64,000 bases of DNA from Prosthecobacter sp. SYSU 5D2. GTDB taxonomy: Bacteria; Verrucomicrobiota; Verrucomicrobiia; Verrucomicrobiales; Verrucomicrobiaceae. Shown here piece after piece: positions 1 through 64,000 of the stretch (within the stretch, counting starts at the first letter, position 1; each line of letters opens with the position of its first letter). The notes below the pieces were generated by a model. The model had not been told where the DNA came from. It saw only the letters and a program-made list of their open reading frames with translations, and did no database searches. Location of the stretch: assembly GCF_039655865.1 (NCBI RefSeq), contig NZ_JBBYXL010000002.1:372001-436000 (forward strand), written 5' to 3'. The position numbers and the translations under genes are program-made.

Positions 1-251
1 GCGACCAGTCCGATGCTGGATTTGTGACGGGTCCACAACGCGAGAGGCTGATCCATGGGGATGTGCTGGATGCCTATGGCACGGAACTCTTCGGCAAGGA
101 AGTGGACCTGTCCGATGTGGCGAAGGAGAAACTTGAGGAGCTCGCCTTGCTGAACCAGAAAGTTACGCAAGGTGAACTGACGGCATCGGAACAGGCCCAG
201 CAGATTCAGTTAAAACAGGCTTTTTCTGCTCATATCCAGTCACCGTTCTGA
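1..251 (+). CDS. C-terminal fragment of a probable defence-type ATPase
   Basis: The reading frame is open from base 3 of the window to a TGA at 249-251, so this is the last 82 or so codons of a gene that begins to the left of the window. The visible part is charged and helical (region KEVDLSDVAKEKLEELALL) and carries no Walker or nuclease motif. Its assignment rests on context: an HNH nuclease gene follows after only 2 nt, and ATPase-HNH pairs of this layout are known in Septu-like defence modules and related operons. The GTG at 24 is an internal valine codon rather than a convincing start. The ATPase call is an inference that the upstream sequence would settle. Confidence 0.5.
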   Translation, partial: DQSDAGFVTGPQRERLIHGDVLDAYGTELFGKEVDLSDVAKEKLEELALLNQKVTQGELTASEQAQQIQLKQAFSAHIQSPF

Positions 252-253
252 CC

Positions 254-736
254 ATGCTCCGGCTTCCTGACACTGACCTTGAAAAGGAGCATTCTGACAG
301 CCTTCAAAACTGGCAGGGGCTGGTGGATGCCAAGGCTTCGTTTGGTGAACAGGTGGAAGAGGCGAAGAAGCAGTGTAAGACTAAAAATGATGTTAATAAT
401 CCAACGTTCCGAGCGGTCCGTTCCGGCTTGGTGCAGATGCACGGTGACTTGATCCGTTGTGCTCATTGTGAATACTCTCGCACAAATGAAGTTGAGCATA
501 TCTACCCCAAAACCATTTATCCCAATCGTGTCTTTAACTGGCTGAACTACACATATGCATGTCGTACGTGCAATGGACCTAAAGACCACAAGTTTGCCTC
601 ATTTTTGACTTCCGGTCAGGAATTGGATGTGACGCCGTCAAAGCGCTAGCCCGCAGGGTGGATTGCAATGCCGCCGCCGGACGGTGAGGCCTTGCTGATT
701 GATCCTCGACGAGAGGATCCATTGGATTTTCTGTGA
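254..736 (+). pseudogene. HNH endonuclease, interrupted by an in-frame stop and C-terminally truncated
   Basis: The ATG at 254 lies 2 nt after the stop of the upstream ATPase fragment, which suggests translational coupling. The product has the HNH zinc-finger layout: CAHCE, then VEHIYPK with the catalytic histidine, then an asparagine, then CRTCNGPKDHK. Family members of this type (PtuB-like) cut DNA together with an ATPase partner. The frame stops at a TAG at 647-649 after 131 codons. The same frame continues with PPPDGEALLIDPRREDPLDF, a segment that I recognise from full-length members of the family, and ends at a TGA at 734-736. A further C-terminal region expected in the family is absent. 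The HNH core is intact, so the 131-residue product might still fold, but the gene looks decayed. Confidence 0.7.
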
Positions 737-746
737 AGGGCGTTTT

Positions 747-767
747 GAGCCTGAAAAGGTCAGGCTC
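747..767 (+). terminator. hairpin after the HNH pseudogene
   Basis: GAGCCTGA (747-754) and TCAGGCTC (760-767) form a perfect 8-bp stem with a 5-nt loop. It lies between the broken HNH gene and the next gene at 815. A T-run follows only weakly on the plus strand, while TTTT precedes it, so termination is plausible but unproven. Confidence 0.4.
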
Positions 768-814
768 TCATGACTGTGTCTTGCACCTCGCCGTGAGCCG
801 CGTTACACGCCCGC

Positions 815-3439
815 ATGCGTGGCTTTTTTGCTCTCCTTTTACTCACTGCGCCAGCCTGGGCAGACACCCTCGTTCAGGTCCGTCCTGCAGGCTCCATCGC
901 TACGCTTCAGGCTGCCGTAGATCATGTCCGGCAGCTTCGTGAGGCAGGGGAAACGGGCACTGTGCGGGTGCAGATCGGGGCAGGGGATTATTTCCTTGCC
1001 GAGCCTCTTAAACTCACGGCTGAGGACAGCGGCACGGCCACCGGCCCCACGGTTTATGAGGCGGAAAAAGAGGCGCAGGTCACCCTCACCGGCGGGCAGG
1101 TCATCACGGGCTGGAAACACGGCTCTGACGGCCTCTGGCAAACGGGTGTCAAAGGCCGTTTCGAGCAGCTTTGGGTCAATGGCCGCCGAGCGGTCCGCGC
1201 CCGCACGCCGAATGCCACCGGCAACCGGCCGGGTGCGGTCGGGGGATATTTCAATGCCAAGTCCCAGGCCTCCGACGATACTTTCACGGGCCTGAAACGT
1301 CCCCAATACGAAACCTTTGTCGCCCGGCCTGCGGACTATCAGATCCTCAAGGACATTCCCAAAGGGGAACTTGTGGATGTCCTCCTCACCGCCATGCAGA
1401 CCTGGACCGTCGGTCAGTGCCGCATCCAGGAGCTGAACGATGCCGCGCGTGCCATCCGCATCGTCGGCTCCTCCCGTTATCCCTTTGTCCAGAACGAGCC
1501 TGACCAGCGCTGGTATGTCGAAAACTTCCGCGCTGCCCTGGATGCGCCTGGCGAGTGGTTCCTGGACCGCAGCGGCCAGCTTTTTTACAAACCGCTGCCG
1601 GGTGAGGACATGGCCCAAGCGGTGGTCATCGCCCCGGTCACGGAGAAACTGCTCATCCTTGATGGGGCGCAGCATCTGCGGTTCGAGGGACTGACCTTTG
1701 CCCACACGCAGCATCTTTATGGACCCTCCGGTCATCATGATGGCCAGGCGGCTGCCAGTGTCGGTGCGGCCATTGAGCTGGACCGCTCCCAGCACATCCA
1801 TTTTCAAAGTTGTGAAATCAAACACACTGGTGGTTATGCCATCTGGTTCCGCACGGCCTGCTCGCACAGCAGCCTCACCCACAGCCATCTTCATGACCTG
1901 GGTGGCGGCGGTGTGCGCCTGGGTGATATCAAGATGCCGGATGATGCCAGCCTCACTCATCACATCACCGTGGATGACTGCATCATCCATCATGGGGGCC
2001 GCCTTTTCCCCAGCGCCTGCGGCATTTTCCTGGCGCATGCGGCGGACTGCGAGATCACGCACAATGACATTGGCGACTTCTTTTACACCGGCATCAGCGC
2101 CGGGTGGGTGTGGGGCTACAAGCACAGCCCTTCCAAGCGCAACCGGCTGGATTATAATCACATCCACCACCTCGGGTGGGGCGTGCTGAGCGACATGGGC
2201 GGCTTTTACGGCCTGGGCCGCAGCGAGGGGACCACGGTGAATCACAATCACATCCACGATGTCGGCAGCTACCGTTACGGCGGCTGGGGTCTCTACACGG
2301 ATGAAGGCAGCACGGGCGTGACGATGATGCATAACGTGGTGCATGACACGAGCGAGTCCACCTTTCACCAGCATTACGGGAAGTGGAACCAGATCAGCCA
2401 CAACGTGTTTGCCTATGGCCGCAAAGCGCAGATTCAGCGCACCCGTCCAGAGACCCATGCCTCCTTTGCGTATGAGAACAATGTGGTCATCTATGAGACC
2501 GCAAAGCTCCTGGACGGCACCTCCTATAACTGGGACACCGGCAGCTATGAAATGCGCAACAATGTCTATTGGAACAGTGCGGGCCTGCCGGTGATCTTTC
2601 AAGACACCGACCTGGCCGGATGGCAGGCCAAAGGACACGATGAGGGCAGTGTCGTGGCAGATCCATTGTTCGTGGATGCGGCCAAGCGGGACTTCAGATT
2701 GAAGAAGGAAAGTCCGGCTTTGAAGATGGGTTTTATGCCGGGCGATGTGAAGAAAGCAGGCGTCCGCACAGACGGCGAATGGCGCAAACTGGCGACCTCG
2801 CTGTCCTTTCCCGATTTCTGGGAGCAGTCCAAACCCTGGCCGCTGCCGCTTTATGAGATCAACGAGGACTTCGAGCACATGGGCCTCAGTTTTCCCGTGC
2901 TGCCCCGGCAGGAGGTGCGCTGGCAGAACAAAGGCGATGGCATCTTTGTGGCGGAAGACCAGGCCGCCAGCGGCAGGCGCAGCCTCAAGTTCACCGATGC
3001 CCCCGGTCTGAAACCCACGTACGATCCGCATCTGGTGCTGAAGCCGGATTTCAAAGAGGGCCAGATCACCGTCGCCTTTCAATTGCGCATGGAGAAGACA
3101 GCCAAGTTTTTCATCGAGTGCCGCAACTCCGGTGAGCCCTATTTGACTGGTCCCAGCCTCGCGTTTGAAAATGGATTGGTCATCGAGCGTCGCAGCCAAA
3201 AGAAACTCGCCCTTCCGGCGGATACCTGGGTGCGGATAGAGATGACCGCCTTGCTCGGGGAGAAAAATCCCGGCACCTGGTCGGTCAAGATCACGCCCAC
3301 CAGCCAGCCTGCGCAGGAGTTCAAGGACCTGCCCTGCGATCCCGGCTGGAATGAGTTCACCTGGCTGGGTTTCGTCAGCACGGCCACGGAGAAAGTGGCC
3401 TTTTGGGTGGATGATCTGGTGGTGCGGGGAGAAAAGTGA
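815..3439 (+). CDS. secreted right-handed parallel beta-helix protein, GH141-like
   Basis: An 874-residue exported protein. A signal peptide is clear (MRGFFALLLLTAPAWA, cleavage about residue 16). The N-terminal part, with TLQAAVDHVRQLREAG, then LTAEDSGT, then a WVNGRRAVRARTPN segment, followed by a long histidine- and asparagine-rich beta helix (HNHIHDVGSYRYGGWGLYTD, NVVHDT), is the pattern of GH141-type glycosidases (known fucosidase and xylanase activities). About 180 C-terminal residues look like a separate jelly-roll (LamG/CBM-like) domain ending in FWVDDLVVRG. It probably attacks a plant or algal polysaccharide outside the cytoplasm; the substrate cannot be read from sequence. The ATG at 815 is preferred because it gives the signal peptide; no Shine-Dalgarno precedes it. 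No carbohydrate operon surrounds it. Confidence 0.75.
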   Translation: MRGFFALLLLTAPAWADTLVQVRPAGSIATLQAAVDHVRQLREAGETGTVRVQIGAGDYFLAEPLKLTAEDSGTATGPTVYEAEKEAQVTLTGGQVITGWKHGSDGLWQTGVKGRFEQLWVNGRRAVRARTPNATGNRPGAVGGYFNAKSQASDDTFTGLKRPQYETFVARPADYQILKDIPKGELVDVLLTAMQTWTVGQCRIQELNDAARAIRIVGSSRYPFVQNEPDQRWYVENFRAALDAPGEWFLDRSGQLFYKPLPGEDMAQAVVIAPVTEKLLILDGAQHLRFEGLTFAHTQHLYGPSGHHDGQAAASVGAAIELDRSQHIHFQSCEIKHTGGYAIWFRTACSHSSLTHSHLHDLGGGGVRLGDIKMPDDASLTHHITVDDCIIHHGGRLFPSACGIFLAHAADCEITHNDIGDFFYTGISAGWVWGYKHSPSKRNRLDYNHIHHLGWGVLSDMGGFYGLGRSEGTTVNHNHIHDVGSYRYGGWGLYTDEGSTGVTMMHNVVHDTSESTFHQHYGKWNQISHNVFAYGRKAQIQRTRPETHASFAYENNVVIYETAKLLDGTSYNWDTGSYEMRNNVYWNSAGLPVIFQDTDLAGWQAKGHDEGSVVADPLFVDAAKRDFRLKKESPALKMGFMPGDVKKAGVRTDGEWRKLATSLSFPDFWEQSKPWPLPLYEINEDFEHMGLSFPVLPRQEVRWQNKGDGIFVAEDQAASGRRSLKFTDAPGLKPTYDPHLVLKPDFKEGQITVAFQLRMEKTAKFFIECRNSGEPYLTGPSLAFENGLVIERRSQKKLALPADTWVRIEMTALLGEKNPGTWSVKITPTSQPAQEFKDLPCDPGWNEFTWLGFVSTATEKVAFWVDDLVVRGEK

Positions 3440-3447
3440 CCTTTTCT
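3430..3447 (+). terminator. short hairpin over the stop codon of the beta-helix gene
   Basis: AGAAAAG (3430-3436) and CTTTTCT (3441-3447) can pair around a 4-nt loop that contains the TGA, followed by TTCCTGA. The stem is AT-rich and weak, so this is only a candidate terminator. Confidence 0.25.
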
Positions 3448-3514
3448 TTCCTGAATCCTTGATCTTTTTGTGGCGACTTTTACGCATGGGCTGTCAATCT
3501 GCGCTCCCTTCCAC

Positions 3515-6019
3515 ATGCCCACCCCGCTTTCCCCAGATCCTGATGCCCTTGACAAGATGAAGACCCTGCCCGGACGGGCCTGGGTATCCATCGCGCTGGT
3601 GCTGGGGGCGACGATGCTGAATGCCTTCAACGACAACCTGTTGAAGATGATGCTCGTCGGCCTGGCCCCCAAGGTGGCCACCGGTGCGCTGGGGGAAAAT
3701 ATCGGCGTCTGGCTGGGCGGGATGATCCTGCTGCCTTTCATCCTTCTGGCGCCATTGTCCGGTTACTTTGCCGACCGTTATTCCAAGCGGGCCGTCATCC
3801 TGGCCATGCTGGTGGCGCAGTCGGTGATCCTGCTGCTCGCAGGGCTGTGTTTCCACCTGGCCTTGGGGGAGCTGAGCATCCTCCTGGCCCTGGGTGCCTT
3901 CTTCATGCTGGCGGTGCAGTCCACCTTTTACAGCCCGGCCAAAATGGGCATCCTGAAGGAAGTGGTGGGTTCACGGCGGCTCGGCTTCACGGTAGGCTGG
4001 CTGCAAATGGTCACTATGATCGGCATCCTGGCCGGCCTGGGCGTCGGCGGCGCGTGGTTTGACTCGCTCTTTAACGAACACGGTGATCCCTGGCTCGCTG
4101 CTGCGGAACCTATCTGGTGGCTCTTTGGCGTGGCCATGGTCGCTCTGGTCGCAGGCTTTTACATTCAGCGCACCCCGGCCCATCCAGGGGTGAAGTATCA
4201 GCGCTCCCTCTGGTGGGAGCATTTTAGCCATCTCAAGGAGAGCCTGGCTTTCCCTCCCATGCGCCGCGCGTTCCTGGGCAATTCCACCTACTGGTTCGTC
4301 GCCAGCATGGCCGCCGCTATGTTTGTGGACATCGGCCTGGCCCTGTATCCGGACCAGGCCGTCGGTGGGGCGGCCACGGCCTCCTCCAAAATGACCCTCA
4401 TGATCGGCATTGGCACCGTGGCGGGCAGCCTGTTCATCTCTTGGGTGAACCGCCGTTCTTTGCAGCTCGGCATGATTCCCATCGGTGCCCTGGGTCTCGC
4501 CGGAGCCTTGTTTTATGCCGGTCTCACGCCAGTGGGCACGGTCCGCTTTGACTGGGCGCTGGCACTCGTGGGCTTCATGGGCGGCTGCTACATGGTGCCC
4601 ATCCAGACCTTCATCCAGGACACAGCGGATGAACAAAAACGCGGGCGTGTGCTCGCCTCCATGAACCTGTTGGACAGCCTGGCCGGCGTGCTGGGTGTGG
4701 CGGTGCTTATGGGGCTGAAGGCCGTGGGTTTCGGCTTTCAAGCACAGTTCTTCTTGCTCGGCGTGCTCATGCTGGTGGCCACAGTTTACATCATCCAGCT
4801 CCTGCCTCATTACCTCCTCCGCTTCATCGCCCTGGCCATTGTGCGCAGCATTTACAAAGTCCGTTCCGTGCATCATGAGCGCGTGCCCAAAGGTGGTGGC
4901 ACCATGCTGCTGCCCAATCACGTCAGCTATGTGGATGCCTTCATCATGGGGGCCTCCTGCACCCGTCAGGTGCGTTTTGTCATGTGGGATGCGCTTTATA
5001 ACATCCCTGCGATGACGTGGTTTGTGAAGCTCTGCGGCACCGTGCCCATCTCGCCTACGCGTGCCAAAGATGCCGTCCGCACCGTTGGGGCGGCTTTGAA
5101 GGAAGGCCGCATCGTCTGCCTTTTTCCGGAAGGTCAGATCACCCGGCACGGCATCGTCAATGACCTACGCAAAGGCTACGAACTCATGGCCCGCCAGGGC
5201 GATGCCCAGGTCGTTCCCGTTTATATGGACGGCCTTTACGGTAGCATCTTCTCTTTTGAAGGCGGGCTGTTTTTCAAAAAGTGGCCCAAGAAGCTGCGCT
5301 ATCCCATTAGTGTTTATTTCGGCCATCCCATCACGGCCAAGGAAGCCACCCCGGAGAACGTGCGTGCGCAAATGCTGGCCCTCAGCGCCGAGGCCATTCT
5401 CAGCCGGCGCGAGTTTGAGGTCACGGACAACCGTGACAAGCAGCAAATCATCGGCAATGCCCTCCGCCTCATGGAAGTCGAATGGGCGCGCCAGGGAGAG
5501 ACGATTCTTTGCCTGGCCCCCGTCGGCAGCCTCATCCATCAGACTCTCCTGGCCTTTGCCGATATGAAAGGCCGCGTGCGTGTGGTTACTGAGGTCGCTT
5601 CGGTCATTGGCTGTGCTGAGAAAAGCGTCGTCGCCGTGGGCGATGCCACACTGCCGGAAAAACTCGCCCAGGTGACAGATTGGGACCACATCGGCAGAAT
5701 CGCCCTGCTTTGGGCGGATGCCACCGTGCCCGTCTCGGAAGACATCAGCCTTTATCGCGGCCTGCTCCATTCACCCACCGGTGCGCTCATCGCCACCTGC
5801 GTGCCAGACCCGCAGATGCCGGATGACGAGCGCGGTTTGCAACTCGGCATCATCCCTGGCACCTATGGCCGCCTGCTGCCGGGCTATGCCGTGCAGACCG
5901 GGCCGGACGGACTGGAGATCTCCATGCTCACTCCGCAGAATCCCGGCCCCGTGGTGCTGCCAGGCATCATCATGGACCACCGGGGGTTCCTGCTGCCCGC
6001 AGTTGCGCCACAGGACTGA
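3515..6019 (+). CDS. MFS transporter fused to a PlsC-type acyltransferase (LplT-Aas-like), degenerate C-terminal ligase remnant
   Basis: From the ATG at 3515 the product has 834 residues; an in-frame GTG at 3470 would add 15 residues but encodes no recognisable element. Residues about 10-440 are a major-facilitator permease of the LplT type (NAFNDNLLKMMLVGL, then multiple membrane segments). Residues about 450-640 are a glycerolipid acyltransferase with the HX4D motif (NHVSYVDA, His near residue 469) and FPEGQIT motif near 537. In Aas-type fusions an acyl-ACP synthetase follows; here only about 190 residues remain, with no TSGTTG-like nucleotide motif, although NALRLMEVEW and GTYGRLLPG recall parts of that domain. 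Likely role: import of lysophospholipid across the inner membrane and its re-acylation. It stands alone as a transcription unit. Confidence 0.8.
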   Translation: MPTPLSPDPDALDKMKTLPGRAWVSIALVLGATMLNAFNDNLLKMMLVGLAPKVATGALGENIGVWLGGMILLPFILLAPLSGYFADRYSKRAVILAMLVAQSVILLLAGLCFHLALGELSILLALGAFFMLAVQSTFYSPAKMGILKEVVGSRRLGFTVGWLQMVTMIGILAGLGVGGAWFDSLFNEHGDPWLAAAEPIWWLFGVAMVALVAGFYIQRTPAHPGVKYQRSLWWEHFSHLKESLAFPPMRRAFLGNSTYWFVASMAAAMFVDIGLALYPDQAVGGAATASSKMTLMIGIGTVAGSLFISWVNRRSLQLGMIPIGALGLAGALFYAGLTPVGTVRFDWALALVGFMGGCYMVPIQTFIQDTADEQKRGRVLASMNLLDSLAGVLGVAVLMGLKAVGFGFQAQFFLLGVLMLVATVYIIQLLPHYLLRFIALAIVRSIYKVRSVHHERVPKGGGTMLLPNHVSYVDAFIMGASCTRQVRFVMWDALYNIPAMTWFVKLCGTVPISPTRAKDAVRTVGAALKEGRIVCLFPEGQITRHGIVNDLRKGYELMARQGDAQVVPVYMDGLYGSIFSFEGGLFFKKWPKKLRYPISVYFGHPITAKEATPENVRAQMLALSAEAILSRREFEVTDNRDKQQIIGNALRLMEVEWARQGETILCLAPVGSLIHQTLLAFADMKGRVRVVTEVASVIGCAEKSVVAVGDATLPEKLAQVTDWDHIGRIALLWADATVPVSEDISLYRGLLHSPTGALIATCVPDPQMPDDERGLQLGIIPGTYGRLLPGYAVQTGPDGLEISMLTPQNPGPVVLPGIIMDHRGFLLPAVAPQD

Positions 6020-6040
6020 CTCTGCGGCTCGGAGTCTGGA

Positions 6041-6076
6041 TTTATCGGCTGCTGGCTAAGCCATGCGGCCGATAAA
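6041..6076. terminator. bidirectional hairpin between convergent genes
   Basis: TTTATCGGC (6041-6049) pairs with GCCGATAAA (6068-6076), and the 18-nt interior can fold further around GGC-TAA-GCC. It sits between two convergent genes and overlaps the last codons of the minus-strand gene. Neither side has a long T-run, so it may only stabilise 3' ends. Confidence 0.4.
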
Positions 6077-6523
6077 ATTGGTGTGCTTGTCACTTTGCGT
6101 GGGGATTTCACCCGAAGTGCCCAAGGGCTGCGTCTGACCTCCATCCTGAGGGGAGGGATTCAACAGGGAATCCAGGAGAAGCTGGCTGTCTTCGAGGAAC
6201 GTCTCTGCCGCCGTTTTCAGAAAATCCACTTCCTCGGCACGGGTATGCAGGATGACCAATGTGCACTCTCCACGAAAGCTCACCAGCACATGACAGCTGT
6301 CATAACCAAACCAAAACGTCTGCACATCGCGGTCGCCACCGCTGGCAAAGTGGTCGCGACCGTCATGCAGCGTGTGCAGCAGACGCTCCGCACGGAATTC
6401 TTCAAAAGGCAGGATGTTCAGCAGGATCTGTCGGCGCCAGCCAAGCAGCAGACCGTTGACAGAGCCACCATTTTTCAGGCGCTCCATTGCCGCACGGAGG
6501 GAAGGGGTGATGTTTGCAGCCAT
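6056..6523 (-). CDS. small hypothetical protein, possibly roadblock/LC7-like
   Basis: A 155-residue protein without signal peptide or membrane segment. The pattern SVNGLLLGWRRQILLNILPF, later WFGYDSCHVLVSFRGECTLV and then a helix with an acidic stretch resembles the alternating strands and helices of roadblock/LC7 (MglB-like) dimeric proteins, which usually control small GTPases. The last 50 residues are polar and probably disordered. It follows the upstream small gene by 5 nt, so the two form an operon; an AGGAA element about 11 nt before the ATG may serve as ribosome binding site. No GTPase gene is nearby. The fold assignment is an inference from strand pattern alone. Confidence 0.5.
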   Translation of the reverse strand: MAANITPSLRAAMERLKNGGSVNGLLLGWRRQILLNILPFEEFRAERLLHTLHDGRDHFASGGDRDVQTFWFGYDSCHVLVSFRGECTLVILHTRAEEVDFLKTAAETFLEDSQLLLDSLLNPSPQDGGQTQPLGTSGEIPTQSDKHTNFIGRMA

Positions 6524-6528
6524 GATGT

Positions 6529-6843
6529 TTATGCTTCCTGGGTGGTGACTTCGGTGAGCAGTTCGTAAAGGAGTACTTTTTTGCCGATAAGCGCCCCGGC
6601 ACCCGGATCTTTCGGGCCCGTGCCCTCTTCATGATAGGCATAGCCCACCGTCAGGTCCTCCTCCTGCAGCGTGCCCGTCCAGGCTTCGCCCAGGTTCAGC
6701 GCATCGCCGATCTTGGAGCCAAAGTGACGCAGCCCCTGGAAATCAGCAGCAAAGGCATCCACGACTTCCTGGTCGCCAGAGCTTTCGACAAGCCCGTCTT
6801 TGAGGGTGAAAAGAGTCAGCGAGGGGGGTTGGTCATCACTCAT
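6529..6843 (-). CDS. small acidic hypothetical protein
   Basis: A 104-residue acidic cytoplasmic protein (starts MSDDQPPSLTLFTLKDGLVE) that I do not recognise. A TTG at 6849 would add two residues, but the ATG at 6843 has a good ribosome binding site, so it is preferred. The protein has a likely alpha/beta fold and no cysteine or histidine cluster that would suggest an enzyme. It is the first gene of a two-gene operon with the roadblock-like protein 5 nt downstream, so the two products may interact. Function unknown. Confidence 0.5.
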   Translation of the reverse strand: MSDDQPPSLTLFTLKDGLVESSGDQEVVDAFAADFQGLRHFGSKIGDALNLGEAWTGTLQEEDLTVGYAYHEEGTGPKDPGAGALIGKKVLLYELLTEVTTQEA

Positions 6844-6851
6844 ATACAAGT

Positions 6852-6858
6852 TCCTCTC
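6852..6858 (-). promoter_or_regulatory. ribosome binding site deciding the start at 6843
   Basis: On the minus strand GAGAGGA lies 8 nt before the ATG at 6843. Clear Shine-Dalgarno sites are uncommon in this window, so it is worth noting; it supports ATG over the TTG at 6849. Confidence 0.6.
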
Positions 6859-6992
6859 AAAATTCGGCTCTTAACGCAAGTCTGGACGCCTCTCACCCCC
6901 CCATTTTTTCCAAGATCCAAAGGCACTGACAGGCTGACTTGAGCTGAATGGGCTTGCCAGCCACCTGCTGGCGCATGGTATTATTCATCCTC

Positions 6993-8378
6993 ATGAAACG
7001 TGTGTTCATCGGAGTCTTCATCCTTATGGCTGGTGCGCTAATTGGGCAGGATGGCAAGGCCTCGTCGCCTGATAAGGAACGGCTGGATCAATTGTATGAT
7101 GCCGTCCAGGTGGGAGATGTCGAAGTGGCGACCCAACTCCTGCGTTCAGGGGTGGACCCCAATGGCGGGACTGACACCTACCCTGACATTCCCTTTCATA
7201 AGGCCATCTCACAGGGAAACAAGGAGATGGTGACGGCCTTCATCGAAGCAGGAGCCCGGCTCAACGGCCCCTTTGAATCCAATCAAACGCCACTTTCCTC
7301 AGTGGGCGGGCTCTTGCCATTTGTGGGAGATGCTGAAAATTTGCTGGAGTTTCTGATCTCGAAAGGGGCCGATCCTCGCCAGGATCCGCATGCCCTGGCA
7401 GCCGCTGCCAAAAGAGATCTTGATCAAGTTCGCTTTTTGTTAGACAGGGGTGCGCCCCTCACTGCTGAAGCACTGGGTGCTGCCGTCCAGGCTTATAAAA
7501 TGGATGTGTTCGAATTTCTGCTACAAAAGGGGGCCGATTCGAAGGCCGTGCTCCAAGATGGCGACACATTATTTTATTGTGCCTGCGCCTCGAGTTACCA
7601 TTCTTTTTCCCATGATACTGAATCTCCGAAGGTCGTGACGGCCATGCTGGACCGGTTGCTGGCACTAGGGGTGAACCCTGAATCCGCCAATAAGAAAGGC
7701 CGCACGCCGGTGCATGGAGCCGTCGAGTCAGTGAATAAAGAAGCTCTCAAATGGCTGATCCAGCATGGCGCGAATCTGGATGCTACAGACCACCAGGGAC
7801 AAACGGCTCTAATGCTAGCAGCGCACCATTTTTTAGAATTGCCGGAGGTCGTCAGCATACTCGCTTCAGGCGGCGCTTCCCTGGACCTCCTGGATCGTCA
7901 AAATCGCAGCGCTCTCGATCACGCCTATGAGACAAGCAGGTGGCTGGTCGTGGAGAAGCTGGTTTCCCTGGGCGCATCCTATGGGGATGCGGAAGCCTTT
8001 ATCCGTCGTCTGGTCAAAACGACGGAAACAGAGACCATTCAAACCTCCAGCCTTCGCCGCATGGTGACGAAGGTCCTGCCAGCCATCCAAGATGCCAAAT
8101 CCTTTGAGGTGGACGGCAGATCATTGATGGTTTGGGCAGTATTGGTCAATGACCTGGAATTGCTGAAAGCCTTTCTCGCCGCCGGGTGCCCTGTTGATGC
8201 CTCCGATTCCGATGGCCGTACACCCTTGCTATGGGCGGGCATGGTTGGGGCCAAAGATATTTATGCGCATCTCTTGTTGCTGGGGGCCGATCCAGCCTCA
8301 ACAGACATAGAGGGGCGCACCACCGAGCAGTGGCTGGCCATCTCCTCAAAGAGGTTTTCAAAGCCGCTCATCGAATGA
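6993..8378 (+). CDS. exported ankyrin-repeat protein
   Basis: From the ATG at 6993 the product has 461 residues and begins with a signal peptide (MKRVFIGVFILMAGALIGQ). An upstream in-frame ATG at 6948 would put a non-signal extension in front and is rejected. The mature part is built of ankyrin repeats: LYDAVQVGDVEVATQLLRSG, then several units with the G-A-x-L/P-x-A/D pattern such as LIQHGANLDATDHQGQTALM and LLLGADPASTDIEGRT. Ankyrin repeats bind proteins; the partner is unknown. The location is probably periplasmic or secreted. The gene is isolated and converges with the next gene, 13 nt apart. Confidence 0.8.
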   Translation: MKRVFIGVFILMAGALIGQDGKASSPDKERLDQLYDAVQVGDVEVATQLLRSGVDPNGGTDTYPDIPFHKAISQGNKEMVTAFIEAGARLNGPFESNQTPLSSVGGLLPFVGDAENLLEFLISKGADPRQDPHALAAAAKRDLDQVRFLLDRGAPLTAEALGAAVQAYKMDVFEFLLQKGADSKAVLQDGDTLFYCACASSYHSFSHDTESPKVVTAMLDRLLALGVNPESANKKGRTPVHGAVESVNKEALKWLIQHGANLDATDHQGQTALMLAAHHFLELPEVVSILASGGASLDLLDRQNRSALDHAYETSRWLVVEKLVSLGASYGDAEAFIRRLVKTTETETIQTSSLRRMVTKVLPAIQDAKSFEVDGRSLMVWAVLVNDLELLKAFLAAGCPVDASDSDGRTPLLWAGMVGAKDIYAHLLLLGADPASTDIEGRTTEQWLAISSKRFSKPLIE

Positions 8379-8391
8379 GTGTAGATGGCTG

Positions 8392-9297
8392 CTATTCCTT
8401 AACTGCAGGCATCTTGACAAAAGCCGTGACAATCTTGGCGCTTCCCGGATAACGGCCCTCTTGGGATGCGTGCCAGGCGATGCACAACCAGCCCTCAGTC
8501 GCCGCTATGGAGAGGCTGCTGTTCCAGTGGCTGATGCCCGGTAAGGCCTGGTGTTCCAGCTTCTGAGTCACGGGATCGTAGCTGCTGAGCAGGGTCTGCC
8601 AGCGCTCGTCTTGCGCTGATTGGGACTGCCCGCTCTCTTGGACCCATGCAACCCACCAGCGGCCTGCTGCCCAGAGCGGGGAGGATGCGGCGGGGAAGTC
8701 ATAGATCGTCGCCACCTTTCCTAGTGGCAATGTTTTATCCTCAGCAGAGCCATTTAGACTGGCCATGCTGAGATGCAGGTGATGAGCAGAGAAGTGTTGC
8801 TCTTCCTCATCGTCAGACCAAATAAAGGCCACCTGTTCACCGTTGAAGCTCGCTTTATCCGCATAGGGTGATGAAGCTGTAATTTCGATGGGCAACGGGC
8901 GCTCCACTCGCTGGGGCAAGTCATAGGGATGCTCAATCAAAACCGCACGATGCAGCCGGTTCTCTTCACGTTTTGGAGTTTCACCTGGCTTTAACAGCTC
9001 CTGTTCTTCAATATCTGAGGTGGATCGGAACTCGACTTTAGAGAACTGATTTTTCCGTTCAGGATAGTTCACCCGATGGCGAGGGATAAATACACTGCCA
9101 TCCGGCTCATAAATGACCGCACTTTTAACTTCGACTGGATCTCCCTTCTCCACGGCGAGTCTCGTCGTAAAAGAGATCAAAAACCGGCCATCCTCGACCA
9201 TCACTTGGGGATAAGTATCCCCTGCAGGATCCACGTGCGCCAGCAATGGCCCAGGCAGGACTATCCCCCAAATGAGAACCATGATCTTACGCCACAT
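8392..9297 (-). CDS. hypothetical exported protein
   Basis: A 301-residue protein with a signal peptide (MWRKIMVLIWGIVLPGPLLA, cleavage about residue 20). The mature part has many strand-forming, tryptophan-containing segments (AFIWSDDEEEQHF, LWAAGRWWVAWVQES, GWLCIAWHASQEG) spaced like the blades of a beta-propeller, which is an inference. No catalytic motif, lipobox or membrane anchor was found. It converges with the ankyrin gene and diverges from nadA. Function unknown. Confidence 0.65.
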   Translation of the reverse strand: MWRKIMVLIWGIVLPGPLLAHVDPAGDTYPQVMVEDGRFLISFTTRLAVEKGDPVEVKSAVIYEPDGSVFIPRHRVNYPERKNQFSKVEFRSTSDIEEQELLKPGETPKREENRLHRAVLIEHPYDLPQRVERPLPIEITASSPYADKASFNGEQVAFIWSDDEEEQHFSAHHLHLSMASLNGSAEDKTLPLGKVATIYDFPAASSPLWAAGRWWVAWVQESGQSQSAQDERWQTLLSSYDPVTQKLEHQALPGISHWNSSLSIAATEGWLCIAWHASQEGRYPGSAKIVTAFVKMPAVKE

Positions 9298-9395
9298 CCT
9301 GGGATCCTATTTCAAGCCCCCAATCACACGCAAGCTTTCTTCCCGCTCTGATGAGACCGTTTCTCCCTTGAGCCGGGGCCAGTCTCCGCTATATC

Positions 9396-10343
9396 ATGAG
9401 CATGGTCGCTGTCGCCACCCCCACCCTGGTCACTGAAATTCTCCGCCTCAAAAAAGAGCGGAATGCTGTCATTCTTGCTCACAACTACCAGTCCAAAGAA
9501 ATCCAGGAGATTGCCGATTTTGTGGGCGACTCCCTCGGCCTGGCCTATCACGCGAAGGAGACTGATGCGGATGTCATCGCCTTTTGCGGGGTTCATTTCA
9601 TGGCGGAGACCGCCAAAATCGTCAATCCCACCAAGACGGTCATTCTTCCCGATGCCAATGCCGGCTGCTCCCTGGAGCAGAGCTGCCCCGGCCCGCAGCT
9701 TGAGGCCTTCCTGAAGGCTAACGCGGAAAAGAACTATTACGTCATCGCTTACATCAATTGCAGCGCCCACGTCAAAGCCCTCAGCGATTGCATCTGCACC
9801 AGCGGCAACGCGGTGAAAATCGTCAATGCTGCCCCGGCTGACCGGCCCATCCTTTTTGTCCCAGACCAGAACCTGGGGAGCTGGGTCATGGAGCAGACGG
9901 GCCGCAAGATGGACCTTTGGAAAGGGGCCTGCTATGTGCATGTGGAGTTCACCCGCGACAGCATCCAGGGCATCAAGGACGAGTATCCGGACGCCGAGGT
10001 CGTCGCCCACCCGGAGTGTACGTATGCCGTGCGTATGCTGGCGGATGTGGTGTGTTCCACGGAAAAAATGGTTCACTACTGCCAGGGCAGCCCGGCCAGC
10101 ACCTTCATCATCGTCACCGAAAGCGGCATGATGCACCGCCTGGAGCGGGAAGTGCCTGGCAAGCGTTTCATCCCCGGCCCCACCGGCCACTGCGCCTGTG
10201 CCGACTGCCGCTACATGAAGCTGAACACCCTACAAAAGCTCCACGATTCCCTCCGCGACCTCACCCCCCAGGTGACCATGCCCGAGGAAATCCGCGTCCG
10301 CGCCGAGAAACCGCTGCTGCGCATGCTGGAACTGAGCCGGTAA
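9396..10343 (+). CDS. nadA: quinolinate synthase NadA
   Basis: A 315-residue enzyme that condenses iminoaspartate with dihydroxyacetone phosphate to quinolinate, the precursor of NAD. The three cysteine positions that hold the [4Fe-4S] cluster are present, in AGCSLEQSC, in GACYVHVEF and in the CACADC group. Other hallmarks are LAHNYQ near the start, GVHFMAETAKI and the GSPASTFIIVTE segment. The length matches short-type NadA proteins. The gene stands alone; nadB and nadC are not in the window. No Shine-Dalgarno precedes the ATG at 9396. Confidence 0.96.
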   Translation: MSMVAVATPTLVTEILRLKKERNAVILAHNYQSKEIQEIADFVGDSLGLAYHAKETDADVIAFCGVHFMAETAKIVNPTKTVILPDANAGCSLEQSCPGPQLEAFLKANAEKNYYVIAYINCSAHVKALSDCICTSGNAVKIVNAAPADRPILFVPDQNLGSWVMEQTGRKMDLWKGACYVHVEFTRDSIQGIKDEYPDAEVVAHPECTYAVRMLADVVCSTEKMVHYCQGSPASTFIIVTESGMMHRLEREVPGKRFIPGPTGHCACADCRYMKLNTLQKLHDSLRDLTPQVTMPEEIRVRAEKPLLRMLELSR

Positions 10344-10436
10344 GGATCGCCTAAACCGGCTTTCTTCACGCGCATTCCAGAGGGTAACTGCGATTATAAA
10401 TGCTGCTTAGAGCGTCCAGTCGCGTATCTTTTCCCG

Positions 10437-11393
10437 ATGAATCCTAATCCCCGCAGGAGTCTGTGCGTCATTCTCAACTGTGAATCCGGCACCCTGGCCA
10501 CCCTGGGACCGGATGTCGTGGAGCAGGGATTGAAGGAAATTTTTGAGGAGCTGGGCTGCGAGGTGGAGATCTGCCAGGTGCCAGGAAAAGAAGTGGAGGC
10601 GGCCCTGGAAAAAGCCCGCGATGGCGATGCCGATGCCGTCATAGTTGGAGGCGGGGATGGTACTGTCGCCACGGCGGCCACCGTTTTTGCCGGTCATGCC
10701 AAGCCCCTCGGTATTCTGCCCCTGGGCACCTTCAATCTTGCCGCCAGGGATGTCGGCATGCCACTGGACTGGCAGGAGGCCGCTCGTGCCCTGGTCACCG
10801 CCCCAGTGGGTGAGATGGACCTTCTCGATGTCGCTGGAAATCTCTACATGTGCGTTGTGGTTCTCGGCTTTTATCCTGCCCTTGTCATGGGCCGCCCGGA
10901 GTATCACGGAAGCTGGATCGTCAAATCCGCGCGCACCCTGTGGGATGCCCTGCGCAGTGCGGCCACCTTTCCGCCGTTGCACCTTTGCCTTCAGGAAGGG
11001 GACAAGGTCATCCGCCATCGCACCCGCATCGCCCTGCTGGCCAACAATGACTACGAGGATCTGTTTGGCATCATCCCACGGCGGCGCACGCTGGATGCCG
11101 GTTACTTCACCGTTTATGTTTCCAAGCACCAGACGCAGTTTGGCCTCATGCGCTCCTTTGTCGCCTGGGTCATGGGCCGGTGGAAAGAAGATCGCGAAAT
11201 CGTCTCCATGCGTGCCACGGACCTGGAAATCCGTGTCACCCGCAAGCGCCGCATCCCGGTCATGATGGACGGCGAGCTGGAAAAACTCACCGTTCCCCTG
11301 CGGGTGAAATTGGTGCCCAAAGCCCTCCGCGTCATCGCCCCCCGCATCGCGGAGGAAGCCGCCCTGGCAGAGGAAACCACCGCGGCCGCCTGA
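10437..11393 (+). CDS. diacylglycerol kinase family lipid kinase
   Basis: A 318-residue cytoplasmic enzyme of the DAGK/YegS/sphingosine-kinase superfamily. The ATP-binding motif is VGGGDGTVATAA, followed by LGILPLGTFNLAARD, the counterpart of the usual PLGT-NDFAR motif. A C-terminal beta-sandwich ends in MMDGELEKL. It phosphorylates a lipid hydroxyl; the substrate (diacylglycerol or another) cannot be told. The stop codon at 11391-11393 is separated by 2 nt from the next ATG, so it is co-translated with the metallophosphoesterase, which may act on related phosphate metabolites. Confidence 0.85.
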   Translation: MNPNPRRSLCVILNCESGTLATLGPDVVEQGLKEIFEELGCEVEICQVPGKEVEAALEKARDGDADAVIVGGGDGTVATAATVFAGHAKPLGILPLGTFNLAARDVGMPLDWQEAARALVTAPVGEMDLLDVAGNLYMCVVVLGFYPALVMGRPEYHGSWIVKSARTLWDALRSAATFPPLHLCLQEGDKVIRHRTRIALLANNDYEDLFGIIPRRRTLDAGYFTVYVSKHQTQFGLMRSFVAWVMGRWKEDREIVSMRATDLEIRVTRKRRIPVMMDGELEKLTVPLRVKLVPKALRVIAPRIAEEAALAEETTAAA

Positions 11394-11395
11394 CC

Positions 11396-12217
11396 ATGCG
11401 CCTGGTCCACATTTCTGACCTCCACTTTGGGGCCGTCTCGCCGGACATGCCCGCTTTTTTGCGGGATGCGGTGATGGCAGCGGAGCCGGAGGTCGTCGTC
11501 GTCAGCGGAGACCTCACCCAAAACGGCCGCGCCCGCGAGTTTGAAGAAGCCCGCACTTTCCTGGATTCCATTCCCATCCCGCAGCTCGTCGTCCCAGGAA
11601 ACCATGACGTCCCCCGCTGGTGGGTCATTTGGGAGCGCTTCCGCCGTCCTTGGCGGCATTACCGGTGCATCGTGCAGGAGGACCTGGAACCCGTCTGGAC
11701 AAGCCCCGGCCTCTTTGTCATGGGCACCAATTCCGCCCGTATCGCTGGCTGGCATCTGGACTGGTCACGCGGCCGCCTGTCTCATCATCAAATGGCCCGC
11801 ATGGTCAAAACCGGCCAGGAAGCTGATGACAACGCCCTCAAGGTCCTCGTCGTCCATCATCCCCCCGCCGCCCCGCCGCAGGGCACCCGCCGCCACCTCA
11901 TCGGCCGTCAGCGGGAGTTTTCCCAGTCGGTCAATCTCGCGGGCGTGGACCTCATTCTGGCCGGGCATTTCCACATCAGTTATGCGCAGACCCTCCGCCT
12001 CAGCGGCGGCAGTGCTGCCCGTAGCTGCGTCCTCTCCGCCGTCTCCACCGCCATCTCCCATCGTCTCAAAGGCGAGCCCAACGGCTTCCACATCATCGAA
12101 GGGGACGCCCACGAGCTCACCGTCCAGGCCAGCCGCTGGGACGGCACCGGCTACACCCCCGGTAAAAAATGGCGCTTCCACCGCGCTGCGGACAAACGTG
12201 ACTGGCAGGAGGCCTGA
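11396..12217 (+). CDS. calcineurin-like metallophosphoesterase
   Basis: A 273-residue phosphoesterase starting at the ATG at 11396 with MRLVHISDLHFG. All metal-binding blocks of the family are present in order: D-x-H in SDLHFG, GDLTQNG, GNHDVP, the histidine of VVHHPP and GHFHISY. The closest family types are Icc/CpdA-like phosphodiesterases, so a cyclic nucleotide or phosphomonoester substrate is possible. It has no signal peptide. It forms an operon with the lipid kinase 2 nt upstream. A longer in-frame reading begins inside the kinase gene and is not used. Confidence 0.88.
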   Translation: MRLVHISDLHFGAVSPDMPAFLRDAVMAAEPEVVVVSGDLTQNGRAREFEEARTFLDSIPIPQLVVPGNHDVPRWWVIWERFRRPWRHYRCIVQEDLEPVWTSPGLFVMGTNSARIAGWHLDWSRGRLSHHQMARMVKTGQEADDNALKVLVVHHPPAAPPQGTRRHLIGRQREFSQSVNLAGVDLILAGHFHISYAQTLRLSGGSAARSCVLSAVSTAISHRLKGEPNGFHIIEGDAHELTVQASRWDGTGYTPGKKWRFHRAADKRDWQEA

Positions 12218-12235
12218 CTTCCACATTAAAGTGGT

Positions 12236-12255
12236 CCGCACTGTCCCTAGTGCGG
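12236..12255. terminator. hairpin between convergent genes
   Basis: CCGCACT (12236-12242) and AGTGCGG (12249-12255) form a 7-bp stem with a 6-nt loop, just after the phosphoesterase gene and before the end of the convergent PIG-L gene. No T-run follows. Confidence 0.35.
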
Positions 12256-12298
12256 GAACGACAGGTCAGCGGGGTTGAGGAGCTCATCTCCGCCCGCT

Positions 12299-12988
12299 TC
12301 ACACCACCCAATCCCGCGCCACCGGCCTCACCGTCCGCACCGCTTCTGCATACTTGGCTCCGCAGGCCAGGCCGCGATACCGCGCCAGCACCGTCTTGGT
12401 CTCCACCGCCGCCTCCTTTTGCACATCCAGCGGACGGTTGCGGACATAGGCCATCAGCCCGCCCAGCCACTCGGTGGCGGCTGGCCACACGCTGCTCACA
12501 TCCACATAGGTGTCCGGCGTGAAGTCAATCGTATGCCCCGGCCCGTTGTCATACCAGAAGACCTGGGACGGGCTGCGCGCATTGTCATCCCCCAGCAGCC
12601 GCGCCGGTTGAAACAGCGCCGCATGGCTGATGGCGGAGGCCGCCTCATGATCCGGGTGCCGGTCCTTCGGCCATAGCATGAAGGCCGTGTCCGGCTTCAC
12701 CTCCGCCACCACCTGGGCCACCTCCCGCTTGGCCTCCAACGTCGGTTCGAAGCCCATGGAGCTGTAGTTTAGAAATCGCATTTCGATGCCGCGCTCCTTG
12801 GCCATCTCGATGGTCTTTTGCTTCAGCCCCTCCTCACGCCCCCGCACTGGCGGCCAGTTGCTGTAGTCGCCGATCAGGCTCAGGATCACCACCCGCTGGT
12901 GCTGCTGCACGGCCTTCAAAAGAATGCCCGGCAGTCCGAAAGGGCAGTCATCATAATGGGCACCGATGGCGAGGATGGTCTTGGGCAT
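12299..12988 (-). CDS. PIG-L/LmbE family deacetylase
   Basis: A 229-residue zinc-dependent N-deacetylase-type enzyme. The N-terminal metal motif reads AIGAHYDDCPFG instead of the usual AHPDDE; the metal ligands His and Asp and the catalytic Asp are kept, while the glutamate is replaced by cysteine. The second ligand group is present as HPDHEAAS. Family members remove acetyl groups from GlcNAc-type sugars (MshB, BshB, GlcNAc-PI). The substrate here is unknown. It lies 34 nt after the aminotransferase gene on the same strand and is probably cotranscribed with it. The leader before its ATG is strongly pyrimidine-rich. Confidence 0.85.
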   Translation of the reverse strand: MPKTILAIGAHYDDCPFGLPGILLKAVQQHQRVVILSLIGDYSNWPPVRGREEGLKQKTIEMAKERGIEMRFLNYSSMGFEPTLEAKREVAQVVAEVKPDTAFMLWPKDRHPDHEAASAISHAALFQPARLLGDDNARSPSQVFWYDNGPGHTIDFTPDTYVDVSSVWPAATEWLGGLMAYVRNRPLDVQKEAAVETKTVLARYRGLACGAKYAEAVRTVRPVARDWVV

Positions 12989-13022
12989 AAGAGAAGGGAA
13001 GGGGATACGCTCCTTCCGGCGC

Positions 13023-14183
13023 TTACCTTCCGCGTCTCAGGCCTTCCACTAGTTTTTCTCCTGCCGCATGCAGCGTCTCCTCCTTTTTGGCAAAGTGGAA
13101 ACGGATGTACCGGTGCTCCGGCTCCCGGTAAAAGCTGGACCCCGGCACGCCCGTCACACCCACCTCGGACGTCAGCCACGCTGCCGCTTCCGTGTCTGTG
13201 GCAAAGCCTAGCGAGTGGATGTTTAACATCGTGTAATAGGCTCCTTGCGGTTCCGTGAAGGGCAGCCCTGTCTGGCGCAGATACGGCAGAAAAACATCCC
13301 GCTTGGCCTTGTAGTCACTCTGCAGACCCGCATAGTAGCTGGCAGGAAATTCCAGCGCCGTCACCGCCGCCTCCTGCAAAGGCGCAGCCGCTCCCACTGT
13401 GAGAAAGTCATGCACCTTTTTGCAACGTGAGATGAGATTCTCCGGTGCGATGACATGGCCCAGCCGCCAGCCGGTGATGGAGTAAGTCTTCGAAAGCGAC
13501 CCGCAGCTCAGCGTCCGCTCCCACATGCCTGGCAGCGTGGCAAAATACGTGTGCTCATTCGGCGCATAGACGATGTGTTCATACACCTCGTCCATCAGCA
13601 CAAACGCATCGAATTCATCCGCCAGCTCCGCGATGAAAAGCAGCTCCCCCCGCGTGAAAACCTTGCCGCATGGATTCGATGGGTTGCAGATGACAATCGC
13701 CTTGGCCCCATCCGCAAACGCCTTGCGCAGCTCATCACGATCAAACTCATAGTTAGGTGCATGCAGCGTGATGTGCACCGGGATTGCCCCGGACAGGATC
13801 GCATCCGCCGCATAGTTTTCGTAAAACGGCGAAAACACGATCACCTTGTCCCCCGGATCACAGGCCGTCATCATGGCCACCATCATCGCCTCCGTGCTGC
13901 CGCAGGTCACCACCACATGCCGGTCCGCATCCAGATCCAGCCCGGTGTATTGGGAGTGCTTCCGTGCCAGCGCCTGGCGGAACCGCGGCGCGCCCCAAGT
14001 CACCGCATACTGATGATGCGGCCCCCGGATGGCCACCGCCAGCGCCTCAATCAGCTCCTCCGGCGGATCAAAATCCGGAAACCCCTGCGCCAGGTTGATG
14101 GACCCGTGCCGGTTGGACTGGCGCGTCATCTCCCGGATGACGGATTCCGTAAAAATTTCAAGGCGGCGTGCTGGCTGTGGCAT
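13023..14183 (-). CDS. PLP-dependent class I/II aminotransferase
   Basis: A 386-residue fold-type I aminotransferase. Motifs are INLAQGFPDFDPP, VTCGSTEAMM, the substrate/PLP segment CNPSNPCGKVF, MDEVYEHIVY and the Schiff-base lysine in GSLSKTYSITGWRLG; the C-terminal arginine is in HRYIRFHFA. The pattern fits the methionine/kynurenine/glutamine-type aminotransferases (YbdL, KAT) better than aspartate aminotransferases. It is the first gene of a likely operon with the PIG-L deacetylase and diverges from rarD. Confidence 0.9.
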   Translation of the reverse strand: MPQPARRLEIFTESVIREMTRQSNRHGSINLAQGFPDFDPPEELIEALAVAIRGPHHQYAVTWGAPRFRQALARKHSQYTGLDLDADRHVVVTCGSTEAMMVAMMTACDPGDKVIVFSPFYENYAADAILSGAIPVHITLHAPNYEFDRDELRKAFADGAKAIVICNPSNPCGKVFTRGELLFIAELADEFDAFVLMDEVYEHIVYAPNEHTYFATLPGMWERTLSCGSLSKTYSITGWRLGHVIAPENLISRCKKVHDFLTVGAAAPLQEAAVTALEFPASYYAGLQSDYKAKRDVFLPYLRQTGLPFTEPQGAYYTMLNIHSLGFATDTEAAAWLTSEVGVTGVPGSSFYREPEHRYIRFHFAKKEETLHAAGEKLVEGLRRGR

Positions 14184-14308
14184 GGGTTGGGGATGGAAAC
14201 CGATGAGTGGGCGGAAACCTCTGCCAATTCAAGCAGGATCGGGAATGAAACGGCAGATGAATTCGCTTGCCGGTTTTCTCATTTGCTCCGTTATGAGTCA
14301 CCCCCTCC

Positions 14309-15181
14309 ATGACCCGTCCCCCCACCTCCGCCCTCTTGAGCGCGGTCATGGCCTTTGGACTTTGGGGCATCATTCCTATTTATTGGAAATGGATCGGTCA
14401 CCTCGGCGCGGACGTGGCGGTGGCGCAGCGGGTGGTGTGGACGATGGCGCTCACCTTGCCCCTGCTCTTGCTGCGGGGCGAGCTTGGGCAATGGCTCCGA
14501 GAGCTGCGACGCGCTGACGTGCTTCGCACGCACTCTCTGGCCGCCGTCCTGCTCGGGGTGAACTGGGGCACCTTTGTCTGGGCTGCCCTACACGGGCACC
14601 TGGTGGAATGCAGCCTCGGTTACTTTCTCAATCCGCTGCTCAATGTCGTCATCGGCTACCTGCTGCTGGGAGAAAGGCTGTCGCGGGGGCAGCGGGTGAG
14701 CGTGGCCCTGGCGTCATGCGGGGTACTCCTGCAAATGCTCGCCGTGGGCAGGCCGCCGTGGATCGCATTGGTCCTCGCCTTCTCCTTCGGTTTTTACGGC
14801 TTGGTACGGCGTCAGTCCGTCCAGGGACCGCTGACCGGACTGGCCACGGAATCCCTCGTCGCGCTGCCGCTGGCGGGCGGTTTTCTGATCTGGCAGAGCC
14901 TGCATGGCCGCGCTGTGTTTGGCGATGGCGGCGGCCTGGACCTGGCTCTCGTCCTTGGGCTGGGCGTTGTGACGACGGTGCCGCTCCTGGGCTTTGCTCA
15001 CGCGGCACGGAAGCTGCCATTCAGTTTGTTAGGCCTGTTGCAGTTCCTGGCACCCACAGGGCAGTTCCTCCTGGGCGTTTTGGCTTTTGGGGAGGCTCTC
15101 AGTCCGCTGTCCCTGGTGGCCTTTGCCTTCATCTGGACCGCCATCGCCATCTTCTGCATGGACCTGAGGCGAAAGCGTTGA
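14309..15181 (+). CDS. rarD: EamA-family permease RarD
   Basis: A 290-residue inner-membrane protein with about ten hydrophobic helices and two EamA-type halves. RarD hallmarks are GLWGIIPIYWKW near the start, AQRVVWT, the GVNWGTFVWA and LGYFLNPLLNVVIGYLLLGE segments, and FLAPTGQFLLGV in the second half. RarD proteins are putative drug/metabolite exporters; the substrate is not known. It ends 62 nt before an exported glycerophosphodiesterase on the same strand. Confidence 0.9.
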   Translation: MTRPPTSALLSAVMAFGLWGIIPIYWKWIGHLGADVAVAQRVVWTMALTLPLLLLRGELGQWLRELRRADVLRTHSLAAVLLGVNWGTFVWAALHGHLVECSLGYFLNPLLNVVIGYLLLGERLSRGQRVSVALASCGVLLQMLAVGRPPWIALVLAFSFGFYGLVRRQSVQGPLTGLATESLVALPLAGGFLIWQSLHGRAVFGDGGGLDLALVLGLGVVTTVPLLGFAHAARKLPFSLLGLLQFLAPTGQFLLGVLAFGEALSPLSLVAFAFIWTAIAIFCMDLRRKR

Positions 15182-15243
15182 TACTACCATCGGAATCTTC
15201 CTTCCGAAAAAAGTCCCCGCCCGCAACGTTATCTGTGCCCCTC

Positions 15244-16041
15244 ATGAAACGATTTTCCCTGCTCGCCTGCCTCACTATGACCTCGCTCTTCAGCCTAAAC
15301 GCCGTTGAGATTGTCGCCCATCGCGGTTTCTCCGCACGCGCTCCTGAGAATACCGTCGCCGCCTTCAACCTCGCCTGGCAGCAGGGCGCGGATGCCTGTG
15401 AGCTCGATCTTCTTTTGACTGGCGATGGCGAGATCGCCGTGCTGCATGATGCAGACACCAAGCGCACCACCAAGGTCGCCAAAATCGTCCGGGACAGCAC
15501 TCTTGCCGACCTGCAGACCCTGGATGCCGGCTCCTTTAAGAACGCCATCTTCAAAGGCGAAAAAATCCCCAGCCTGGAGGAAAGCCTGGCCACGTTGCCG
15601 CTGGGTACGCGCCGTTTTTTCCTGGAGGTGAAAAGCGGCCCGGAAGTCGTCCCCGTTCTCGCCAAAAAACTGGCCAAATGGCGACTGCGCGGCCACCAGC
15701 TCTGCATCATCGCCTTCAACCGTCAGGTCGCCCAGGAATCCAAAAAAGCCCTTCCCTGGATCAAGGTGTACCGCCTCTCCTCTGAGAAGGAGAACAAGAA
15801 GCCCGTGGACCTCACCCAGCTCATTGCCGATACAAAGGCCGACGGCCTCGACGGCCTGGACCTGGGCCTCAAGTGGAAGTGGAGTGAGGCCATGGTGAAG
15901 CAGATCAAAGACGCTGGCCTGGAAGTCCATGTCTGGACCGTCAACCGCCCTGGTGACGTGCGCCGCCTCGCCGGCTTCGGCGTGGACAGCATCACCACCG
16001 ATGATCCCATCATGGCCAGAGCCGCTTTGGAGAAGAAATGA
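15244..16041 (+). CDS. exported glycerophosphodiester phosphodiesterase
   Basis: A 265-residue protein starting at the ATG at 15244 with a signal peptide (MKRFSLLACLTMTSLFSLNA). The GDPD-family TIM-barrel motifs follow at once: AHRGFSARAPENT (catalytic His and substrate Glu), CELDLLLTGDG (metal Glu/Asp) and VLHDADTKR (second His). The C-terminus carries VHVWTVNRPGDVRRLAGFGV and the terminal TDDP motif. It hydrolyses glycerophosphodiesters to glycerol 3-phosphate and an alcohol in the periplasm. It is followed after 47 nt by an SGNH lipoprotein, possibly in the same operon. Confidence 0.92.
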   Translation: MKRFSLLACLTMTSLFSLNAVEIVAHRGFSARAPENTVAAFNLAWQQGADACELDLLLTGDGEIAVLHDADTKRTTKVAKIVRDSTLADLQTLDAGSFKNAIFKGEKIPSLEESLATLPLGTRRFFLEVKSGPEVVPVLAKKLAKWRLRGHQLCIIAFNRQVAQESKKALPWIKVYRLSSEKENKKPVDLTQLIADTKADGLDGLDLGLKWKWSEAMVKQIKDAGLEVHVWTVNRPGDVRRLAGFGVDSITTDDPIMARAALEKK

Positions 16042-16088
16042 TTGCTTTTGACCCACCGCTCCGTTTTTGAATGCCTCTCCCAACCCTC

Positions 16089-16844
16089 ATGAAAAACACT
16101 GCCCTTGCCCTCCTTGGCCTCCTCCTGCTCACCGCCTGTGAAAAGCCGGAGCGCGTCATCCCCTCCCATGTCGCCACCAATCCGGTGCCCCGTGATGAAA
16201 AATGGATGACCCGTCACAACACCTTCAATGAAATCTCCAAAAAAGGCGAAGCCACTCTCGTCTTCCTGGGCGACTCCATCACCCAGGGCTGGGAAAAAAA
16301 TGGCAAAGCCGCCTGGGAGAAGTTTTATGGCAGCCGCAAAGCCGCCAATTTTGGCATCGGCGGTGACCGCACCGAGCACGTCTTGTGGCGCCTGGATAAT
16401 GGCAACTTCGACGGTCTCAAGCCCAAGCTCATCGTCCTGATGATCGGCACCAACAACACTGGCCACGCTGGCCGCCCGATGAAGGAGCTCAACGATGCCA
16501 ATTACGAGTGCAGCGCCGACCAGACCTTTGACGGGGTGGAGCTCATCCTCCGTCGTCTCAAGACCAAGGCCCCCCAGGCCAAGGTCCTCGTCCTCGGCAT
16601 CTTCCCGCGTGGAGAAAACAATGAAGACGCCATGCGCAAACAGAACCAGGAGACCAATGCCAAAATCGCCACCCTTGCCGATGGCAAGCGCATCCATTAC
16701 CTCGACATCAGCCAGACCTTCCTCCAGCCCGATGGCACCCTGACCCGCGAGGTGATGCCTGATCTACTGCACCTTTCTGAAAACGGTTATGGCATGTGGG
16801 CCGAGGCCATCGAGCCGAAGATCAAGGAACTGCTGGGAGAATAA
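16089..16844 (+). CDS. SGNH/GDSL-family hydrolase lipoprotein
   Basis: From the ATG at 16089 a 251-residue lipoprotein with lipobox LLTAC (MKNTALALLGLLLLTAC). An ATG at 16071 would lengthen the signal peptide by six residues. The four SGNH blocks are complete: FLGDSITQGW (nucleophile Ser), FGIGGDRTEHVLWR (Gly), IGTNNTG (Asn) and PDLLHLSENGY (Asp and His). It matches the acetylhydrolase type (PAF-AH beta/gamma-like) found in polysaccharide deacetylases and esterases. It is anchored to a membrane, probably facing the periplasm. A clear terminator follows. Confidence 0.9.
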   Translation: MKNTALALLGLLLLTACEKPERVIPSHVATNPVPRDEKWMTRHNTFNEISKKGEATLVFLGDSITQGWEKNGKAAWEKFYGSRKAANFGIGGDRTEHVLWRLDNGNFDGLKPKLIVLMIGTNNTGHAGRPMKELNDANYECSADQTFDGVELILRRLKTKAPQAKVLVLGIFPRGENNEDAMRKQNQETNAKIATLADGKRIHYLDISQTFLQPDGTLTREVMPDLLHLSENGYGMWAEAIEPKIKELLGE

Positions 16845-16880
16845 AGCAGCGGACACTTCCAGATCCTTGTTCACCATCTC

Positions 16881-16915
16881 AAGGCCGCCTCTCACCGGGC
16901 GGCCTTTTGTGTTTT
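16881..16915 (+). terminator. rho-independent terminator
   Basis: AAGGCCGCC (16881-16889) pairs perfectly with GGCGGCCTT (16898-16906) around an 8-nt loop, and the T-rich tail TTGTGTTTT follows. It closes the unit ending with the SGNH lipoprotein. Confidence 0.85.
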
Positions 16916-17042
16916 CAGATGGGACGCAGAGGAATGTTGCGCTGCAAAACGCCTTTTGGTATAACTAAAAGTAATTCTGTTATTCAAATGGGCGCCATCT
17001 TGGAGGCCAGATTTTACAGGATCAACCTGACCATCATGCGCC

Positions 17043-17360
17043 ATGCTGACACCAACTGACATAGCTGACTGCGGGGAACGCCATGTGGAGAACTGGCTTA
17101 CCGAAAAAGGATACCGCTGCTACCGCCACAAGCAGCGTCATGGCACCAAAGACCTGGAGGCCCGCAGCGAGGACAGCAACATGCTAGTTCACATCAATGC
17201 CACTTTAGAACCGAAAGCGGTCCCTGTCCTTACCCAGGCGGAGCATGACAGCATCTGCTCGCGCGCCATGATGCTGGGGTTTGACCCCTGGCTGGCCCAG
17301 CTCCAGGTGGACCGTCATGGTGACCTCTATGGCGACATCGCCTGGACTCCGCTCAAATAG
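17043..17360 (+). CDS. small hypothetical protein with a degenerate PD-(D/E)XK-like pattern
   Basis: A 105-residue cytoplasmic protein. The order GERHVENWLTEKGYRCYRH, then GTKDLEA, then LVHINATLEP, then a helix with LTQAEHDSICSRAMMLG and strands near the C-terminus is the secondary-structure order of small PD-(D/E)XK nuclease-fold proteins. The aspartate in KDLEA is present, but where E-x-K is expected the sequence reads H-x-N, so it is probably catalytically dead or belongs elsewhere. The stop codon overlaps the 3' end of the convergent kinase gene by 8 bp. It follows a 198-nt gap that contains the terminator and a TATAACT element; no Shine-Dalgarno is seen. Confidence 0.5.
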   Translation: MLTPTDIADCGERHVENWLTEKGYRCYRHKQRHGTKDLEARSEDSNMLVHINATLEPKAVPVLTQAEHDSICSRAMMLGFDPWLAQLQVDRHGDLYGDIAWTPLK

Positions 17361-19926
17361 GCTGGTTCCCTGGAACGTGAGTTCCGTCGGCTCCCTGCAA
17401 TTCCGCCAGGGCCTGCTGGAGCTGCTCGAACTTGACGGGCTTCACCAGATGGCGGGCAAAGCCGGCCTCACGGGTGCGCTGATGGTCCTCCTCCATGCCG
17501 TAGCCGGACAGGGCGATGCCGCTGAGTATAATGCCCCGGCTGCGGAGCTGCTGCATCAGGTCCATGCCTGAGCCGTCTGGAAGTCCCACATCGGAGACGA
17601 GAATGTCCAGTGTGTTTGCGGCCATTTCAGCCGCCAGCACGCCTTCCGCCACACTGCCCACCGCCGTCACCACATGTCCTGCCCGGTTCAGCAGCCGTGC
17701 CAGCACCTGCCGGGTAGGCTCGTGGTCTTCCACCAGCAGGATGTTAAACAGGTGGCTGGCAGGGGGCTCGGCCTCGGGTTTCTGCGGGCGGATGGTGGCA
17801 GTCTCCTGGAGTGTGCTGCTGCAGGGCAGGGTCACGGTGAATAAGGCCCCTTTTCCGGGGCCGTCACTGGCGGCGGAGATGCTGCCGCCATGCAGTTCCA
17901 CAATGGCGCGGGCAATGGCCAGGCCAAGTCCGAGACCGCCAAACTGGACCTCCATTTTTTCCTGTTCAAAGGGCATGAAAAGCTGCTCGGCGATGCCTGG
18001 TTCAAAACCGATGCCGCTGTCCTGGATCCGCACCACCAGTTGCGATGTTTCCTCCAGGTAATGGGAACTGAGTGTGATGGTTCCACCGGCAGGGGTGAAT
18101 TTCACCGCATTTTTTAGCAGGTTCCAAAACACCTGCTGGATGCGGGAGGAATCTCCCGGCAGCAGGCTGTGCGGGGATTGCAGGACCAGCCGCACTACCA
18201 GGTTTTTGATTTGGGCGTCCTCCTTGATGATTTCCCAGGCATGGAGGATGAGCGAATGAACGTCACACGTTTCGGCGCGCAGCAGCAGTTTTCCGCGGGA
18301 GATCCGGGTCAGATCCAGCAGGTCATCAATGAGACGGGCCTCCAGGCTGACGTGCCGCTCAATCATCCCCAGCGCATGGCGCACATCTTCAGGCAGCCGC
18401 TCGTCCCTGCTCATCACGGAGGAGCTGAGCAGCACCGGGGTCAGCGGGGTGCGCAGTTCATGGGACAGGGCCGCCAGAAAGTCGTCCTTCGCCTGGCTGG
18501 CTTTTTCTGCCTGCTCCTTGGCCTCTAAAAGAGCCTGTTCCGCCTTTTGGCGCGCCGTGATGTCCCGGATGAACCCCACAAACATCGGCGGACTGGCATC
18601 CACCACGGCATTGATGCTAAGCTCCACAGGAAATTCGGTGCCGTCGCGGCGCAGGGCGGGCATTTCCAGACGCTGGCCCAAAATGGGGGCGGTCCCGGCA
18701 TCGAGATATTTTTTCAAGCCCGATTCATGCGCTTCACGCAGCCTTTCAGGAATGATGTAGTCCGCCAGCATGCGCCCCAGCATCTCCTCGCGGCTCCAGC
18801 CGAAGATCTTTTCCGCCGCCAGGTTCCAGTCCACCACGCGGCCGCTGTCATCCATGAGCAAGACGCCGTCCAGGGAAGTTTTGAGGATGGATTCGCTGCG
18901 TTGTTCTTCCTCCCTCAGCGCAAATTTGGCGCGGCGCGCCTTTGCCTCCTGGTCATCCACCGCCCGGCTTACTGCGACAATCAGGGTGTAAAACAGCAGC
19001 AGTCCGCCAAAGAGCATCAGCGCCCGGCCTTCACCTGTCGCGATCATGCCGTTGGCCCGGCCATGGCCCACCAGCCAGGCCAGGATGACCAGGGAGGCGG
19101 TGGATCCAGGGAGCATCCAGCGCAGCAGCATGCCGCCCGCACTCTGTGAAAGCACCCGTCGCACTGGCTGCCGCTCATTCCGGATGGCCATCACACCCAG
19201 TGCCAGCAGCACCAGGACCAGGGCAGCATGCATCAGGATGTTGGTGGATTTCAGCAGTCCCGTAAAAGCGCCTGTTCCCGCCATGTAGCCGACCAGTCCA
19301 AATGCCGCAGGCACGGCAGCGGTCACCGCCAGGATTGGGGCGGTGAATATACGTCTGGCACGGCCTGCATTCACCGTCCAGTCCAGCCCCCAGAGGGACA
19401 GGCCCAGAAAGAATAGCGACAGGCTGGCATTCAGGCTCATCCTTCCGGGAGCTGTCACATGAGCATTCGCGTGATCCTCTGGGAAGGTGGCGGCCGTTAA
19501 AAGGTTGTCTATTTGCAAGTCCGCACCTGAAAAGTACTGAAGGCTGGTCAGACCCCCGATCAGAGCGACCAGCGCCCCCAGCAGACCGGCTGCCTGACGG
19601 TAACCCTTCGAGGCAGCAAATTTTTTGGCCAGTTGCCACATCAGCAGTGACAGGGCGGCGCAGAGCAGGGCCACGCAGTTGTTGACCCGCATCACCATCA
19701 TGCCTGGCAGACCGGCAATGTAATGAAGCGATGGAATCATCCACACGGCCAGATTGCTGCCTGCGATCAGCACCGTTCCCAACACAGCGGCTTTGACAAT
19801 GCCGTCACAAATACGCTCTGCCTGCGGTAGCTGAGAATCAGCCACACTCAGGGGGGAGCGCGAGGTCAGAGGGACAGCCACAGGAAGGAGGATAAATTCA
19901 ACGCAGCTTCTATCACTTTCCTCCAA
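17353..19926 (-). CDS. membrane hybrid sensor histidine kinase with PAS and C-terminal receiver
   Basis: An 857-residue protein. Residues about 40-330 contain seven to eight membrane segments (for example WMIPSLHYIAGLPGMMVM, APGRMSLNASLSLFFLGLSL). A PAS domain follows (SILKTSLDGVLLMDDSGRVV to GFIRDITAR), then HisKA with the phosphorylated His at about 489 (LSHELRTP), HATPase_c (N box NLLKNAVKF, DSGIGFEPG, GLGLGLA) and a receiver with Asp about 779 (SDVGLPDGSG) and the KP motif. No DNA-binding output is fused, so phosphate must pass to another protein. The start is uncertain: TTG at 19926 opens the frame, and GTG at 19881 is another option. Confidence 0.9.
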   Translation of the reverse strand: MEESDRSCVEFILLPVAVPLTSRSPLSVADSQLPQAERICDGIVKAAVLGTVLIAGSNLAVWMIPSLHYIAGLPGMMVMRVNNCVALLCAALSLLMWQLAKKFAASKGYRQAAGLLGALVALIGGLTSLQYFSGADLQIDNLLTAATFPEDHANAHVTAPGRMSLNASLSLFFLGLSLWGLDWTVNAGRARRIFTAPILAVTAAVPAAFGLVGYMAGTGAFTGLLKSTNILMHAALVLVLLALGVMAIRNERQPVRRVLSQSAGGMLLRWMLPGSTASLVILAWLVGHGRANGMIATGEGRALMLFGGLLLFYTLIVAVSRAVDDQEAKARRAKFALREEEQRSESILKTSLDGVLLMDDSGRVVDWNLAAEKIFGWSREEMLGRMLADYIIPERLREAHESGLKKYLDAGTAPILGQRLEMPALRRDGTEFPVELSINAVVDASPPMFVGFIRDITARQKAEQALLEAKEQAEKASQAKDDFLAALSHELRTPLTPVLLSSSVMSRDERLPEDVRHALGMIERHVSLEARLIDDLLDLTRISRGKLLLRAETCDVHSLILHAWEIIKEDAQIKNLVVRLVLQSPHSLLPGDSSRIQQVFWNLLKNAVKFTPAGGTITLSSHYLEETSQLVVRIQDSGIGFEPGIAEQLFMPFEQEKMEVQFGGLGLGLAIARAIVELHGGSISAASDGPGKGALFTVTLPCSSTLQETATIRPQKPEAEPPASHLFNILLVEDHEPTRQVLARLLNRAGHVVTAVGSVAEGVLAAEMAANTLDILVSDVGLPDGSGMDLMQQLRSRGIILSGIALSGYGMEEDHQRTREAGFARHLVKPVKFEQLQQALAELQGADGTHVPGNQPI

Positions 19927-20034
19927 TGTCTAAACCGGTTTTAAAAGAATCCATTTAACGTAAAGACTTTTGAGGTGGAATAATAACGTTTCACCCCCTT
20001 TTAAAGTTGCCTGAGCGGGCATTTTGCCAGGTTT

Positions 20035-20061
20035 TCTAACCATTCGACTTTAGTGGTTAGA
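20035..20061. other. inverted repeat in the intergenic region 19927-20068
   Basis: TCTAACCA (20035-20042) pairs with TGGTTAGA (20054-20061) around 11 nt. It lies just past the 3' end of the minus-strand hydrolase gene, but the run behind it on that strand is A rather than T, so a classical terminator is doubtful. The rest of this 142-nt gap is AT-rich and probably holds the promoter of the hybrid kinase. Confidence 0.3.
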
Positions 20062-20068
20062 CGCAGAG

Positions 20069-21658
20069 TCAGTCCAGGTGCAGAATGCGCACAATCTCCG
20101 CCTTGGCGGCGGGATGGCGAAAGGCTCCGTGACGGGCTGGCACAATCAGTTCGGAAGTCGCACCCTCGAGCCGGCTGCTGGTATAGGGTACGATGCCGTC
20201 GGTGCTTTTTTCCAGCGGGCCCTTCCAGCCCCGGTTGCCAATGATGCTGTGCGTCCGCACATGACCGGGGATTGGCAGATCCGCCAGGATGCGCAGCGTC
20301 GGCTGCTTGGGTGACAGGGAGCTGACGCTGTCCATGCGGCCGGTGCCCAGGGCCTCATAGGCAGGGGTGAAGGCGCCGGGATTATCCGCATAGATGCGCT
20401 TGAAAAAGTCCTGAAACTGAACCGGTGGCCGGGTGAGCAGGCTGCCCACTTTCCCCACCGGATTATCCGCCATGCGGCTGCCACGGTGCGGCGTGGAGAT
20501 GAAGATGACGCGGTGGATGGTGCGGTCCGGCTGCCATTCGAAGGCCTCGTTCAGCACCTTCCGGTCTTCAGCGGACAGCTTGAGCTGCTCAGGCGGGACC
20601 GTGAAGGCGGCTTCCCAAAAAGCATCTCCGGGGGTGACGATGAGGCTCTTGCCGATGAGGCCGCCCATGCTGTGGACGAGCAGCGTCGTCTTCTGCATGG
20701 CGGGGTCGTTTCCGTCCGGGTCTAACAATAAGCGTAACTCTTTGAGCTGGCTTCTGAGGATGCGGGATGAGTACAGCGCCGGTGCGGAGGTGTTGTAAAG
20801 GTAATGCCAGATCTGGTAGCGGCTGCGGATGCGCGGATCCGCCCACAGATCGTTGCTGATGTCCGCCCAGGCCAGCGGTGTGGACAGCAGGCCATGGATC
20901 ATGATGAGCGGCTCCTTCTGCGGATCGTAAGCTTCCATCAGGTAGAGCTGCGGTTTGCGTTTCGGTGTCGGCGTCAGCATGTCCAGGATGCCGGACTGGC
21001 GCAGCGCGCCTGCACGGGACAGCGCCGCTGCCCAGGAACTGGAAAAGTCCGCTGCCAGCAGTTGCTTCCGGCCCTTGTACATGACGGTTTCATATTTGAG
21101 CGATGGCAGCAGACGGATGCGTACGCGCTGCACACCTCTCTGCGCAGGCCCTGCCTCCGCCACTGCCGTCAGCGGGCGGCTGATCGCCTCCGGCGGGAAA
21201 AAGCGCTCAATGCGCTCGCGCTCCTTGTTCTCCCGCAGGGCAATGAGCGGGGCGCCGATGCCCGGACGCTGATGGTGGCGGATGCGGGTGGTTTTAAAGC
21301 CGGATGCTGCCTGGATTTCATCAAAGTAGGACAGCGGATCATCGCCAGGATGAGCCCCCTCCATCACCACTTCAAAATGGATGGCGTCTTTGTCCTTGAC
21401 CTTTACCGGACTGCGGGCGGGCAGCTTTTCCTTTTTCCACCGCTCCACCACCTCTCCCAGCGCCTTGCTTCCTTCAGGTGAATCCGGCGCTTCGGTGACG
21501 ACGGTGGACAGCAGTTGATGCAAAGAGGCCGGCGGTTCCGCGTTGATCTGCCGGATCTGCGATTGCAGCGGGCGGATGAGCCGGGCCGGTGCCAGGGCAC
21601 AGGAATTCAGGAGGACCGCTGCGGCCAGGGTCCAGGAAAACATTGCCGGGAGGCTCAT
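20069..21658 (-). CDS. alpha/beta-hydrolase lipoprotein
   Basis: A 529-residue protein with a lipoprotein signal (lipobox LLNSC near residue 19). The first 220 residues have no recognised domain. Then comes an alpha/beta hydrolase: oxyanion region MIHGLLSTPLAW, nucleophile elbow LVHSMGG, the segment IFISTPHRGS typical of PGAP1/GPI-inositol deacylase-like and lipase proteins, an acidic residue in STDGIVPY and a histidine in PARHGAF. It probably cleaves a lipid or ester at the membrane. Its start overlaps the stop of the rhodanese-YceI gene by 4 nt (ATGA), so the two are translationally coupled. Confidence 0.85.
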   Translation of the reverse strand: MSLPAMFSWTLAAAVLLNSCALAPARLIRPLQSQIRQINAEPPASLHQLLSTVVTEAPDSPEGSKALGEVVERWKKEKLPARSPVKVKDKDAIHFEVVMEGAHPGDDPLSYFDEIQAASGFKTTRIRHHQRPGIGAPLIALRENKERERIERFFPPEAISRPLTAVAEAGPAQRGVQRVRIRLLPSLKYETVMYKGRKQLLAADFSSSWAAALSRAGALRQSGILDMLTPTPKRKPQLYLMEAYDPQKEPLIMIHGLLSTPLAWADISNDLWADPRIRSRYQIWHYLYNTSAPALYSSRILRSQLKELRLLLDPDGNDPAMQKTTLLVHSMGGLIGKSLIVTPGDAFWEAAFTVPPEQLKLSAEDRKVLNEAFEWQPDRTIHRVIFISTPHRGSRMADNPVGKVGSLLTRPPVQFQDFFKRIYADNPGAFTPAYEALGTGRMDSVSSLSPKQPTLRILADLPIPGHVRTHSIIGNRGWKGPLEKSTDGIVPYTSSRLEGATSELIVPARHGAFRHPAAKAEIVRILHLD

Positions 21659-22566
21659 GCAGGTTCCATAACGATGCGCACCTGAAGCTCAATCAAATCA
21701 TTCACCAGATGCCCTGCCAGACGGGCAAAAAAACGGCCTGAGCCATACAGGACACCCCACCGTGTACGGTCAATGCTGAACGCCGCCTGGGCCACGCAGC
21801 GCTGCTTTTCATCCATGCCCGCAGACAGGGTGAAGGAGATTGGCGCAGTTACTCCGCGCAGCGTCAGGTCTGCCTCCACCTGGAGATTTTGCGATCCTGG
21901 CGGAGCCTCCGGGATGACCGTGGCGTCCGTGAGCTTGAGCCGCGCCTCCGGATACAGGGCCGTGTCAAAAAAATCATCACTCCGCAGATGAGCGATGAGC
22001 ACATCATGATACGGGTTCCCGGCCAGGTCATCACAAGTTATGTCCGCCACGGAAAGCACAAATTCGCCGCCCTGGATCTGGCCGTCCTTCACATCCAGGT
22101 AACCGGAGGTGATGGGGATGCTGCCCCAGTGTTTGTTCATCAGATTCCGCCCCAGCCATTCCATCCGGCTCTCCTCCACATCCACCGTCAGCCGGCCGGT
22201 GGGCAGCGGGGCTGGCTGCGGCGTTTCACCGCTTCCCACCGTGGGGAGGCCCGCTTCGCACCAGGCGGCCAGGCAGCCGTCCAGGCGGTACACTGGGTCA
22301 TACCCGGCCCGGAGCAGCTTTTCCGCCGCCATCGTGGCCTCATGGCTGGAGGCTGCACTGCCATAGACACAGACGGGCGTTTTTTTGTCCGGCACCAGGG
22401 CGGCAAGGCGGTCATGAAAGGCCACCTCCAGCACACAGTTGTTCACCGAGCCCGCAATGGCACAGCGTTCATGGTCGTCTGGCAGGCGGACATCCATGAT
22501 GACCGCTGACGGCTGCTGCAGACGCAGGGTGTCCAGTTCGGCTGGGGAGATGAGGGTGGCAGGCAT
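21655..22566 (-). CDS. rhodanese-like domain fused to a YceI-like domain
   Basis: From the ATG at 22566 a 303-residue protein (MPATLISPAELDTL); the ATG at 22593 adds nine residues. Residues about 1-110 are a rhodanese domain with the entry VIMDVRLPDDHE, but the active-site loop reads VYGSAASSHEA: the usual catalytic cysteine after the tyrosine is a glycine, so sulfurtransfer is unlikely. Residues about 125-303 are a YceI-type lipocalin (LTVDVEESRMEWLGRN, HLRSDDFFD, LTLRGVTAPISF), a fold that binds isoprenoid lipids such as polyprenyl quinones. No signal peptide is seen, although most YceI proteins are periplasmic. It is the first gene before the lipoprotein hydrolase (ATGA overlap). Confidence 0.85.
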   Translation of the reverse strand: MPATLISPAELDTLRLQQPSAVIMDVRLPDDHERCAIAGSVNNCVLEVAFHDRLAALVPDKKTPVCVYGSAASSHEATMAAEKLLRAGYDPVYRLDGCLAAWCEAGLPTVGSGETPQPAPLPTGRLTVDVEESRMEWLGRNLMNKHWGSIPITSGYLDVKDGQIQGGEFVLSVADITCDDLAGNPYHDVLIAHLRSDDFFDTALYPEARLKLTDATVIPEAPPGSQNLQVEADLTLRGVTAPISFTLSAGMDEKQRCVAQAAFSIDRTRWGVLYGSGRFFARLAGHLVNDLIELQVRIVMEPA

Positions 22567-22677
22567 GGGTGAAGTAAGGTCGGAAACAGGCATGCATGTG
22601 GAAGCCTGCCTGTGAATATACAGAAGGCAGATGAAGGGACAATAAACGGTTACTGCCTGTGCTTATTCGCATAAAGA

Positions 22678-25600
22678 ATGCGTGATGCGGTTGTGAAGGC
22701 GGCAAAGAATGGCAACGTTTTCATTATCCTAGAAATGAGCCATCCAGGTCCGTTGTCATTAGTGCGAATGAAACGCATGGCCCGCCAGTATGTCTGGGGG
22801 GCGGTCCTGTTAGCGGTGGTGATCTGTCTTTTGGTCCAGGCGGGCTGGCTTCTGGATGTCCCCCTTCTGAAAACCTGGTTACCGGGCGGGCCGACCATGA
22901 AATGCCTGACGGCGGCAGGCATGCAGGCCACTGTGCTGGCCATCCTGGCCTCCTCCATGAGCCGCTGGACGGATCTGCGCCGCTGGCGTCCCCACCTTGG
23001 CTGTGTTGCGCTGGTCCTGGCCCTGGCGCCCCTGGGCATGGGTGCCTGGATTCTGGCGGTTCATCTCCAGGTCTGGCCTGCACCTTCCATCCCCGGGATG
23101 TGGTCCATCATGCCGGCGCCTGCCACCGGGCTCAGCCTGCTGCTGTACGGATGCAGCCTTTTTCTGGCCAGGCAGCCGCGCGGTGCCGCCTGGTTTGGCA
23201 TCTGCACCGGTCTGGCTCTCGCCGTGGCGTGGCTTTCCCTGCTCAGCCTGGTTTATGGCAGCGACCCTGGTCGGCCTAACTTGTTGTTTGGTCAGGTGTC
23301 CCTGCCCGCCGCCGTGACCATGCTCCTGGTCTGTGCAGGTCTCGTCTTCTTGCGGCCGTATCAGGGGGTGGTGAGGATCGTCTCATCCCCCGCTCCGGCA
23401 GGCAGGCTGGTCCGCCGCCTGCTGCCTCTAGCCGTGTTCCTGACCTTGCTTTTTGGCCTGGTCCGCCTTTGGGCCCAGCAGCGCTGGGGGTTCACCACAG
23501 AGTTTGGTGCCGCCTTCTACAGTACAGTCACCACCGTCATCCTGGTGGGAGTCATTCTGCATCATGCCCATACGGTGGCGCGCCTGGACCGCCTGCGCGA
23601 GCATACAGAAAGAAAAATCGCCCGCCGCCATGCCGAGAGCGAGCGCCGCTTCCGCGGCATCTTCAACAGCACCTTCCAGTTCATCGGCCTCACCACGCCT
23701 GAGGGAGTGCTGCTGGAAACCAACCAGTCCTCCCTGGATGCTACAGGCGTGCAGGCTGCGGACATCATCGGCCTGCCCTTTTGGGAGTGCCCGTGGTGGG
23801 AACATTCTCCTGCAACCCAGGAAAAAATGCGTCAGGGCATCCAGGAGGCCGCTGCCGGCAGACCGGTGCGTTTTCAGACCGAGTATCGCGCGGCCGATGG
23901 CAGCCTCCGCCCGGTGGATTTCTCCCTCAATCCGGTACTGGATGAAAACGGCAGGACCGCCTTCCTGGTGCCGGAGGCCCGGGACATCACTGAACATCGC
24001 GCAGCCACCCGGGACCTGGAAAGCATCTCCCAGCGCCTCAGGCTCGCCACGCTGGCAGCGGACATCGGCATTTGGGACTGGAACATTCAGACCAATGAAC
24101 TCGTTTGGGATGAGCTCATGCATCAGATCTACCAGGTGCCTAGTACGGATTCAGGGCTGGATTACCAGGTCTGGGAGAGCCGCCTGCATCCGGATGACCG
24201 TCCGGGGGTGCGGGCCGCGCTCAAGGACGCCCTGGATGGAGTGCGGGATTTTAACATCATCTTCCGCATCGTCTGGCCGGACCAGTCCGTCCATTACCTC
24301 CAGACCAAGGCCATCGTCCAGCGGGATGAAAACGGCCTTCCGCTGCGTATGCTCGGCACCAATGCGGACATCACTCAGAAAGTCATGTCCGAGGCCGGCC
24401 TTCTCGAGAGCGAAGAACGGTTCCGCCATGCTTTTGAATATTCTGCCATCGGCCTGGCCCTGGTGGATCCGGACGGTGCCTGGCTGGGCATGAACAAGGC
24501 GCTTTGCGGCATTGTTGGTTATACCGAGCGGGAGCTTCTGGGGAAGTCCTTCCGTGACATCTCCCACCCTGATGATCTTCATGAGGAGCAGGACAACATC
24601 AACCGGCTCATCCGTGGGGATGTCACCCACTATCAGATGGAAAAACGCTACCTTCGCAAGGATGGCAGCATTGTCTGGGTCATGCTCACCTCCTCCCTGG
24701 TGAAGGAGACTGATGGCAGCCCCGCCTACTTCATCTCTCAGGTGGAGGACATCACCCAGCGGCACGAGGCCGAGCGCGTGCTCAACTATCAGCAAAAGCA
24801 GCTCCGCATGCTCATCGAGCACACCCCTGCTGCCGTGGCCATGTTTGACATGGACATGTGCTACGTCGCCGCCAGCCGCCGCTGGAGGGAGGACTACCAT
24901 TTGCAGTCGCAGCCCCTCCTTGGCCGCAGCCACTATGAAGTCTTCCCGGAGATCAGTCCCGAATGGAAGGCCGTTCACCAGCGTGCCCTGGCCGGCTCCG
25001 TCGAAAGCCGGGATGAGGACCGGTTCCTCCGTGCAGACGGCCAGGAGGAATGGCTGCGCTGGGAGGTCCGGCCCTGGCGGGAGGTGGACGGGGAAGTTGG
25101 CGGCATCGTCATGTTCACCGAGATCATCACCGAGCGTAAAAACGCTGCGGAAAATGTTCGCGCATCGCTGGAGGAAAAAGAGGTCCTGCTTCGTGAGATT
25201 CATCACCGTGTGAAAAACAACATGCAGATCATCTCCAGCCTGCTGCAGCTCCAGACCAGCGCCCTCCATGATCCTGCGGATGTGGCCATCTTTCAGGACT
25301 GCCAGGCGCGCATCCATGCCATGGCCATGGTTCATGACCGGCTTTACCGCTCCGGCAGCCTTTCCACCATCAATTTTGGGGAGCACCTTCGGGAGCTGGC
25401 CAGCCTAATGGTTCGCGGTCAGTCCGGTGGCATGGCTCACATCCGTCTGGATGTCCGCTGTGACGATGTGGAACTGGACCTGGACAAGGCCATCCCCCTC
25501 GGCCTCATCGCCACAGAGCTCATTACCAATGCCTTCAAGCATGCCTTCAAGGGGCGTGAGTCCGGCTGCATCACCATCCGGCTGACTAGGGCCGAGGAAA

Positions 25601-25779
25601 AAAAGATGCTGCTCTGCATCAGTGACGACGGCATCGGTCTGCCATCCGCTGCGGAGCCCCACAGTGCCCGCACCCTAGGTCTGCGCCTGGTGAGGTCTTT
25701 GAGCCATCAGATGCGCGCGCAAAATAAATTCTCTGCCACTGCTGCCGGTTGTTGTGTCGAGATCGCTTTTGATGTTTAA
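22678..25779 (+). CDS. membrane multi-PAS sensor histidine kinase, HisKA_2 type
   Basis: Up to 1033 residues; ATGs at 22735 and 22768 ([11 protein letters not shown]) are possible shorter starts. The first about 300 residues hold about eight membrane helices resembling those of the hybrid kinase at 17353-19926. Four PAS/PAC units follow (about 320-440, 450-570, 575-700, 705-830), with typical closing motifs such as [10 protein letters not shown] and [12 protein letters not shown]. The kinase is of the HisKA_2 type: [20 protein letters not shown] with His 842/843, then an HATPase with [11 protein letters not shown] and SDDGIGLP. Such kinases often phosphorylate single-domain or REC-first proteins; the next gene, 23 nt downstream, starts with a receiver. 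Confidence 0.92.
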
Positions 25780-25802
25780 AACCCACTGGAATTCAACAAG
25801 CC

Positions 25803-27776
25803 ATGCCCATTCAAGGAGACCCTGCGGTCCATACATCCAGCACTCCCCTGAACGTCTTCATCGTCGAGGACGAAAGCCTCGTTGCCATGGACCTGGAAGA
25901 CCGGCTCGCGAAAATGGGCTATCAGGTTTGTGGAATGGCGGATAACGGCGGCGAGGCCCTTGCTGGCATCCTGGCCGTCAAGGCGGACCTGGTACTGATG
26001 GACATCCATCTGCGAGATTCCATGGACGGGGTGGATGTGGCCGCCAGCCTGCGCAAGACCTCCAATGTCCCTGTCATCTTTGTCACCGCCCATGCGGATG
26101 AGATCACCCTGCGCCGGGCCGGCCAGGCGGAGCCTTTCGGGTATGTTCTCAAGCCCTTTGATGAACGCGAGCTCCGCGCCACCATTGAGATGGCCCTTTA
26201 CCGTCACCGCGCGGAAACCCGCGTGCGCAAGCTGGAGCGCTGGCTTTCCACCACCCTCCGCAGCATTGGCGACGGTGTCATTGCCACCGACGACCAGGGC
26301 TGCATCACACTCATCAATCCCCTGGCGGAATCCCTCACCGGCTGGTCTGGCGCAGAGGCGCTCGGTATGCCCTTGGATCAGGTGCTGGCCATTTTCAGTG
26401 AGAACGGCAGCAACGAAACCCAGGACCTGTTTTACGAGGCGATGCAGGCCGGGGTCACCATCAACCGGGGTGAAGACAAAAGCCTCAAATCCAAGGATGG
26501 ACGGACGATCCCCGTGGATGAGAGCATTTCCCCCATTCGTGATGATGAGGGCCGCATCACCGGCTGTGTCGTGGTTTTTCGTGACTGCACCCAAAGCAAG
26601 CGCCTGCTGGAGGAACGGAAGCGGCTTGAAACTAAAATGCAGGAGACCCAGCGCCTGGAGAGCCTGGGCGTTCTCGCCGCCGGCATCGCCCATGATTTTA
26701 ACAATCTCCTCACGGTGGTGACCATGAACGCCTCGCTGGGCAAGACCTTTGTGCCCCGGGATTCACCGGTGCTCCGGAGCCTGACGGACATCCAGTCCTC
26801 CGCCGAGCGCGCCGCCCAGCTATGCAACCAGATGCTCTCCTATGCCGGCCAGGGCCCGGTTTCCAAAGAGCCGCTCTGCATCAATGAGCTGACCCGCGAC
26901 ACGGCCCAGCTCCTGACCACCGCTATCAGCAAGAAAACCTCCCTGTCTCTGGACCTGGGGGATAACATGCCTTGGGTCAACGGTGACCGCAGCCAGCTCC
27001 AGCAGGTCATCATGAATCTGGTCATCAATGCCTCAGAAGCCCTCCAGGACCTCCCTGGCAGGATCAAGCTGAAGACCCGCTTCGCCCATGTGGACCAGGC
27101 CCGGCTCTTTGCCTGCCGCACGGGCAATGCCTTGAAGGAGGGCGACTATCTCATGATTGAGGTCAAGGACACCGGTGAAGGCATGGCCCCTGAAGTCCTG
27201 GCCCGTATCTTTGACCCGTTTTACACCACCAAGTTCACCGGTCGCGGGCTCGGCCTGGCAGCTGTCCTGGGCATCGTGCGCAGCCATGGCGGGGATCTGT
27301 CTGTGGAGAGCATTGCAGGAGCCGGCACCACTTTCAGAATTTACCTGCCAGCCTCATCGAAGCAGGCGGACGCCGCACCTCCCATGGATTTAAATTCCAC
27401 CTCGTGGCTAGGCACAGGCCATGCCCTCATTGTGGATGATGAAGCCACCATCCGCATGGCCGGGCAGGCCGTTCTCAGCCACCTTGGCTTTCACGTGGAT
27501 GTGGCGGAAGACGGAATGCGCGGCCTGGAAAAAATCCTACGCCAGGCTGGCAATTACAAAGTCGTGCTGCTGGACCTGACCATGCCCAACCTGGACGGCC
27601 GCGAGGTCTATAAAATCGTCAGGGAGCGCATGCCCCATCTCCCCATCATCATCATGAGCGGCTATTCCTCCCACCAGGCCACGGACCTCATGAATGACGG
27701 CGGTCCCACTTCCTTTATCCAGAAGCCGTTCTCCGTGGAGACCATCAAGGAAAAGTTGATGACACTTTTGGGCTAA
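25803..27776 (+). CDS. hybrid kinase REC-PAS-HisKA-HATPase-REC
   Basis: A 657-residue soluble protein. Domains in order: receiver (about 16-130, phospho-acceptor Asp 67 in MDIHL, VKP-type lysine in LKPFDE), PAS (about 145-270, entry TTLRSIGDGVIATDDQG), HisKA with His 297 in GIAHDFNNLL, HATPase (NLVINASEAL, DTGEGMAPE, GLGLAAV) and a C-terminal receiver with Asp 591 (LLDLTMPNLDG) and QKPF. The HDFNNLL phospho-acceptor is typical of kinases controlling NtrC-like or stand-alone regulators. It is cotranscribed with the upstream HisKA_2 kinase, which is the likely donor for the N-terminal receiver; no DNA-binding output is present. Confidence 0.92.
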   Translation: MPIQGDPAVHTSSTPLNVFIVEDESLVAMDLEDRLAKMGYQVCGMADNGGEALAGILAVKADLVLMDIHLRDSMDGVDVAASLRKTSNVPVIFVTAHADEITLRRAGQAEPFGYVLKPFDERELRATIEMALYRHRAETRVRKLERWLSTTLRSIGDGVIATDDQGCITLINPLAESLTGWSGAEALGMPLDQVLAIFSENGSNETQDLFYEAMQAGVTINRGEDKSLKSKDGRTIPVDESISPIRDDEGRITGCVVVFRDCTQSKRLLEERKRLETKMQETQRLESLGVLAAGIAHDFNNLLTVVTMNASLGKTFVPRDSPVLRSLTDIQSSAERAAQLCNQMLSYAGQGPVSKEPLCINELTRDTAQLLTTAISKKTSLSLDLGDNMPWVNGDRSQLQQVIMNLVINASEALQDLPGRIKLKTRFAHVDQARLFACRTGNALKEGDYLMIEVKDTGEGMAPEVLARIFDPFYTTKFTGRGLGLAAVLGIVRSHGGDLSVESIAGAGTTFRIYLPASSKQADAAPPMDLNSTSWLGTGHALIVDDEATIRMAGQAVLSHLGFHVDVAEDGMRGLEKILRQAGNYKVVLLDLTMPNLDGREVYKIVRERMPHLPIIIMSGYSSHQATDLMNDGGPTSFIQKPFSVETIKEKLMTLLG

Positions 27777-27858
27777 ATACGCATCTAAAAGTGACGAACT
27801 GGGCGGGCTGGTAAGAAACTGGCGGTGAATGACCGTACTTCTCCCCAGTTCTTCCCCC

Positions 27859-30522
27859 ATGCAGACCCGTCACATTGCTCTTCTGTTCACCGCCCTGGCA
27901 CCTCTGGCCCATGGTGCGGCTGCGCCCGTGACCTTTGAAAAACACATCCGCCCCATCCTGAAGGCCCAGTGCTTCCACTGCCATGGTGAGGAAGGGGAAA
28001 TGAAGGGCGGCCTGGATGTCCGCCTGGCCCGTTTCATCCTCAAAGGCGGCGATGAAGGGCCCGCCATCGTCCCCGGCAAAGCGGCGGAAAGCCATCTCCT
28101 GAAAATGGTCCAGGAAGGCGAGATGCCCAAGGGCAAGGCCAAGCTGAAAGACAGCGAGATCGCCCTCATCGAGCAGTGGATCGCCCAGGGGGCCAAAACC
28201 GCCCGCCCAGAGCCGGAAAAACTGGGGCCGGAACATGCCTTCACCGATGAAGAACGCGCCTGGTGGGCCTTCCAGCCCATCCGCAAGCCCGCTGTCCCGG
28301 CGGTCACCACAGCCGCTGCCATCACCAATCCCATTGATGCCTTCGTGGCGGAAAAGCTGGCCGAGAACAAGCTCTCGTTCTCGCCTGAGGCGGACCCCGT
28401 GACCCTCCTGCGCCGCCTCACTTTTGACCTCACCGGCCTGCCACCGGAGCCGGAGGATGTGGCCCGTTTTGAAACCGCCGCCACCCGTGGCGCTGCCGAA
28501 TACCGCCGGGCCTACGATGCCGCCATCGAGCGCCTGCTTTCCAGCCCCGCCTATGGCGAGCGCTGGGGCCGCCACTGGCTGGACATCGCCGGATACGCCG
28601 ACAGTGATGGTTATACCGACAAGGACCTGGAGCGCAAATGGGCCTATAAATATCGCGACTACGTCATCCAGTCGCTGAACAAGGACAAGCCCTTCGACCA
28701 GTTCGTGCGTGAGCAGCTTGCCGGGGATGAAATGGTGCCGCAGCCGCATAAAAACCTCAGCGCGGACGCCATTGAAAAAATCACCGCCACCGGCTTTCTG
28801 CGCATGGCGGCGGACGGCACCGGTGCCATGAATGACAAGGTGGCCCAGAACTCCACCATCGCCGACACCCTCAAAATCGTCAGCACCGCCTTCTATGGCA
28901 TGACCATCGGCTGCGCCCAGTGCCACGACCATCGTTATGACCCCATCACCCAGGCGGATTACTACCGCCTGCGTGCCGTTTTTGAGCCTGGCTTCAACGC
29001 TCCGAAATGGAAAACGCCCGCTGCCCGTCTTGTCTCATTGCAGACGGCGGAAGAAGCTGCCGCTGCCGCCAAGGTGGAGGTTGAGGCCAAAAAAATAGAT
29101 GCCGCCCGCCTCGCCCAGACGGAAGTTTTCATCACCGAAGTGCTGGAGAAAGAGCTCGCCAAAGTCGCCGAAAAAGACCGCGAAGCCCTGCGCACTGCCT
29201 ACCGGACCGATGTCAAAAAACGCACGCCTGAGCAGCTCGCCCTGCTGAAAAACAATCCGCGTGTGCTCAAGCTTCACGCCGGCTCCCTGTACCTTTACGA
29301 CACGACATACAAGACCAAGCACGCCAACACCCTGAAGGAAATGGCGGCCCAGGCCGCCGCCGTCCGCGCCACCAAGCCCAAGGAAGAATTCATCCACGCT
29401 TTCGACGAGCCGCCATTGAAGCCTGAGCTGGTGCCTGCGACCTTCATTTTCCACCGTGGCGACATCGAGCAGCCCAAGGACAAAGTGCAGCCCGGTGACC
29501 TCACCGTCCTCGCCGGCCAGCGCCAGATCGAGGTGCCGGAGAAAAACCCCGCCACGCCCACCACCGGCCGCCGCCTCGCCTTCGCCAACTCGCTGACGGA
29601 TGGCAAGCATCCTTTGTTAGCCCGTGTCATCGTCAACCAGGTCTGGAAGCGCCACTTTGGCAAGGGCCTGGTCAATACCCCGGATGATTTCGGCCAGCTC
29701 GGCGAAAAACCCAGCCACCCGGAATTGCTGGATTATCTGGCCGCCGAGTTCATGAACAACGGCTGGAGCCTCAAGCAGCTTCACCGCCTCATCGTCACTA
29801 GCAGCACCTTCCGCCAGTCCTCACGCCGCGATGACCAGCGGGATCTGGTGGATCCCGACAATCGCCTGCTCAGCCGCATGAACGTCCTCCGTCTGGAGGC
29901 CGAGACCCTGCGCGATTCCTTCCTCGCCGTCTCCGGCAAGCTCAATCCCAAGCTCGGCGGCGCGCCCGTGCCCGTCACTTTTAGCGAAGAAGGCCAGATC
30001 ATCATCGGCATCGACACCCGCGACACCGCTGGCCGCCAGACTGGCAAATACACCTCTCTGCAAGGCGAGGAATACCGCCGCAGCATCTACGTGCAGGCCC
30101 GCCGCAGCACCCCGCTGGAGATGTTCGCCACCTTTGATGCCCCGGCCATGACGGACCCCAACTGCGCCAGCCGCCCCGTCACCACCGTCAGCCCGCAGAG
30201 CCTCCTGCTCATGAACAACGGCTACATGCGCGAGCACGCCCAGGACTTCGCCATGCGCCTCCAGCAGGAAGCCGGTCCCGATCTCGAAAAACAGATCCGC
30301 CTCGCCTGGCAGCTCAGCTTCAGCCGCGCCCCCAGCATGGCCGACCTCCAGACCGCCACCGATTTCGTCCAGGCCCAGACCGCCCATTACCAAGCCAATC
30401 CCACCAAGCTCGAGCACGTCGCCGGCCCCGCCGAGAAAAAAGACGCCAGCCCCGCCCTCCTCGGCCTCACCGCCCTCTGCCACGGCCTCATGAGCTCGAA
30501 TGAGTTCCTTTATGTGGACTGA
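27859..30522 (+). CDS. planctomycete-type cytochrome protein (PSCyt1-DUF1549-DUF1553)
   Basis: From the ATG at 27859 an 887-residue exported protein with signal peptide MQTRHIALLFTALAPLAHG. PSCyt1 carries a heme motif CFHCH; DUF1549 (PSCyt2) begins NPIDAFVAEKLAENKL with LTFDLTGLPPEPEDV and contains CAQCHDH; DUF1553 (PSD1) follows with RVIVNQVWKRHFGKGLV and [21 protein letters not shown] coiled, charged insert lies between them. The family is abundant in Planctomycetota and Verrucomicrobiota and is suspected to take part in periplasmic electron transfer linked to polymer degradation; the reaction is unknown. It is followed 46 nt later by a DUF1501 gene, the usual partner. An in-frame ATG at 27829 is less likely because it precedes the signal peptide. 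Confidence 0.9.
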   Translation: MQTRHIALLFTALAPLAHGAAAPVTFEKHIRPILKAQCFHCHGEEGEMKGGLDVRLARFILKGGDEGPAIVPGKAAESHLLKMVQEGEMPKGKAKLKDSEIALIEQWIAQGAKTARPEPEKLGPEHAFTDEERAWWAFQPIRKPAVPAVTTAAAITNPIDAFVAEKLAENKLSFSPEADPVTLLRRLTFDLTGLPPEPEDVARFETAATRGAAEYRRAYDAAIERLLSSPAYGERWGRHWLDIAGYADSDGYTDKDLERKWAYKYRDYVIQSLNKDKPFDQFVREQLAGDEMVPQPHKNLSADAIEKITATGFLRMAADGTGAMNDKVAQNSTIADTLKIVSTAFYGMTIGCAQCHDHRYDPITQADYYRLRAVFEPGFNAPKWKTPAARLVSLQTAEEAAAAAKVEVEAKKIDAARLAQTEVFITEVLEKELAKVAEKDREALRTAYRTDVKKRTPEQLALLKNNPRVLKLHAGSLYLYDTTYKTKHANTLKEMAAQAAAVRATKPKEEFIHAFDEPPLKPELVPATFIFHRGDIEQPKDKVQPGDLTVLAGQRQIEVPEKNPATPTTGRRLAFANSLTDGKHPLLARVIVNQVWKRHFGKGLVNTPDDFGQLGEKPSHPELLDYLAAEFMNNGWSLKQLHRLIVTSSTFRQSSRRDDQRDLVDPDNRLLSRMNVLRLEAETLRDSFLAVSGKLNPKLGGAPVPVTFSEEGQIIIGIDTRDTAGRQTGKYTSLQGEEYRRSIYVQARRSTPLEMFATFDAPAMTDPNCASRPVTTVSPQSLLLMNNGYMREHAQDFAMRLQQEAGPDLEKQIRLAWQLSFSRAPSMADLQTATDFVQAQTAHYQANPTKLEHVAGPAEKKDASPALLGLTALCHGLMSSNEFLYVD

Positions 30523-30568
30523 GTTGAAAGGACTGTCCCTGTGCTAATCCATTACCCGTAATATCTTT

Positions 30569-32032
30569 ATGTGCGACATGCTTCCTTCCTCCCCTCTCAG
30601 CCGTCGGGCCATGCTGGGCCGTACGGCTTATGGCATTGGCGGCATTGCTTTGGCTTCGCTTTTGCAGCAGCAGGGGCTTCTGGCGAATCCGGCCCTGGCA
30701 GGCGGCGGGCCGCAGCACTTTGACCTGACGCCGAAACCGGCGCACGGCTTTGGCCAGGCCAAGGCGATGATCTCCATGTTCATGCAGGGCGGGCCGAGCC
30801 ACATTGACATGTTCGAGCCCAAGCCGGAGCTGGCCAAGCTGGACGGCAAGGACTTCCCCGGTGAGATCAAGTACGATGACGCTGCTGGCGCGAGTCGCGA
30901 GGTGATGGGACCGCAGTGGAAGTTCAAGCCGCGCGGTGAGAGCGGCATCGAGATGAGCGACCTCATTCCTTACATGGGCAGCATTGCCGATGAAATGACG
31001 CTCATCCGCTCCATGCATACGGGCGTGAACAATCATGGCCAGTCCATCTATGCGCTTCTCAATGGCCAGATCGTCGGCGGACGGCCCACCTTGGGAAGCT
31101 GGATCACTTACGGCCTCGGCAGTGACAACCAGGATCTGCCCGCCTATGTGGCTCTGACCGACCCGCGCGGCCTGCCCGTGCTGGGCGTGGACAACTTCAG
31201 CAATGGCTGGCTGCCTTCCGTTTATCAGGGCACCGTGGTCAGGTCCAAAGAGCCGCGCATTTTGAACCTCGACCCGCCGCTTTCGCTTAAGGGCGAGGCG
31301 CAGTCGCGATACCTCAAGTTTGTCCAGGGGCTCAATCGCGAGCACGCGGATGCGCGTCCGGGCGAGAGCGATCTGGAGGCCCGCATTCAGAGCTTTGAGC
31401 TGGCGGCCCGCATGCAGACGGCGGCGAAGGAAGCGCTGGACATCAGTGGCGAAAGCGAGGCCACGAAGAAGCTTTACGGCCTGGACAAACCGGCCACGGA
31501 AGAGTTCGGCAAACGCTGCCTCATCGCCCGCCGCATGGTGGAGCGCGGGGTGCGCTTTGTCTCCATCTTCACCGGCAACCAGACCTGGGACCATCACAGC
31601 AGCATCCTCACCTCCCTGCCGAAGGCTTGTGAGCAGGTGGACCAGCCCGCAGCGGCCCTGGTGCTGGACTTGAAACAGCGTGGTCTGCTGGATTCCACCG
31701 TCGTCCATTGGGGCGGCGAGATGGGCCGTCTGCCTGTGATTCAGAATCGTGCCGGTGCCAAGGACCGCAAGACCGTGGGCCGCGACCACAACACCTATGG
31801 CTTCAGCATGTGGGTGGCCGGTGGTGGTTTCAAAGCCGGTTATGCGCATGGGGCCACGGATGAGTTTGGGCATCATGCGGTGGACAAGGTGGTGAACCAC
31901 TATGACTACCATGCGACCCTGCTGCATCTGTTTGGACTGAATCCGAAAAAGCTGACCTATAAGCGCAACGGTACTGAGCAGGTACTGGTGGAGAACCCTG
32001 CGGCGCGGGTGGTGACGGAGTTGCTGGCATAG
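30569..32032 (+). CDS. DUF1501 family protein, Tat-exported
   Basis: A 487-residue protein with a twin-arginine-type signal (SRRAMLGRTAYGIGGIALAS). The DUF1501 core shows MISMFMQGGPSHIDMFEPKP, then RSMHTGVNNHGQSIY, GGEMGRLP and GRDHNTYGFSMWVAGGG, a pattern related to the alkaline-phosphatase/sulfatase fold with conserved metal-type His and Asp residues. Genes of this family nearly always follow a DUF1549/1553 gene, as here (46 nt), so both products probably act together in the periplasm. Its substrate is unknown. The TAG stop lies at the edge of the first palindrome of the downstream repeat cluster. Confidence 0.9.
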   Translation: MCDMLPSSPLSRRAMLGRTAYGIGGIALASLLQQQGLLANPALAGGGPQHFDLTPKPAHGFGQAKAMISMFMQGGPSHIDMFEPKPELAKLDGKDFPGEIKYDDAAGASREVMGPQWKFKPRGESGIEMSDLIPYMGSIADEMTLIRSMHTGVNNHGQSIYALLNGQIVGGRPTLGSWITYGLGSDNQDLPAYVALTDPRGLPVLGVDNFSNGWLPSVYQGTVVRSKEPRILNLDPPLSLKGEAQSRYLKFVQGLNREHADARPGESDLEARIQSFELAARMQTAAKEALDISGESEATKKLYGLDKPATEEFGKRCLIARRMVERGVRFVSIFTGNQTWDHHSSILTSLPKACEQVDQPAAALVLDLKQRGLLDSTVVHWGGEMGRLPVIQNRAGAKDRKTVGRDHNTYGFSMWVAGGGFKAGYAHGATDEFGHHAVDKVVNHYDYHATLLHLFGLNPKKLTYKRNGTEQVLVENPAARVVTELLA

Positions 32033-32264
32033 TACTCATCACTCTCCGAGTGATGCGTTATGGGAGGTGGAAGCACATCTGGTTTTCGAAGAACCGAGAA
32101 GATGTCCTTTGTTGTTTGAATGTTTGTTAGGCGGCGGGGTCGTGGAACGCATCACTCGGAGAGTGATGAGTACTGTACTCGCGAAGATGTCCTTTGTTGT
32201 TTGAAAGTTTGTTAGGCTGCGAAGTCGTGGGCCGCATCACTCGGAGAGTGGTGAGTACTGTACT
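32032..32264. repeat. REP-like palindrome cluster with two 82-bp direct repeats
   Basis: A 26-bp sequence, CGCATCACTCGGAGAGTGAT followed by GAGTAC, occurs in perfect form at 32148-32173, with one change at 32233-32258, and inverted at 32032-32057. Each copy holds a hairpin of CATCACTC and GAGTGATG around 3 nt. The two same-direction copies end two near-identical 82-bp units (32098-32179 and 32183-32264, period 85). The cluster fills the gap between convergent genes, touching both stop codons, so it may also end transcription from both sides. Confidence 0.85.
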
Positions 32265-35200
32265 AACCCAGAAGCGCTTCGAGGCGCTTGACGCTGACGG
32301 GCTGGGCGGTGCCGAGTTCTTGGGCGAAGATGGAGACGCGGTATTCTTCAAAGAGCCAGCGGAAGGCTTCTCGGTTGGCATCGCTGACTTCCTGCTCCCA
32401 GCCGTTGAAGTCGGCAATGGCGGCGGCTTTGTCCAGGTCCTTGGCGGGGTTGTTGGCGGCGCGTTCGGCACGGAGGAGAACGGCTTTCAAATAGCGCGGC
32501 AGGTGCTGAAGCTGGGCGTGGGGCGTGACAGACAACAGGTTAGGCGGCAGCAGGCGGGCGAGGTCCTTTTCCAGGCCGGCGTAGCGTTTGGGATAGGCCA
32601 GGATCTTTTGGCGCAGCTCCTCGGTCTGCTTGAGCAGGTCGCGAACGCGATGCGTGAGGGCGGGGATCTCCCGGCGGGCGCGCTCGCACATTTCCATGAA
32701 GCGTTTGTGGGTGAGCGGCAGCAGCGGCTCCAGGCGCAGGGCATGGGCCAGGATGTGATCACAGGCGGCTTCGGCTTTGCTGCCGGCGGGTGCATTCGCA
32801 TGGGGTGCGGACATGGAGCCGAGCGCTGCCAGGCCGCCTTGGAAGTTCATGGTCTTTTGAGGGGCGGCTTTGACATCCAGCACGCGCAGCTCCTTGTGCA
32901 GCCAGGAGATGTCCTTGCCCATGAGATTTTCGGCGAGCTTGCGCACGGCGGCGGGGGTTTGCCTGCGGGCTTCTTCGGGCCGTTTGAACAGGCGCAGGTC
33001 CACCTCGCCATCGCGGAGGACAAGGCCGGGATGGCCGAGCACGGGCACGCCCTGGATGGTCTCGATGAGCACGGTTTCCGGCAGATCGCCAAAGGACCAA
33101 CTGGACAGGGCATAGTCCTCGAAGCGTTTGGCCACCTGGTCCCAGGCACCGGAGGGGCGGGCCTGCTCCTGCTTGCGCATGGTCTCGCGGATGCTGTCCA
33201 CATCGCGGCTGGTCATGACGGTTTTGTTGCCCTGGCCCATCACTTCCACGCGCGGTTGCAGATAGGCGGGGAGGGTTTGTGCATCCCAGTCGCTGGCCTT
33301 GACTTGCAGGCGGTAACGCTGGCGGAGAAACTCGGCGAGGGCTTCGTGGAAATCGGCGCGGCCGGGATCGAAGTCTTTGGCGATCTCGCGGGCTTTGACT
33401 TCCAGGGGCAGCAGGTCACGGCGGACGGTCTTGGGCAGGGCACGCAGCAGGGTGGTGATCTGCTCTTCGCGCAGGCCGGGCACCATCCAGAGCACCTGGC
33501 CGCTGGTCAGGTGCTCGGCCATGGGCAGGGGGACCTGGACGGTCACGCCATCATCTTCCTGGCCGGGTTTGTAGGCATAGGTGATGGGCAGCACGGAGTT
33601 CCCGAGCGAGGCGGCATCGGGGAACATTTCCAGGTCGTGGGAGAGGTCGTCGCCGCCGGTCAGGTCCTCTTCGCGGGCGCAGAGAAAACCGGGTTCATCG
33701 CGCACGCGGGCGTTCACCAGCTTGTTCAGGTCATGCACGGAGGAGATGGCCTCCAGGCGGGCGCGATAGAATTCAAAAAGATGTTCTTCAATGGCATACA
33801 CGCGGCTGCTGCGCACGCGGGTCAAGGTGGCCTCCAGGCGGTCGCGTAACTTTTGGTTATGCTGGAAGAAGCGGTGCGGAAGATTGGTGGTGCCTTCCAG
33901 CAGGGCTCCGCGAATGAATAGCTGGGTGGCAGCCACGGGATCAATCTTGCCGAAGTCAATGGGCTGGCGTTTCACCTCCAGGCCGTGCAGAAGAAGACGT
34001 TCGGTGACCAGAACGCGGCCCGCCTTGGCGCTCCAGTGGGGTTCGCTGTAACGGCGCTCCACGAGATGGGCGCCTAGCTCAGCGGCCCATTGCGGATCTA
34101 TGCGGGCGATGGAGCGGGCGAAGAGTTGCGAGGTCTGGACGATTTCGCCGGCGACGATCCACAAGGGCTGGCGGGTTTTTCCCTGGCCCTGCTTGCCCTG
34201 TTTTTCGCGGCGTTCGTAAAGATTGGAACCGGGAAAAACCATCACCTCGCGGTTGCCTGCGGCCTTGTACTGGTTGCGCTCCAGGCGGGTGGCGATGTGG
34301 CCGAGATGACCGGCCAGGATGCAGCGGTGGATGGCCTGGTCGGCGGTGCTGGCCGCGTCCTTCTGGGCCACTTTTTCGGCGGCTTTTTCCCAGGGGGACG
34401 AGGCGGTGGCGGGTGCTTTGGCGGCAGGAGGTGGTGGCGAGGCGGAGGCCTTCTTCCGGTCATCGCGGAAGGTGTCGCGAAGCTGATGCCAGACATCGCG
34501 CCACTCGGTCATGCGGGTGAAGCTAAGGAAGTAGGATTTGCAGTATTTGCGCAGGGCGTTTTTGCCGCTGTTTTCCGGGTCGGGCGCGTGATTCCAGATC
34601 TTGAGCAGGCTGATGAAATCGGACTCCGGGGAGGTGAAGGTTTTATGGGCGGCCTGGGCCTGCTCGCGTTTGTCCTCGGGGCGCTCGCGCGGGTCGGGGA
34701 TGCTGAGGCCGGCGGCGATGATGAGCATGTCTTCCAGGCAGCCCTCGCTGCGGGCCTGCAGGAGCATGCGGCCCAGGGTGGGGTCGAGAGGCAGGTTGGC
34801 CAGCTCGCGGCCGGTGGCGGTCATCTCATGGGTTTCGCCCAGGGCGCCGAGTTCATGCAGCAGGTCATACCCGGCGCGGAGGGCGGCGCTGACGGGAGGG
34901 TTGATGAAAGGGAAGGTTTCGATCTCGCCTAACCGGAAGGCTTTCATCCGCAGGATGACCTCGGCGAGGTTGGAGCGCTGGATCTCCGGCTGGGTGAAGC
35001 GGGAGCGTTTGTTAAAATCCTCCTGTTCATACAGGCGGATGCAGATGCCGTCCTGGACACGCCCGGCGCGGCCTGCGCGCTGGTTGGCGCTGCTCTGGCT
35101 GATGGCTTCCACCGGCAGCCGCTTGGTGCGGGTGCGCGGATTGTAGCGGCTCATGCGGGCCAGGCCGGTATCCACCACATAGCGGATGCGGGGCAGGGTG

Positions 35201-36051
35201 ATGGAGGTTTCCGCGACGTTGGTGGCGATGATGACGCGGCGTTTGGAGCCTGGCGAAAACACCTTTTGCTGCTCATGCGAGGCCATGCGGCCAAAGAGGG
35301 CGAGGACCTCCATGCCTTTGCCCAGGCGGCCATCGAGAGCATCGCGGGTATCGCGGATGTCGCGCTCGGTGGGCATGAAAACGAGGACATCGCCGGTATC
35401 GGTCTCGATCAGCACTTCCTCCACGGCGACGATGGCAGCATCGACATAACCTCCGTCGTCATCGTCACCCGCCGGTTTATAGCGGATGTCCACGGGGTAG
35501 AGACGGCCGGAGACTTCGATGATGGGCGCACTGCCAAAGTGGGCGCTGAAGGCCTCCGTATCAATGGTGGCGGAGGTGACGACGAGCTTCAAATCCGGCC
35601 GCTTTTCCAGCAGTGTCTTCAGGTAGCCTAACAAGAAGTCAATATTGAGCGAGCGCTCATGGGCCTCGTCGAGGATGAGGATGGAATAGGAACGCAGGAG
35701 GGGATCGCTCTGGATCTCGGCCAGCAGGATGCCGTCCGTCATGAACTTGATGCGGGTGTCACGGCTGGTGTCGTCGCTGAAGCGCATCTTGCAGCCGACC
35801 TCGCCGCCCCAGCGGACGTCCAGCTCTTCGGCCACGCGCTTGGAGACGCTCATGGCGGCGACGCGGCGCGGCTGGGTGCAGCCGATCATGCCACGAGCAT
35901 CGCCAAGCACCTCCAGGCACATTTTGGGGAGCTGGGTGGTCTTGCCGGATCCAGTTTCGCCGGCTAGGATGACGACCTGGCTGGAGCGGATGGCCGCGAG
36001 GATGTCGTCGCGGCGGGCGGTGATGGGGAGGTCGGCAGGGTAACGGATCAA
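32263..36051 (-). CDS. hrpA: ATP-dependent RNA helicase HrpA
   Basis: A 1262-residue DEAH-box helicase, close to the length of E. coli HrpA. Motif I is GETGSGKTT (31-38), Ia CTQPRRVAA, motif II DEAH (128-131), III SAT, then the TEREIRD-like region as TERDIRD, V TNVAETS and VI QRAGRAGR. The C-terminal half carries the helicase-associated, OB-fold and DUF3418 regions of HrpA (WARSIARI-like FARSIARIDPQWAA). HrpA acts in mRNA processing and rescue of stalled ribosomes. The frame opens with a TTG at 36051 followed by IRYPADLPI; the leader before it is pyrimidine-rich and no ATG is available nearby. Its 3' end touches the palindrome cluster. Confidence 0.95.
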   Translation of the reverse strand: MIRYPADLPITARRDDILAAIRSSQVVILAGETGSGKTTQLPKMCLEVLGDARGMIGCTQPRRVAAMSVSKRVAEELDVRWGGEVGCKMRFSDDTSRDTRIKFMTDGILLAEIQSDPLLRSYSILILDEAHERSLNIDFLLGYLKTLLEKRPDLKLVVTSATIDTEAFSAHFGSAPIIEVSGRLYPVDIRYKPAGDDDDGGYVDAAIVAVEEVLIETDTGDVLVFMPTERDIRDTRDALDGRLGKGMEVLALFGRMASHEQQKVFSPGSKRRVIIATNVAETSITLPRIRYVVDTGLARMSRYNPRTRTKRLPVEAISQSSANQRAGRAGRVQDGICIRLYEQEDFNKRSRFTQPEIQRSNLAEVILRMKAFRLGEIETFPFINPPVSAALRAGYDLLHELGALGETHEMTATGRELANLPLDPTLGRMLLQARSEGCLEDMLIIAAGLSIPDPRERPEDKREQAQAAHKTFTSPESDFISLLKIWNHAPDPENSGKNALRKYCKSYFLSFTRMTEWRDVWHQLRDTFRDDRKKASASPPPPAAKAPATASSPWEKAAEKVAQKDAASTADQAIHRCILAGHLGHIATRLERNQYKAAGNREVMVFPGSNLYERREKQGKQGQGKTRQPLWIVAGEIVQTSQLFARSIARIDPQWAAELGAHLVERRYSEPHWSAKAGRVLVTERLLLHGLEVKRQPIDFGKIDPVAATQLFIRGALLEGTTNLPHRFFQHNQKLRDRLEATLTRVRSSRVYAIEEHLFEFYRARLEAISSVHDLNKLVNARVRDEPGFLCAREEDLTGGDDLSHDLEMFPDAASLGNSVLPITYAYKPGQEDDGVTVQVPLPMAEHLTSGQVLWMVPGLREEQITTLLRALPKTVRRDLLPLEVKAREIAKDFDPGRADFHEALAEFLRQRYRLQVKASDWDAQTLPAYLQPRVEVMGQGNKTVMTSRDVDSIRETMRKQEQARPSGAWDQVAKRFEDYALSSWSFGDLPETVLIETIQGVPVLGHPGLVLRDGEVDLRLFKRPEEARRQTPAAVRKLAENLMGKDISWLHKELRVLDVKAAPQKTMNFQGGLAALGSMSAPHANAPAGSKAEAACDHILAHALRLEPLLPLTHKRFMEMCERARREIPALTHRVRDLLKQTEELRQKILAYPKRYAGLEKDLARLLPPNLLSVTPHAQLQHLPRYLKAVLLRAERAANNPAKDLDKAAAIADFNGWEQEVSDANREAFRWLFEEYRVSIFAQELGTAQPVSVKRLEALLG

Positions 36052-36136
36052 GGCGGGGGGCAGGCTGAATCAGGGGATCGACAGCCTCTCACAGGACGGG
36101 GGGAATCGCAAATAATCCGTATGCGTGTTCCGGCCC

Positions 36137-39100
36137 TTACTTGGTGACCATTTCGTCCAGGTTGAGCAGGAGGTTGGCGACGAGGGTCCAGGCGGCGAGC
36201 TCGGCGGGATCGAGGGAGGGGTCGGGTTTGGATTCGCCGTAGGTGATGGCGAGTTGGGCCTCCTCGGGGCGGGCTTGGTAATCGGTCAGATGGTGGTCCA
36301 GGGCCTGGCGGATGATCTCGGCTTCCTGGGCGCTAGGGTAGCGGCCGGTGGTGCTGCGGAAGGCGCGGGTGATGCGGGAATCGGCGTTTTTTTCTTGAAG
36401 CAAAAGTTGTTGGGCGAAGTTGCGGGCGGCTTCGAAGTATTGTACGTCGTTCATCAGGTTGAGGGCCTGAAGGGGGGTGTTGCTGCGCTCGCGGCGGAGG
36501 CAGTAGGACTCGCGGTTGGGCGCGTCAAAATTGGTCATGCCGGGAGGCGGTGCGGTGCGCTTCCAGAAGGTGTAAAGGCTGCGGCGGTAGAGGGATTCGC
36601 CGGTGTCCTGGACGTAGTTGCGGGTGTTGCTGCCGCCGAAGCCGACGGGCTCCCAGATGTTTTCGGGCTGGTAGGGGCGCACGCCTTTGCCGCCAATTTT
36701 GGGACTGAGCAGGCCGCTGACGAAGAGGGCGCTGTCGCGGACGACTTCGGCATCGGCACGGAAGCGGGGGCCACGGGCGAGCAGGCGGTTTTCAGGATCT
36801 TTTTGCAGGCTGGCGGGGGTGAATTCGGCGCTCTGGCGGTAAGTGTGGGAGGTGACGATCTGCTGGACAAAGGCCTTGGTGTCCCAGCCCATTTCGCGAT
36901 AGGTGACGGCCAGCCAGTCGAGCAATTCCGGATGGCTGGGCGGCTCGCCCTGGGAGCCGAAGTCGTTGGTGGTCTTGACAAGGCCGGTGCCGAAAAACTG
37001 CTGCCAGAGGCGGTTGACGATGACCCGGGAGGTGAGGGGATGGTCCGGGGAGACGAGCCAGTTGGCGAGGTCCAGGCGGCTGGGATTTCCGGCATTGGGC
37101 AGGGGCGGGAAGATGGCGGGGGTGCCCCGGCTGACTTTCTCGCCGGGCTGGTCGTAGAGGCCGCGATCCATGATGAAACTTTCCCGTGGCTCGGGCAGGT
37201 CGGCCATGATGAAGGTGGCGGGAATGATGTCCTCCAGGGCCTTGCGTTTGGACTCGAGGGCGAGCTTCTGGCCGCGGACGCCATTGACGATTTCGCGGGC
37301 GCCCTGGTATTCGTTTTCAAACCACCAGTCTTTGACGCTTTTGGTTTCGGCCTCGGTCCATTCGGCGGCTTTTTTGCCCCGGACGATGAGTTGCAAATCC
37401 TGCGGGAGGGCGGCGACGCGCTTGCCCTGATTCTTTTGCACCCAGAGGCTCCAGGACCATTGGACATCCTTGGCGGGGTCCACGCGGGAGCTCATGCTGA
37501 GACGGTCCCAGGTGACGGTGCCGCCGAACTGGGTGAAGGCGTAACCGGTGACTTTCATGCCCGGCTTGAGGCCGATTTTTTCAATGGGGATGTCGAGCTT
37601 GACCCACTCGCCGGTTTTGGGCAGAGCGCCCATTTTGACCCGCTCGGGGGTGCGGACTTTGCCAAAGGGGATGGCCCCTTCCTCTCCCCAGAAGGCGCGG
37701 TGGTTCCAGCCGCCGACGTGGAACTGGAGCATGATGGAGGAAGGCGGATTTTTGGGATCCAGGAAGCAGTGGGCGGTGAGGCGGCCATTGGCGGGCACAT
37801 CAAAGGTGGCTCCGCCGCTGAAAAAATCCTGGGCGACAGCGGTGGCGGTGCGCTGGATGGCGGTCTCGCCGCTGAAAACGGGGCCGTCTTTTTTGCTGAC
37901 GAAGGTGGTGGGGGCACCGCCGGCCCCATTGACGGTGACGCCGGCAGGGAAGCTGTCCTCAAACCAGACGACCTCGCTGTTTTGCACCGGGGGAGGCGGG
38001 GTGAGGGTGGCGGGATCGGTGTACTCGATCTTGGCGATGGCGGCTTTGATTTCGGCCTGCTTGGCGGTGATCTGCTGGTCGAGGCTGGCGAGCTCGGCCT
38101 TCTGCTCCGGCGTGGAGAGGCGGAGGATGGGCGGGGTGAGGAGGATGTTGCCGTCCATGGCGGGATCTGCCGCGCTGTTGAAGAAGGCATACATGGAATA
38201 GAATTCCTTCTGGCTGATGGGATCAAACTTGTGGTCGTGGCAGACTGCGCAACCTGCTGTTAGGCCCATCCAGACGGCGACGGTGGTATCCGTGCGGTCC
38301 ACGGCGTAACGGAAGACGAATTCCTCGGCGATAGAGCCGCCCTCGCTGGTGGTGACGTTGCAGCGGTTGAAGCCGGAGGCGATCTGCTGGTCCACGGTGG
38401 CATTGGGCAGGAGGTCCCCGGCGAGCTGCCAGCGGGTGAACTCATCAAAGGGAAGGTTGTCATTGAAGGCGCGGACGACCCAGTCGCGGTAGGGCCACAT
38501 GCTGCGTTCATTGTCCAGGTGCAGGCCGTGGGTATCGGCATAACGGGCGGCATCCAGCCAGTAGCGGCCCATGTGCTCGCCATAGCGGGTGGATTTTAAC
38601 AGACGGGCGACGACTTTTTCATAGGCATCCGGGGCGGTATCCGCCAGGTAGGCATCCACTTCTTCGACGGTGGGCGGCAGGCCGGTGAGGTCCAGGGTGA
38701 CGCGGCGAATGAGGGTTTCTTTGGAAGCCTCCGGGGAGGGGGTGAGGCCTTCGCTCTTCAGGCGGTCCTGGATGAAGGCATCGATGGGATTGCGAACGAG
38801 GGGGCTTTTGATGTCCGGCGTGGCGGCCTTGACGGGTTTTTCAAAGGCCCAGTGGTTTTTATACTTCGCGCCTTCTTTGATCCAGCGCTGGAGGATCTCG
38901 GCCTGTGCGGGAGTGATCTTTTTATGCGACTCCGGCGGGGGCATGATGTCGTCCTCATCTTTGGAAAGGATGCGGGTGATGATGCTGCTGGCGGCGGGGT
39001 CGCCTGGCTTGACGGGCTGGATGCCGTCGATGGCCTGGTAGGCTCCCTCCGGGGTGTCGAGCCGGAGGTCGGCCTTGCGTTTGCTGGCATCGAAGCCGTG

Positions 39101-39220
39101 GCAGGCGAAGCAGTTGTCGCTGAGAATGGGCCGGATGTCCCGGTTGAAATCCAGCGGGGCGGCGGCGCTCGCGGCCTGGGCGGCGAACACGGAAAAGGCG
39201 ATGACGAAAAGGGTGCGCAT
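36137..39220 (-). CDS. planctomycete-type cytochrome protein with inserted jelly-roll domain (PSCyt1-DUF1549-DUF1553)
   Basis: A 1027-residue exported protein with signal peptide [19 protein letters not shown]. PSCyt1 has the heme motif CFACHG and the MPPPESHK segment; DUF1549 has [32 protein letters not shown] and CAVCHDH; DUF1553 has [18 protein letters not shown] and [16 protein letters not shown]. Between DUF1549 and DUF1553 sits a region of about 200 residues (about 420-610) of beta-strand type ([24 protein letters not shown]) resembling a LamG/CBM jelly roll. No DUF1501 partner is adjacent, unlike the copy at 27859. It is a single-gene unit between hrpA and the divergent glpK. Confidence 0.9.
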
Positions 39221-39355
39221 CAGAAGGGAGTATAACGTCAGGGAGGGGAGGGGGTTATCATGGGGGGCGGGGATTGGGGGGCGGATCCGATCTTCTGGTT
39301 TGTCTTATTCGATGGGGGGAAGCTGGGGGTGGGGGATAGGGGGACTTTTTTTTGG

Positions 39356-39388
39356 ACAGGATTACAGGATTGGCAGGATTGACAGGAT
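39356..39388. repeat. short tandem ACAGGATT-type repeat
   Basis: Two exact ACAGGATT units (39356-39371) are followed by two diverged ones, GGCAGGATT and GACAGGAT. It is the reverse complement of the AATCCTG repeats at 62756-62787. The rest of the 277-nt gap 39221-39497 is G-rich, holds no gene that I can support, and must contain the promoters of the divergent genes. Confidence 0.6.
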
Positions 39389-39497
39389 GGGGGGACTGAA
39401 GGCGGGGAGTATTAAGGTCTTGAACAAGGTTGGGATGAAGATTTTGGCGGGGTCATTTCGGGCTGGTCAATTCTTGGGGGATGTGAAGAATCGGGGG

Positions 39498-40976
39498 ATG
39501 AAATACATCCTCGCGCTTGACCAAGGGACGACCAGCAGCCGCAGCATTCTTTTTGATCAAACGGGCAAGGTGGTGGCGACGGCGCAGAAGGAGTTTACGC
39601 AGCATTATCCGCAGCCGGGGTGGGTGGAGCATGATGCGGGGGAGATCTGGAGCACGCAGCTCAAGACCATCAAAGAGGTGCTGAAAAAGGCGAAGGCGAC
39701 GGGCAAGGACATCGCGGGGATCGGCATCACGAACCAGCGGGAGACGACGGTGGCGTGGAACAAGACGACGGGGAAGGCGGTGGGGAAGGCCATCGTGTGG
39801 CAGGACCGGCGGACGGCGGCTTTCTGCGACCGGCTGAAGGCGAAGGGGGCGGAATCCATGATCCGGCACAAGACGGGGCTGGTGGTGGATGCGTACTTTT
39901 CGGCGACGAAGATGAACTGGATGCTGAAGCATGTGCCGGAAACGAAGGCGCTGGCGAAGAGCGGGGAGCTGGCCTTTGGCACGGTGGACTCCTGGCTGCT
40001 GTGGAACCTGACGGAGGGGCGGGTGCATGGCACGGATGTGAGCAATGCCTCCCGCACGATGCTCTATGACATCACCAAAGGAGCGTGGGATGCGGAGCTG
40101 ATGAAACTCTTCGGCGTGCCGAAGGAGACGCTGCCGAAGGTGATGGCGTCCAGCGGGGTGTTTGGGGAGACGTCGCTTTTTGGCAGCAGCATCCCGATCG
40201 CGGGGATCGCGGGGGATCAGCAGGCGGCGCTTTTTGGGCAAGTTTGTACGACGCCGGGGATGGTGAAGAACACGTATGGGACGGGCTGCTTCATGCTGAT
40301 GCACACGGGGACGAAGAGGATCGCCTCAGGCAACAATCTGCTGACGACGGTGGCGTGGCAGATCGGCGACGGGGAGCTGGAGTATGCGGTGGAGGGGAGC
40401 GTGTTCATCGCCGGGGCGGTGGTGCAGTGGCTGCGCGACGGGCTGGGGATCATCAAAAAATCCGCCGATGTGGAGGCTCTGGCCGCGCAGGTGGAGGACA
40501 GCGGCGGGGTGTATCTGGTGCCGGCCTTTGCCGGACTGGGCGCACCGCACTGGGATCAGTATGCACGCGGTCTGATGTGCGGCATCACGCGGGGCACGAC
40601 GAAGGCGCATATCGCCCGCGCGGCGCTGGAGGGGATCGCCTTTCAGGTGACGGACATCCTGCATGCGATGCAGGCGGATGCTGGGGTGAAGCTGCGCGAA
40701 TTGCGGGTGGACGGCGGGGCGAGCAATAACAATCTGATGATGCAGTTCCAGGCAGACCTGCTGGGCGTGCCAGTGGTGCGGCCGGTGGTGACGGAAACGA
40801 CGGCGCTGGGGGCGGCGTACCTGGCGGGGCTGGCGGTGGGCTACTGGAAGAACCAGGCGGAGATCGCCACGCAATGGAAGACGGAGCGTCGCTTTGAACC
40901 GGCGATGAAGGCAGCGCAGCGGAAGGGCTTGATGGCCGGATGGAACCGGGCGCTGGAGCGGACGAAGGGGGAGTGA
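39498..40976 (+). CDS. glpK: glycerol kinase GlpK
   Basis: From the ATG at 39498 a 492-residue FGGY kinase that phosphorylates glycerol to glycerol 3-phosphate. Motifs are [16 protein letters not shown] at the start, [31 protein letters not shown], the phosphate-binding [21 protein letters not shown] and [18 protein letters not shown]. The frame is open much further upstream, but that part overlaps the divergent cytochrome gene and shows no similarity to the family. No glpF, glpD or glpR lies next to it. A run of G precedes the ATG, and a double-hairpin repeat follows. Confidence 0.96.
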
Positions 40977-40989
40977 GGGGGGCCTTTGA

Positions 40990-41038
40990 CCCAGGGTTCT
41001 TCGAACCCTGGGCTAGGGGATGCAAGCCCGTTGGGCTT
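40990..41038. repeat. double-hairpin repeat after glpK
   Basis: CCCAGGGTTC (40990-40999) pairs with GAACCCTGGG (41003-41012) around 3 nt, then AAGCCC (41024-41029) pairs with GGGCTT (41033-41038) around 3 nt. Both stems are perfect. The pair lies just after the glpK stop and could end transcription, but no T-run follows, and the layout looks like a dispersed REP-type element. Confidence 0.7.
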
Positions 41039-41067
41039 GGAGACGGGGGGGTGAGGTTGGGGTGGGA

Positions 41068-41091
41068 ACGAGGGGACGAGGGGACGAGGGG
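41068..41091. repeat. three tandem copies of ACGAGGGG
   Basis: Three perfect 8-bp units in the gap between glpK and the convergent YqeY gene. Probably a simple slippage repeat. Confidence 0.6.
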
Positions 41092-41130
41092 GGCGACGTG
41101 GATGGGTTGCCTGGCTCTTTGACGCTTTGA

Positions 41131-41583
41131 TTAACTGAGGCGCTTGGAGACTTCGGCGGAGAGGAGGCGGTTGTCGGCGCGGCCGGCGGCGCGTTCGCCG
41201 AGGACTTTCATGACGTTGCCCATGTCTTTTTTGGAGGTGGCGCCGAGCTCGAGGATGACGGTGTTGACGAGGGTTTCCATCTCGTCGGCGGTCATGGCGG
41301 CGGGGAGGTATTTTTCGAGGACGGCGATCTCGGCTTTTTCAGTGGCTGCGAGGTCGGGGCGGCCGCCGGCTTCATAGCTGGTGACGGAGTCCTGGCGTTT
41401 TTTGAGCTCTTTGCGGATGACGGCGATGGCCTCGGTGTCTTCGAGCTCGCCTTCGGCACCGTGTTTTTCAATGGCAGCGTATTTGATGGCGGACTTGAGG
41501 CCGCGGATGACGCTGAGGGCGACGGTGTCCTTCGCCTTCATGGCGGTTTTCATGTCTTCGGTGAGCTGCTGGGAGAGGGGCAT
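41131..41583 (-). CDS. GatB/YqeY domain protein
   Basis: From the ATG at 41583 a 150-residue protein (MPLSQQLTEDMKTAMKAKD); the frame can be opened 23 codons earlier, but that proline-rich part is not typical. Family motifs are TVALSVIRGLKSAIK, ELKKRQDSVTSYEAGGRPDLA, EIAVLEKYLP and KDMGNVMKVLGERAAGRAD. YqeY is related to the tRNA-binding tail of GatB; its exact role, perhaps in tRNA amidation, is not settled. It is a single-gene unit, with a pyrimidine-rich leader. Confidence 0.9.
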   Translation of the reverse strand: MPLSQQLTEDMKTAMKAKDTVALSVIRGLKSAIKYAAIEKHGAEGELEDTEAIAVIRKELKKRQDSVTSYEAGGRPDLAATEKAEIAVLEKYLPAAMTADEMETLVNTVILELGATSKKDMGNVMKVLGERAAGRADNRLLSAEVSKRLS

Positions 41584-41719
41584 AAAGGGAATGGTTGGTG
41601 CAGTGGGATTGTGGCGTGGGGCGGTGGGGTTGTCCAGGGGGATGGGTGGCAAAGAAAGACCCCCAGGCGCATGGGGATGCGCAAGGGGGCGGATTGTTGA
41701 GGCGGAAACCTGGGAACGG

Positions 41720-42685
41720 CTATTTCAAGGTGACCTTGATGCCGGGGATGGCGGCGGTGAGGTCTTTGACGGCGGCGGGGGTGGCCTGGGTCTGGAAAAG
41801 GGAGATGGTTTTGAGGGACTTGATGGAGGCGAGGTGCTTGACGCCTTTGTCGGTGACGGCGGTGCCGAAGAGGTTGAGGTGCTGGAGGTTTTTCAGGCCG
41901 GTGAGGGATACGAGGCCGGCATCGGTGACCTTTGTCTGGCGGATGTCAAGGGAGGCGAGGCGGGGGAACTGGGCGACGGTTTTCAGGGCGGCATCGGTGA
42001 TGACGGTGCGGCCGAGGTCGAGCTGGGCGATGTTTTCTTTGAGGGGAAGGAGGACGGCGACTTTTTCATCATCGCACTTGGAGACGCCGGTGAGGAAGTC
42101 GGCGCGGAGCAGCGGGCTGTCCATTTTGAGGGTGGCGAGCTGGGCACCGGCGGCTTTGGCTTTATCGATGGCGGCGGCATCGGCGGGTTTCAGGCCTTCT
42201 TGCAGTTTTGCATAGAAGACTTCATGCTCGCGGACTTTGACGGCAGCGGCTTTGGCGGCGTCCTCTTTGGGCGCACCTTCCATGTTGCCTTTCCAGCCGC
42301 CGAAATCGGCTCCGCTTTCGATCCATTCTTTGAGGAGCTGGACCTCGGTCTTGGTGAGGGGATCGCCTTTGGGGGGCATGAACATGTCGTCGTCCTCGGG
42401 GAGGGTGACGACTTCGTACATGTAGCTTTTGGCGAGGTCGCCAGGTACGAGGGAGGGGCCGCTTTCGGCACCTTTGAGCATGGCCCAGGCGGCATCGAGG
42501 CGGAGGTCGGCCTTGGGCTTTTTCATTTTGCCGTCCACCATTTTGGGGGCGCTGTGGCAGTCCAGGCATTTGGCCTCCAGGACGGGGAGGATCTGTTTTT
42601 CAAAGTCCACGGCGGCGTGCAAAGCGGGGGCGATGCCGGTGAGGGCGAGCGCAAAAAAAGGGAGGCGAAACGAAGCGGGAGACAT
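41720..42685 (-). CDS. exported PSCyt1-type cytochrome with leucine-rich repeats
   Basis: A 321-residue protein with signal peptide (ends ALHA, about residue 24). The planctomycete-type cytochrome domain (about 26-130) has the heme motif CLDCHS and the MFMPPKGDPLT segment with the distal methionine region. After a linker, about 120 residues form leucine-rich repeats of the T-D-A/K-G-L type (TDAALKTVAQFPRLASLDI, TDAGLVSLTGLKNLQHLNL, TDKGVKHLASIKSLKTISL). The combination is common in Planctomycetota/Verrucomicrobiota; LRRs may dock a partner protein. Periplasmic. It diverges from glgC. Confidence 0.88.
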   Translation of the reverse strand: MSPASFRLPFFALALTGIAPALHAAVDFEKQILPVLEAKCLDCHSAPKMVDGKMKKPKADLRLDAAWAMLKGAESGPSLVPGDLAKSYMYEVVTLPEDDDMFMPPKGDPLTKTEVQLLKEWIESGADFGGWKGNMEGAPKEDAAKAAAVKVREHEVFYAKLQEGLKPADAAAIDKAKAAGAQLATLKMDSPLLRADFLTGVSKCDDEKVAVLLPLKENIAQLDLGRTVITDAALKTVAQFPRLASLDIRQTKVTDAGLVSLTGLKNLQHLNLFGTAVTDKGVKHLASIKSLKTISLFQTQATPAAVKDLTAAIPGIKVTLK

Positions 42686-42814
42686 GCGGATTGGGGGTGG
42701 GTGTGTATGGTGCGCGAAGAAACTTTAGGAAACCTGCACCACCTGCGAGAGAAACGCTTGCCTCAGCGTCTTGTTTCAAGGAAAACTGCTTCAACCCTTA
42801 CTGATCCTGACCTC

Positions 42815-44113
42815 ATGCCCACACGAATCGAAACTGATGCCCTCCTGCGACGCTCCACCCTGGCCATCGTGATGGGCGGCGGGGCGGGAACCCGCCTGTT
42901 CCCGCTAACGAAGGACCGGGCGAAGCCGGCGGTGCCGCTGGCGGGGAAGTACCGCATCGTGGACATCCCGATCAGCAACTGCATCAATTCCGGTGTGCGG
43001 CAGGTGTATGTGCTGACGCAGTATAACAGTGCCTCGCTGAACCGGCACATCGCGCGGACGTATCAGTTTGATGAGTTTACGCGCGGGTTTATTGAGGTGC
43101 TGGCGGCGCAGCAGACGCCGCAGGGGGAGCGCTGGTACCAGGGGACGGCGGATGCGGTGCGGCAAAATTTGCGATACTTTTTGGAAGGGGATCATGAGTA
43201 TTTCCTGATCCTGAGCGGTGACCAGCTCTATAGGATGGACTTCCGCAAGGTGATGGACCAGCATTTGATGACTGGGGCGGAACTGACGATCGCGACGCTG
43301 CCGGTCAATGCGACGGATGCGACGAGCTTCGGCATCATGAAGGCGGATGCGACGGGCCGGATCCATGAATTTGTGGAGAAGCCGAAGGACCCTGCGGTTC
43401 TGGAAGACTTCCGCATGCCGGCGGAAACGCTGAAGGAACTGGGGCTGCCGGTGGATGAACCTGCCTACCAGGCCTCCATGGGGATTTACGTTTTCAACCG
43501 CAAAGCGCTGATCGAAAGCCTGGACAATGACTGCATGGACTTTGGCAAGCATATCATCCCGGCCGCGCTGAAGAACTACAAGGTGCACTCCTATAACTTC
43601 CAGGGCTACTGGGAGGACATCGGGACGATCCGCAGCTTTTTCCAGGCGAACCTGGACCTATGCAAGCTGGTGCCGCAGTATGACTTCTTTGATTCGTCGG
43701 CCCCGATCTTTACCCACGCCCGCTTCCTGCCGGCGACGAAGATTAATGGCGCGGTGATCCGCGAGGCGCTGATTTCAGACGGGTGCATCATTACGGATGC
43801 GCATGTGGAGACAGCGGTCATCGGCATCCGGTCCATTATCGAGACAGGCACGACCATCCGGGATACCGTCATCATGGGAGCGGACTATTATGCGGGGGCG
43901 GCAGGGACGGATCTGACCAAACCGGCACCCGGGATTGGCCGCAACTGCCGGATTGAAAAGGTCATCCTGGATAAAAACGTCCACGTTGGGGACAATGTGG
44001 TCATCACTCCTGAAGGGAAGCCGGAGAACATGGACAGCGAGCTGTTCTATATCCGCGATGGCATCGTGGTGATTCCGAAGGACACGGTGATTCCGGCGGG
44101 AACCTGGATTTAA
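42815..44113 (+). CDS. glgC: glucose-1-phosphate adenylyltransferase GlgC
   Basis: From the ATG at 42815 a 432-residue ADP-glucose pyrophosphorylase that makes ADP-glucose for glycogen synthesis. Motifs are MGGGAGTRLFPLTKDRAKPA, YRIVDIPISNCINSG, QGTADAVRQN, LSGDQLYRMD, FVEKPKDP, ASMGIYVF, YWEDIGTI and a left-handed beta-helix C-terminus with hexapeptide repeats (AHVETAVIG, IRSIIETGTTI). The C-terminal IPAGTWI is typical. Other glycogen genes are absent from the window. A long in-frame upstream extension overlaps the neighbouring gene and is not used. Confidence 0.96.
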   Translation: MPTRIETDALLRRSTLAIVMGGGAGTRLFPLTKDRAKPAVPLAGKYRIVDIPISNCINSGVRQVYVLTQYNSASLNRHIARTYQFDEFTRGFIEVLAAQQTPQGERWYQGTADAVRQNLRYFLEGDHEYFLILSGDQLYRMDFRKVMDQHLMTGAELTIATLPVNATDATSFGIMKADATGRIHEFVEKPKDPAVLEDFRMPAETLKELGLPVDEPAYQASMGIYVFNRKALIESLDNDCMDFGKHIIPAALKNYKVHSYNFQGYWEDIGTIRSFFQANLDLCKLVPQYDFFDSSAPIFTHARFLPATKINGAVIREALISDGCIITDAHVETAVIGIRSIIETGTTIRDTVIMGADYYAGAAGTDLTKPAPGIGRNCRIEKVILDKNVHVGDNVVITPEGKPENMDSELFYIRDGIVVIPKDTVIPAGTWI

Positions 44114-44126
44114 GACCTTCCGGAAA

Positions 44127-45596
44127 TCAGCGGCCCACCACCGCCGCCTCGCCGACCTCCCAGGATTTTCCGGCGGCGCGGACGGCAACGGCGCTGGCGT
44201 TGGCGGGCCAGGCGAGCTCCTTTTGGTCTTTGAAGGTGACTTCGACGGTTCGCCATTTGCCCTCAATCATGGCCTGGATGACCCACCAGCGGCTGTAGCC
44301 TTCCCAGCGGACGTCTTTGAAACCCCAGCGGAAGCGTTTGCCTTCGGCGAACTTTTCGATCAATGGGGCGGGCAGGGCGACGTTGCTGAGCCAGGGGCTG
44401 GCGGGCGGCAGGGCGTGGATGTTATAGGCGCGTTCCTTTGCATAAGTGCCGAGCTTGCCGAGATTTTTGTCCAGGGCGCCGAAGTTCCAGTGGAAGTGGC
44501 CGGGCGTCATGCGCAGGCCGCGCTCGCGCAATACGCTGATCTGTTTGAGGATCTCGCCTGCGTTGCGGTCGTCGCCGACTTTGCTGCTGTTCATGCCGGG
44601 CCAGATGTGGCGGCCGGCGGTGTTTTGCTCCAGCCACCAGTCGTAGTAGGTGGTGAAGCCGAGCTTGGGGCGGTCAATGGTCCAGTAGAGCTGCGGAGTG
44701 AGGTAGTCCACCCAGCCCTGCTGCAGCCACTTGCGGCTGTCGGCCCCGAGTTCCTCATAGGGGTCCAGGCCGCCGCCGGTGCCTTCGGGATGGTTGGGCC
44801 GCCAGAGGCCGAAGGGGCTGATGCCAAATTTGACGGTGCGTTTGATGCCCTTGATGCCGGTGTAGATGGCGCGGACGGTTTCGTCCACATTTTGACGGCG
44901 CCAGGCAGTCAGACTCTGGGTCATGCCGCCCAGCCCATTGTATTGGGCATAGGCGGCTGCGTCGTTAAAGGGAACCGGCTTTTTGTCCGCGCCGGTGATG
45001 GGATAGGGGTAGAAGTAGTCATCCATGTGGATGCCATCCACATCATAGCGGCGGGTCACGTCCAGGATCACATCCACGGCACGCTGGCGTACCTCCGGGA
45101 TGCCAGGGTTCATCCACCAGTCGCGGCCGTATTTGACGGTCCATTCGGGTTTGGTGCGGCGGATGTGGTCGGCGCTGGGGCTGTGCTTGTCCCCGGCGAG
45201 TGCGCGGTAGGGATTGAACCAGGCGTGCAGTTCCATGCCAAGGCGGTGCGCCTCCTGGATGGCGAATTCGAGAGGGTCCCATTTGGGGGAGGGGGGGAGG
45301 CTCATGAGGCCGCTGAGGTAGGGGGACCAAGGCTCGATGTTGGAATCGTAGAGCGCGTCCCCGGCAGGGCGGACCTGAAAGATGAGGCAGTTCAGGCCAT
45401 GGTCATGGGCGCTCTGGATGAGGCGCTGGAGCTGCTCTTTCTGTCGGGTGGCGGGGAGGCCGGGCTCGCTGGGCCAGTTGATGTTGTGGACAGTGGCGAT
45501 CCATGAACCCCGCAGCTCCCGCGCGGGAAGCGGGACCGTGGTTTGTGCCGGGGCCTGGAGAATGGAAAGAAGGAGCAAGGAAACGAGGAAGCGCAT
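44127..45596 (-). CDS. exported family 10-like glycoside hydrolase (GHL10/DUF187)
   Basis: From the ATG at 45596 a 489-residue protein with a signal peptide (MRFLVSLLLLSILQAPAQ). The GHL10 TIM-barrel pattern is clear: ELRGSWIATVHNINWPSEPG, LNCLIFQVRPAGDALYDS, GMELHAWFNPYRA, RYDVDGIHMDDYFYPYP, KFGISPFG, and DYLTPQLYW. The Asp pair in HMDDYF is the probable active site. Related proteins act on cell-wall or envelope polysaccharides (for example DigH, which cuts denuded peptidoglycan strands). About 60 residues at the C-terminus form a fibronectin-like strand region. The 13-nt gap to glgC is convergent. Confidence 0.88.
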   Translation of the reverse strand: MRFLVSLLLLSILQAPAQTTVPLPARELRGSWIATVHNINWPSEPGLPATRQKEQLQRLIQSAHDHGLNCLIFQVRPAGDALYDSNIEPWSPYLSGLMSLPPSPKWDPLEFAIQEAHRLGMELHAWFNPYRALAGDKHSPSADHIRRTKPEWTVKYGRDWWMNPGIPEVRQRAVDVILDVTRRYDVDGIHMDDYFYPYPITGADKKPVPFNDAAAYAQYNGLGGMTQSLTAWRRQNVDETVRAIYTGIKGIKRTVKFGISPFGLWRPNHPEGTGGGLDPYEELGADSRKWLQQGWVDYLTPQLYWTIDRPKLGFTTYYDWWLEQNTAGRHIWPGMNSSKVGDDRNAGEILKQISVLRERGLRMTPGHFHWNFGALDKNLGKLGTYAKERAYNIHALPPASPWLSNVALPAPLIEKFAEGKRFRWGFKDVRWEGYSRWWVIQAMIEGKWRTVEVTFKDQKELAWPANASAVAVRAAGKSWEVGEAAVVGR

Positions 45597-45764
45597 GGAA
45601 GGAAAGGGGCGGAAGGATTCGGGCGCACTGGGCAAAAGGGATGGCGGCTGTCAGATATCAGCTGCAGGCTGACTGGCTAAGCCCTTTCTTTACCACCAAA
45701 AAGGGTATTTCAGACGTATCATTTTGCGTGCCGTTATTCACAGTGCGTTATATACGTTCCCGCC

Positions 45765-46556
45765 ATGCCACCCAATTCCATCCATCGTCTGCTGCTATGC
45801 ACAGTGCCTGTGCTGGGCCTGCTGCTGGTGGGATGTGCGGGATATGAGGTGCCTGCTTTGGAGAAGCTGAAATCCCTGGAGACCAGCGATGACAACACGG
45901 CTGCTGCAAATGGTGCACAATTGGTAAGTTTAACATCCGGAGAGGGTGATCTGGCCCCTGGTACGGATACCTCTCCGGTGGACCTGGCATTCTTGCTGAC
46001 CATGGACTATGCGGAGGCCAAGACGATCTCCGGGCAGAGCCTGGACCTCGGCATCAACGGCCGTGTGGCGGCGGAGAACATTGAGGTAATCAAATCCGAC
46101 AAAGAGGGCCGTGCCCGGAAGGTACGTGCCACTGGTAAAGTGTACCTGGAAGCCGGAGCGGATGATTCAGCCAAGATTCTTTGCCAGGAGGCATTCATCA
46201 ATGGTGACGAAGCGGTGCTCCGGGGCAAGCCCATCCTGCAGCGTGGAGGCACGATCATTGAGGGTCTGGAAGACGATACGGTTTTTTATTTCCTGGGCAC
46301 ACGTCTGCGAGTCATTGGTAAACACCGTGTCACCAACCCCAATGCCATGCTGGCAACCGGACTGCCTGACCAGGGGCCGTGGACTGCGGGACCGAATCCG
46401 CTTTTGCCCGCCCTCAGTGAAAACAGTGTGCCCTTGAACATTCGGGAAGAGATGCAGAAGGCGGCTGAAGCGGAGGCGCTGATGCAAACGCAGCGCAATG
46501 AAGCCATGCAGCAGCCAGAGGGTGCTCCGGCACCTTGGGTGAAGCCGGGGGCGTGA
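45765..46556 (+). CDS. lipoprotein, possibly LptA/LptC-like
   Basis: A 263-residue lipoprotein with lipobox LLVGC (Cys about residue 24). The central part, LGINGRVAAENIEVIKSDKEG, then KVRATGKVYLEAGADDSAKI, EAFINGDEAVLRGKPILQRG and IIEGLEDDTVFYF, repeats the strand pattern of OstA/LptA-like proteins that carry lipopolysaccharide, but the match is by eye and weak. The tail is rich in Glu, Gln and Ala. It could belong to envelope biogenesis. It converges with the PSD1 gene, 22 nt apart. Confidence 0.6.
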   Translation: MPPNSIHRLLLCTVPVLGLLLVGCAGYEVPALEKLKSLETSDDNTAAANGAQLVSLTSGEGDLAPGTDTSPVDLAFLLTMDYAEAKTISGQSLDLGINGRVAAENIEVIKSDKEGRARKVRATGKVYLEAGADDSAKILCQEAFINGDEAVLRGKPILQRGGTIIEGLEDDTVFYFLGTRLRVIGKHRVTNPNAMLATGLPDQGPWTAGPNPLLPALSENSVPLNIREEMQKAAEAEALMQTQRNEAMQQPEGAPAPWVKPGA

Positions 46557-46580
46557 GAGGAATGCGCAGGCATTCGCCTC
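46557..46580. terminator. bidirectional hairpin between convergent genes
   Basis: GAGGAATGC (46557-46565) pairs with GCATT-CG-CCTC (46570-46580), 9 bp with a 2-nt bulge, loop GCAG. It fills the gap between the LptA-like lipoprotein gene and the convergent cytochrome gene. No long T-run on either strand. Confidence 0.4.
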
Positions 46581-48951
46581 AGTCCACATACCGCATTTCG
46601 CTGCTGGCCAGCAGAGCCTGGGCGAAGGCTGCCCAGACGAGATGGCTGCGTTCGGCTTCTCCCTCCACGGTTGAGACCAGGTGCAAGTCTGTTTCACGGA
46701 TGAATTCTGCGGCACGTTCTTTTTCGGCAGTGGTGGGGCCGCGGCCAAGAGCGAGGCGGTAGGCGGTGTGGATCCGCTGATCGTGGTTGTCGCCGTCTTT
46801 AAGCATCAGACGTTTGGAAAACTGCTCTGACTGTTCCACCAGGAAGCGGTTGTTCAGCAGGTAAAGCGACTGAGTGGGCAGGGTGGAAACATCACGCCTG
46901 CCGGTGACGGCGGTACCGTCCGGCAGGTTAAAGGGCGTCAGCTCCGGGGGCATGGAGTTGCGCAGCATGAGCAGGTACACACTGCGGTGCGGGCTGGGCT
47001 GGTGCAGGTGGTCCAGTTCATTGATGAGCACATCGCGCGCCTGAATGAGAGAGCCCTGCCCGGGGCGGGCATCCAGGCTGCCGCTGGCTTTTAAAATGGC
47101 ATCTCTTAATGCTTCCGCATCCAGCCGCCGGCGATTGTGCCGGGCTTGCAGCAGGTTGTCGGGATCGGCTTTGACCAGGGCTTCATCGCAGGTGCTGTCC
47201 TGCTGATACGTGCGGCTTAGAACCAGGTCACGGATCATGCGTTTCATTGACCAGCCCTGTTTGATGAAACGGGTAGCCAGATGATCCAGCAGCTCCGGGT
47301 GGGTCGGCCTTTCACCATAGACACCAAAGTCATCCGGTGTCCGCACCAGGCCCTCACCAAAGAGATGCAGCCAGAGGCGGTTGACCATGACCCGCGCGGT
47401 CTGAGGGTGTTTGGGATGCGTGAGCCATTGGGCCAGTTCGAGACGGCCGCTCTGCTGACCGGTTGGTGGGATGGCCACGTCCAGGCTGCCGAGGGTGGTC
47501 AGGAATCCGCGAGGGACACTGGCACCGAGTCGCTTGGATTCGCCGTCTATGTTCAGTTTGCAGTCTTCGATCTTCTTCGCCTCCCGCACGCCCATGGCCA
47601 GACTGTCGCTGTTCTTGTAAGTGTGGACCACTTTAGCCGGTGTGCGGCGCGGTTTGTTGGCCAGGATGACGGGCTCGATCTCCGCCCTGGGCTTTGCAGG
47701 AGGAGAGGCGCGTAGCTCGTGCAAGGCGGTTTGCGGAGCTGTGAGACCCTGCATGGCCGCAGCGCCCCAAAGCGTTTCCGTGCTCTTGAAGATACCGGCC
47801 ATCGCGTAATAATCGCGGGCGGAAATGGGGTCGGTTTTGTGGTCATGACAGCGCGCACAAGCGACGCTCAATCCCATAATGCCATGCCCGACGACGCCGA
47901 TCTGGTCGGCGACGACATCCATCTCAAAGTTCTCATTCATCGCCTTGGCCGGCTTGGCTCCCAGGGCTAAAAAGCCGGTGGCGATGAGCTGCCGGTCGCG
48001 CAGGGCAGGGGACCCGGCAGGGATCAGGTCTCCGGCGATCTGCTCTGTGATGAAGCGGTCATAAGGGGTGTCTTCATTGAAGGACTGGATGACGTAATCA
48101 CGATAACGCCACGCATGGGGAAAGCTGGGATTGCGGCTCAGGCCGTCATTGCCGTTGGACTCGCCAAAACGTGCCACATCCAGCCAGTGCCGCCCCCATC
48201 GTTCGCCAAAGTGCGGGCTTTGCAGCAGGCGGTCCACGAGCTTTTCATAGGCCTTGGAGGGGTTGGTCGCGTGGTTGGACTCTTGGTTAGTCGCTGAGAC
48301 AAAATCATCAACCTCCTTTGCCGTCGGTGGCAGGCCGGTCAGGTCAATGAACACGCGCCTGACCAGAGTGGTCGCTGAGGCATCTCTGGCCGGATGCTGT
48401 CCGGCGGCTTCGATCTTTTGCAGAATGAAAGCATCTAGAGGGTCACGCTGCCAGGTACTGTTCTTTACCTTTGGCACCGCGTGATCCTTCACGGGTTGAT
48501 AAGCCCAAATAGAATCGGGATCATGAACGGTCATCCGGTCCGTCTGCCGGGGCCGCTCTTCGCGAGGGTCCGGTGCGCCCATCTTCACCCAGGTGATAAA
48601 ATCCTGCACCACGCCCTCAGACAGGGGCTTGTCAGGTGGCATCTCGATTCCCTCATACTTCAGAGCCTGGATGATGAGGCTTTCATCCGGGTCACCGGGC
48701 ACCATGGCCGTGCCGGATTCGCCGCCCTCCAGCATATCACCGGGACTGTCCAGCAGCAGCTTGCCGCCGATCTTTCTGGCTCCCGCTGAGTGGCATTCGT
48801 AACATTGTTTTACAAGCACGGGCCGGATCCTGGCTTCAAAGAAAGCGCGTCTTTCAGCAGTCATCTCTGCGGCACCGGCAGTGCCCAGGCTGCAAGCAAG
48901 CGCCACCCATAGGACATGGCGGATAGAAGCAGGCATGGAGAAAGGCTGCAT
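46579..48951 (-). CDS. planctomycete-type cytochrome protein (PSCyt1-DUF1549-DUF1553), short form
   Basis: From the ATG at 48951 a 790-residue exported protein (signal peptide ending GTAGAAE); TTG at 48957 and ATG at 48936 are alternatives. PSCyt1 has heme motif CYECHS with EMPPDKPLS; DUF1549 has [34 protein letters not shown] and CARCHDH; DUF1553 has ARVMVNRLWLHLFGEGLV and YGERPTHPELLDHLA. It lacks the jelly-roll insert of the 1027-residue copy and the coiled insert of the 887-residue one, and has no DUF1501 partner. A 70-nt gap separates it from the VWA gene upstream on the same strand. Confidence 0.9.
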   Translation of the reverse strand: MQPFSMPASIRHVLWVALACSLGTAGAAEMTAERRAFFEARIRPVLVKQCYECHSAGARKIGGKLLLDSPGDMLEGGESGTAMVPGDPDESLIIQALKYEGIEMPPDKPLSEGVVQDFITWVKMGAPDPREERPRQTDRMTVHDPDSIWAYQPVKDHAVPKVKNSTWQRDPLDAFILQKIEAAGQHPARDASATTLVRRVFIDLTGLPPTAKEVDDFVSATNQESNHATNPSKAYEKLVDRLLQSPHFGERWGRHWLDVARFGESNGNDGLSRNPSFPHAWRYRDYVIQSFNEDTPYDRFITEQIAGDLIPAGSPALRDRQLIATGFLALGAKPAKAMNENFEMDVVADQIGVVGHGIMGLSVACARCHDHKTDPISARDYYAMAGIFKSTETLWGAAAMQGLTAPQTALHELRASPPAKPRAEIEPVILANKPRRTPAKVVHTYKNSDSLAMGVREAKKIEDCKLNIDGESKRLGASVPRGFLTTLGSLDVAIPPTGQQSGRLELAQWLTHPKHPQTARVMVNRLWLHLFGEGLVRTPDDFGVYGERPTHPELLDHLATRFIKQGWSMKRMIRDLVLSRTYQQDSTCDEALVKADPDNLLQARHNRRRLDAEALRDAILKASGSLDARPGQGSLIQARDVLINELDHLHQPSPHRSVYLLMLRNSMPPELTPFNLPDGTAVTGRRDVSTLPTQSLYLLNNRFLVEQSEQFSKRLMLKDGDNHDQRIHTAYRLALGRGPTTAEKERAAEFIRETDLHLVSTVEGEAERSHLVWAAFAQALLASSEMRYVD

Positions 48952-49021
48952 AAGCAATCCATCCTATACGCCAAAGAACCGGCCTGTTTTGCGCAGCTTG
49001 GCTTTTTAGACTGCGATGCTG

Positions 49022-51619
49022 CTACAGCTTTGCCTTGGACGGGATGGCCTGGAGTGCGCGCTCCCAGATGCCCTGCACGTGCTCCCACCGGCGAATGGCG
49101 GCATCCAGCAGGAAGAAGATCAGGAGCATGAGGATGAGAGGCGGCCAGAGCTCGACGTATTGGACGGCCTGCGTCTGGCTGAGATCGGGCTGCTGGCCGG
49201 GTTGCAGGACTTTGCCCCCCGTGAGTTTTGTGGCCTGTTGCAGCAAGGTTTCATTGACGGTGCCCAGGCTGGCCTCGCTGCCCGGATTGTGGACCAGACC
49301 GGCTGAGACGGTTTCGGCACCACTCTGCGCGCGGATGAGGTAAACGCCGGGCTGGTCCGGGCGGAAGACGGATTCGTAGAGGCCGGGGCCGGTCTGGCCT
49401 AACGAAAGGTTTTGTACAGGCTTCAAGGGGGCTCCCAGGGCATCTGCCGAGACAAAGAAGACTTCCGCCTGCACGCGGGCATCGTTGGCGCGGGTGCCGG
49501 CATCCTGCTGGAGGTCCACGCGGATGCGGGCGTCATCCCCGCGCATTTCCGCAGCCAGGTCCATGTGGCGGCCCTGCGGCGGGCGGGCGGTCTCACGCAG
49601 GAGCTGGGACCAGAAGCGGCTGAAGTCCGGCCAGCGGGCGATCCAAAGGGAGGCCCAGCGGCTTTTGGCATCGCTGGTGAAGGCGGTGACCTTGCCCAGG
49701 CCGAAGCGCCAGTGGGCCAGCAGAGGATCGCCCGTATCCGTCACCAGAGGCACCTGGGCGGTGGATTTGCGGATGGTCTTCACATACCCCAGAAGGTCGG
49801 GCGAGGTCCAGGAGTCGAACCCGACGAGCATGGGATGTTTTTCGACGAGCTCTGGAATGAACGGCTCCTCGCGCATCATGCGGCCGGTGTGCATGAGGGT
49901 GTCCTGGGTGAAGATGCGGCTGATGCTGCTGGCATCCGTAGTGGTGTAAGACTGGCCGCCGCCGCTGCTGGCGATGGCCTGGAGCAGCGCGACGTGGGAG
50001 CCCTCCCCAATGGAGACGGTGGAGATGGTGATGCCCTCGCCCCGGCACTGGGAGGCTAGGGCTTCATATCCAGTGCCAGAGGTCTGTCCATCGGTGAGGA
50101 TGATCATGTGCTTTACCTTGGCCTTCACGCGGCGGAGGGCATCGCGGGCCTGGAGAAAGGCGGGCTCCAGATTGGTGCCGCCCCCGGCGGCGACGGCGGA
50201 GATCTGGCCCGCGACGGTGGCGGTGGAGGTGAGCCGGGTCATGGGGGCGACGACATGGGCCTCGCTGTCGAAAGCATAGACGCCGATGGAGTCATTGCGC
50301 CCGAGGACCTCTGCGGTGGCGATGGAGGCGGTCTTGGCCATCTCCAGTTTTTCACCCGCCATGGAGCCGGAGCGGTCCATGACGATGGCCACGGCGGCGC
50401 TCTGTTTTTCCTCTTCATCCGGCGCCTTGAGGCGGACGGGGAGGATGTCATCAATGGGTGTTTTGTAAAAGCCGCCAAGGCCGAAGCTGTTGGGCCCGCC
50501 AAGCATGAGGAAACCGCCGCCCAGTTTGTCCACGTAGTCCCGCATGGCCGTCATGGTGCCTTCCCCCAGCAGGTGCGCAGGCACGTCGCTGAGGATGATG
50601 CCGTCATAACCGGAGAGCTGGTCCAGGCTACCTGGGATGTTACCGGGCTGGCGCAGGTCCAGCTCGATGCCTTCTTTGGCCATGGCCTGCTGGAGGTAGG
50701 CGGCCTCGCTGTTGTCGCTGTCCAGATAAAGCAGGCGCAGCCGTCCGCGCACATCCACCAGGGTGAGGGCGCTGTTGTTGGCGGGGATGCTGTCCGCGCT
50801 GATGCCTTCCAGCACGGCGCGATATTTAAAGATGTTTCGTTCACCGGGGGTGCGGGTGAAGGTTTCTGTCAGCGGTTGACCGGCTTTAAATGTCACGGGC
50901 CGCTGCTCCACCTGGATGCCATTTTCAAAGAGGCGCAGGGTGCCCTGCGCATCCAGGGTGGACTCGAGCTGGGCGGTGAGCTTCAGCGTGGCCCCTTCGT
51001 TCAGACGGTTGCGGCTGGCGGTGAGCTCCCGCACGCGGGCATCCGGCTTGCGCGGTCCGGCGACGGGCAGGGCATGGAGGCGGACGCCGCTGACACTGGC
51101 CTGGCGGGCGGCCTCCAGCAGGCTGCCGCGCGTCTCGTGGCCATCGCCAATGAGCACGATGTCCCGGCTGGCTCCGGCGGGAAAGAGGGCCTGGGCGTAC
51201 TCGATGGCGGCGCTGTAGTGGCTGTCGCCGCCCTGCGCGGTCTGAAAAGGAGTGACGTCCGGCTCCGGTCCTTCGGGGAGAAGTGCAGGCTGCGCCCCCA
51301 GCATGACGATGAAACTTTCCGCCTCGGAGCCGAGGTCGTTTTGCAGCCGCTTCGCTTCCACCAGGCTCTTTTGCCAACCCTCCGCGCCCATGCTCTGGCT
51401 GGCATCCACGACGATGCCGAGGGCTTTTTTACCGGTCTGGGAAACCCGGGCCGGACCGGCCAGGGCCAGCAGCGCCAGCAGGACGCCGAGGGCGCGCACC
51501 ACCAGCAGCAGGCGCTTGCGCAGCCCCTCCATGGGATGCGCGGACCGGTTCTCAAACCACAGCAGCAAGGCCATGGCCGGCAGAGCCAGCAGCAAAAGTT
51601 TCGGCGATTCCCAGTCCAT
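49022..51619 (-). CDS. membrane protein with two von Willebrand A domains
   Basis: An 865-residue inner-membrane protein. Two membrane helices lie near the N-terminus (about 7-21 and 37-55) and one near the C-terminus (LILMLLIFFLLDAAI). The first VWA-like domain has the MIDAS start VDASQSMG (Asp 72), the second VMDRSGSMAG near residue 413, with later conserved parts AGGGTNLEPAF and ILTDGQTSG. Between them is a glutamine-amidotransferase-like region (GYDGIILSDVPAHLLG, GGGFLMLGGPNSFGLGGF). The layout is that of BatA/BatB-related proteins that often accompany MoxR ATPases; no MoxR or DUF58 gene is adjacent here. It probably binds a partner through metal-dependent VWA contacts at the periplasmic face. 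Confidence 0.85.
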   Translation of the reverse strand: MDWESPKLLLLALPAMALLLWFENRSAHPMEGLRKRLLLVVRALGVLLALLALAGPARVSQTGKKALGIVVDASQSMGAEGWQKSLVEAKRLQNDLGSEAESFIVMLGAQPALLPEGPEPDVTPFQTAQGGDSHYSAAIEYAQALFPAGASRDIVLIGDGHETRGSLLEAARQASVSGVRLHALPVAGPRKPDARVRELTASRNRLNEGATLKLTAQLESTLDAQGTLRLFENGIQVEQRPVTFKAGQPLTETFTRTPGERNIFKYRAVLEGISADSIPANNSALTLVDVRGRLRLLYLDSDNSEAAYLQQAMAKEGIELDLRQPGNIPGSLDQLSGYDGIILSDVPAHLLGEGTMTAMRDYVDKLGGGFLMLGGPNSFGLGGFYKTPIDDILPVRLKAPDEEEKQSAAVAIVMDRSGSMAGEKLEMAKTASIATAEVLGRNDSIGVYAFDSEAHVVAPMTRLTSTATVAGQISAVAAGGGTNLEPAFLQARDALRRVKAKVKHMIILTDGQTSGTGYEALASQCRGEGITISTVSIGEGSHVALLQAIASSGGGQSYTTTDASSISRIFTQDTLMHTGRMMREEPFIPELVEKHPMLVGFDSWTSPDLLGYVKTIRKSTAQVPLVTDTGDPLLAHWRFGLGKVTAFTSDAKSRWASLWIARWPDFSRFWSQLLRETARPPQGRHMDLAAEMRGDDARIRVDLQQDAGTRANDARVQAEVFFVSADALGAPLKPVQNLSLGQTGPGLYESVFRPDQPGVYLIRAQSGAETVSAGLVHNPGSEASLGTVNETLLQQATKLTGGKVLQPGQQPDLSQTQAVQYVELWPPLILMLLIFFLLDAAIRRWEHVQGIWERALQAIPSKAKL

Positions 51620-51711
51620 GTGTATGAAACGTCATGCTAGGGACAAATGCCGCACTTCCAAGCGAATTGCGGATCCTGAGGAGGAAAGAAAGGAAACGTC
51701 CGGGGCGGGTC

Positions 51712-54700
51712 TCACGCCATCCGCCGGCGGCGGGTGAAGGCGATGAGGAGACCGCCCAGCAGCAGCGCAGTGCGTCCGGGCTCTGGAACCATGACGAGGA
51801 TGAGGCCGCTGGTGTAGAGCTGCGAGAGATCCCACGCCAGGCCGGGGGCCAGTTCTGGCAGGAGATACTGGTCGAATCCGTATTCGCCATGGACTGGTGC
51901 GGTGCCGCCGGTGATGCCTGCCCAGTCAAAGAGCTTCCAAGAATCGCCCTCCACAAAGTTGGTGGAAGGAAGCCCGGTGACGACCTGAAGGGTGGAACTG
52001 CTGCCAAAGCTGATGTTTTGCCAGGAGGGAGCCTGGAGGGTGAGCACATCCGCTGCGGTGGACGGATGCAGCGTGCCCTCCCCGGCATTGGTGAAGAGGT
52101 CCAGGAGCACGATGCCATGGAGAGAAAGAGTGCCGCTGCCGCCGACGGACAGGGTGAGGTTTTGCGCCACGGTGTCATTGAGATTGCCCACGGACAGGGT
52201 GCCGTTGACGGTGATGCTGGCATCCGCCATCGGAGTGATGAAGCCATTGCCGCCCAGCACGCTGCCGCGGGCGGTGAGGATGCTGCCGGAGCCGGTGCCT
52301 GAGCCGGTGGTGTTGTTGGCACGCAGGGTGCCTTCATTGAGGTAAACGCCGCCGCTGAAGGTGTTGGCCGCAGTCAGGTTCAGGGTGCCTGCGCCGCTTT
52401 TGACCAAGGTCACCCGGCCATCGCCGGCATTGTCCGTGACCGTGGAGCCGATGTTCAGGTTGGCCCCGGTGACACGGATGAAAAGCTCGGACTCAGCGGC
52501 GCTGCCGCCGGCGGTGAGGGTGCCGCCATTGATGCGGCTGATGCCACCTGTGCCGGTGCCATTGACGCCGCCGCCGGATTTGAGCAAGCCGCCGCTGAGG
52601 AGGTTCAGCGTGCCGCCGCCCTGGGTCAGGTCAATGCCGCCGGTGAGGTTCAGGCTGAGGACCTGGAGGGAAGTATTAATCCCTTGAGCCACGCCCTGGT
52701 CGGCGGCAGGCTTGACGTGCAGGCTGCCGGACCACGGAGCGCTTTCATCATTGGCGTGAGTGGTGGTGTAATCTTCAGCCACAAAGGCGGTGACGCTGGC
52801 CAGGCTGCCGTCAAGGTTGGTGACGTATTTGGCAAACTCATTGCCGACGGTGGCCCAGCCGCCGATGAAGCCGGCCTCCAGTCCGCCGATCTCCAGGCGG
52901 TTGCGCAGGGAGGTTCCCAGGCCCGCACCGCCGAAGTTCAGCATGGAGCCTTTTTCACGGGGCAAAGTGGCGAGGGTGAGGGTGGAGGTGCCATTGGCAC
53001 CGGCCTGGCTGGTTTGAATGAGGGCGGAACCGGCGGAGACTGTGACGGCTCCGAGGGTCTCCGAATAAACGATGTCGCTGCCATTGACGGTGAAATTGAG
53101 CGTGCCACCGGCCAGGGTGATGGGGGCGGCATCGTTGAGCCGGTCTGGATGGTTGCTGTTGCCTGAGCCATTGCCTTTGTTGATGCGCAGGGTGGCGCCC
53201 TGCAGGATGTGGACGCTGCTGGTGGCGGTGAGGCGGCCATTGGTGCCGGGATTGCCGCCGGTGGCATTGAGGTGGAGCACGCCGTTTTCGACAATGGTGG
53301 GTCCGGTGTAGGTGCTCACGCCGCCCAGGACCAGGGCACCATTGCCGCTCTTGGTCAGGGCCAGGGCACCGTTGGCCCCGTTGGAAAGGACGCCGGTATA
53401 ACTGCCGCCGCCATGGACGCGCAGAACGCCGGTGGGGCTGCCGCTGTTGCTGCTGATGGCCCCGGAGCCGCTCAGGCTGCTGACGGTGAGGTCATGGCCA
53501 TTGAGGCGGACGGTGCCGCCGGTCTGCACTGTGAGGCTGTTGCTGCCGTCGGCATTCAATGCGCCTGCGGAGGTTAGGTTCAGGATGCCGGTATAAACCT
53601 GGATACCGCCGGTGAGGGTGTTGCTGCCGCTGAGAGTCAGTATTTTATTGCCTGCGCCGGAGCCGCTGAGGGTCAGCCCCTGGCTGCCGGTCAGGCTGCT
53701 GTTGATCACCACGGTCAGGCCTGCGGAACCGACCAGGTGGATGTAGCCCGGATGGCTGCCGCCCAGATCCAGGCTGCCGTTATTGAAGGTGCTGTTCACC
53801 GTGAAAAGCATGGCTCCGCTCTGGATGCCCAAGGTGGCTGGGGGACCGAGATTGACGGCCCCTGTGGCGCTGCCGGTCCAGGAATTGACGGACACGCTGT
53901 TAGGCAGCGAAACGGTGCCGGCGGTGGATTTGAGCACATTGGCCCCTGCCGTGGCGCTGGCCGGTGCGACGGTGCCGGTCTGGGGGGCGAGACCTCTGAC
54001 CGGATCGTAGGTGGCAAAGGCGATGGTGCCGGAGGCATCCACAATGGCCCAGGGCAGGATGCCGCCGGTGAGGGAAGGAGCGGCATCAAAAAAGAGGCGG
54101 GCGGAATCGGCTATGCCTGCGGCAGCGCCGAGCTGTGGAGCCCGCACATAGGCCACGGCATTTTCGGTGCGGTTCAGGGAGGCGAAGCGGAGCTCCACCG
54201 CATCCCCGGCCCCGGCCTGCACGGAGAGCGTGCTGCGGTGGTCACCGGCAAAGGTCAGCGCCCCGGCGGTCTCCACATGCGTGCCTGCCACGGCCAGATC
54301 CGGGCCATTGTAATTGAAGGTGGCACCGCCGGCGGCGGCACCGTTTAATGTGATGGAGGCCGTGTCGCCGATGCGGTTGACGCTGGCGGTGTCCACGACG
54401 GCATCCCCAAAGGTGGCGATGGCGGCCGCGCCGATGGACAGGGAGCTGCTGGCGGCAATGGAGGCTGTGTTTCCCTGGACGATGAGGCTGCCGCCGGAGG
54501 TGTTAATGACCGTTGCTCCGGTATAGGCATTGGCACCGGTGAGGAGAAGGGAGCCGCCGCCACTTTTCGTTAGGCCGGAGGATTCGCTGCCATCGGCGAT
54601 GACCGTTTCAATGATGAGATCCGGGTCAGTGACCAGGTATTGTACTGCGATGGTGCGCGTGCCGTTGAGGTGGATCGTGCCAGGGCCCTGAATGGTGGCG

Positions 54701-54978
54701 GCGAGCGGTGTGTTGACGCTGGAAAAGGTGATGTTGCCACCCAGATCCAGCACGGCTCCGGCCTCCAGGGTCAGAGCGGCGGCCTCCCCTGCGGCTCCGC
54801 CCATGGTGAGGCTGGAGACAGGAACGGTGAGCCCGGCGGCGATGCGCAACTCGCCTGTCTGGATGACGTAAGGGCCTCCAGGAGTGTTATCGGTTTGCGC
54901 AGCGAGAGGCGGAAGAGTGGACGTGAGGATGGCATTGACCGTGAGGGCAGAAAGGAAAAAACGGGAGGTGATGAACAT
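51712..54978 (-). CDS. PEP-CTERM protein with autotransporter-associated beta-strand repeats
   Basis: A 1088-residue exported protein with signal peptide (MFITSRFFLSALTVNAILTS, ending PLAAQ). The body consists of many glycine-, serine- and threonine-rich beta repeats, several of the autotransporter-associated type (GGGSLLLTGANAYTGATVI, GNGALVLGGVSTYTGPTIVE, GAGTLNLTAANTFSGGVYL). The C-terminus is a PEP-CTERM sorting signal: VPEPGRTALLLGG, a hydrophobic helix and RRRR. Such signals are cut by an exosortase, which is not in the window. The protein is therefore likely to be placed on the cell surface or in the exopolysaccharide layer; no outer-membrane beta-barrel domain is present. Confidence 0.9.
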   Translation of the reverse strand: MFITSRFFLSALTVNAILTSTLPPLAAQTDNTPGGPYVIQTGELRIAAGLTVPVSSLTMGGAAGEAAALTLEAGAVLDLGGNITFSSVNTPLAATIQGPGTIHLNGTRTIAVQYLVTDPDLIIETVIADGSESSGLTKSGGGSLLLTGANAYTGATVINTSGGSLIVQGNTASIAASSSLSIGAAAIATFGDAVVDTASVNRIGDTASITLNGAAAGGATFNYNGPDLAVAGTHVETAGALTFAGDHRSTLSVQAGAGDAVELRFASLNRTENAVAYVRAPQLGAAAGIADSARLFFDAAPSLTGGILPWAIVDASGTIAFATYDPVRGLAPQTGTVAPASATAGANVLKSTAGTVSLPNSVSVNSWTGSATGAVNLGPPATLGIQSGAMLFTVNSTFNNGSLDLGGSHPGYIHLVGSAGLTVVINSSLTGSQGLTLSGSGAGNKILTLSGSNTLTGGIQVYTGILNLTSAGALNADGSNSLTVQTGGTVRLNGHDLTVSSLSGSGAISSNSGSPTGVLRVHGGGSYTGVLSNGANGALALTKSGNGALVLGGVSTYTGPTIVENGVLHLNATGGNPGTNGRLTATSSVHILQGATLRINKGNGSGNSNHPDRLNDAAPITLAGGTLNFTVNGSDIVYSETLGAVTVSAGSALIQTSQAGANGTSTLTLATLPREKGSMLNFGGAGLGTSLRNRLEIGGLEAGFIGGWATVGNEFAKYVTNLDGSLASVTAFVAEDYTTTHANDESAPWSGSLHVKPAADQGVAQGINTSLQVLSLNLTGGIDLTQGGGTLNLLSGGLLKSGGGVNGTGTGGISRINGGTLTAGGSAAESELFIRVTGANLNIGSTVTDNAGDGRVTLVKSGAGTLNLTAANTFSGGVYLNEGTLRANNTTGSGTGSGSILTARGSVLGGNGFITPMADASITVNGTLSVGNLNDTVAQNLTLSVGGSGTLSLHGIVLLDLFTNAGEGTLHPSTAADVLTLQAPSWQNISFGSSSTLQVVTGLPSTNFVEGDSWKLFDWAGITGGTAPVHGEYGFDQYLLPELAPGLAWDLSQLYTSGLILVMVPEPGRTALLLGGLLIAFTRRRRMA

Positions 54979-55052
54979 GGACGGCGGGAGGAATCGCCGG
55001 GTGGATGCCCCTGGTGGGGATGGCCTCGGCAGCGGTTTTGCTGGAGCTGCGT

Positions 55053-55069
55053 GTCCTGAAAATCAGGAC
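55053..55069. other. perfect hairpin upstream of the PEP-CTERM gene
   Basis: GTCCTGA (55053-55059) and TCAGGAC (55063-55069) pair around 3 nt, 74 nt before the ATG of the PEP-CTERM gene. It could be a leader hairpin of that transcript. The rest of the gap 54979-55237 is AT-rich toward 55170-55230 and probably holds the promoter; no gene is seen. Confidence 0.35.
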
Positions 55070-55237
55070 CACTCAGGGCGCTGCTGGCGAGGTCACCTCA
55101 CAGTCATTGGATGCCTTCCCGTGTTGGGATCGGCGGCGAATCGTGCGTGCTCAAAAAGGCAAACAATAATTCATATTGGAATGATAGGATTTAATTGTGT
55201 AATGCATGGATGTCAAATGGCGCTGCAAAAAAAAAGT

Positions 55238-56209
55238 TCAGACTTTTGCGCCCATGAGCACTTTCATCACATCGTCCATGGTGATCCAGCCGCTGAGGCT
55301 GCCATCAGGCTTAATGACGAGGGAGGCGATCTCCTGTTTCTCGAGAAACTGGGTGAGCAACTGGGTGAGGGAGGCGTGGCCGCTGAGGCGCAGCGCGGGG
55401 CGGATGAGGTGGGTCCAGCCGGTGTCCGGGTGGGTGAGGTTGTGGACAAAAAGCTCGCGGATGCGTACATAACCAATGATGTGATTGAATCTGCCGTCCG
55501 CACTCACCGGATAGCTGCGATGCAGCTTAGGACCGAGCACGGCGACGTTTTCAGCAAACGTCTTGTTAGAATCAAACACCCGCACGGCGGCCTGGGGAAC
55601 CATGGCCGTTTTCACCCGGCGGGCGCTGAGGGTGGCGGCGTGGATCATGATGATCTCCTCCTGGTTATGCAGAAGCTTTTCCGCCCTGGCCGCCTGCACC
55701 AGGGTGATGATGTCCATGATGTGGTCGCTCTGGGTGCATTCGCCATTGGAGCGGGACTTGAACTTTTCGCAGAACTTTTCCATGAGCAGGACCACGGGAT
55801 GGCAGGCCCACATCATCATCCGTAATGGCAGCAGCAGGCGCGGGGCGAAGCGGTCCGCCTGGTGCACGCCCAGGATCTTCGGAGCCATCTCGCCGCCGAA
55901 GAGAACGAGCACTGACATGACAATGGAAAACATCCATAACCAATGGGCACCGTAGGTGACGCTGAAGAGAGCCCCGGCAAAGCTGGCCAGGCCGGTATTG
56001 GCCAGGGTGTTAAAAACCAGTACGGCGGAAATGGGACGCTCGATTTGGTTTTTCAATTCCAGCCAGCGGGCCGCATTCTGGACGCCTTTTTTCTCCTGCA
56101 GCTTCAGGTCCAGGGGGTTCAGGCTGAGCAGGACGGCCTCTGTTAACGAGCAGAGGAAGGAGATGCCCAGCACAGAGACAACGCAGAGAACAAGAATAAG
56201 GAGGGTCAT
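55238..56209 (-). CDS. DUF21/CBS-pair membrane protein (CNNM/hemolysin-C-like)
   Basis: A 323-residue protein. The DUF21 membrane domain (about 1-165) starts with SVLGISFLCSLTEAVLLSLN and includes RPISAVLVFNTLANTGLAS and FGGEMAPKILGVHQADR, the hallmarks of CNNM/CorC-type proteins that take part in magnesium or cobalt transport. A CBS pair follows (about 200-323: VKTAMVPQAAVRVFDSNKT, GRFNHIIGYVRIRELF, LVIKPDGSLSGWITMDDVM). The CorC_HlyC C-terminal domain of longer members is absent. Inner membrane. The upstream gene on the same strand is a YezD-like protein 45 nt away. Confidence 0.9.
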   Translation of the reverse strand: MTLLILVLCVVSVLGISFLCSLTEAVLLSLNPLDLKLQEKKGVQNAARWLELKNQIERPISAVLVFNTLANTGLASFAGALFSVTYGAHWLWMFSIVMSVLVLFGGEMAPKILGVHQADRFAPRLLLPLRMMMWACHPVVLLMEKFCEKFKSRSNGECTQSDHIMDIITLVQAARAEKLLHNQEEIIMIHAATLSARRVKTAMVPQAAVRVFDSNKTFAENVAVLGPKLHRSYPVSADGRFNHIIGYVRIRELFVHNLTHPDTGWTHLIRPALRLSGHASLTQLLTQFLEKQEIASLVIKPDGSLSGWITMDDVMKVLMGAKV

Positions 56210-56254
56210 GGACAGATCTGAATCGCGCAGGTCCGGTGGTCCGGTTCTGGCATT

Positions 56255-56434
56255 TTATCGCCGCCCGAGAGGTGCGGGATCATTGGGCAGGCGGGTCTTT
56301 TCGGTGCTTTCCACCTGGGTGACGCGGCCTTCATGGACGATGATCTGGACCGAGCCAAAGCGCATGGCGGCGACTTTTTGTTTCACTATTTCCAGCCATG
56401 TTTCGGCTTCAGTTTCAGGGAGTGTCTGGGTCAT
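56255..56434 (-). CDS. YezD-like small protein (DUF2292)
   Basis: From the ATG at 56434 a 59-residue protein; ATG at 56470 would add 12 residues, and the frame opens at 56548. The core WLEIVKQKVAAMRFGSVQII followed by VHEGRVTQVESTEKTR is typical of DUF2292 (YezD), small cytoplasmic proteins often found near sulfur assimilation genes or alone. The molecular role is unknown. It diverges from the phosphorylase gene, with an AT-rich 128-nt gap that should carry both promoters. Confidence 0.8.
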   Translation of the reverse strand: MTQTLPETEAETWLEIVKQKVAAMRFGSVQIIVHEGRVTQVESTEKTRLPNDPAPLGRR

Positions 56435-56562
56435 GGGAGATGTGGCGGGGAGGTGTTGTGTAAATGCCATATCCTTTAAAACTACATTGCGCAAGTAGGA
56501 ATTAAAATCGCATTCAAAGCAAGCGGCTTGAACAATCTCTCTGCCCACGTTTAAATACAGCC

Positions 56563-57795
56563 ATGCAAATCCCGTCCCTTATTGAATCCAAGCGCGACGG
56601 CCACGCGCTGACTGACGAGCAGATCCGCGCCGTGATCCAGGCGTACACTGCCGGGGATATGCCGGACTACCAGATGAGCGCGCTGGCCATGGCCATCTTC
56701 TTCAAAGGCATGAGCGGGGAGGAAACGGCTGCCCTCACAGAGGCGATGCTGCGCAGCGGCACCGTCCTTCACTGGCCGGCGGATGCTCCCATGCGGGTGG
56801 ACAAGCACTCCACGGGCGGCATTGGCGACAAGACCTCCCTGGTGCTCGCGCCGCTGCTGGCCTGCGACGGCCTGTGGGTGCCCATGATCTCCGGGCGCGG
56901 CCTGGGCATTACGGGCGGCACGCTGGACAAGCTGGATTCCATCCCCGGATTCCGCACGCAGCTCAGCGAATCCGAGATTTATAAAACCCTGCCCATCACC
57001 GGCTGCCTGATGGTAGGCCAGACAGCGAACCTCTGCCCGGCGGATAAAAAACTCTACGCCCTGCGCGATGTCACCGGCACCATCCAGAGCATCCCGCTGC
57101 TGACCTCCAGCATCATGGGCAAGAAGCTGGCCGAGGGATTGAACCGGCTGATCCTGGACGTGAAGTATGGCAGCGGAGCCTTCATGCAGACACGGGAGCA
57201 GGCCCATGAACTGGCGGAAAGCCTGGTCAATGTGGGCCGCGCCCTGGGTGTACGATCCAGCGTGCGCCTGAGCCCCATGGATGAGCCCACGGGCGAATCC
57301 GCAGGCAATGCGCTGGAAGTCATCGAATGCATCCGCTGCCTGCAAGGCAAGGGCCCTGCGGATCTGGAAAACCTGGTGCTGGACCTGGCCTGCGCGGTCT
57401 CCATTTCATCGCGGGAAGAATTGAAACGGATGTTAATGGATGGTCGCGCATGGGCCAAATTTCAGCACATGGTCACCGTCCAGGGCGGCAAGGCGGACCG
57501 CCTGGAGCGGCTGCATGCCATCCACGCCGCGCCTGTCATCCATGAGATGAAGGCGGACCGCAGCGGCACGCTGACCCGCCTGGATGCAGGCGCGGTGGGC
57601 CGCGCGGTGCTCGCTCTGGGCGCGGGCAGATCCAAGGCCAGCGACCCGGTGGACCCTGCCGTGGGCGTGGACAGGCTGCGCAAAGTCGGCCAGGAAATCA
57701 AAGCGGGTGAGGTGTTGCTGCGCATCCATGCCCGGTCCCAGGCGGCGGCAGAGGCAGCGCAGTCGCAAATCGCTGCCGGTGTTAAAATTGAATGA
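56563..57795 (+). CDS. deoA: pyrimidine-nucleoside/thymidine phosphorylase
   Basis: A 410-residue enzyme that splits thymidine or uridine with phosphate to base and (deoxy)ribose 1-phosphate. Family motifs are IESKRDGHALTDEQIRAVI, YQMSALAMAIFFKGM, the phosphate site KHSTGGIGDKTSL, SGRGLGITGGTLDKLDSIPG (family signature), KKLAEGLNRLILDVKYGSGAFM and GNALEVIECI. The length is a little below the usual 430-440. Whether it is thymidine- or broad pyrimidine-specific cannot be told. No other nucleoside salvage gene is adjacent; it converges with tsaB. Confidence 0.94.
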   Translation: MQIPSLIESKRDGHALTDEQIRAVIQAYTAGDMPDYQMSALAMAIFFKGMSGEETAALTEAMLRSGTVLHWPADAPMRVDKHSTGGIGDKTSLVLAPLLACDGLWVPMISGRGLGITGGTLDKLDSIPGFRTQLSESEIYKTLPITGCLMVGQTANLCPADKKLYALRDVTGTIQSIPLLTSSIMGKKLAEGLNRLILDVKYGSGAFMQTREQAHELAESLVNVGRALGVRSSVRLSPMDEPTGESAGNALEVIECIRCLQGKGPADLENLVLDLACAVSISSREELKRMLMDGRAWAKFQHMVTVQGGKADRLERLHAIHAAPVIHEMKADRSGTLTRLDAGAVGRAVLALGAGRSKASDPVDPAVGVDRLRKVGQEIKAGEVLLRIHARSQAAAEAAQSQIAAGVKIE

Positions 57796-57799
57796 TTAC

Positions 57800-57817
57800 A
57801 CCCGCTGTTAGGCGGGT
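57800..57817. terminator. hairpin between convergent phosphorylase and tsaB genes
   Basis: ACCCGC (57800-57805) and GCGGGT (57812-57817) pair around a 6-nt loop that contains the tsaB stop codon. It may serve both convergent units; there is no T-run. Confidence 0.4.
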
Positions 57818-58461
57818 CTGCTGCCAGGCACTTTTTTCCCCGCCTTCCGGGCCTTGGTGATGAAGGCCTCCTGCAAATACACCGGCTCCAGCGGCCGGGC
57901 GGCGAGCGCCTGGATTTCGTCTTCAGAAAGTCCTGCGGCAGTTTCCGCGAGGCGGCCGGCATCCGGAGGGCACAGTTGTACCTGCGGCAGGCCGAGCGGA
58001 GGGCGGGCATCAAAGCTGCGCCAGTCACCGCCGGTCTGCACACGGGCCTGGGCGGTGGCCGCATCCACGATCTCAATGGGACCTAACAAACGGTTTGTCA
58101 CGGAGGCTGTGTAAAACATGCCTCGCCGGGCATCGCCAATGACCTGGCAGTCCGCCTCCGGGGCGGTGGTGATGGAGGGCCAGCCGATGACGGGCCAGCC
58201 ACGTGACAGGGCGATGCCCTGTGCCGCGGCAATGGCGATGCGCACGCCCGTGTAGGAGCCGGGTCCGGTGCCGATGATGATGAGGCCCGGCTCGCTGCCC
58301 ATCGCCTCCAGCGCCTGGCCGAGCGGGGCAAAGACCTGGGCATTGTGCGACCGCTCGGCGGTGAAAACGGCCTCAAAAAGGAGGGTGCCCTCGCGCAGCA
58401 CGGCGATGACTCCACGGGTGGAGGAGAGGTCAATGGCGAGGACGGTGCGGCTGTGGCTCAT
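57808..58461 (-). CDS. tsaB: tRNA t6A modification subunit TsaB
   Basis: From the ATG at 58461 a 217-residue protein of the ASKHA fold (AIDLSSTRGVIAVL at the start, IGTGPGSYTGVRIAIAAAQG, the TsaB hallmark). TsaB joins TsaD and TsaE to add threonylcarbamoyl to A37 of tRNAs reading ANN codons. The stop of tsaE overlaps its ATG (ATGA, 58458-58461), so the start is well supported over an in-frame opening at 58569. It is the last gene of the minus-strand operon sppA-CPBP-thiL-tsaE-tsaB. tsaD is not in the window. Confidence 0.93.
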   Translation of the reverse strand: MSHSRTVLAIDLSSTRGVIAVLREGTLLFEAVFTAERSHNAQVFAPLGQALEAMGSEPGLIIIGTGPGSYTGVRIAIAAAQGIALSRGWPVIGWPSITTAPEADCQVIGDARRGMFYTASVTNRLLGPIEIVDAATAQARVQTGGDWRSFDARPPLGLPQVQLCPPDAGRLAETAAGLSEDEIQALAARPLEPVYLQEAFITKARKAGKKVPGSRPA

Positions 58462-58889
58462 GGCTGGGCGGAGGTGCCTTCCATCACCCGCCTTTCGCCA
58501 TTGGGCAAGGACGTGAAATGAAACCAGCGGGTGTGCTCCGGCAGCAGGTCCGGAAACAGGTCCGCCCACTCCACGATGACCACGCCGGGCTCGTCCAGAA
58601 AGTCATCCCAGCCGACGGTCAGCACCTGCTCCGGGCGGTCCATGCGGTAAAAGTCGAAGTGAAAAACCGGTACGCTGCCGTCCAGGTATTCATGCACCAG
58701 GGTGAAGGTGGGACTGGTCACATCCACCCTGGAACCGAGGCCGCTGACAATGCCCTTGGTGGCCTGCGTTTTCCCTGCGCCCAGGTGCCCGCAGAGGGCG
58801 ATGACCGCGCCTTTCTGGAGGCTGCTGGCGAGCATGCGGCCCCAGTCAAAGGTGGCTTCAGGTGTGGGCAGGAGGGCAGGGGAGTGCAT
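58458..58889 (-). CDS. tsaE: tRNA t6A modification ATPase TsaE
   Basis: A 143-residue ATPase with Walker A CGHLGAGKTQATKGIV, the TSPTFTLVHEY segment typical of TsaE, FHFDFYRM and VIVEWADLFPDLLP. It drives the cycle of the TsaBD complex in t6A synthesis. It lies 12 nt after thiL and overlaps tsaB by 4 nt, so both are translated together. The length is normal for the family. Confidence 0.94.
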   Translation of the reverse strand: MHSPALLPTPEATFDWGRMLASSLQKGAVIALCGHLGAGKTQATKGIVSGLGSRVDVTSPTFTLVHEYLDGSVPVFHFDFYRMDRPEQVLTVGWDDFLDEPGVVIVEWADLFPDLLPEHTRWFHFTSLPNGERRVMEGTSAQP

Positions 58890-58901
58890 GGGATTCCGGG
58901 T

Positions 58902-59780
58902 TTAAAAATGCTCCCATCCGCCGCCGATGGCATGGCCGGTCTTCATCCCTTCCACCAGGGTGCCGATGCATGTCAGCTTCAGTTTGGGAAAGGCGGTCTT
59001 CCAGTCTGCGAGTTGCGCCTGGGTGACGCTGGGGGCAAGGGCCAGCAGCAGCTCATAGTCCTCACCATCGCCCAAGGCTTGGGCGAGAGTGCAGCCGGGG
59101 TTTTTCGGAATGGCTTTCGCGTCCAGTTCGAATCCGAGACCGCAGGCGGCGGCCATCCGGGGCAGGTCTTTGGACAGGCCGTCGCTAAGATCCATCATGG
59201 CCCGCACCGGCAGGTTTTGGGCGATCCAGTGGGCCTCTTTCATCCGCGGCTCAAATTTCAGGTGCTTGCCACGGATGGAGCCGCCGAGGCGGCCGGTGAC
59301 ATAGAGCTGGTCGCCGACGGAAGCAGCACTCCGGGAAATCCATTTTTTGGCCGGGGCGGTGCCGGTCAGGCTGACGGTGATGATGAGCTGGCTGCCTGAG
59401 GAAGTCTCGCCGCCGACGATGTTGACGCCATAGGAGTCCGCCATGGCGCGCAGCCCGGCATACACCTCCAGCACCCGTTTGACCGGCGTCTGCGGCGGCG
59501 CGATGAGTGTGACGAGCGCATGTCGTGGCGTGGCGGCCATGGCGGCAAAGTCGCTGATGACACGGGCCATCGCCTTGCGGCCGATGAGCTTCGCGGGCGT
59601 CTCCGGTGTGAAGTGTACGCCTTCCACCACGGTATCCGTTTTGAGCAGCAGGTTCTCCCGGCTGCCTTTCACCACCGCGCAGTCATCGCCAGGACCGAGG
59701 ATGACGCTGACATCCTTTTTCAGATCTTTGATGATAAGGCGGATGAGCTCGTTCTCACCAATGTCGGTCAGAGTGGTCAT
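58902..59780 (-). CDS. thiL: thiamine-monophosphate kinase ThiL
   Basis: A 292-residue AIR-synthase-like kinase that makes thiamine diphosphate from thiamine monophosphate. Motifs are GENELIRLI, GPGDDCAVV (metal Asp pair), KTDTVVEGVHF, ISDFAAMAATPRHALV, VNIVGGETSSG and MMDLSDGLSKDLPR; the C-terminus has DGEDYELL. The start ATG overlaps the end of the CPBP gene by 4 nt (59777-59780). It is the third gene of the minus-strand operon. Confidence 0.94.
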   Translation of the reverse strand: MTTLTDIGENELIRLIIKDLKKDVSVILGPGDDCAVVKGSRENLLLKTDTVVEGVHFTPETPAKLIGRKAMARVISDFAAMAATPRHALVTLIAPPQTPVKRVLEVYAGLRAMADSYGVNIVGGETSSGSQLIITVSLTGTAPAKKWISRSAASVGDQLYVTGRLGGSIRGKHLKFEPRMKEAHWIAQNLPVRAMMDLSDGLSKDLPRMAAACGLGFELDAKAIPKNPGCTLAQALGDGEDYELLLALAPSVTQAQLADWKTAFPKLKLTCIGTLVEGMKTGHAIGGGWEHF

Positions 59781-60622
59781 TTCAGCTCAGGGAAAAACAG
59801 CATGAGGGCGATGCTGGTGCCATTAAAAACCGCATGCATCAGGATGGGCACCGCCAGGCTGCCGGTGCGCTCATACGCGGCGCAAAAGACCAGCGCCAGG
59901 ATGGCCAGCGGGATCATGCTGCCGATGTGAAAATGAACGACGGCAAACAGCAGGGCGGAGCAGAGGGCGGCAAAATAACCGTCCGTAAAGCGCTTGATGA
60001 CACCATAGATAAAGCCGCGAAAAATGACTTCTTCAACAATGGGTGCCACGATGGCCGCCGCGATGACCAGGAGCGTTTTCGCCAGCGGGTCAGTGGATTT
60101 ACGAAAAGCTTCCACTGATTCCTGCTGCGCCAGGTCCGGCCAGAAACCCTCCAGCCACAGCGTGACCACTGAGGACGTGAACATGACGATGACCAGGGTG
60201 GGCAGCATGAAAATGAGCACCGTAGTGAAAACGCGTCCGGCACTGAGCCGGCGGATGCCAAAGAGGTCCACGGGATCCAGATTACGGATGGCCCGCAGAT
60301 AGAAAAGCAGGACGGCACAGACGAGAAGCTGCATCAAAATGCTGACAAACATGGCCGTGGCGCTCAGTTCCGTGTCAGCGGCTGCGGCGGATTCAGCGGC
60401 AGGTACCACCTTTTGCAGACCGCCCAGCAGCAGAATGGAAATGGCCGCCAGGACGATGGCATCCAGGCTGGTGTAAGGGAGGACTTCGACCTTGCCCCCT
60501 AAATTCCAAACGGCGCTGGGGCGGGTCTGACGCACCCATTTATAGGCCGCCACGCCGATCAGCAGCGCCAGCCAGACAATGAGGGTGATGTCGCGCAATA
60601 CACCGGCGGTAGGGGCATCCAT
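59777..60622 (-). CDS. CPBP-family intramembrane protease
   Basis: A 281-residue membrane protein with about seven to eight helices. The CPBP (CAAX/abortive-infection) motifs are all present: IVAPIVEEVIFRGFIYG (catalytic Glu-Glu and Arg), LLFAVVHFHIGS (His) and LMHAVFNGTSI (His and Asn). In bacteria such proteins process or shield membrane peptides; the substrate is unknown. It lies 19 nt after sppA and overlaps thiL by 4 nt, so two membrane proteases sit in one operon with housekeeping enzymes. Confidence 0.88.
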   Translation of the reverse strand: MDAPTAGVLRDITLIVWLALLIGVAAYKWVRQTRPSAVWNLGGKVEVLPYTSLDAIVLAAISILLLGGLQKVVPAAESAAAADTELSATAMFVSILMQLLVCAVLLFYLRAIRNLDPVDLFGIRRLSAGRVFTTVLIFMLPTLVIVMFTSSVVTLWLEGFWPDLAQQESVEAFRKSTDPLAKTLLVIAAAIVAPIVEEVIFRGFIYGVIKRFTDGYFAALCSALLFAVVHFHIGSMIPLAILALVFCAAYERTGSLAVPILMHAVFNGTSIALMLFFPELK

Positions 60623-60641
60623 GTGAGTGAAGGCGTATGGC

Positions 60642-61658
60642 TCAATGCAGGTAGGAACCCGGCAGGTAATACATCATGCCCGGTTGCAGCTTCGGCATCA
60701 CGCCGCTGGTGAAGTCCACTTCCACCTTGGCGGGTGTCTGAGCTTTGGCCGAGGCCATGCCCAGGACGCTGAAGAGCGTGGGCTGAGACTCATACTTTAC
60801 CACCATGGCATCCGGGGCCGCGCCCAGCTCACGGGCCAGGGTGTAGGCATCTTCGATGTAGCCGATCTGGTCCACCAGCTTTGCATCGAGCGCCTGCCTG
60901 CCGGTGACGATGCGGCCATCAGCCACGGTGTTGCGGAGGACATCTTTCGGCACTTTTCGGGCATCGGAGACGATGCCGAGAAAGCGGTCATACATGGTGT
61001 CCACCAGGCCCTGGATGTAGGCTTTCTCGTCCTCGCGCATCGGGCGGGAGCCGCTCAGAGTGTCCTTATATGCACCGCTGGTGAAGGTCTGCGGGGCCAG
61101 ACCCACTTTCCCATACAGCTCATGGTAATTCGTGGAGGACATGATGACGCCGATGCTTGCCGTCAGGGTCGTCTCGCTGGCCACCACCTTCGTCGCTCCG
61201 CAGGCCACATAATAGCCGCCGCTGGCCGCCACGGAGTCCATGTAAACGACCACCGGTTTTTTCTCAGCCGCCTTTTTCACCGCCGCATAAATGATGTCGG
61301 AGGCGGTGACCTCGCCCCCAGGGGAATTGACCCGCAGAACGATGGCCTTCACCTGGTCATCCTCCAGCGCCTGTTCCAGGCTGCGCTTGATGGTGTCCAC
61401 GCTCGGCAGCGCGGCTTCGAGAAATCCGCCGGTGCTCATGGAACTGATGATGCCTTCCAGATCCAGGTGTACGATGCGGTCACTGACACCCGTTTTGCCG
61501 CTGACCACGATTTTTTCCGTCAGCTTTTCAGGCTGTACGGGCAGGCCTGGAAGGCTGCTGCCTACTAGAGTCATGAATTGCAGGGCATTGAGCCCCAAAC
61601 TAACAAACAAAAACGCCACCAGTGCAGCCAGCAGACAGCCATAAACAGTTCGATTCAT
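60642..61658 (-). CDS. sppA: signal peptide peptidase SppA, short form
   Basis: A 338-residue membrane-anchored serine protease. One N-terminal helix (about 5-30) anchors it. The protease domain shows AIVLRVNSPGGEV, the nucleophile Ser in YMDSVAASGGYYVA, and the general-base Lys in SGAYKDTLSGSRPM. This is the 36-kDa type that works as a homo-oligomer, unlike the fused E. coli form. It degrades leftover signal peptides in the inner membrane. It heads the operon with the CPBP protease, thiL, tsaE and tsaB. Confidence 0.93.
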   Translation of the reverse strand: MNRTVYGCLLAALVAFLFVSLGLNALQFMTLVGSSLPGLPVQPEKLTEKIVVSGKTGVSDRIVHLDLEGIISSMSTGGFLEAALPSVDTIKRSLEQALEDDQVKAIVLRVNSPGGEVTASDIIYAAVKKAAEKKPVVVYMDSVAASGGYYVACGATKVVASETTLTASIGVIMSSTNYHELYGKVGLAPQTFTSGAYKDTLSGSRPMREDEKAYIQGLVDTMYDRFLGIVSDARKVPKDVLRNTVADGRIVTGRQALDAKLVDQIGYIEDAYTLARELGAAPDAMVVKYESQPTLFSVLGMASAKAQTPAKVEVDFTSGVMPKLQPGMMYYLPGSYLH

Positions 61659-61812
61659 GCCGCAATCCTAGGCGGGACCCGGTGCGGGCGCAAAAGGAAT
61701 GAAGAGGATTCACTCCGTCATTCGGGTGGAAGCGGACGCCGCAAAATCTGAAGAAGGGGATTCAAAGTCTGAATGAAACCTGCTGTCAGATCCCGTTCAA
61801 TACGCCACAACC

Positions 61813-62706
61813 ATGAACCGCCGCCATTTCCTCCAATCCCTCGCCGCAGTCGGTGCGGCACCTGCCTGGGCCGCTGCCGCCTCCTGGAAGCTTAACTACA
61901 TGCTGGCCTCCTCCATGTATGGCAACCTGTCCCTGACGGAAATTCTGCCCGAGGTCAAAAAAACCGGCGCGACAGGCATTGAACTGTGGCCTAAAAAACA
62001 CGGTACCCAGCGCGAGGAGCTGGACGCCATCGGCCATGACAAGTTTGCCGACATGCTCAAGGAGCAGGGCATCAGCTTTGGCGGCAGCACCCGTTACGAT
62101 CTGGGGCCTTTTGGCCTGACGGAAGAGATTGCCGTGGTCAAAAAATTCGGCGGCTCCTTCATCGTCACCGGCGGCAAGGGCGACTTCAAAGTCACCCCGG
62201 AGCAGCTTCGCAAAAACGTGAAGGACTTCGTGGAAAAGATGAAACCCCACGCCGCCCTGGCTGCGGAAAACGGTGTGGAGATCGGCATCGAGAACCACAT
62301 CAACAACATCATTGATACGCCGGACTCCCTGCGCTGGCTGGCCGATGACATCCGCGACATGCCAGGCATCGGCATTGCCCTGGCCCCGTACCATCTGCCG
62401 CAGGACCCGGCTCTGCTGGCCGGCCTGATCCGCCACATTGACAAAAAAATGACACTCTTTTATGCCTGGGAGCACGGCATGGGCTGCATGAAACCCATGC
62501 CCAAAGAAGAGGAGCTTCAGCAGATGCCCGGTCGCGGGCCGCTGGACTGGAAACCGCTGCTCCAGGCCCTGCGCGAAACCAACTTCACCGGCCCCACCGA
62601 GATCTTCATGCACCCCACCCCACGCGGCATCCCCATCCTGCCCACCGCCGCTGAAACCACCGCCGAAATCGTCCGCGCCAAAAACCACCTCGACAGCCTC
62701 ATCTAA
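61813..62706 (+). CDS. Tat-exported sugar phosphate isomerase/epimerase-like protein
   Basis: A 297-residue protein with a Tat signal (MNRRHFLQSLAAVGAAPAWA). The mature part is an AP-endonuclease-2-like (xylose-isomerase-like) TIM barrel: LPEVKKTGATGIELWPKKH, GGSFIVTGGKGDF, VEIGIENHINNIID, GIALAPYHLPQD and TEIFMHPTPRG. Metal-type residues Glu and His are kept at the expected strands. Such exported epimerase-like proteins are frequent in Planctomycetota/Verrucomicrobiota; the substrate is unknown. It begins a short plus-strand group with the DJ-1/PfpI protein and the cytochrome. Confidence 0.88.
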   Translation: MNRRHFLQSLAAVGAAPAWAAAASWKLNYMLASSMYGNLSLTEILPEVKKTGATGIELWPKKHGTQREELDAIGHDKFADMLKEQGISFGGSTRYDLGPFGLTEEIAVVKKFGGSFIVTGGKGDFKVTPEQLRKNVKDFVEKMKPHAALAAENGVEIGIENHINNIIDTPDSLRWLADDIRDMPGIGIALAPYHLPQDPALLAGLIRHIDKKMTLFYAWEHGMGCMKPMPKEEELQQMPGRGPLDWKPLLQALRETNFTGPTEIFMHPTPRGIPILPTAAETTAEIVRAKNHLDSLI

Positions 62707-62711
62707 AACTC

Positions 62712-62787
62712 GATTAACAAGATTTAATCCAAGGAATCAAACTTCCCCTACTGAAATCTTGTTAATCCTGAAATCGTGTTAATCCTG
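62712..62787. repeat. long inverted repeat plus AATCCTG direct repeats
   Basis: GATTAACAAGATTT (62712-62725) pairs perfectly with AAATCTTGTTAATC (62754-62767), 14 bp around a 28-nt loop. Two direct units TGTTAATCCTG follow (near 62760-62770 and 62777-62787), then an A-rich run. The family is the same as ACAGGATT at 39356-39388. It lies 6 nt after the isomerase-like gene and may end its transcript. Confidence 0.75.
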
Positions 62788-62816
62788 TAAAAAAAAGAAT
62801 CTCCACCAGCCCCCTT

Positions 62817-63392
62817 ATGCCCGAAGCCAAAGTACTCCTCATCGTCGGTGACGCCACCGAGACCGTTGACACCCTGTATCCCTTTTTCCGTCTGATCGAA
62901 GGCGGTTATACTCCGGTCGTCGCCGCGCCGGAAAAACGGAAGTACCAGATGGTGCTGCATGAAATCAAGCCCGGCTGGACCATCACCAAGGAGTGGGAAG
63001 GCTACAGCATTGATGCCGACATCGCCTTCAAGGACATCAACCCGGAAGAATACGTGGGCATCTTTTTCAGCGGTGGCCGCGCCCCGGAATACATCCGTGA
63101 AGATGCCGACCTGCTGCGCATCACGAAGTGGTTTTGGGAGCAGAAAAAACCCTGCGCCAGCGTCTGCCACGGCGTGGAGATCCCGGCCCGCGCCGATATC
63201 GTCAAAGGCCTGCGCATGGCCACCGTGGCCAAGTGCAAGTTCGACCTGGAAATCTGTGGCGGCATCTACGTGAACGAGCCCTGCGTTATTGACCAGCACA
63301 TGTACTCCGGCCGCACCTATCATGACAGCGGCCATTTCATCGGCCCCTGGATCAAAGCTCTGGATGCCGAGCGCGCCAAGATGGGAGTCTAA
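62817..63392 (+). CDS. DJ-1/PfpI family protein
   Basis: A 191-residue cytoplasmic protein of the class I glutamine amidotransferase-like fold. Motifs are KVLLIVGDATETVDTLYPFF, the acidic elbow residue region, GIFFSGGRAPEYIREDADLL and the nucleophile cysteine in CASVCHGVEIPA. Members act as glyoxalases, chaperones or small-molecule hydrolases; which one applies here is not visible. The ATG follows a C-rich leader. The short repeat GAATGAC begins directly behind its stop codon. Confidence 0.9.
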   Translation: MPEAKVLLIVGDATETVDTLYPFFRLIEGGYTPVVAAPEKRKYQMVLHEIKPGWTITKEWEGYSIDADIAFKDINPEEYVGIFFSGGRAPEYIREDADLLRITKWFWEQKKPCASVCHGVEIPARADIVKGLRMATVAKCKFDLEICGGIYVNEPCVIDQHMYSGRTYHDSGHFIGPWIKALDAERAKMGV

Positions 63393-63394
63393 GA

Positions 63395-63521
63395 AATGAC
63401 GAATGACGAATGACGAATGATGAATGACGAATTCAATCCGAATGATTAAGCCCACCCCTTCTCATCTCGACGTCCGTTCCATGCCTGCCATTCGTCATTC
63501 TGCATTCGTCATTCGTCATTT
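63395..63521. repeat. GAATGAC-type repeat in inverted orientation
   Basis: Left arm 63395-63432 consists of tandem AATGACG units; the right arm 63489-63521 is its near reverse complement (ATTCGTC units). The 56-nt centre is unrelated. The right arm lies inside the coding start of the next gene. Long stem formation is possible. Confidence 0.8.
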
Positions 63522-64000
63522 GTTTTTTGCTTTCGCCCTGCTGCATCTGGCCTCTTCCCCTTCATCCGCCCACCCTCTCCAGGCGGAGCCGATCAACCAC
63601 GCGTACGTCTTTCCCTTCGACCAGTATAATCTGCCGGAGGATCCCGATGAGCACGTGGTGGAAGGTGGATATCTTTTGTTAGGCGAGCTGAACTGCACGG
63701 CCTGCCATGCGCCGCCCCAGTCCTGGGCGGAGAGGCTGGCGGCCAAACCGGGGCCGAACCTGGCCGGTGTGGGCTCACGGCTGGATGCGGACACGCTCTG
63801 GCTCATGATCCGCAGTCCTCAGCATCGCAAAAAGGGCACCCAGATGCCCGGCCTGTTTGCCGGGGAGGAAGGCGATGCAGAGAAGGTAGAAGCGTTGACG
63901 GAATATCTGGGCAGCTTGAAACAGGAGGTGAAGAAAATGCCCGCCGGAGACATCGCGCGCGGCAAGGAGCTTTATCATAAAGTCGGCTGTGTGGCCTGTC
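63481..64000 (+). CDS. exported c-type cytochrome, 5' part only
   Basis: The frame from the ATG at 63481 stays open to the right edge; an in-frame ATG at 63442 is another possible start. The N-terminus MPAIRHSAFVIRHLFFAFAL continues LLHLASS and acts as a signal peptide; its first half is encoded by the repeat. The mature protein has a first heme motif CTACH, with the distal region KKGTQMPGLF, and near the edge a second start, KELYHKVGCVAC, where the next codon would be His. It is a multiheme cytochrome probably serving periplasmic electron transfer; the rest lies outside the window. Confidence 0.85.
   Translation, partial: MPAIRHSAFVIRHLFFAFALLHLASSPSSAHPLQAEPINHAYVFPFDQYNLPEDPDEHVVEGGYLLLGELNCTACHAPPQSWAERLAAKPGPNLAGVGSRLDADTLWLMIRSPQHRKKGTQMPGLFAGEEGDAEKVEALTEYLGSLKQEVKKMPAGDIARGKELYHKVGCVAC

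Follow-up and report, generated by a model that had tools for sequence, protein, structure and literature searches.

Dispersed tandem heptamers are found in cyanobacteria as the short tandemly repeated repetitive (STRR) heptamers. To our knowledge, the origin of new bacterial signal peptides has been little documented. A clear precedent for a repeat-derived signal peptide is provided by Yersinia, as described in the consulted sections of two studies: YPO1552 carries an RU-2/YPAL element in its signal peptide, and related proteins bear unrelated signal peptides (Delihas 2007, PMC2759123; Delihas 2008, PMC2229807). The same sections describe Rickettsia palindromic elements (RPEs), which are read in frame inside conserved protein genes (PMC2229807). 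As to heptamers, GGGNATC is dispersed in Xanthomonas and Nostoc and over-represented in non-coding DNA (Rehm 2015, PMC4692102), and the TAACTGA arrays of Beggiatoaceae, cyanobacteria and Bacteroidetes lie mostly within several nucleotides of start codons (MacGregor 2015, PMC4679880). The term "signal peptide" is absent from the consulted text of the former paper and from the consulted main text of the latter. In the openly licensed literature, we found no description of a leader derived from AATGACG units. The case presented here differs from RU-2, which the consulted sections define as an element of ~168 bp (PMC2759123, PMC2229807), in that the unit is a tandem heptamer and in that at least three secretory gene families, several species and frequent within-genus change at the locus are involved. 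What is new is thus the recurrence over genes and species, the frequent turnover, the link between polarity and readability in any frame, and the inverted repeat located between two cistrons.

The locus lies near the end of the window, that is, the whole stretch of 64,000 nt that was analyzed, and all its features are on the plus strand. A DJ-1/PfpI family gene (62817..63392, PF01965 match) terminates with a TAA codon at 63390-63392. An array of AATGACG units (63395..63432, period 7, 5.4 copies) begins 2 nt past this stop and forms the 5′ arm of an inverted repeat. It is followed by a 56-nt spacer (63433..63488), on the loop side of a predicted RNA hairpin, and then by the 3′ arm, an array of the inverse unit CGTCATT (63489-63520, 4.6 copies). 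The first-pass annotation had placed an inverted counterpart of the DJ-1-side block in the first codons of the cytochrome gene, and the two arrays bear this out. Sequences within two mismatches of AATGACGAATGACG occur eight times in the window against 0.41 expected, a value that none of 100 shuffles reached, and all eight are at this locus, with none elsewhere in the 64,000 nt.

The cytochrome is encoded by a 731-aa open reading frame with matches to PF00034 and PF13442, both cytochrome c families. Four in-frame start codons are available: the furthest upstream ATG (63424..63426), inside the 5′ arm, ATG 63442, ATG 63481 (63481..63483), in the spacer just 5′ of the 3′ arm, and TTG 63520 (63520..63522), at the very end of the repeat. 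ATG 63481 is the most likely start and TTG 63520 a downstream alternative. Read from ATG 63481 through the CGTCATT array, the frame gives MPAIRHSAFVIRHLFFAFALLHLASSPSSA, then HPLQAEP, the predicted mature protein, from 63571. The residues AIRHSAFVIRHL (63487..63522), which include the CGTCATT array, would be the n-region of a signal peptide and lead, as had been claimed, into a hydrophobic core and cleavage region, LFFAFALLHLASSPSSA (63520..63570, best 10-residue Kyte-Doolittle mean 2.40), with a putative cleavage site before HPLQAEP.

We compared this leader with those of orthologs in the genus. Among 35 genomes, own included, 32 had a near full-length match, and 30 of these (all but G027 and G021) were retrieved as loci and compared; the match was partial for G022 and G009 and absent for G020. 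Leaders were assigned to classes by eye. In half of the loci (15/30), AATGACG- and CGTCATT-type units occur in the stretch that leads from the DJ-1 stop to the mature part, with leaders resembling MPSFVIRASSFxRHSSFxxRHSALLLAxFLL. In nine loci, another, shorter stretch is found, mostly with partly complementary GCAAAAACG-like words and with leaders such as MNTSKLWTLFAASAFFCGHVQA. One locus has a TTGGTCA-like leader, and the remaining five have compact leaders without repeats. The inverted-repeat alignment was better than in all 60 shuffles in 10/15 loci of the AATGACG class, 1/9 of the second class, and 0/6 of the rest. Finding the same residues in orthologs lacking the repeat had been named as an outcome that would speak against the idea; this is not what we observed, as repeat-free orthologs carry different leaders, for instance MTRSTKLLAILAPMAFLGGPARS and MNTSKLWTLFAASAFFCGHVQA.

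Repeat-bearing orthologs were also informative with regard to the start codon. An alternative view places the start of the cytochrome at TTG 63520 and takes the repeat for an untranslated leader, as before many other genes here. This TTG is in frame. In this genome, the segment from the repeat to the mature HP has no other in-frame ATG, GTG or TTG, and a start codon of some kind is present in that segment in 7/15 repeat-bearing orthologs, this genome included. Moreover, an ATG occurs within 2-24 nt downstream of 15 other arrays of the genome (by hand), so that the repeat is there probably a 5′ leader and not coding, and coding use at starts is a minority. Against this view, a start at TTG 63520 yields MFFAFALLHLASSPSSA, without a basic n-region. 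In addition, ATG, GTG and TTG are all missing from the segment between repeat and mature part in the other 8/15 orthologs, in which export of the protein would require translation of the repeat. All 15 have an in-frame ATG on the 5′ side of the repeat, the nearest being 84-114 nt before the HP codon in 13 of them (90 in this genome). Translation of the repeat would likewise be required for export of the DsbD_N-like and DUF1592 products presented below. We consider a start at TTG 63520 unlikely. A start downstream of the repeat, which had been put forward as the observation that would speak against a repeat-derived export signal, is thus lacking in eight orthologs, although this genome itself has one such codon.

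By simple measures, the repeat leaders look like Sec signal peptides. The n-region contains R and H in this genome, and the best 10-residue hydrophobicity mean ranges from 2.08 to 3.05 across the 15 leaders. A or S stands at both -3 and -1 of the predicted cleavage site in 13 of them, and P at -1 in two. The idea that the repeat provides the start of an export signal is therefore supported by the comparison of orthologs, a support that falls short of a proof for this genome itself. Judging from sequence, an AATGACG-family repeat is probably translated as the front of the cytochrome export signal in this bacterium.

The distribution of leaders in the genus pointed to frequent turnover. On a 30-tip tree (quick maximum-likelihood, DJ-1 and mature cytochrome), the AATGACG label changed 10 times for 15 carriers, which resembles shuffled labels (mean 10.3; 267/500 shuffles as low), and at least 6 of the 10 changes are forced by well-supported branches. 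The three tree rows closest to this genome have no AATGACG leader, and two of those genomes have no copy of the 14-mer AATGACGAATGACG at all. In the sister pair L239/L242, identity is 94% in the mature part and 95% in the h/c-region, and falls to 42% from the DJ-1 stop to approximately the repeat end. For L253/L256 and the near neighbours L257/L259, flanking genes are 86-90% identical, the stretch from the DJ-1 stop to approximately the repeat end 22-31%, and the h/c-region 48-55%.

A possible explanation for these changes is homologous recombination among species via the conserved DJ-1 and cytochrome flanks, with repeats as mere passengers. The number of label changes, no fewer than for shuffled labels, and the contrast between well-conserved flanks and poorly conserved leaders go in this direction. 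However, repeat leaders have themselves diverged between species, as in L239/L242, the position of the repeat within the signal peptide differs between loci, and recombination leaves the first origin of leaders from repeats unexplained. We regard it as a somewhat unlikely cause of the turnover. In some related species, this repeat, or possibly others that are also dispersed, would serve as a source of leaders. The GCAAAAACG word (one mismatch allowed) is dispersed in 6-12 copies in 5/9 second-class genomes and absent from the other 4; it is also present in some genomes with an AATGACG leader. Reversed controls gave 0 to 2 matches per genome, occurring once or twice in 8/47 genomes. The other repeat families named here as leader sources were recognized by eye only. 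With the same and perhaps other repeats serving as leaders in relatives, short repeats look like recurrent raw material for protein leaders.

The AATGACG unit is widely dispersed in this genome, where the 14-mer AATGACGAATGACG has 70 exact copies over 5.87 Mb and its reversed control none. In the genus, it occurs in 40/48 genomes, with 0 to 184 copies, and the control was 0 in all 48. With tandem 7-nt units at many loci, it belongs to the class of dispersed heptameric simple repeats described by Rehm and by MacGregor. In a sample of the phylum, three units in a row were found in 8/288 genomes and the reversed pattern in 5/288; of the 57 three-unit copies, 24 are from this genome, 16 from one genome of another family and 8 from one other genome of the genus. 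The three-unit array is thus rare at the scale of the phylum, and unremarkable there outside a few genomes. Incidentally, arrays of four or more units of this heptamer (L105-L221) were noticed in at least 117 stretches of public genomes, which by their record titles come from many phyla, the organisms named including Prosthecobacter.

To describe how arrays are placed, we catalogued 62 of them in 44 fetched stretches around clusters of the genome. An array was defined by script as at least two units, one of them perfect, so more degenerate arrays may be missing, and for gene calling we used a home-made codon-usage program whose training set was the window together with these stretches. Arrays are mostly outside coding sequence, 54/62 lying either outside called genes or at most 120 nt into one. 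Once the 8 deep-in-gene arrays were excluded, AATGACG reads outward from the closest gene edge in 46/54 (two-sided binomial p 1.4e-7, paired arms not being independent), and in 28/30 of the arrays within 15 nt of an edge (by hand). The AATGACG strand is thus mostly sense right after stops and antisense right before starts. Both arms lie within one intergenic region at several places in the genome, as at the cytochrome locus.

This polarity has a consequence for coding capacity. Indeed, (ATTCGTC)n has no stop in any of its three frames and always encodes IRHSSFV, whereas the complement (GACGAAT)n has TGA in all three, the same being true of the strand of a perfect AATGACG array. Coding use of the CGTCATT arm would be tolerated for this reason, its own strand being free of stops and giving IRHSSFV whatever the frame, and the opposite strand having a stop in each. 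For the 30 arrays whose nearest edge is a start codon, the stop-free strand is sense in 27, and the repeat can therefore be extended into the coding region in whatever frame. For the same reason, start codons predicted beside such repeats need care.

The described heptamers share part of these properties, as far as the consulted text of the two papers goes. GGGNATC is antisense just before starts and sense just after stops, which is the polarity found here for 46/54 arrays; it is G-rich and forms quadruplexes in vitro (PMC4692102), whereas the AATGACG unit has no G run that could do so. G-rich flanks were observed beside some AATGACG arrays. Like AATGACG, TAACTGA has stops in all frames on one strand and a repeating heptapeptide on the other, and MacGregor reasoned from this in a similar way, but its stop-carrying strand is sense at starts, where AATGACG has its stop-free strand; one inverted pair is reported for TAACTGA and several are found for AATGACG (PMC4679880).

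Taken together, we propose the following scenario. An inverted repeat of AATGACG heptamers lies between the DJ-1 and cytochrome genes, with one arm following the DJ-1 stop. The other arm would have become coding through translation from ATG 63481 in the spacer. The CGTCATT arm, whose product IRHSSFV has arginine and histidine beside hydrophobic residues, would be read as the basic n-region of a signal peptide of the Sec type, ahead of the hydrophobic core and of cleavage before HPLQAEP. More generally, a repeat at a gene start could be extended into the coding region in any frame and then be retained as a leader. Leaders have been swapped repeatedly in the genus, the raw material being AATGACG and perhaps further dispersed repeats. 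We assign a probability of roughly 0.73 to this account as a whole, in which an inverted-repeat arm was co-opted as n-region of the cytochrome signal peptide and leaders were repeatedly exchanged. Its significance is that one orthologous gene in one genus has unrelated leaders in near species, and that in half of the species examined one can still recognize where the leader came from, namely a repeat that is scattered over this genome. How signal peptides are born from non-coding repeats thereby becomes accessible to direct tests.

The first-pass annotation had suggested looking for other genes whose start carries the same repeat. Two further secretory genes and a pseudopilin gene were found, and these three are the only genes that we found, besides the cytochrome gene, in which an N-terminal repeat must be coding (by hand). 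The first encodes a planctomycete-type cytochrome/DUF1592 protein that begins with MKISIPLLFISSFVILHSSFAAAS, the repeat serving as core. Its ortholog in a second species has the repeat leader MKPLVLAVKISSFCILHSSFAAE, and 2/12 loci carry the repeat (12 of 30 returned loci were examined). The leader of a third species, MSLRFKPRLRHIVTLSSCHLVIVASCHLAIAAQ, looks like yet another repeat family. The second gene encodes a DsbD_N-like protein that begins with MTRLRLFVIRYSSFVIFLSLFAFTPSYS. CGTCATT units are present in the leader of 7/30 of its orthologs, for example, MTNGPSRRLLLLVVLLSSFVIRHSSLAQ, and are located at the cleavage end in some, as in SSFVIRHSSLAQ; all 30 returned loci were counted, and in L344 one CGTCATT is in the upstream gene and two are in the leader. 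In the pseudopilin, a repeat-coded segment precedes the N_methyl motif. At L062 3994-4689, we observed two successive ORFs, at least the second of which is pilin-like, with AATGACG inverted repeats around the starts and a repeat-coded leader before GFTLVEI.

Beyond leaders, the valS gene for valyl-tRNA synthetase (L079 3967-4035) contains an in-frame AATGACG inverted repeat encoding KNDESRMTNDEKSDSSFVIPHSS. In relatives, this site holds KGSDRSALSDG-like segments, shorter ones, or unrelated segments of 72-97 aa, and the frame is kept in all 29 loci read (29/30 readable, without L283). This in-frame repeat recalls RPEs, which the consulted text presents as defined palindromes, whereas AATGACG arrays vary in length and sequence (PMC2229807). 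A double ketosynthase-like gene (L061 3959-4021) also has an in-frame AATGACG inverted repeat, as a linker, and perhaps arose by fusion across a former intergenic region. In three DUF1549/DUF1553 paralogs, an in-frame array occupies one shared position within PSCyt2 (L064 3994-4022, L066 3987-4015, L080 8545-8573). A broader and more tentative proposal, a little below even odds in our opinion, is that in this genus several families of dispersed short-period repeats, with fixed polarity at gene borders, provide a permanent stock of material for making and replacing signal peptides and leaders time and again. Since the strand that is sense at gene starts is free of stops and encodes basic and hydrophobic residues, new export signals would arise regardless of the reading frame.

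The repeat had been called mobile-looking. This is partly borne out: copies are scattered over the genome, and the tree shows many changes in whether the locus has the repeat. We found, however, neither an association with a transposase nor a target-site signature. We asked whether it could be a classical mobile element, namely, a MITE or a REP moved by a transposase such as RAYT and inserted at a gene border. The inverted arms and dispersed copies would fit, as would the absence of the in-frame valS segment from the 28 relatives read and the continuation of ~13 arrays into AATGAT- or AAGGAT- words resembling a small hairpin (by hand). On the other hand, a constant unit with terminal inverted repeats, as in MITEs or RPEs, was not seen: arrays have 2 to 12 units, are single or paired, and have spacers that look unlike one another by eye. 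No target duplication was observed, and the valS site in relatives holds other segments and offers no clean empty site. None of the 10 Y1_Tnp loci of the genome has AATGACG in its flanks (up to ~1.5 kb, shorter at contig ends), and a RAYT/REP origin was rejected on this basis. We consider a classical mobile element unlikely. Regarding the arrays with a continuation (L075, L077, L085, L101 and others, ~13 in all), they continue with AATGATCCCGC-GAA-GCGGGAACGAATGA or with degenerate versions of it (by eye). As its 25-base core (up to 3 mismatches) matches just 3 places in the genome, this hairpin was not taken as the core of an element.

Because the two arms are complementary, the inverted repeat might also act as RNA. 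An intercistronic hairpin could couple or damp translation of the cytochrome or stabilize the upstream message, the peptide being a by-product. In this genome, the region from the DJ-1 stop has an MFE of -53.2 and a z of -5.3. Compared with dinucleotide shuffles, loci of the AATGACG class have a mean z of -3.66, with 11/15 at -2 or below, and those of the second class a mean z of -2.31, with 5/9 at -2 or below; no-repeat loci average -0.14 (0/5), and the single third-class locus has -1.48. Folding is therefore weaker than z -2 in 4/15 and 4/9 loci of the two repeat classes, L233, L234, L248 and L256 of the second class being even above -1. Arms also pair better with their own partner than with the arms of other species, only 36/20000 permutations being as low for the AATGACG class and 20/20000 for the second. 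However, complementarity follows from any inverted copy of a repeat, relatedness confounds the arm-swap test, and the own arm is the best partner in just 1/15 and 5/9 loci, respectively. Better pairing of own arms may reflect selection on the stem, correction between arms, or relatedness. As a replacement for the signal-peptide account, the RNA element appears doubtful to us; an mRNA hairpin with the start codon in its loop is a possible second function of the same repeat.

A general habit of inverted repeats to bracket intergenic regions was considered and rejected: a significant inverted repeat is present in just 3/27 intergenic regions of the window, which also weighs against the RNA element, and in 0/27 intragenic controls. 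For the cytochrome locus, this test covered a region of 49 nt plus edges only, because the called cytochrome gene there reaches into the spacer. Two other structures of the window were noticed on this occasion. The intergenic region before DJ-1 (62707-62816) has an inverted repeat from a different family (GATTAACAAGATTT / AAATCTTGTTAATC), which begins shortly past the stop codon upstream. Elsewhere, an 85-bp tandem duplication occupies 32098-32264, and a 29-bp perfect inverted repeat lies between convergent genes (32033-32264).
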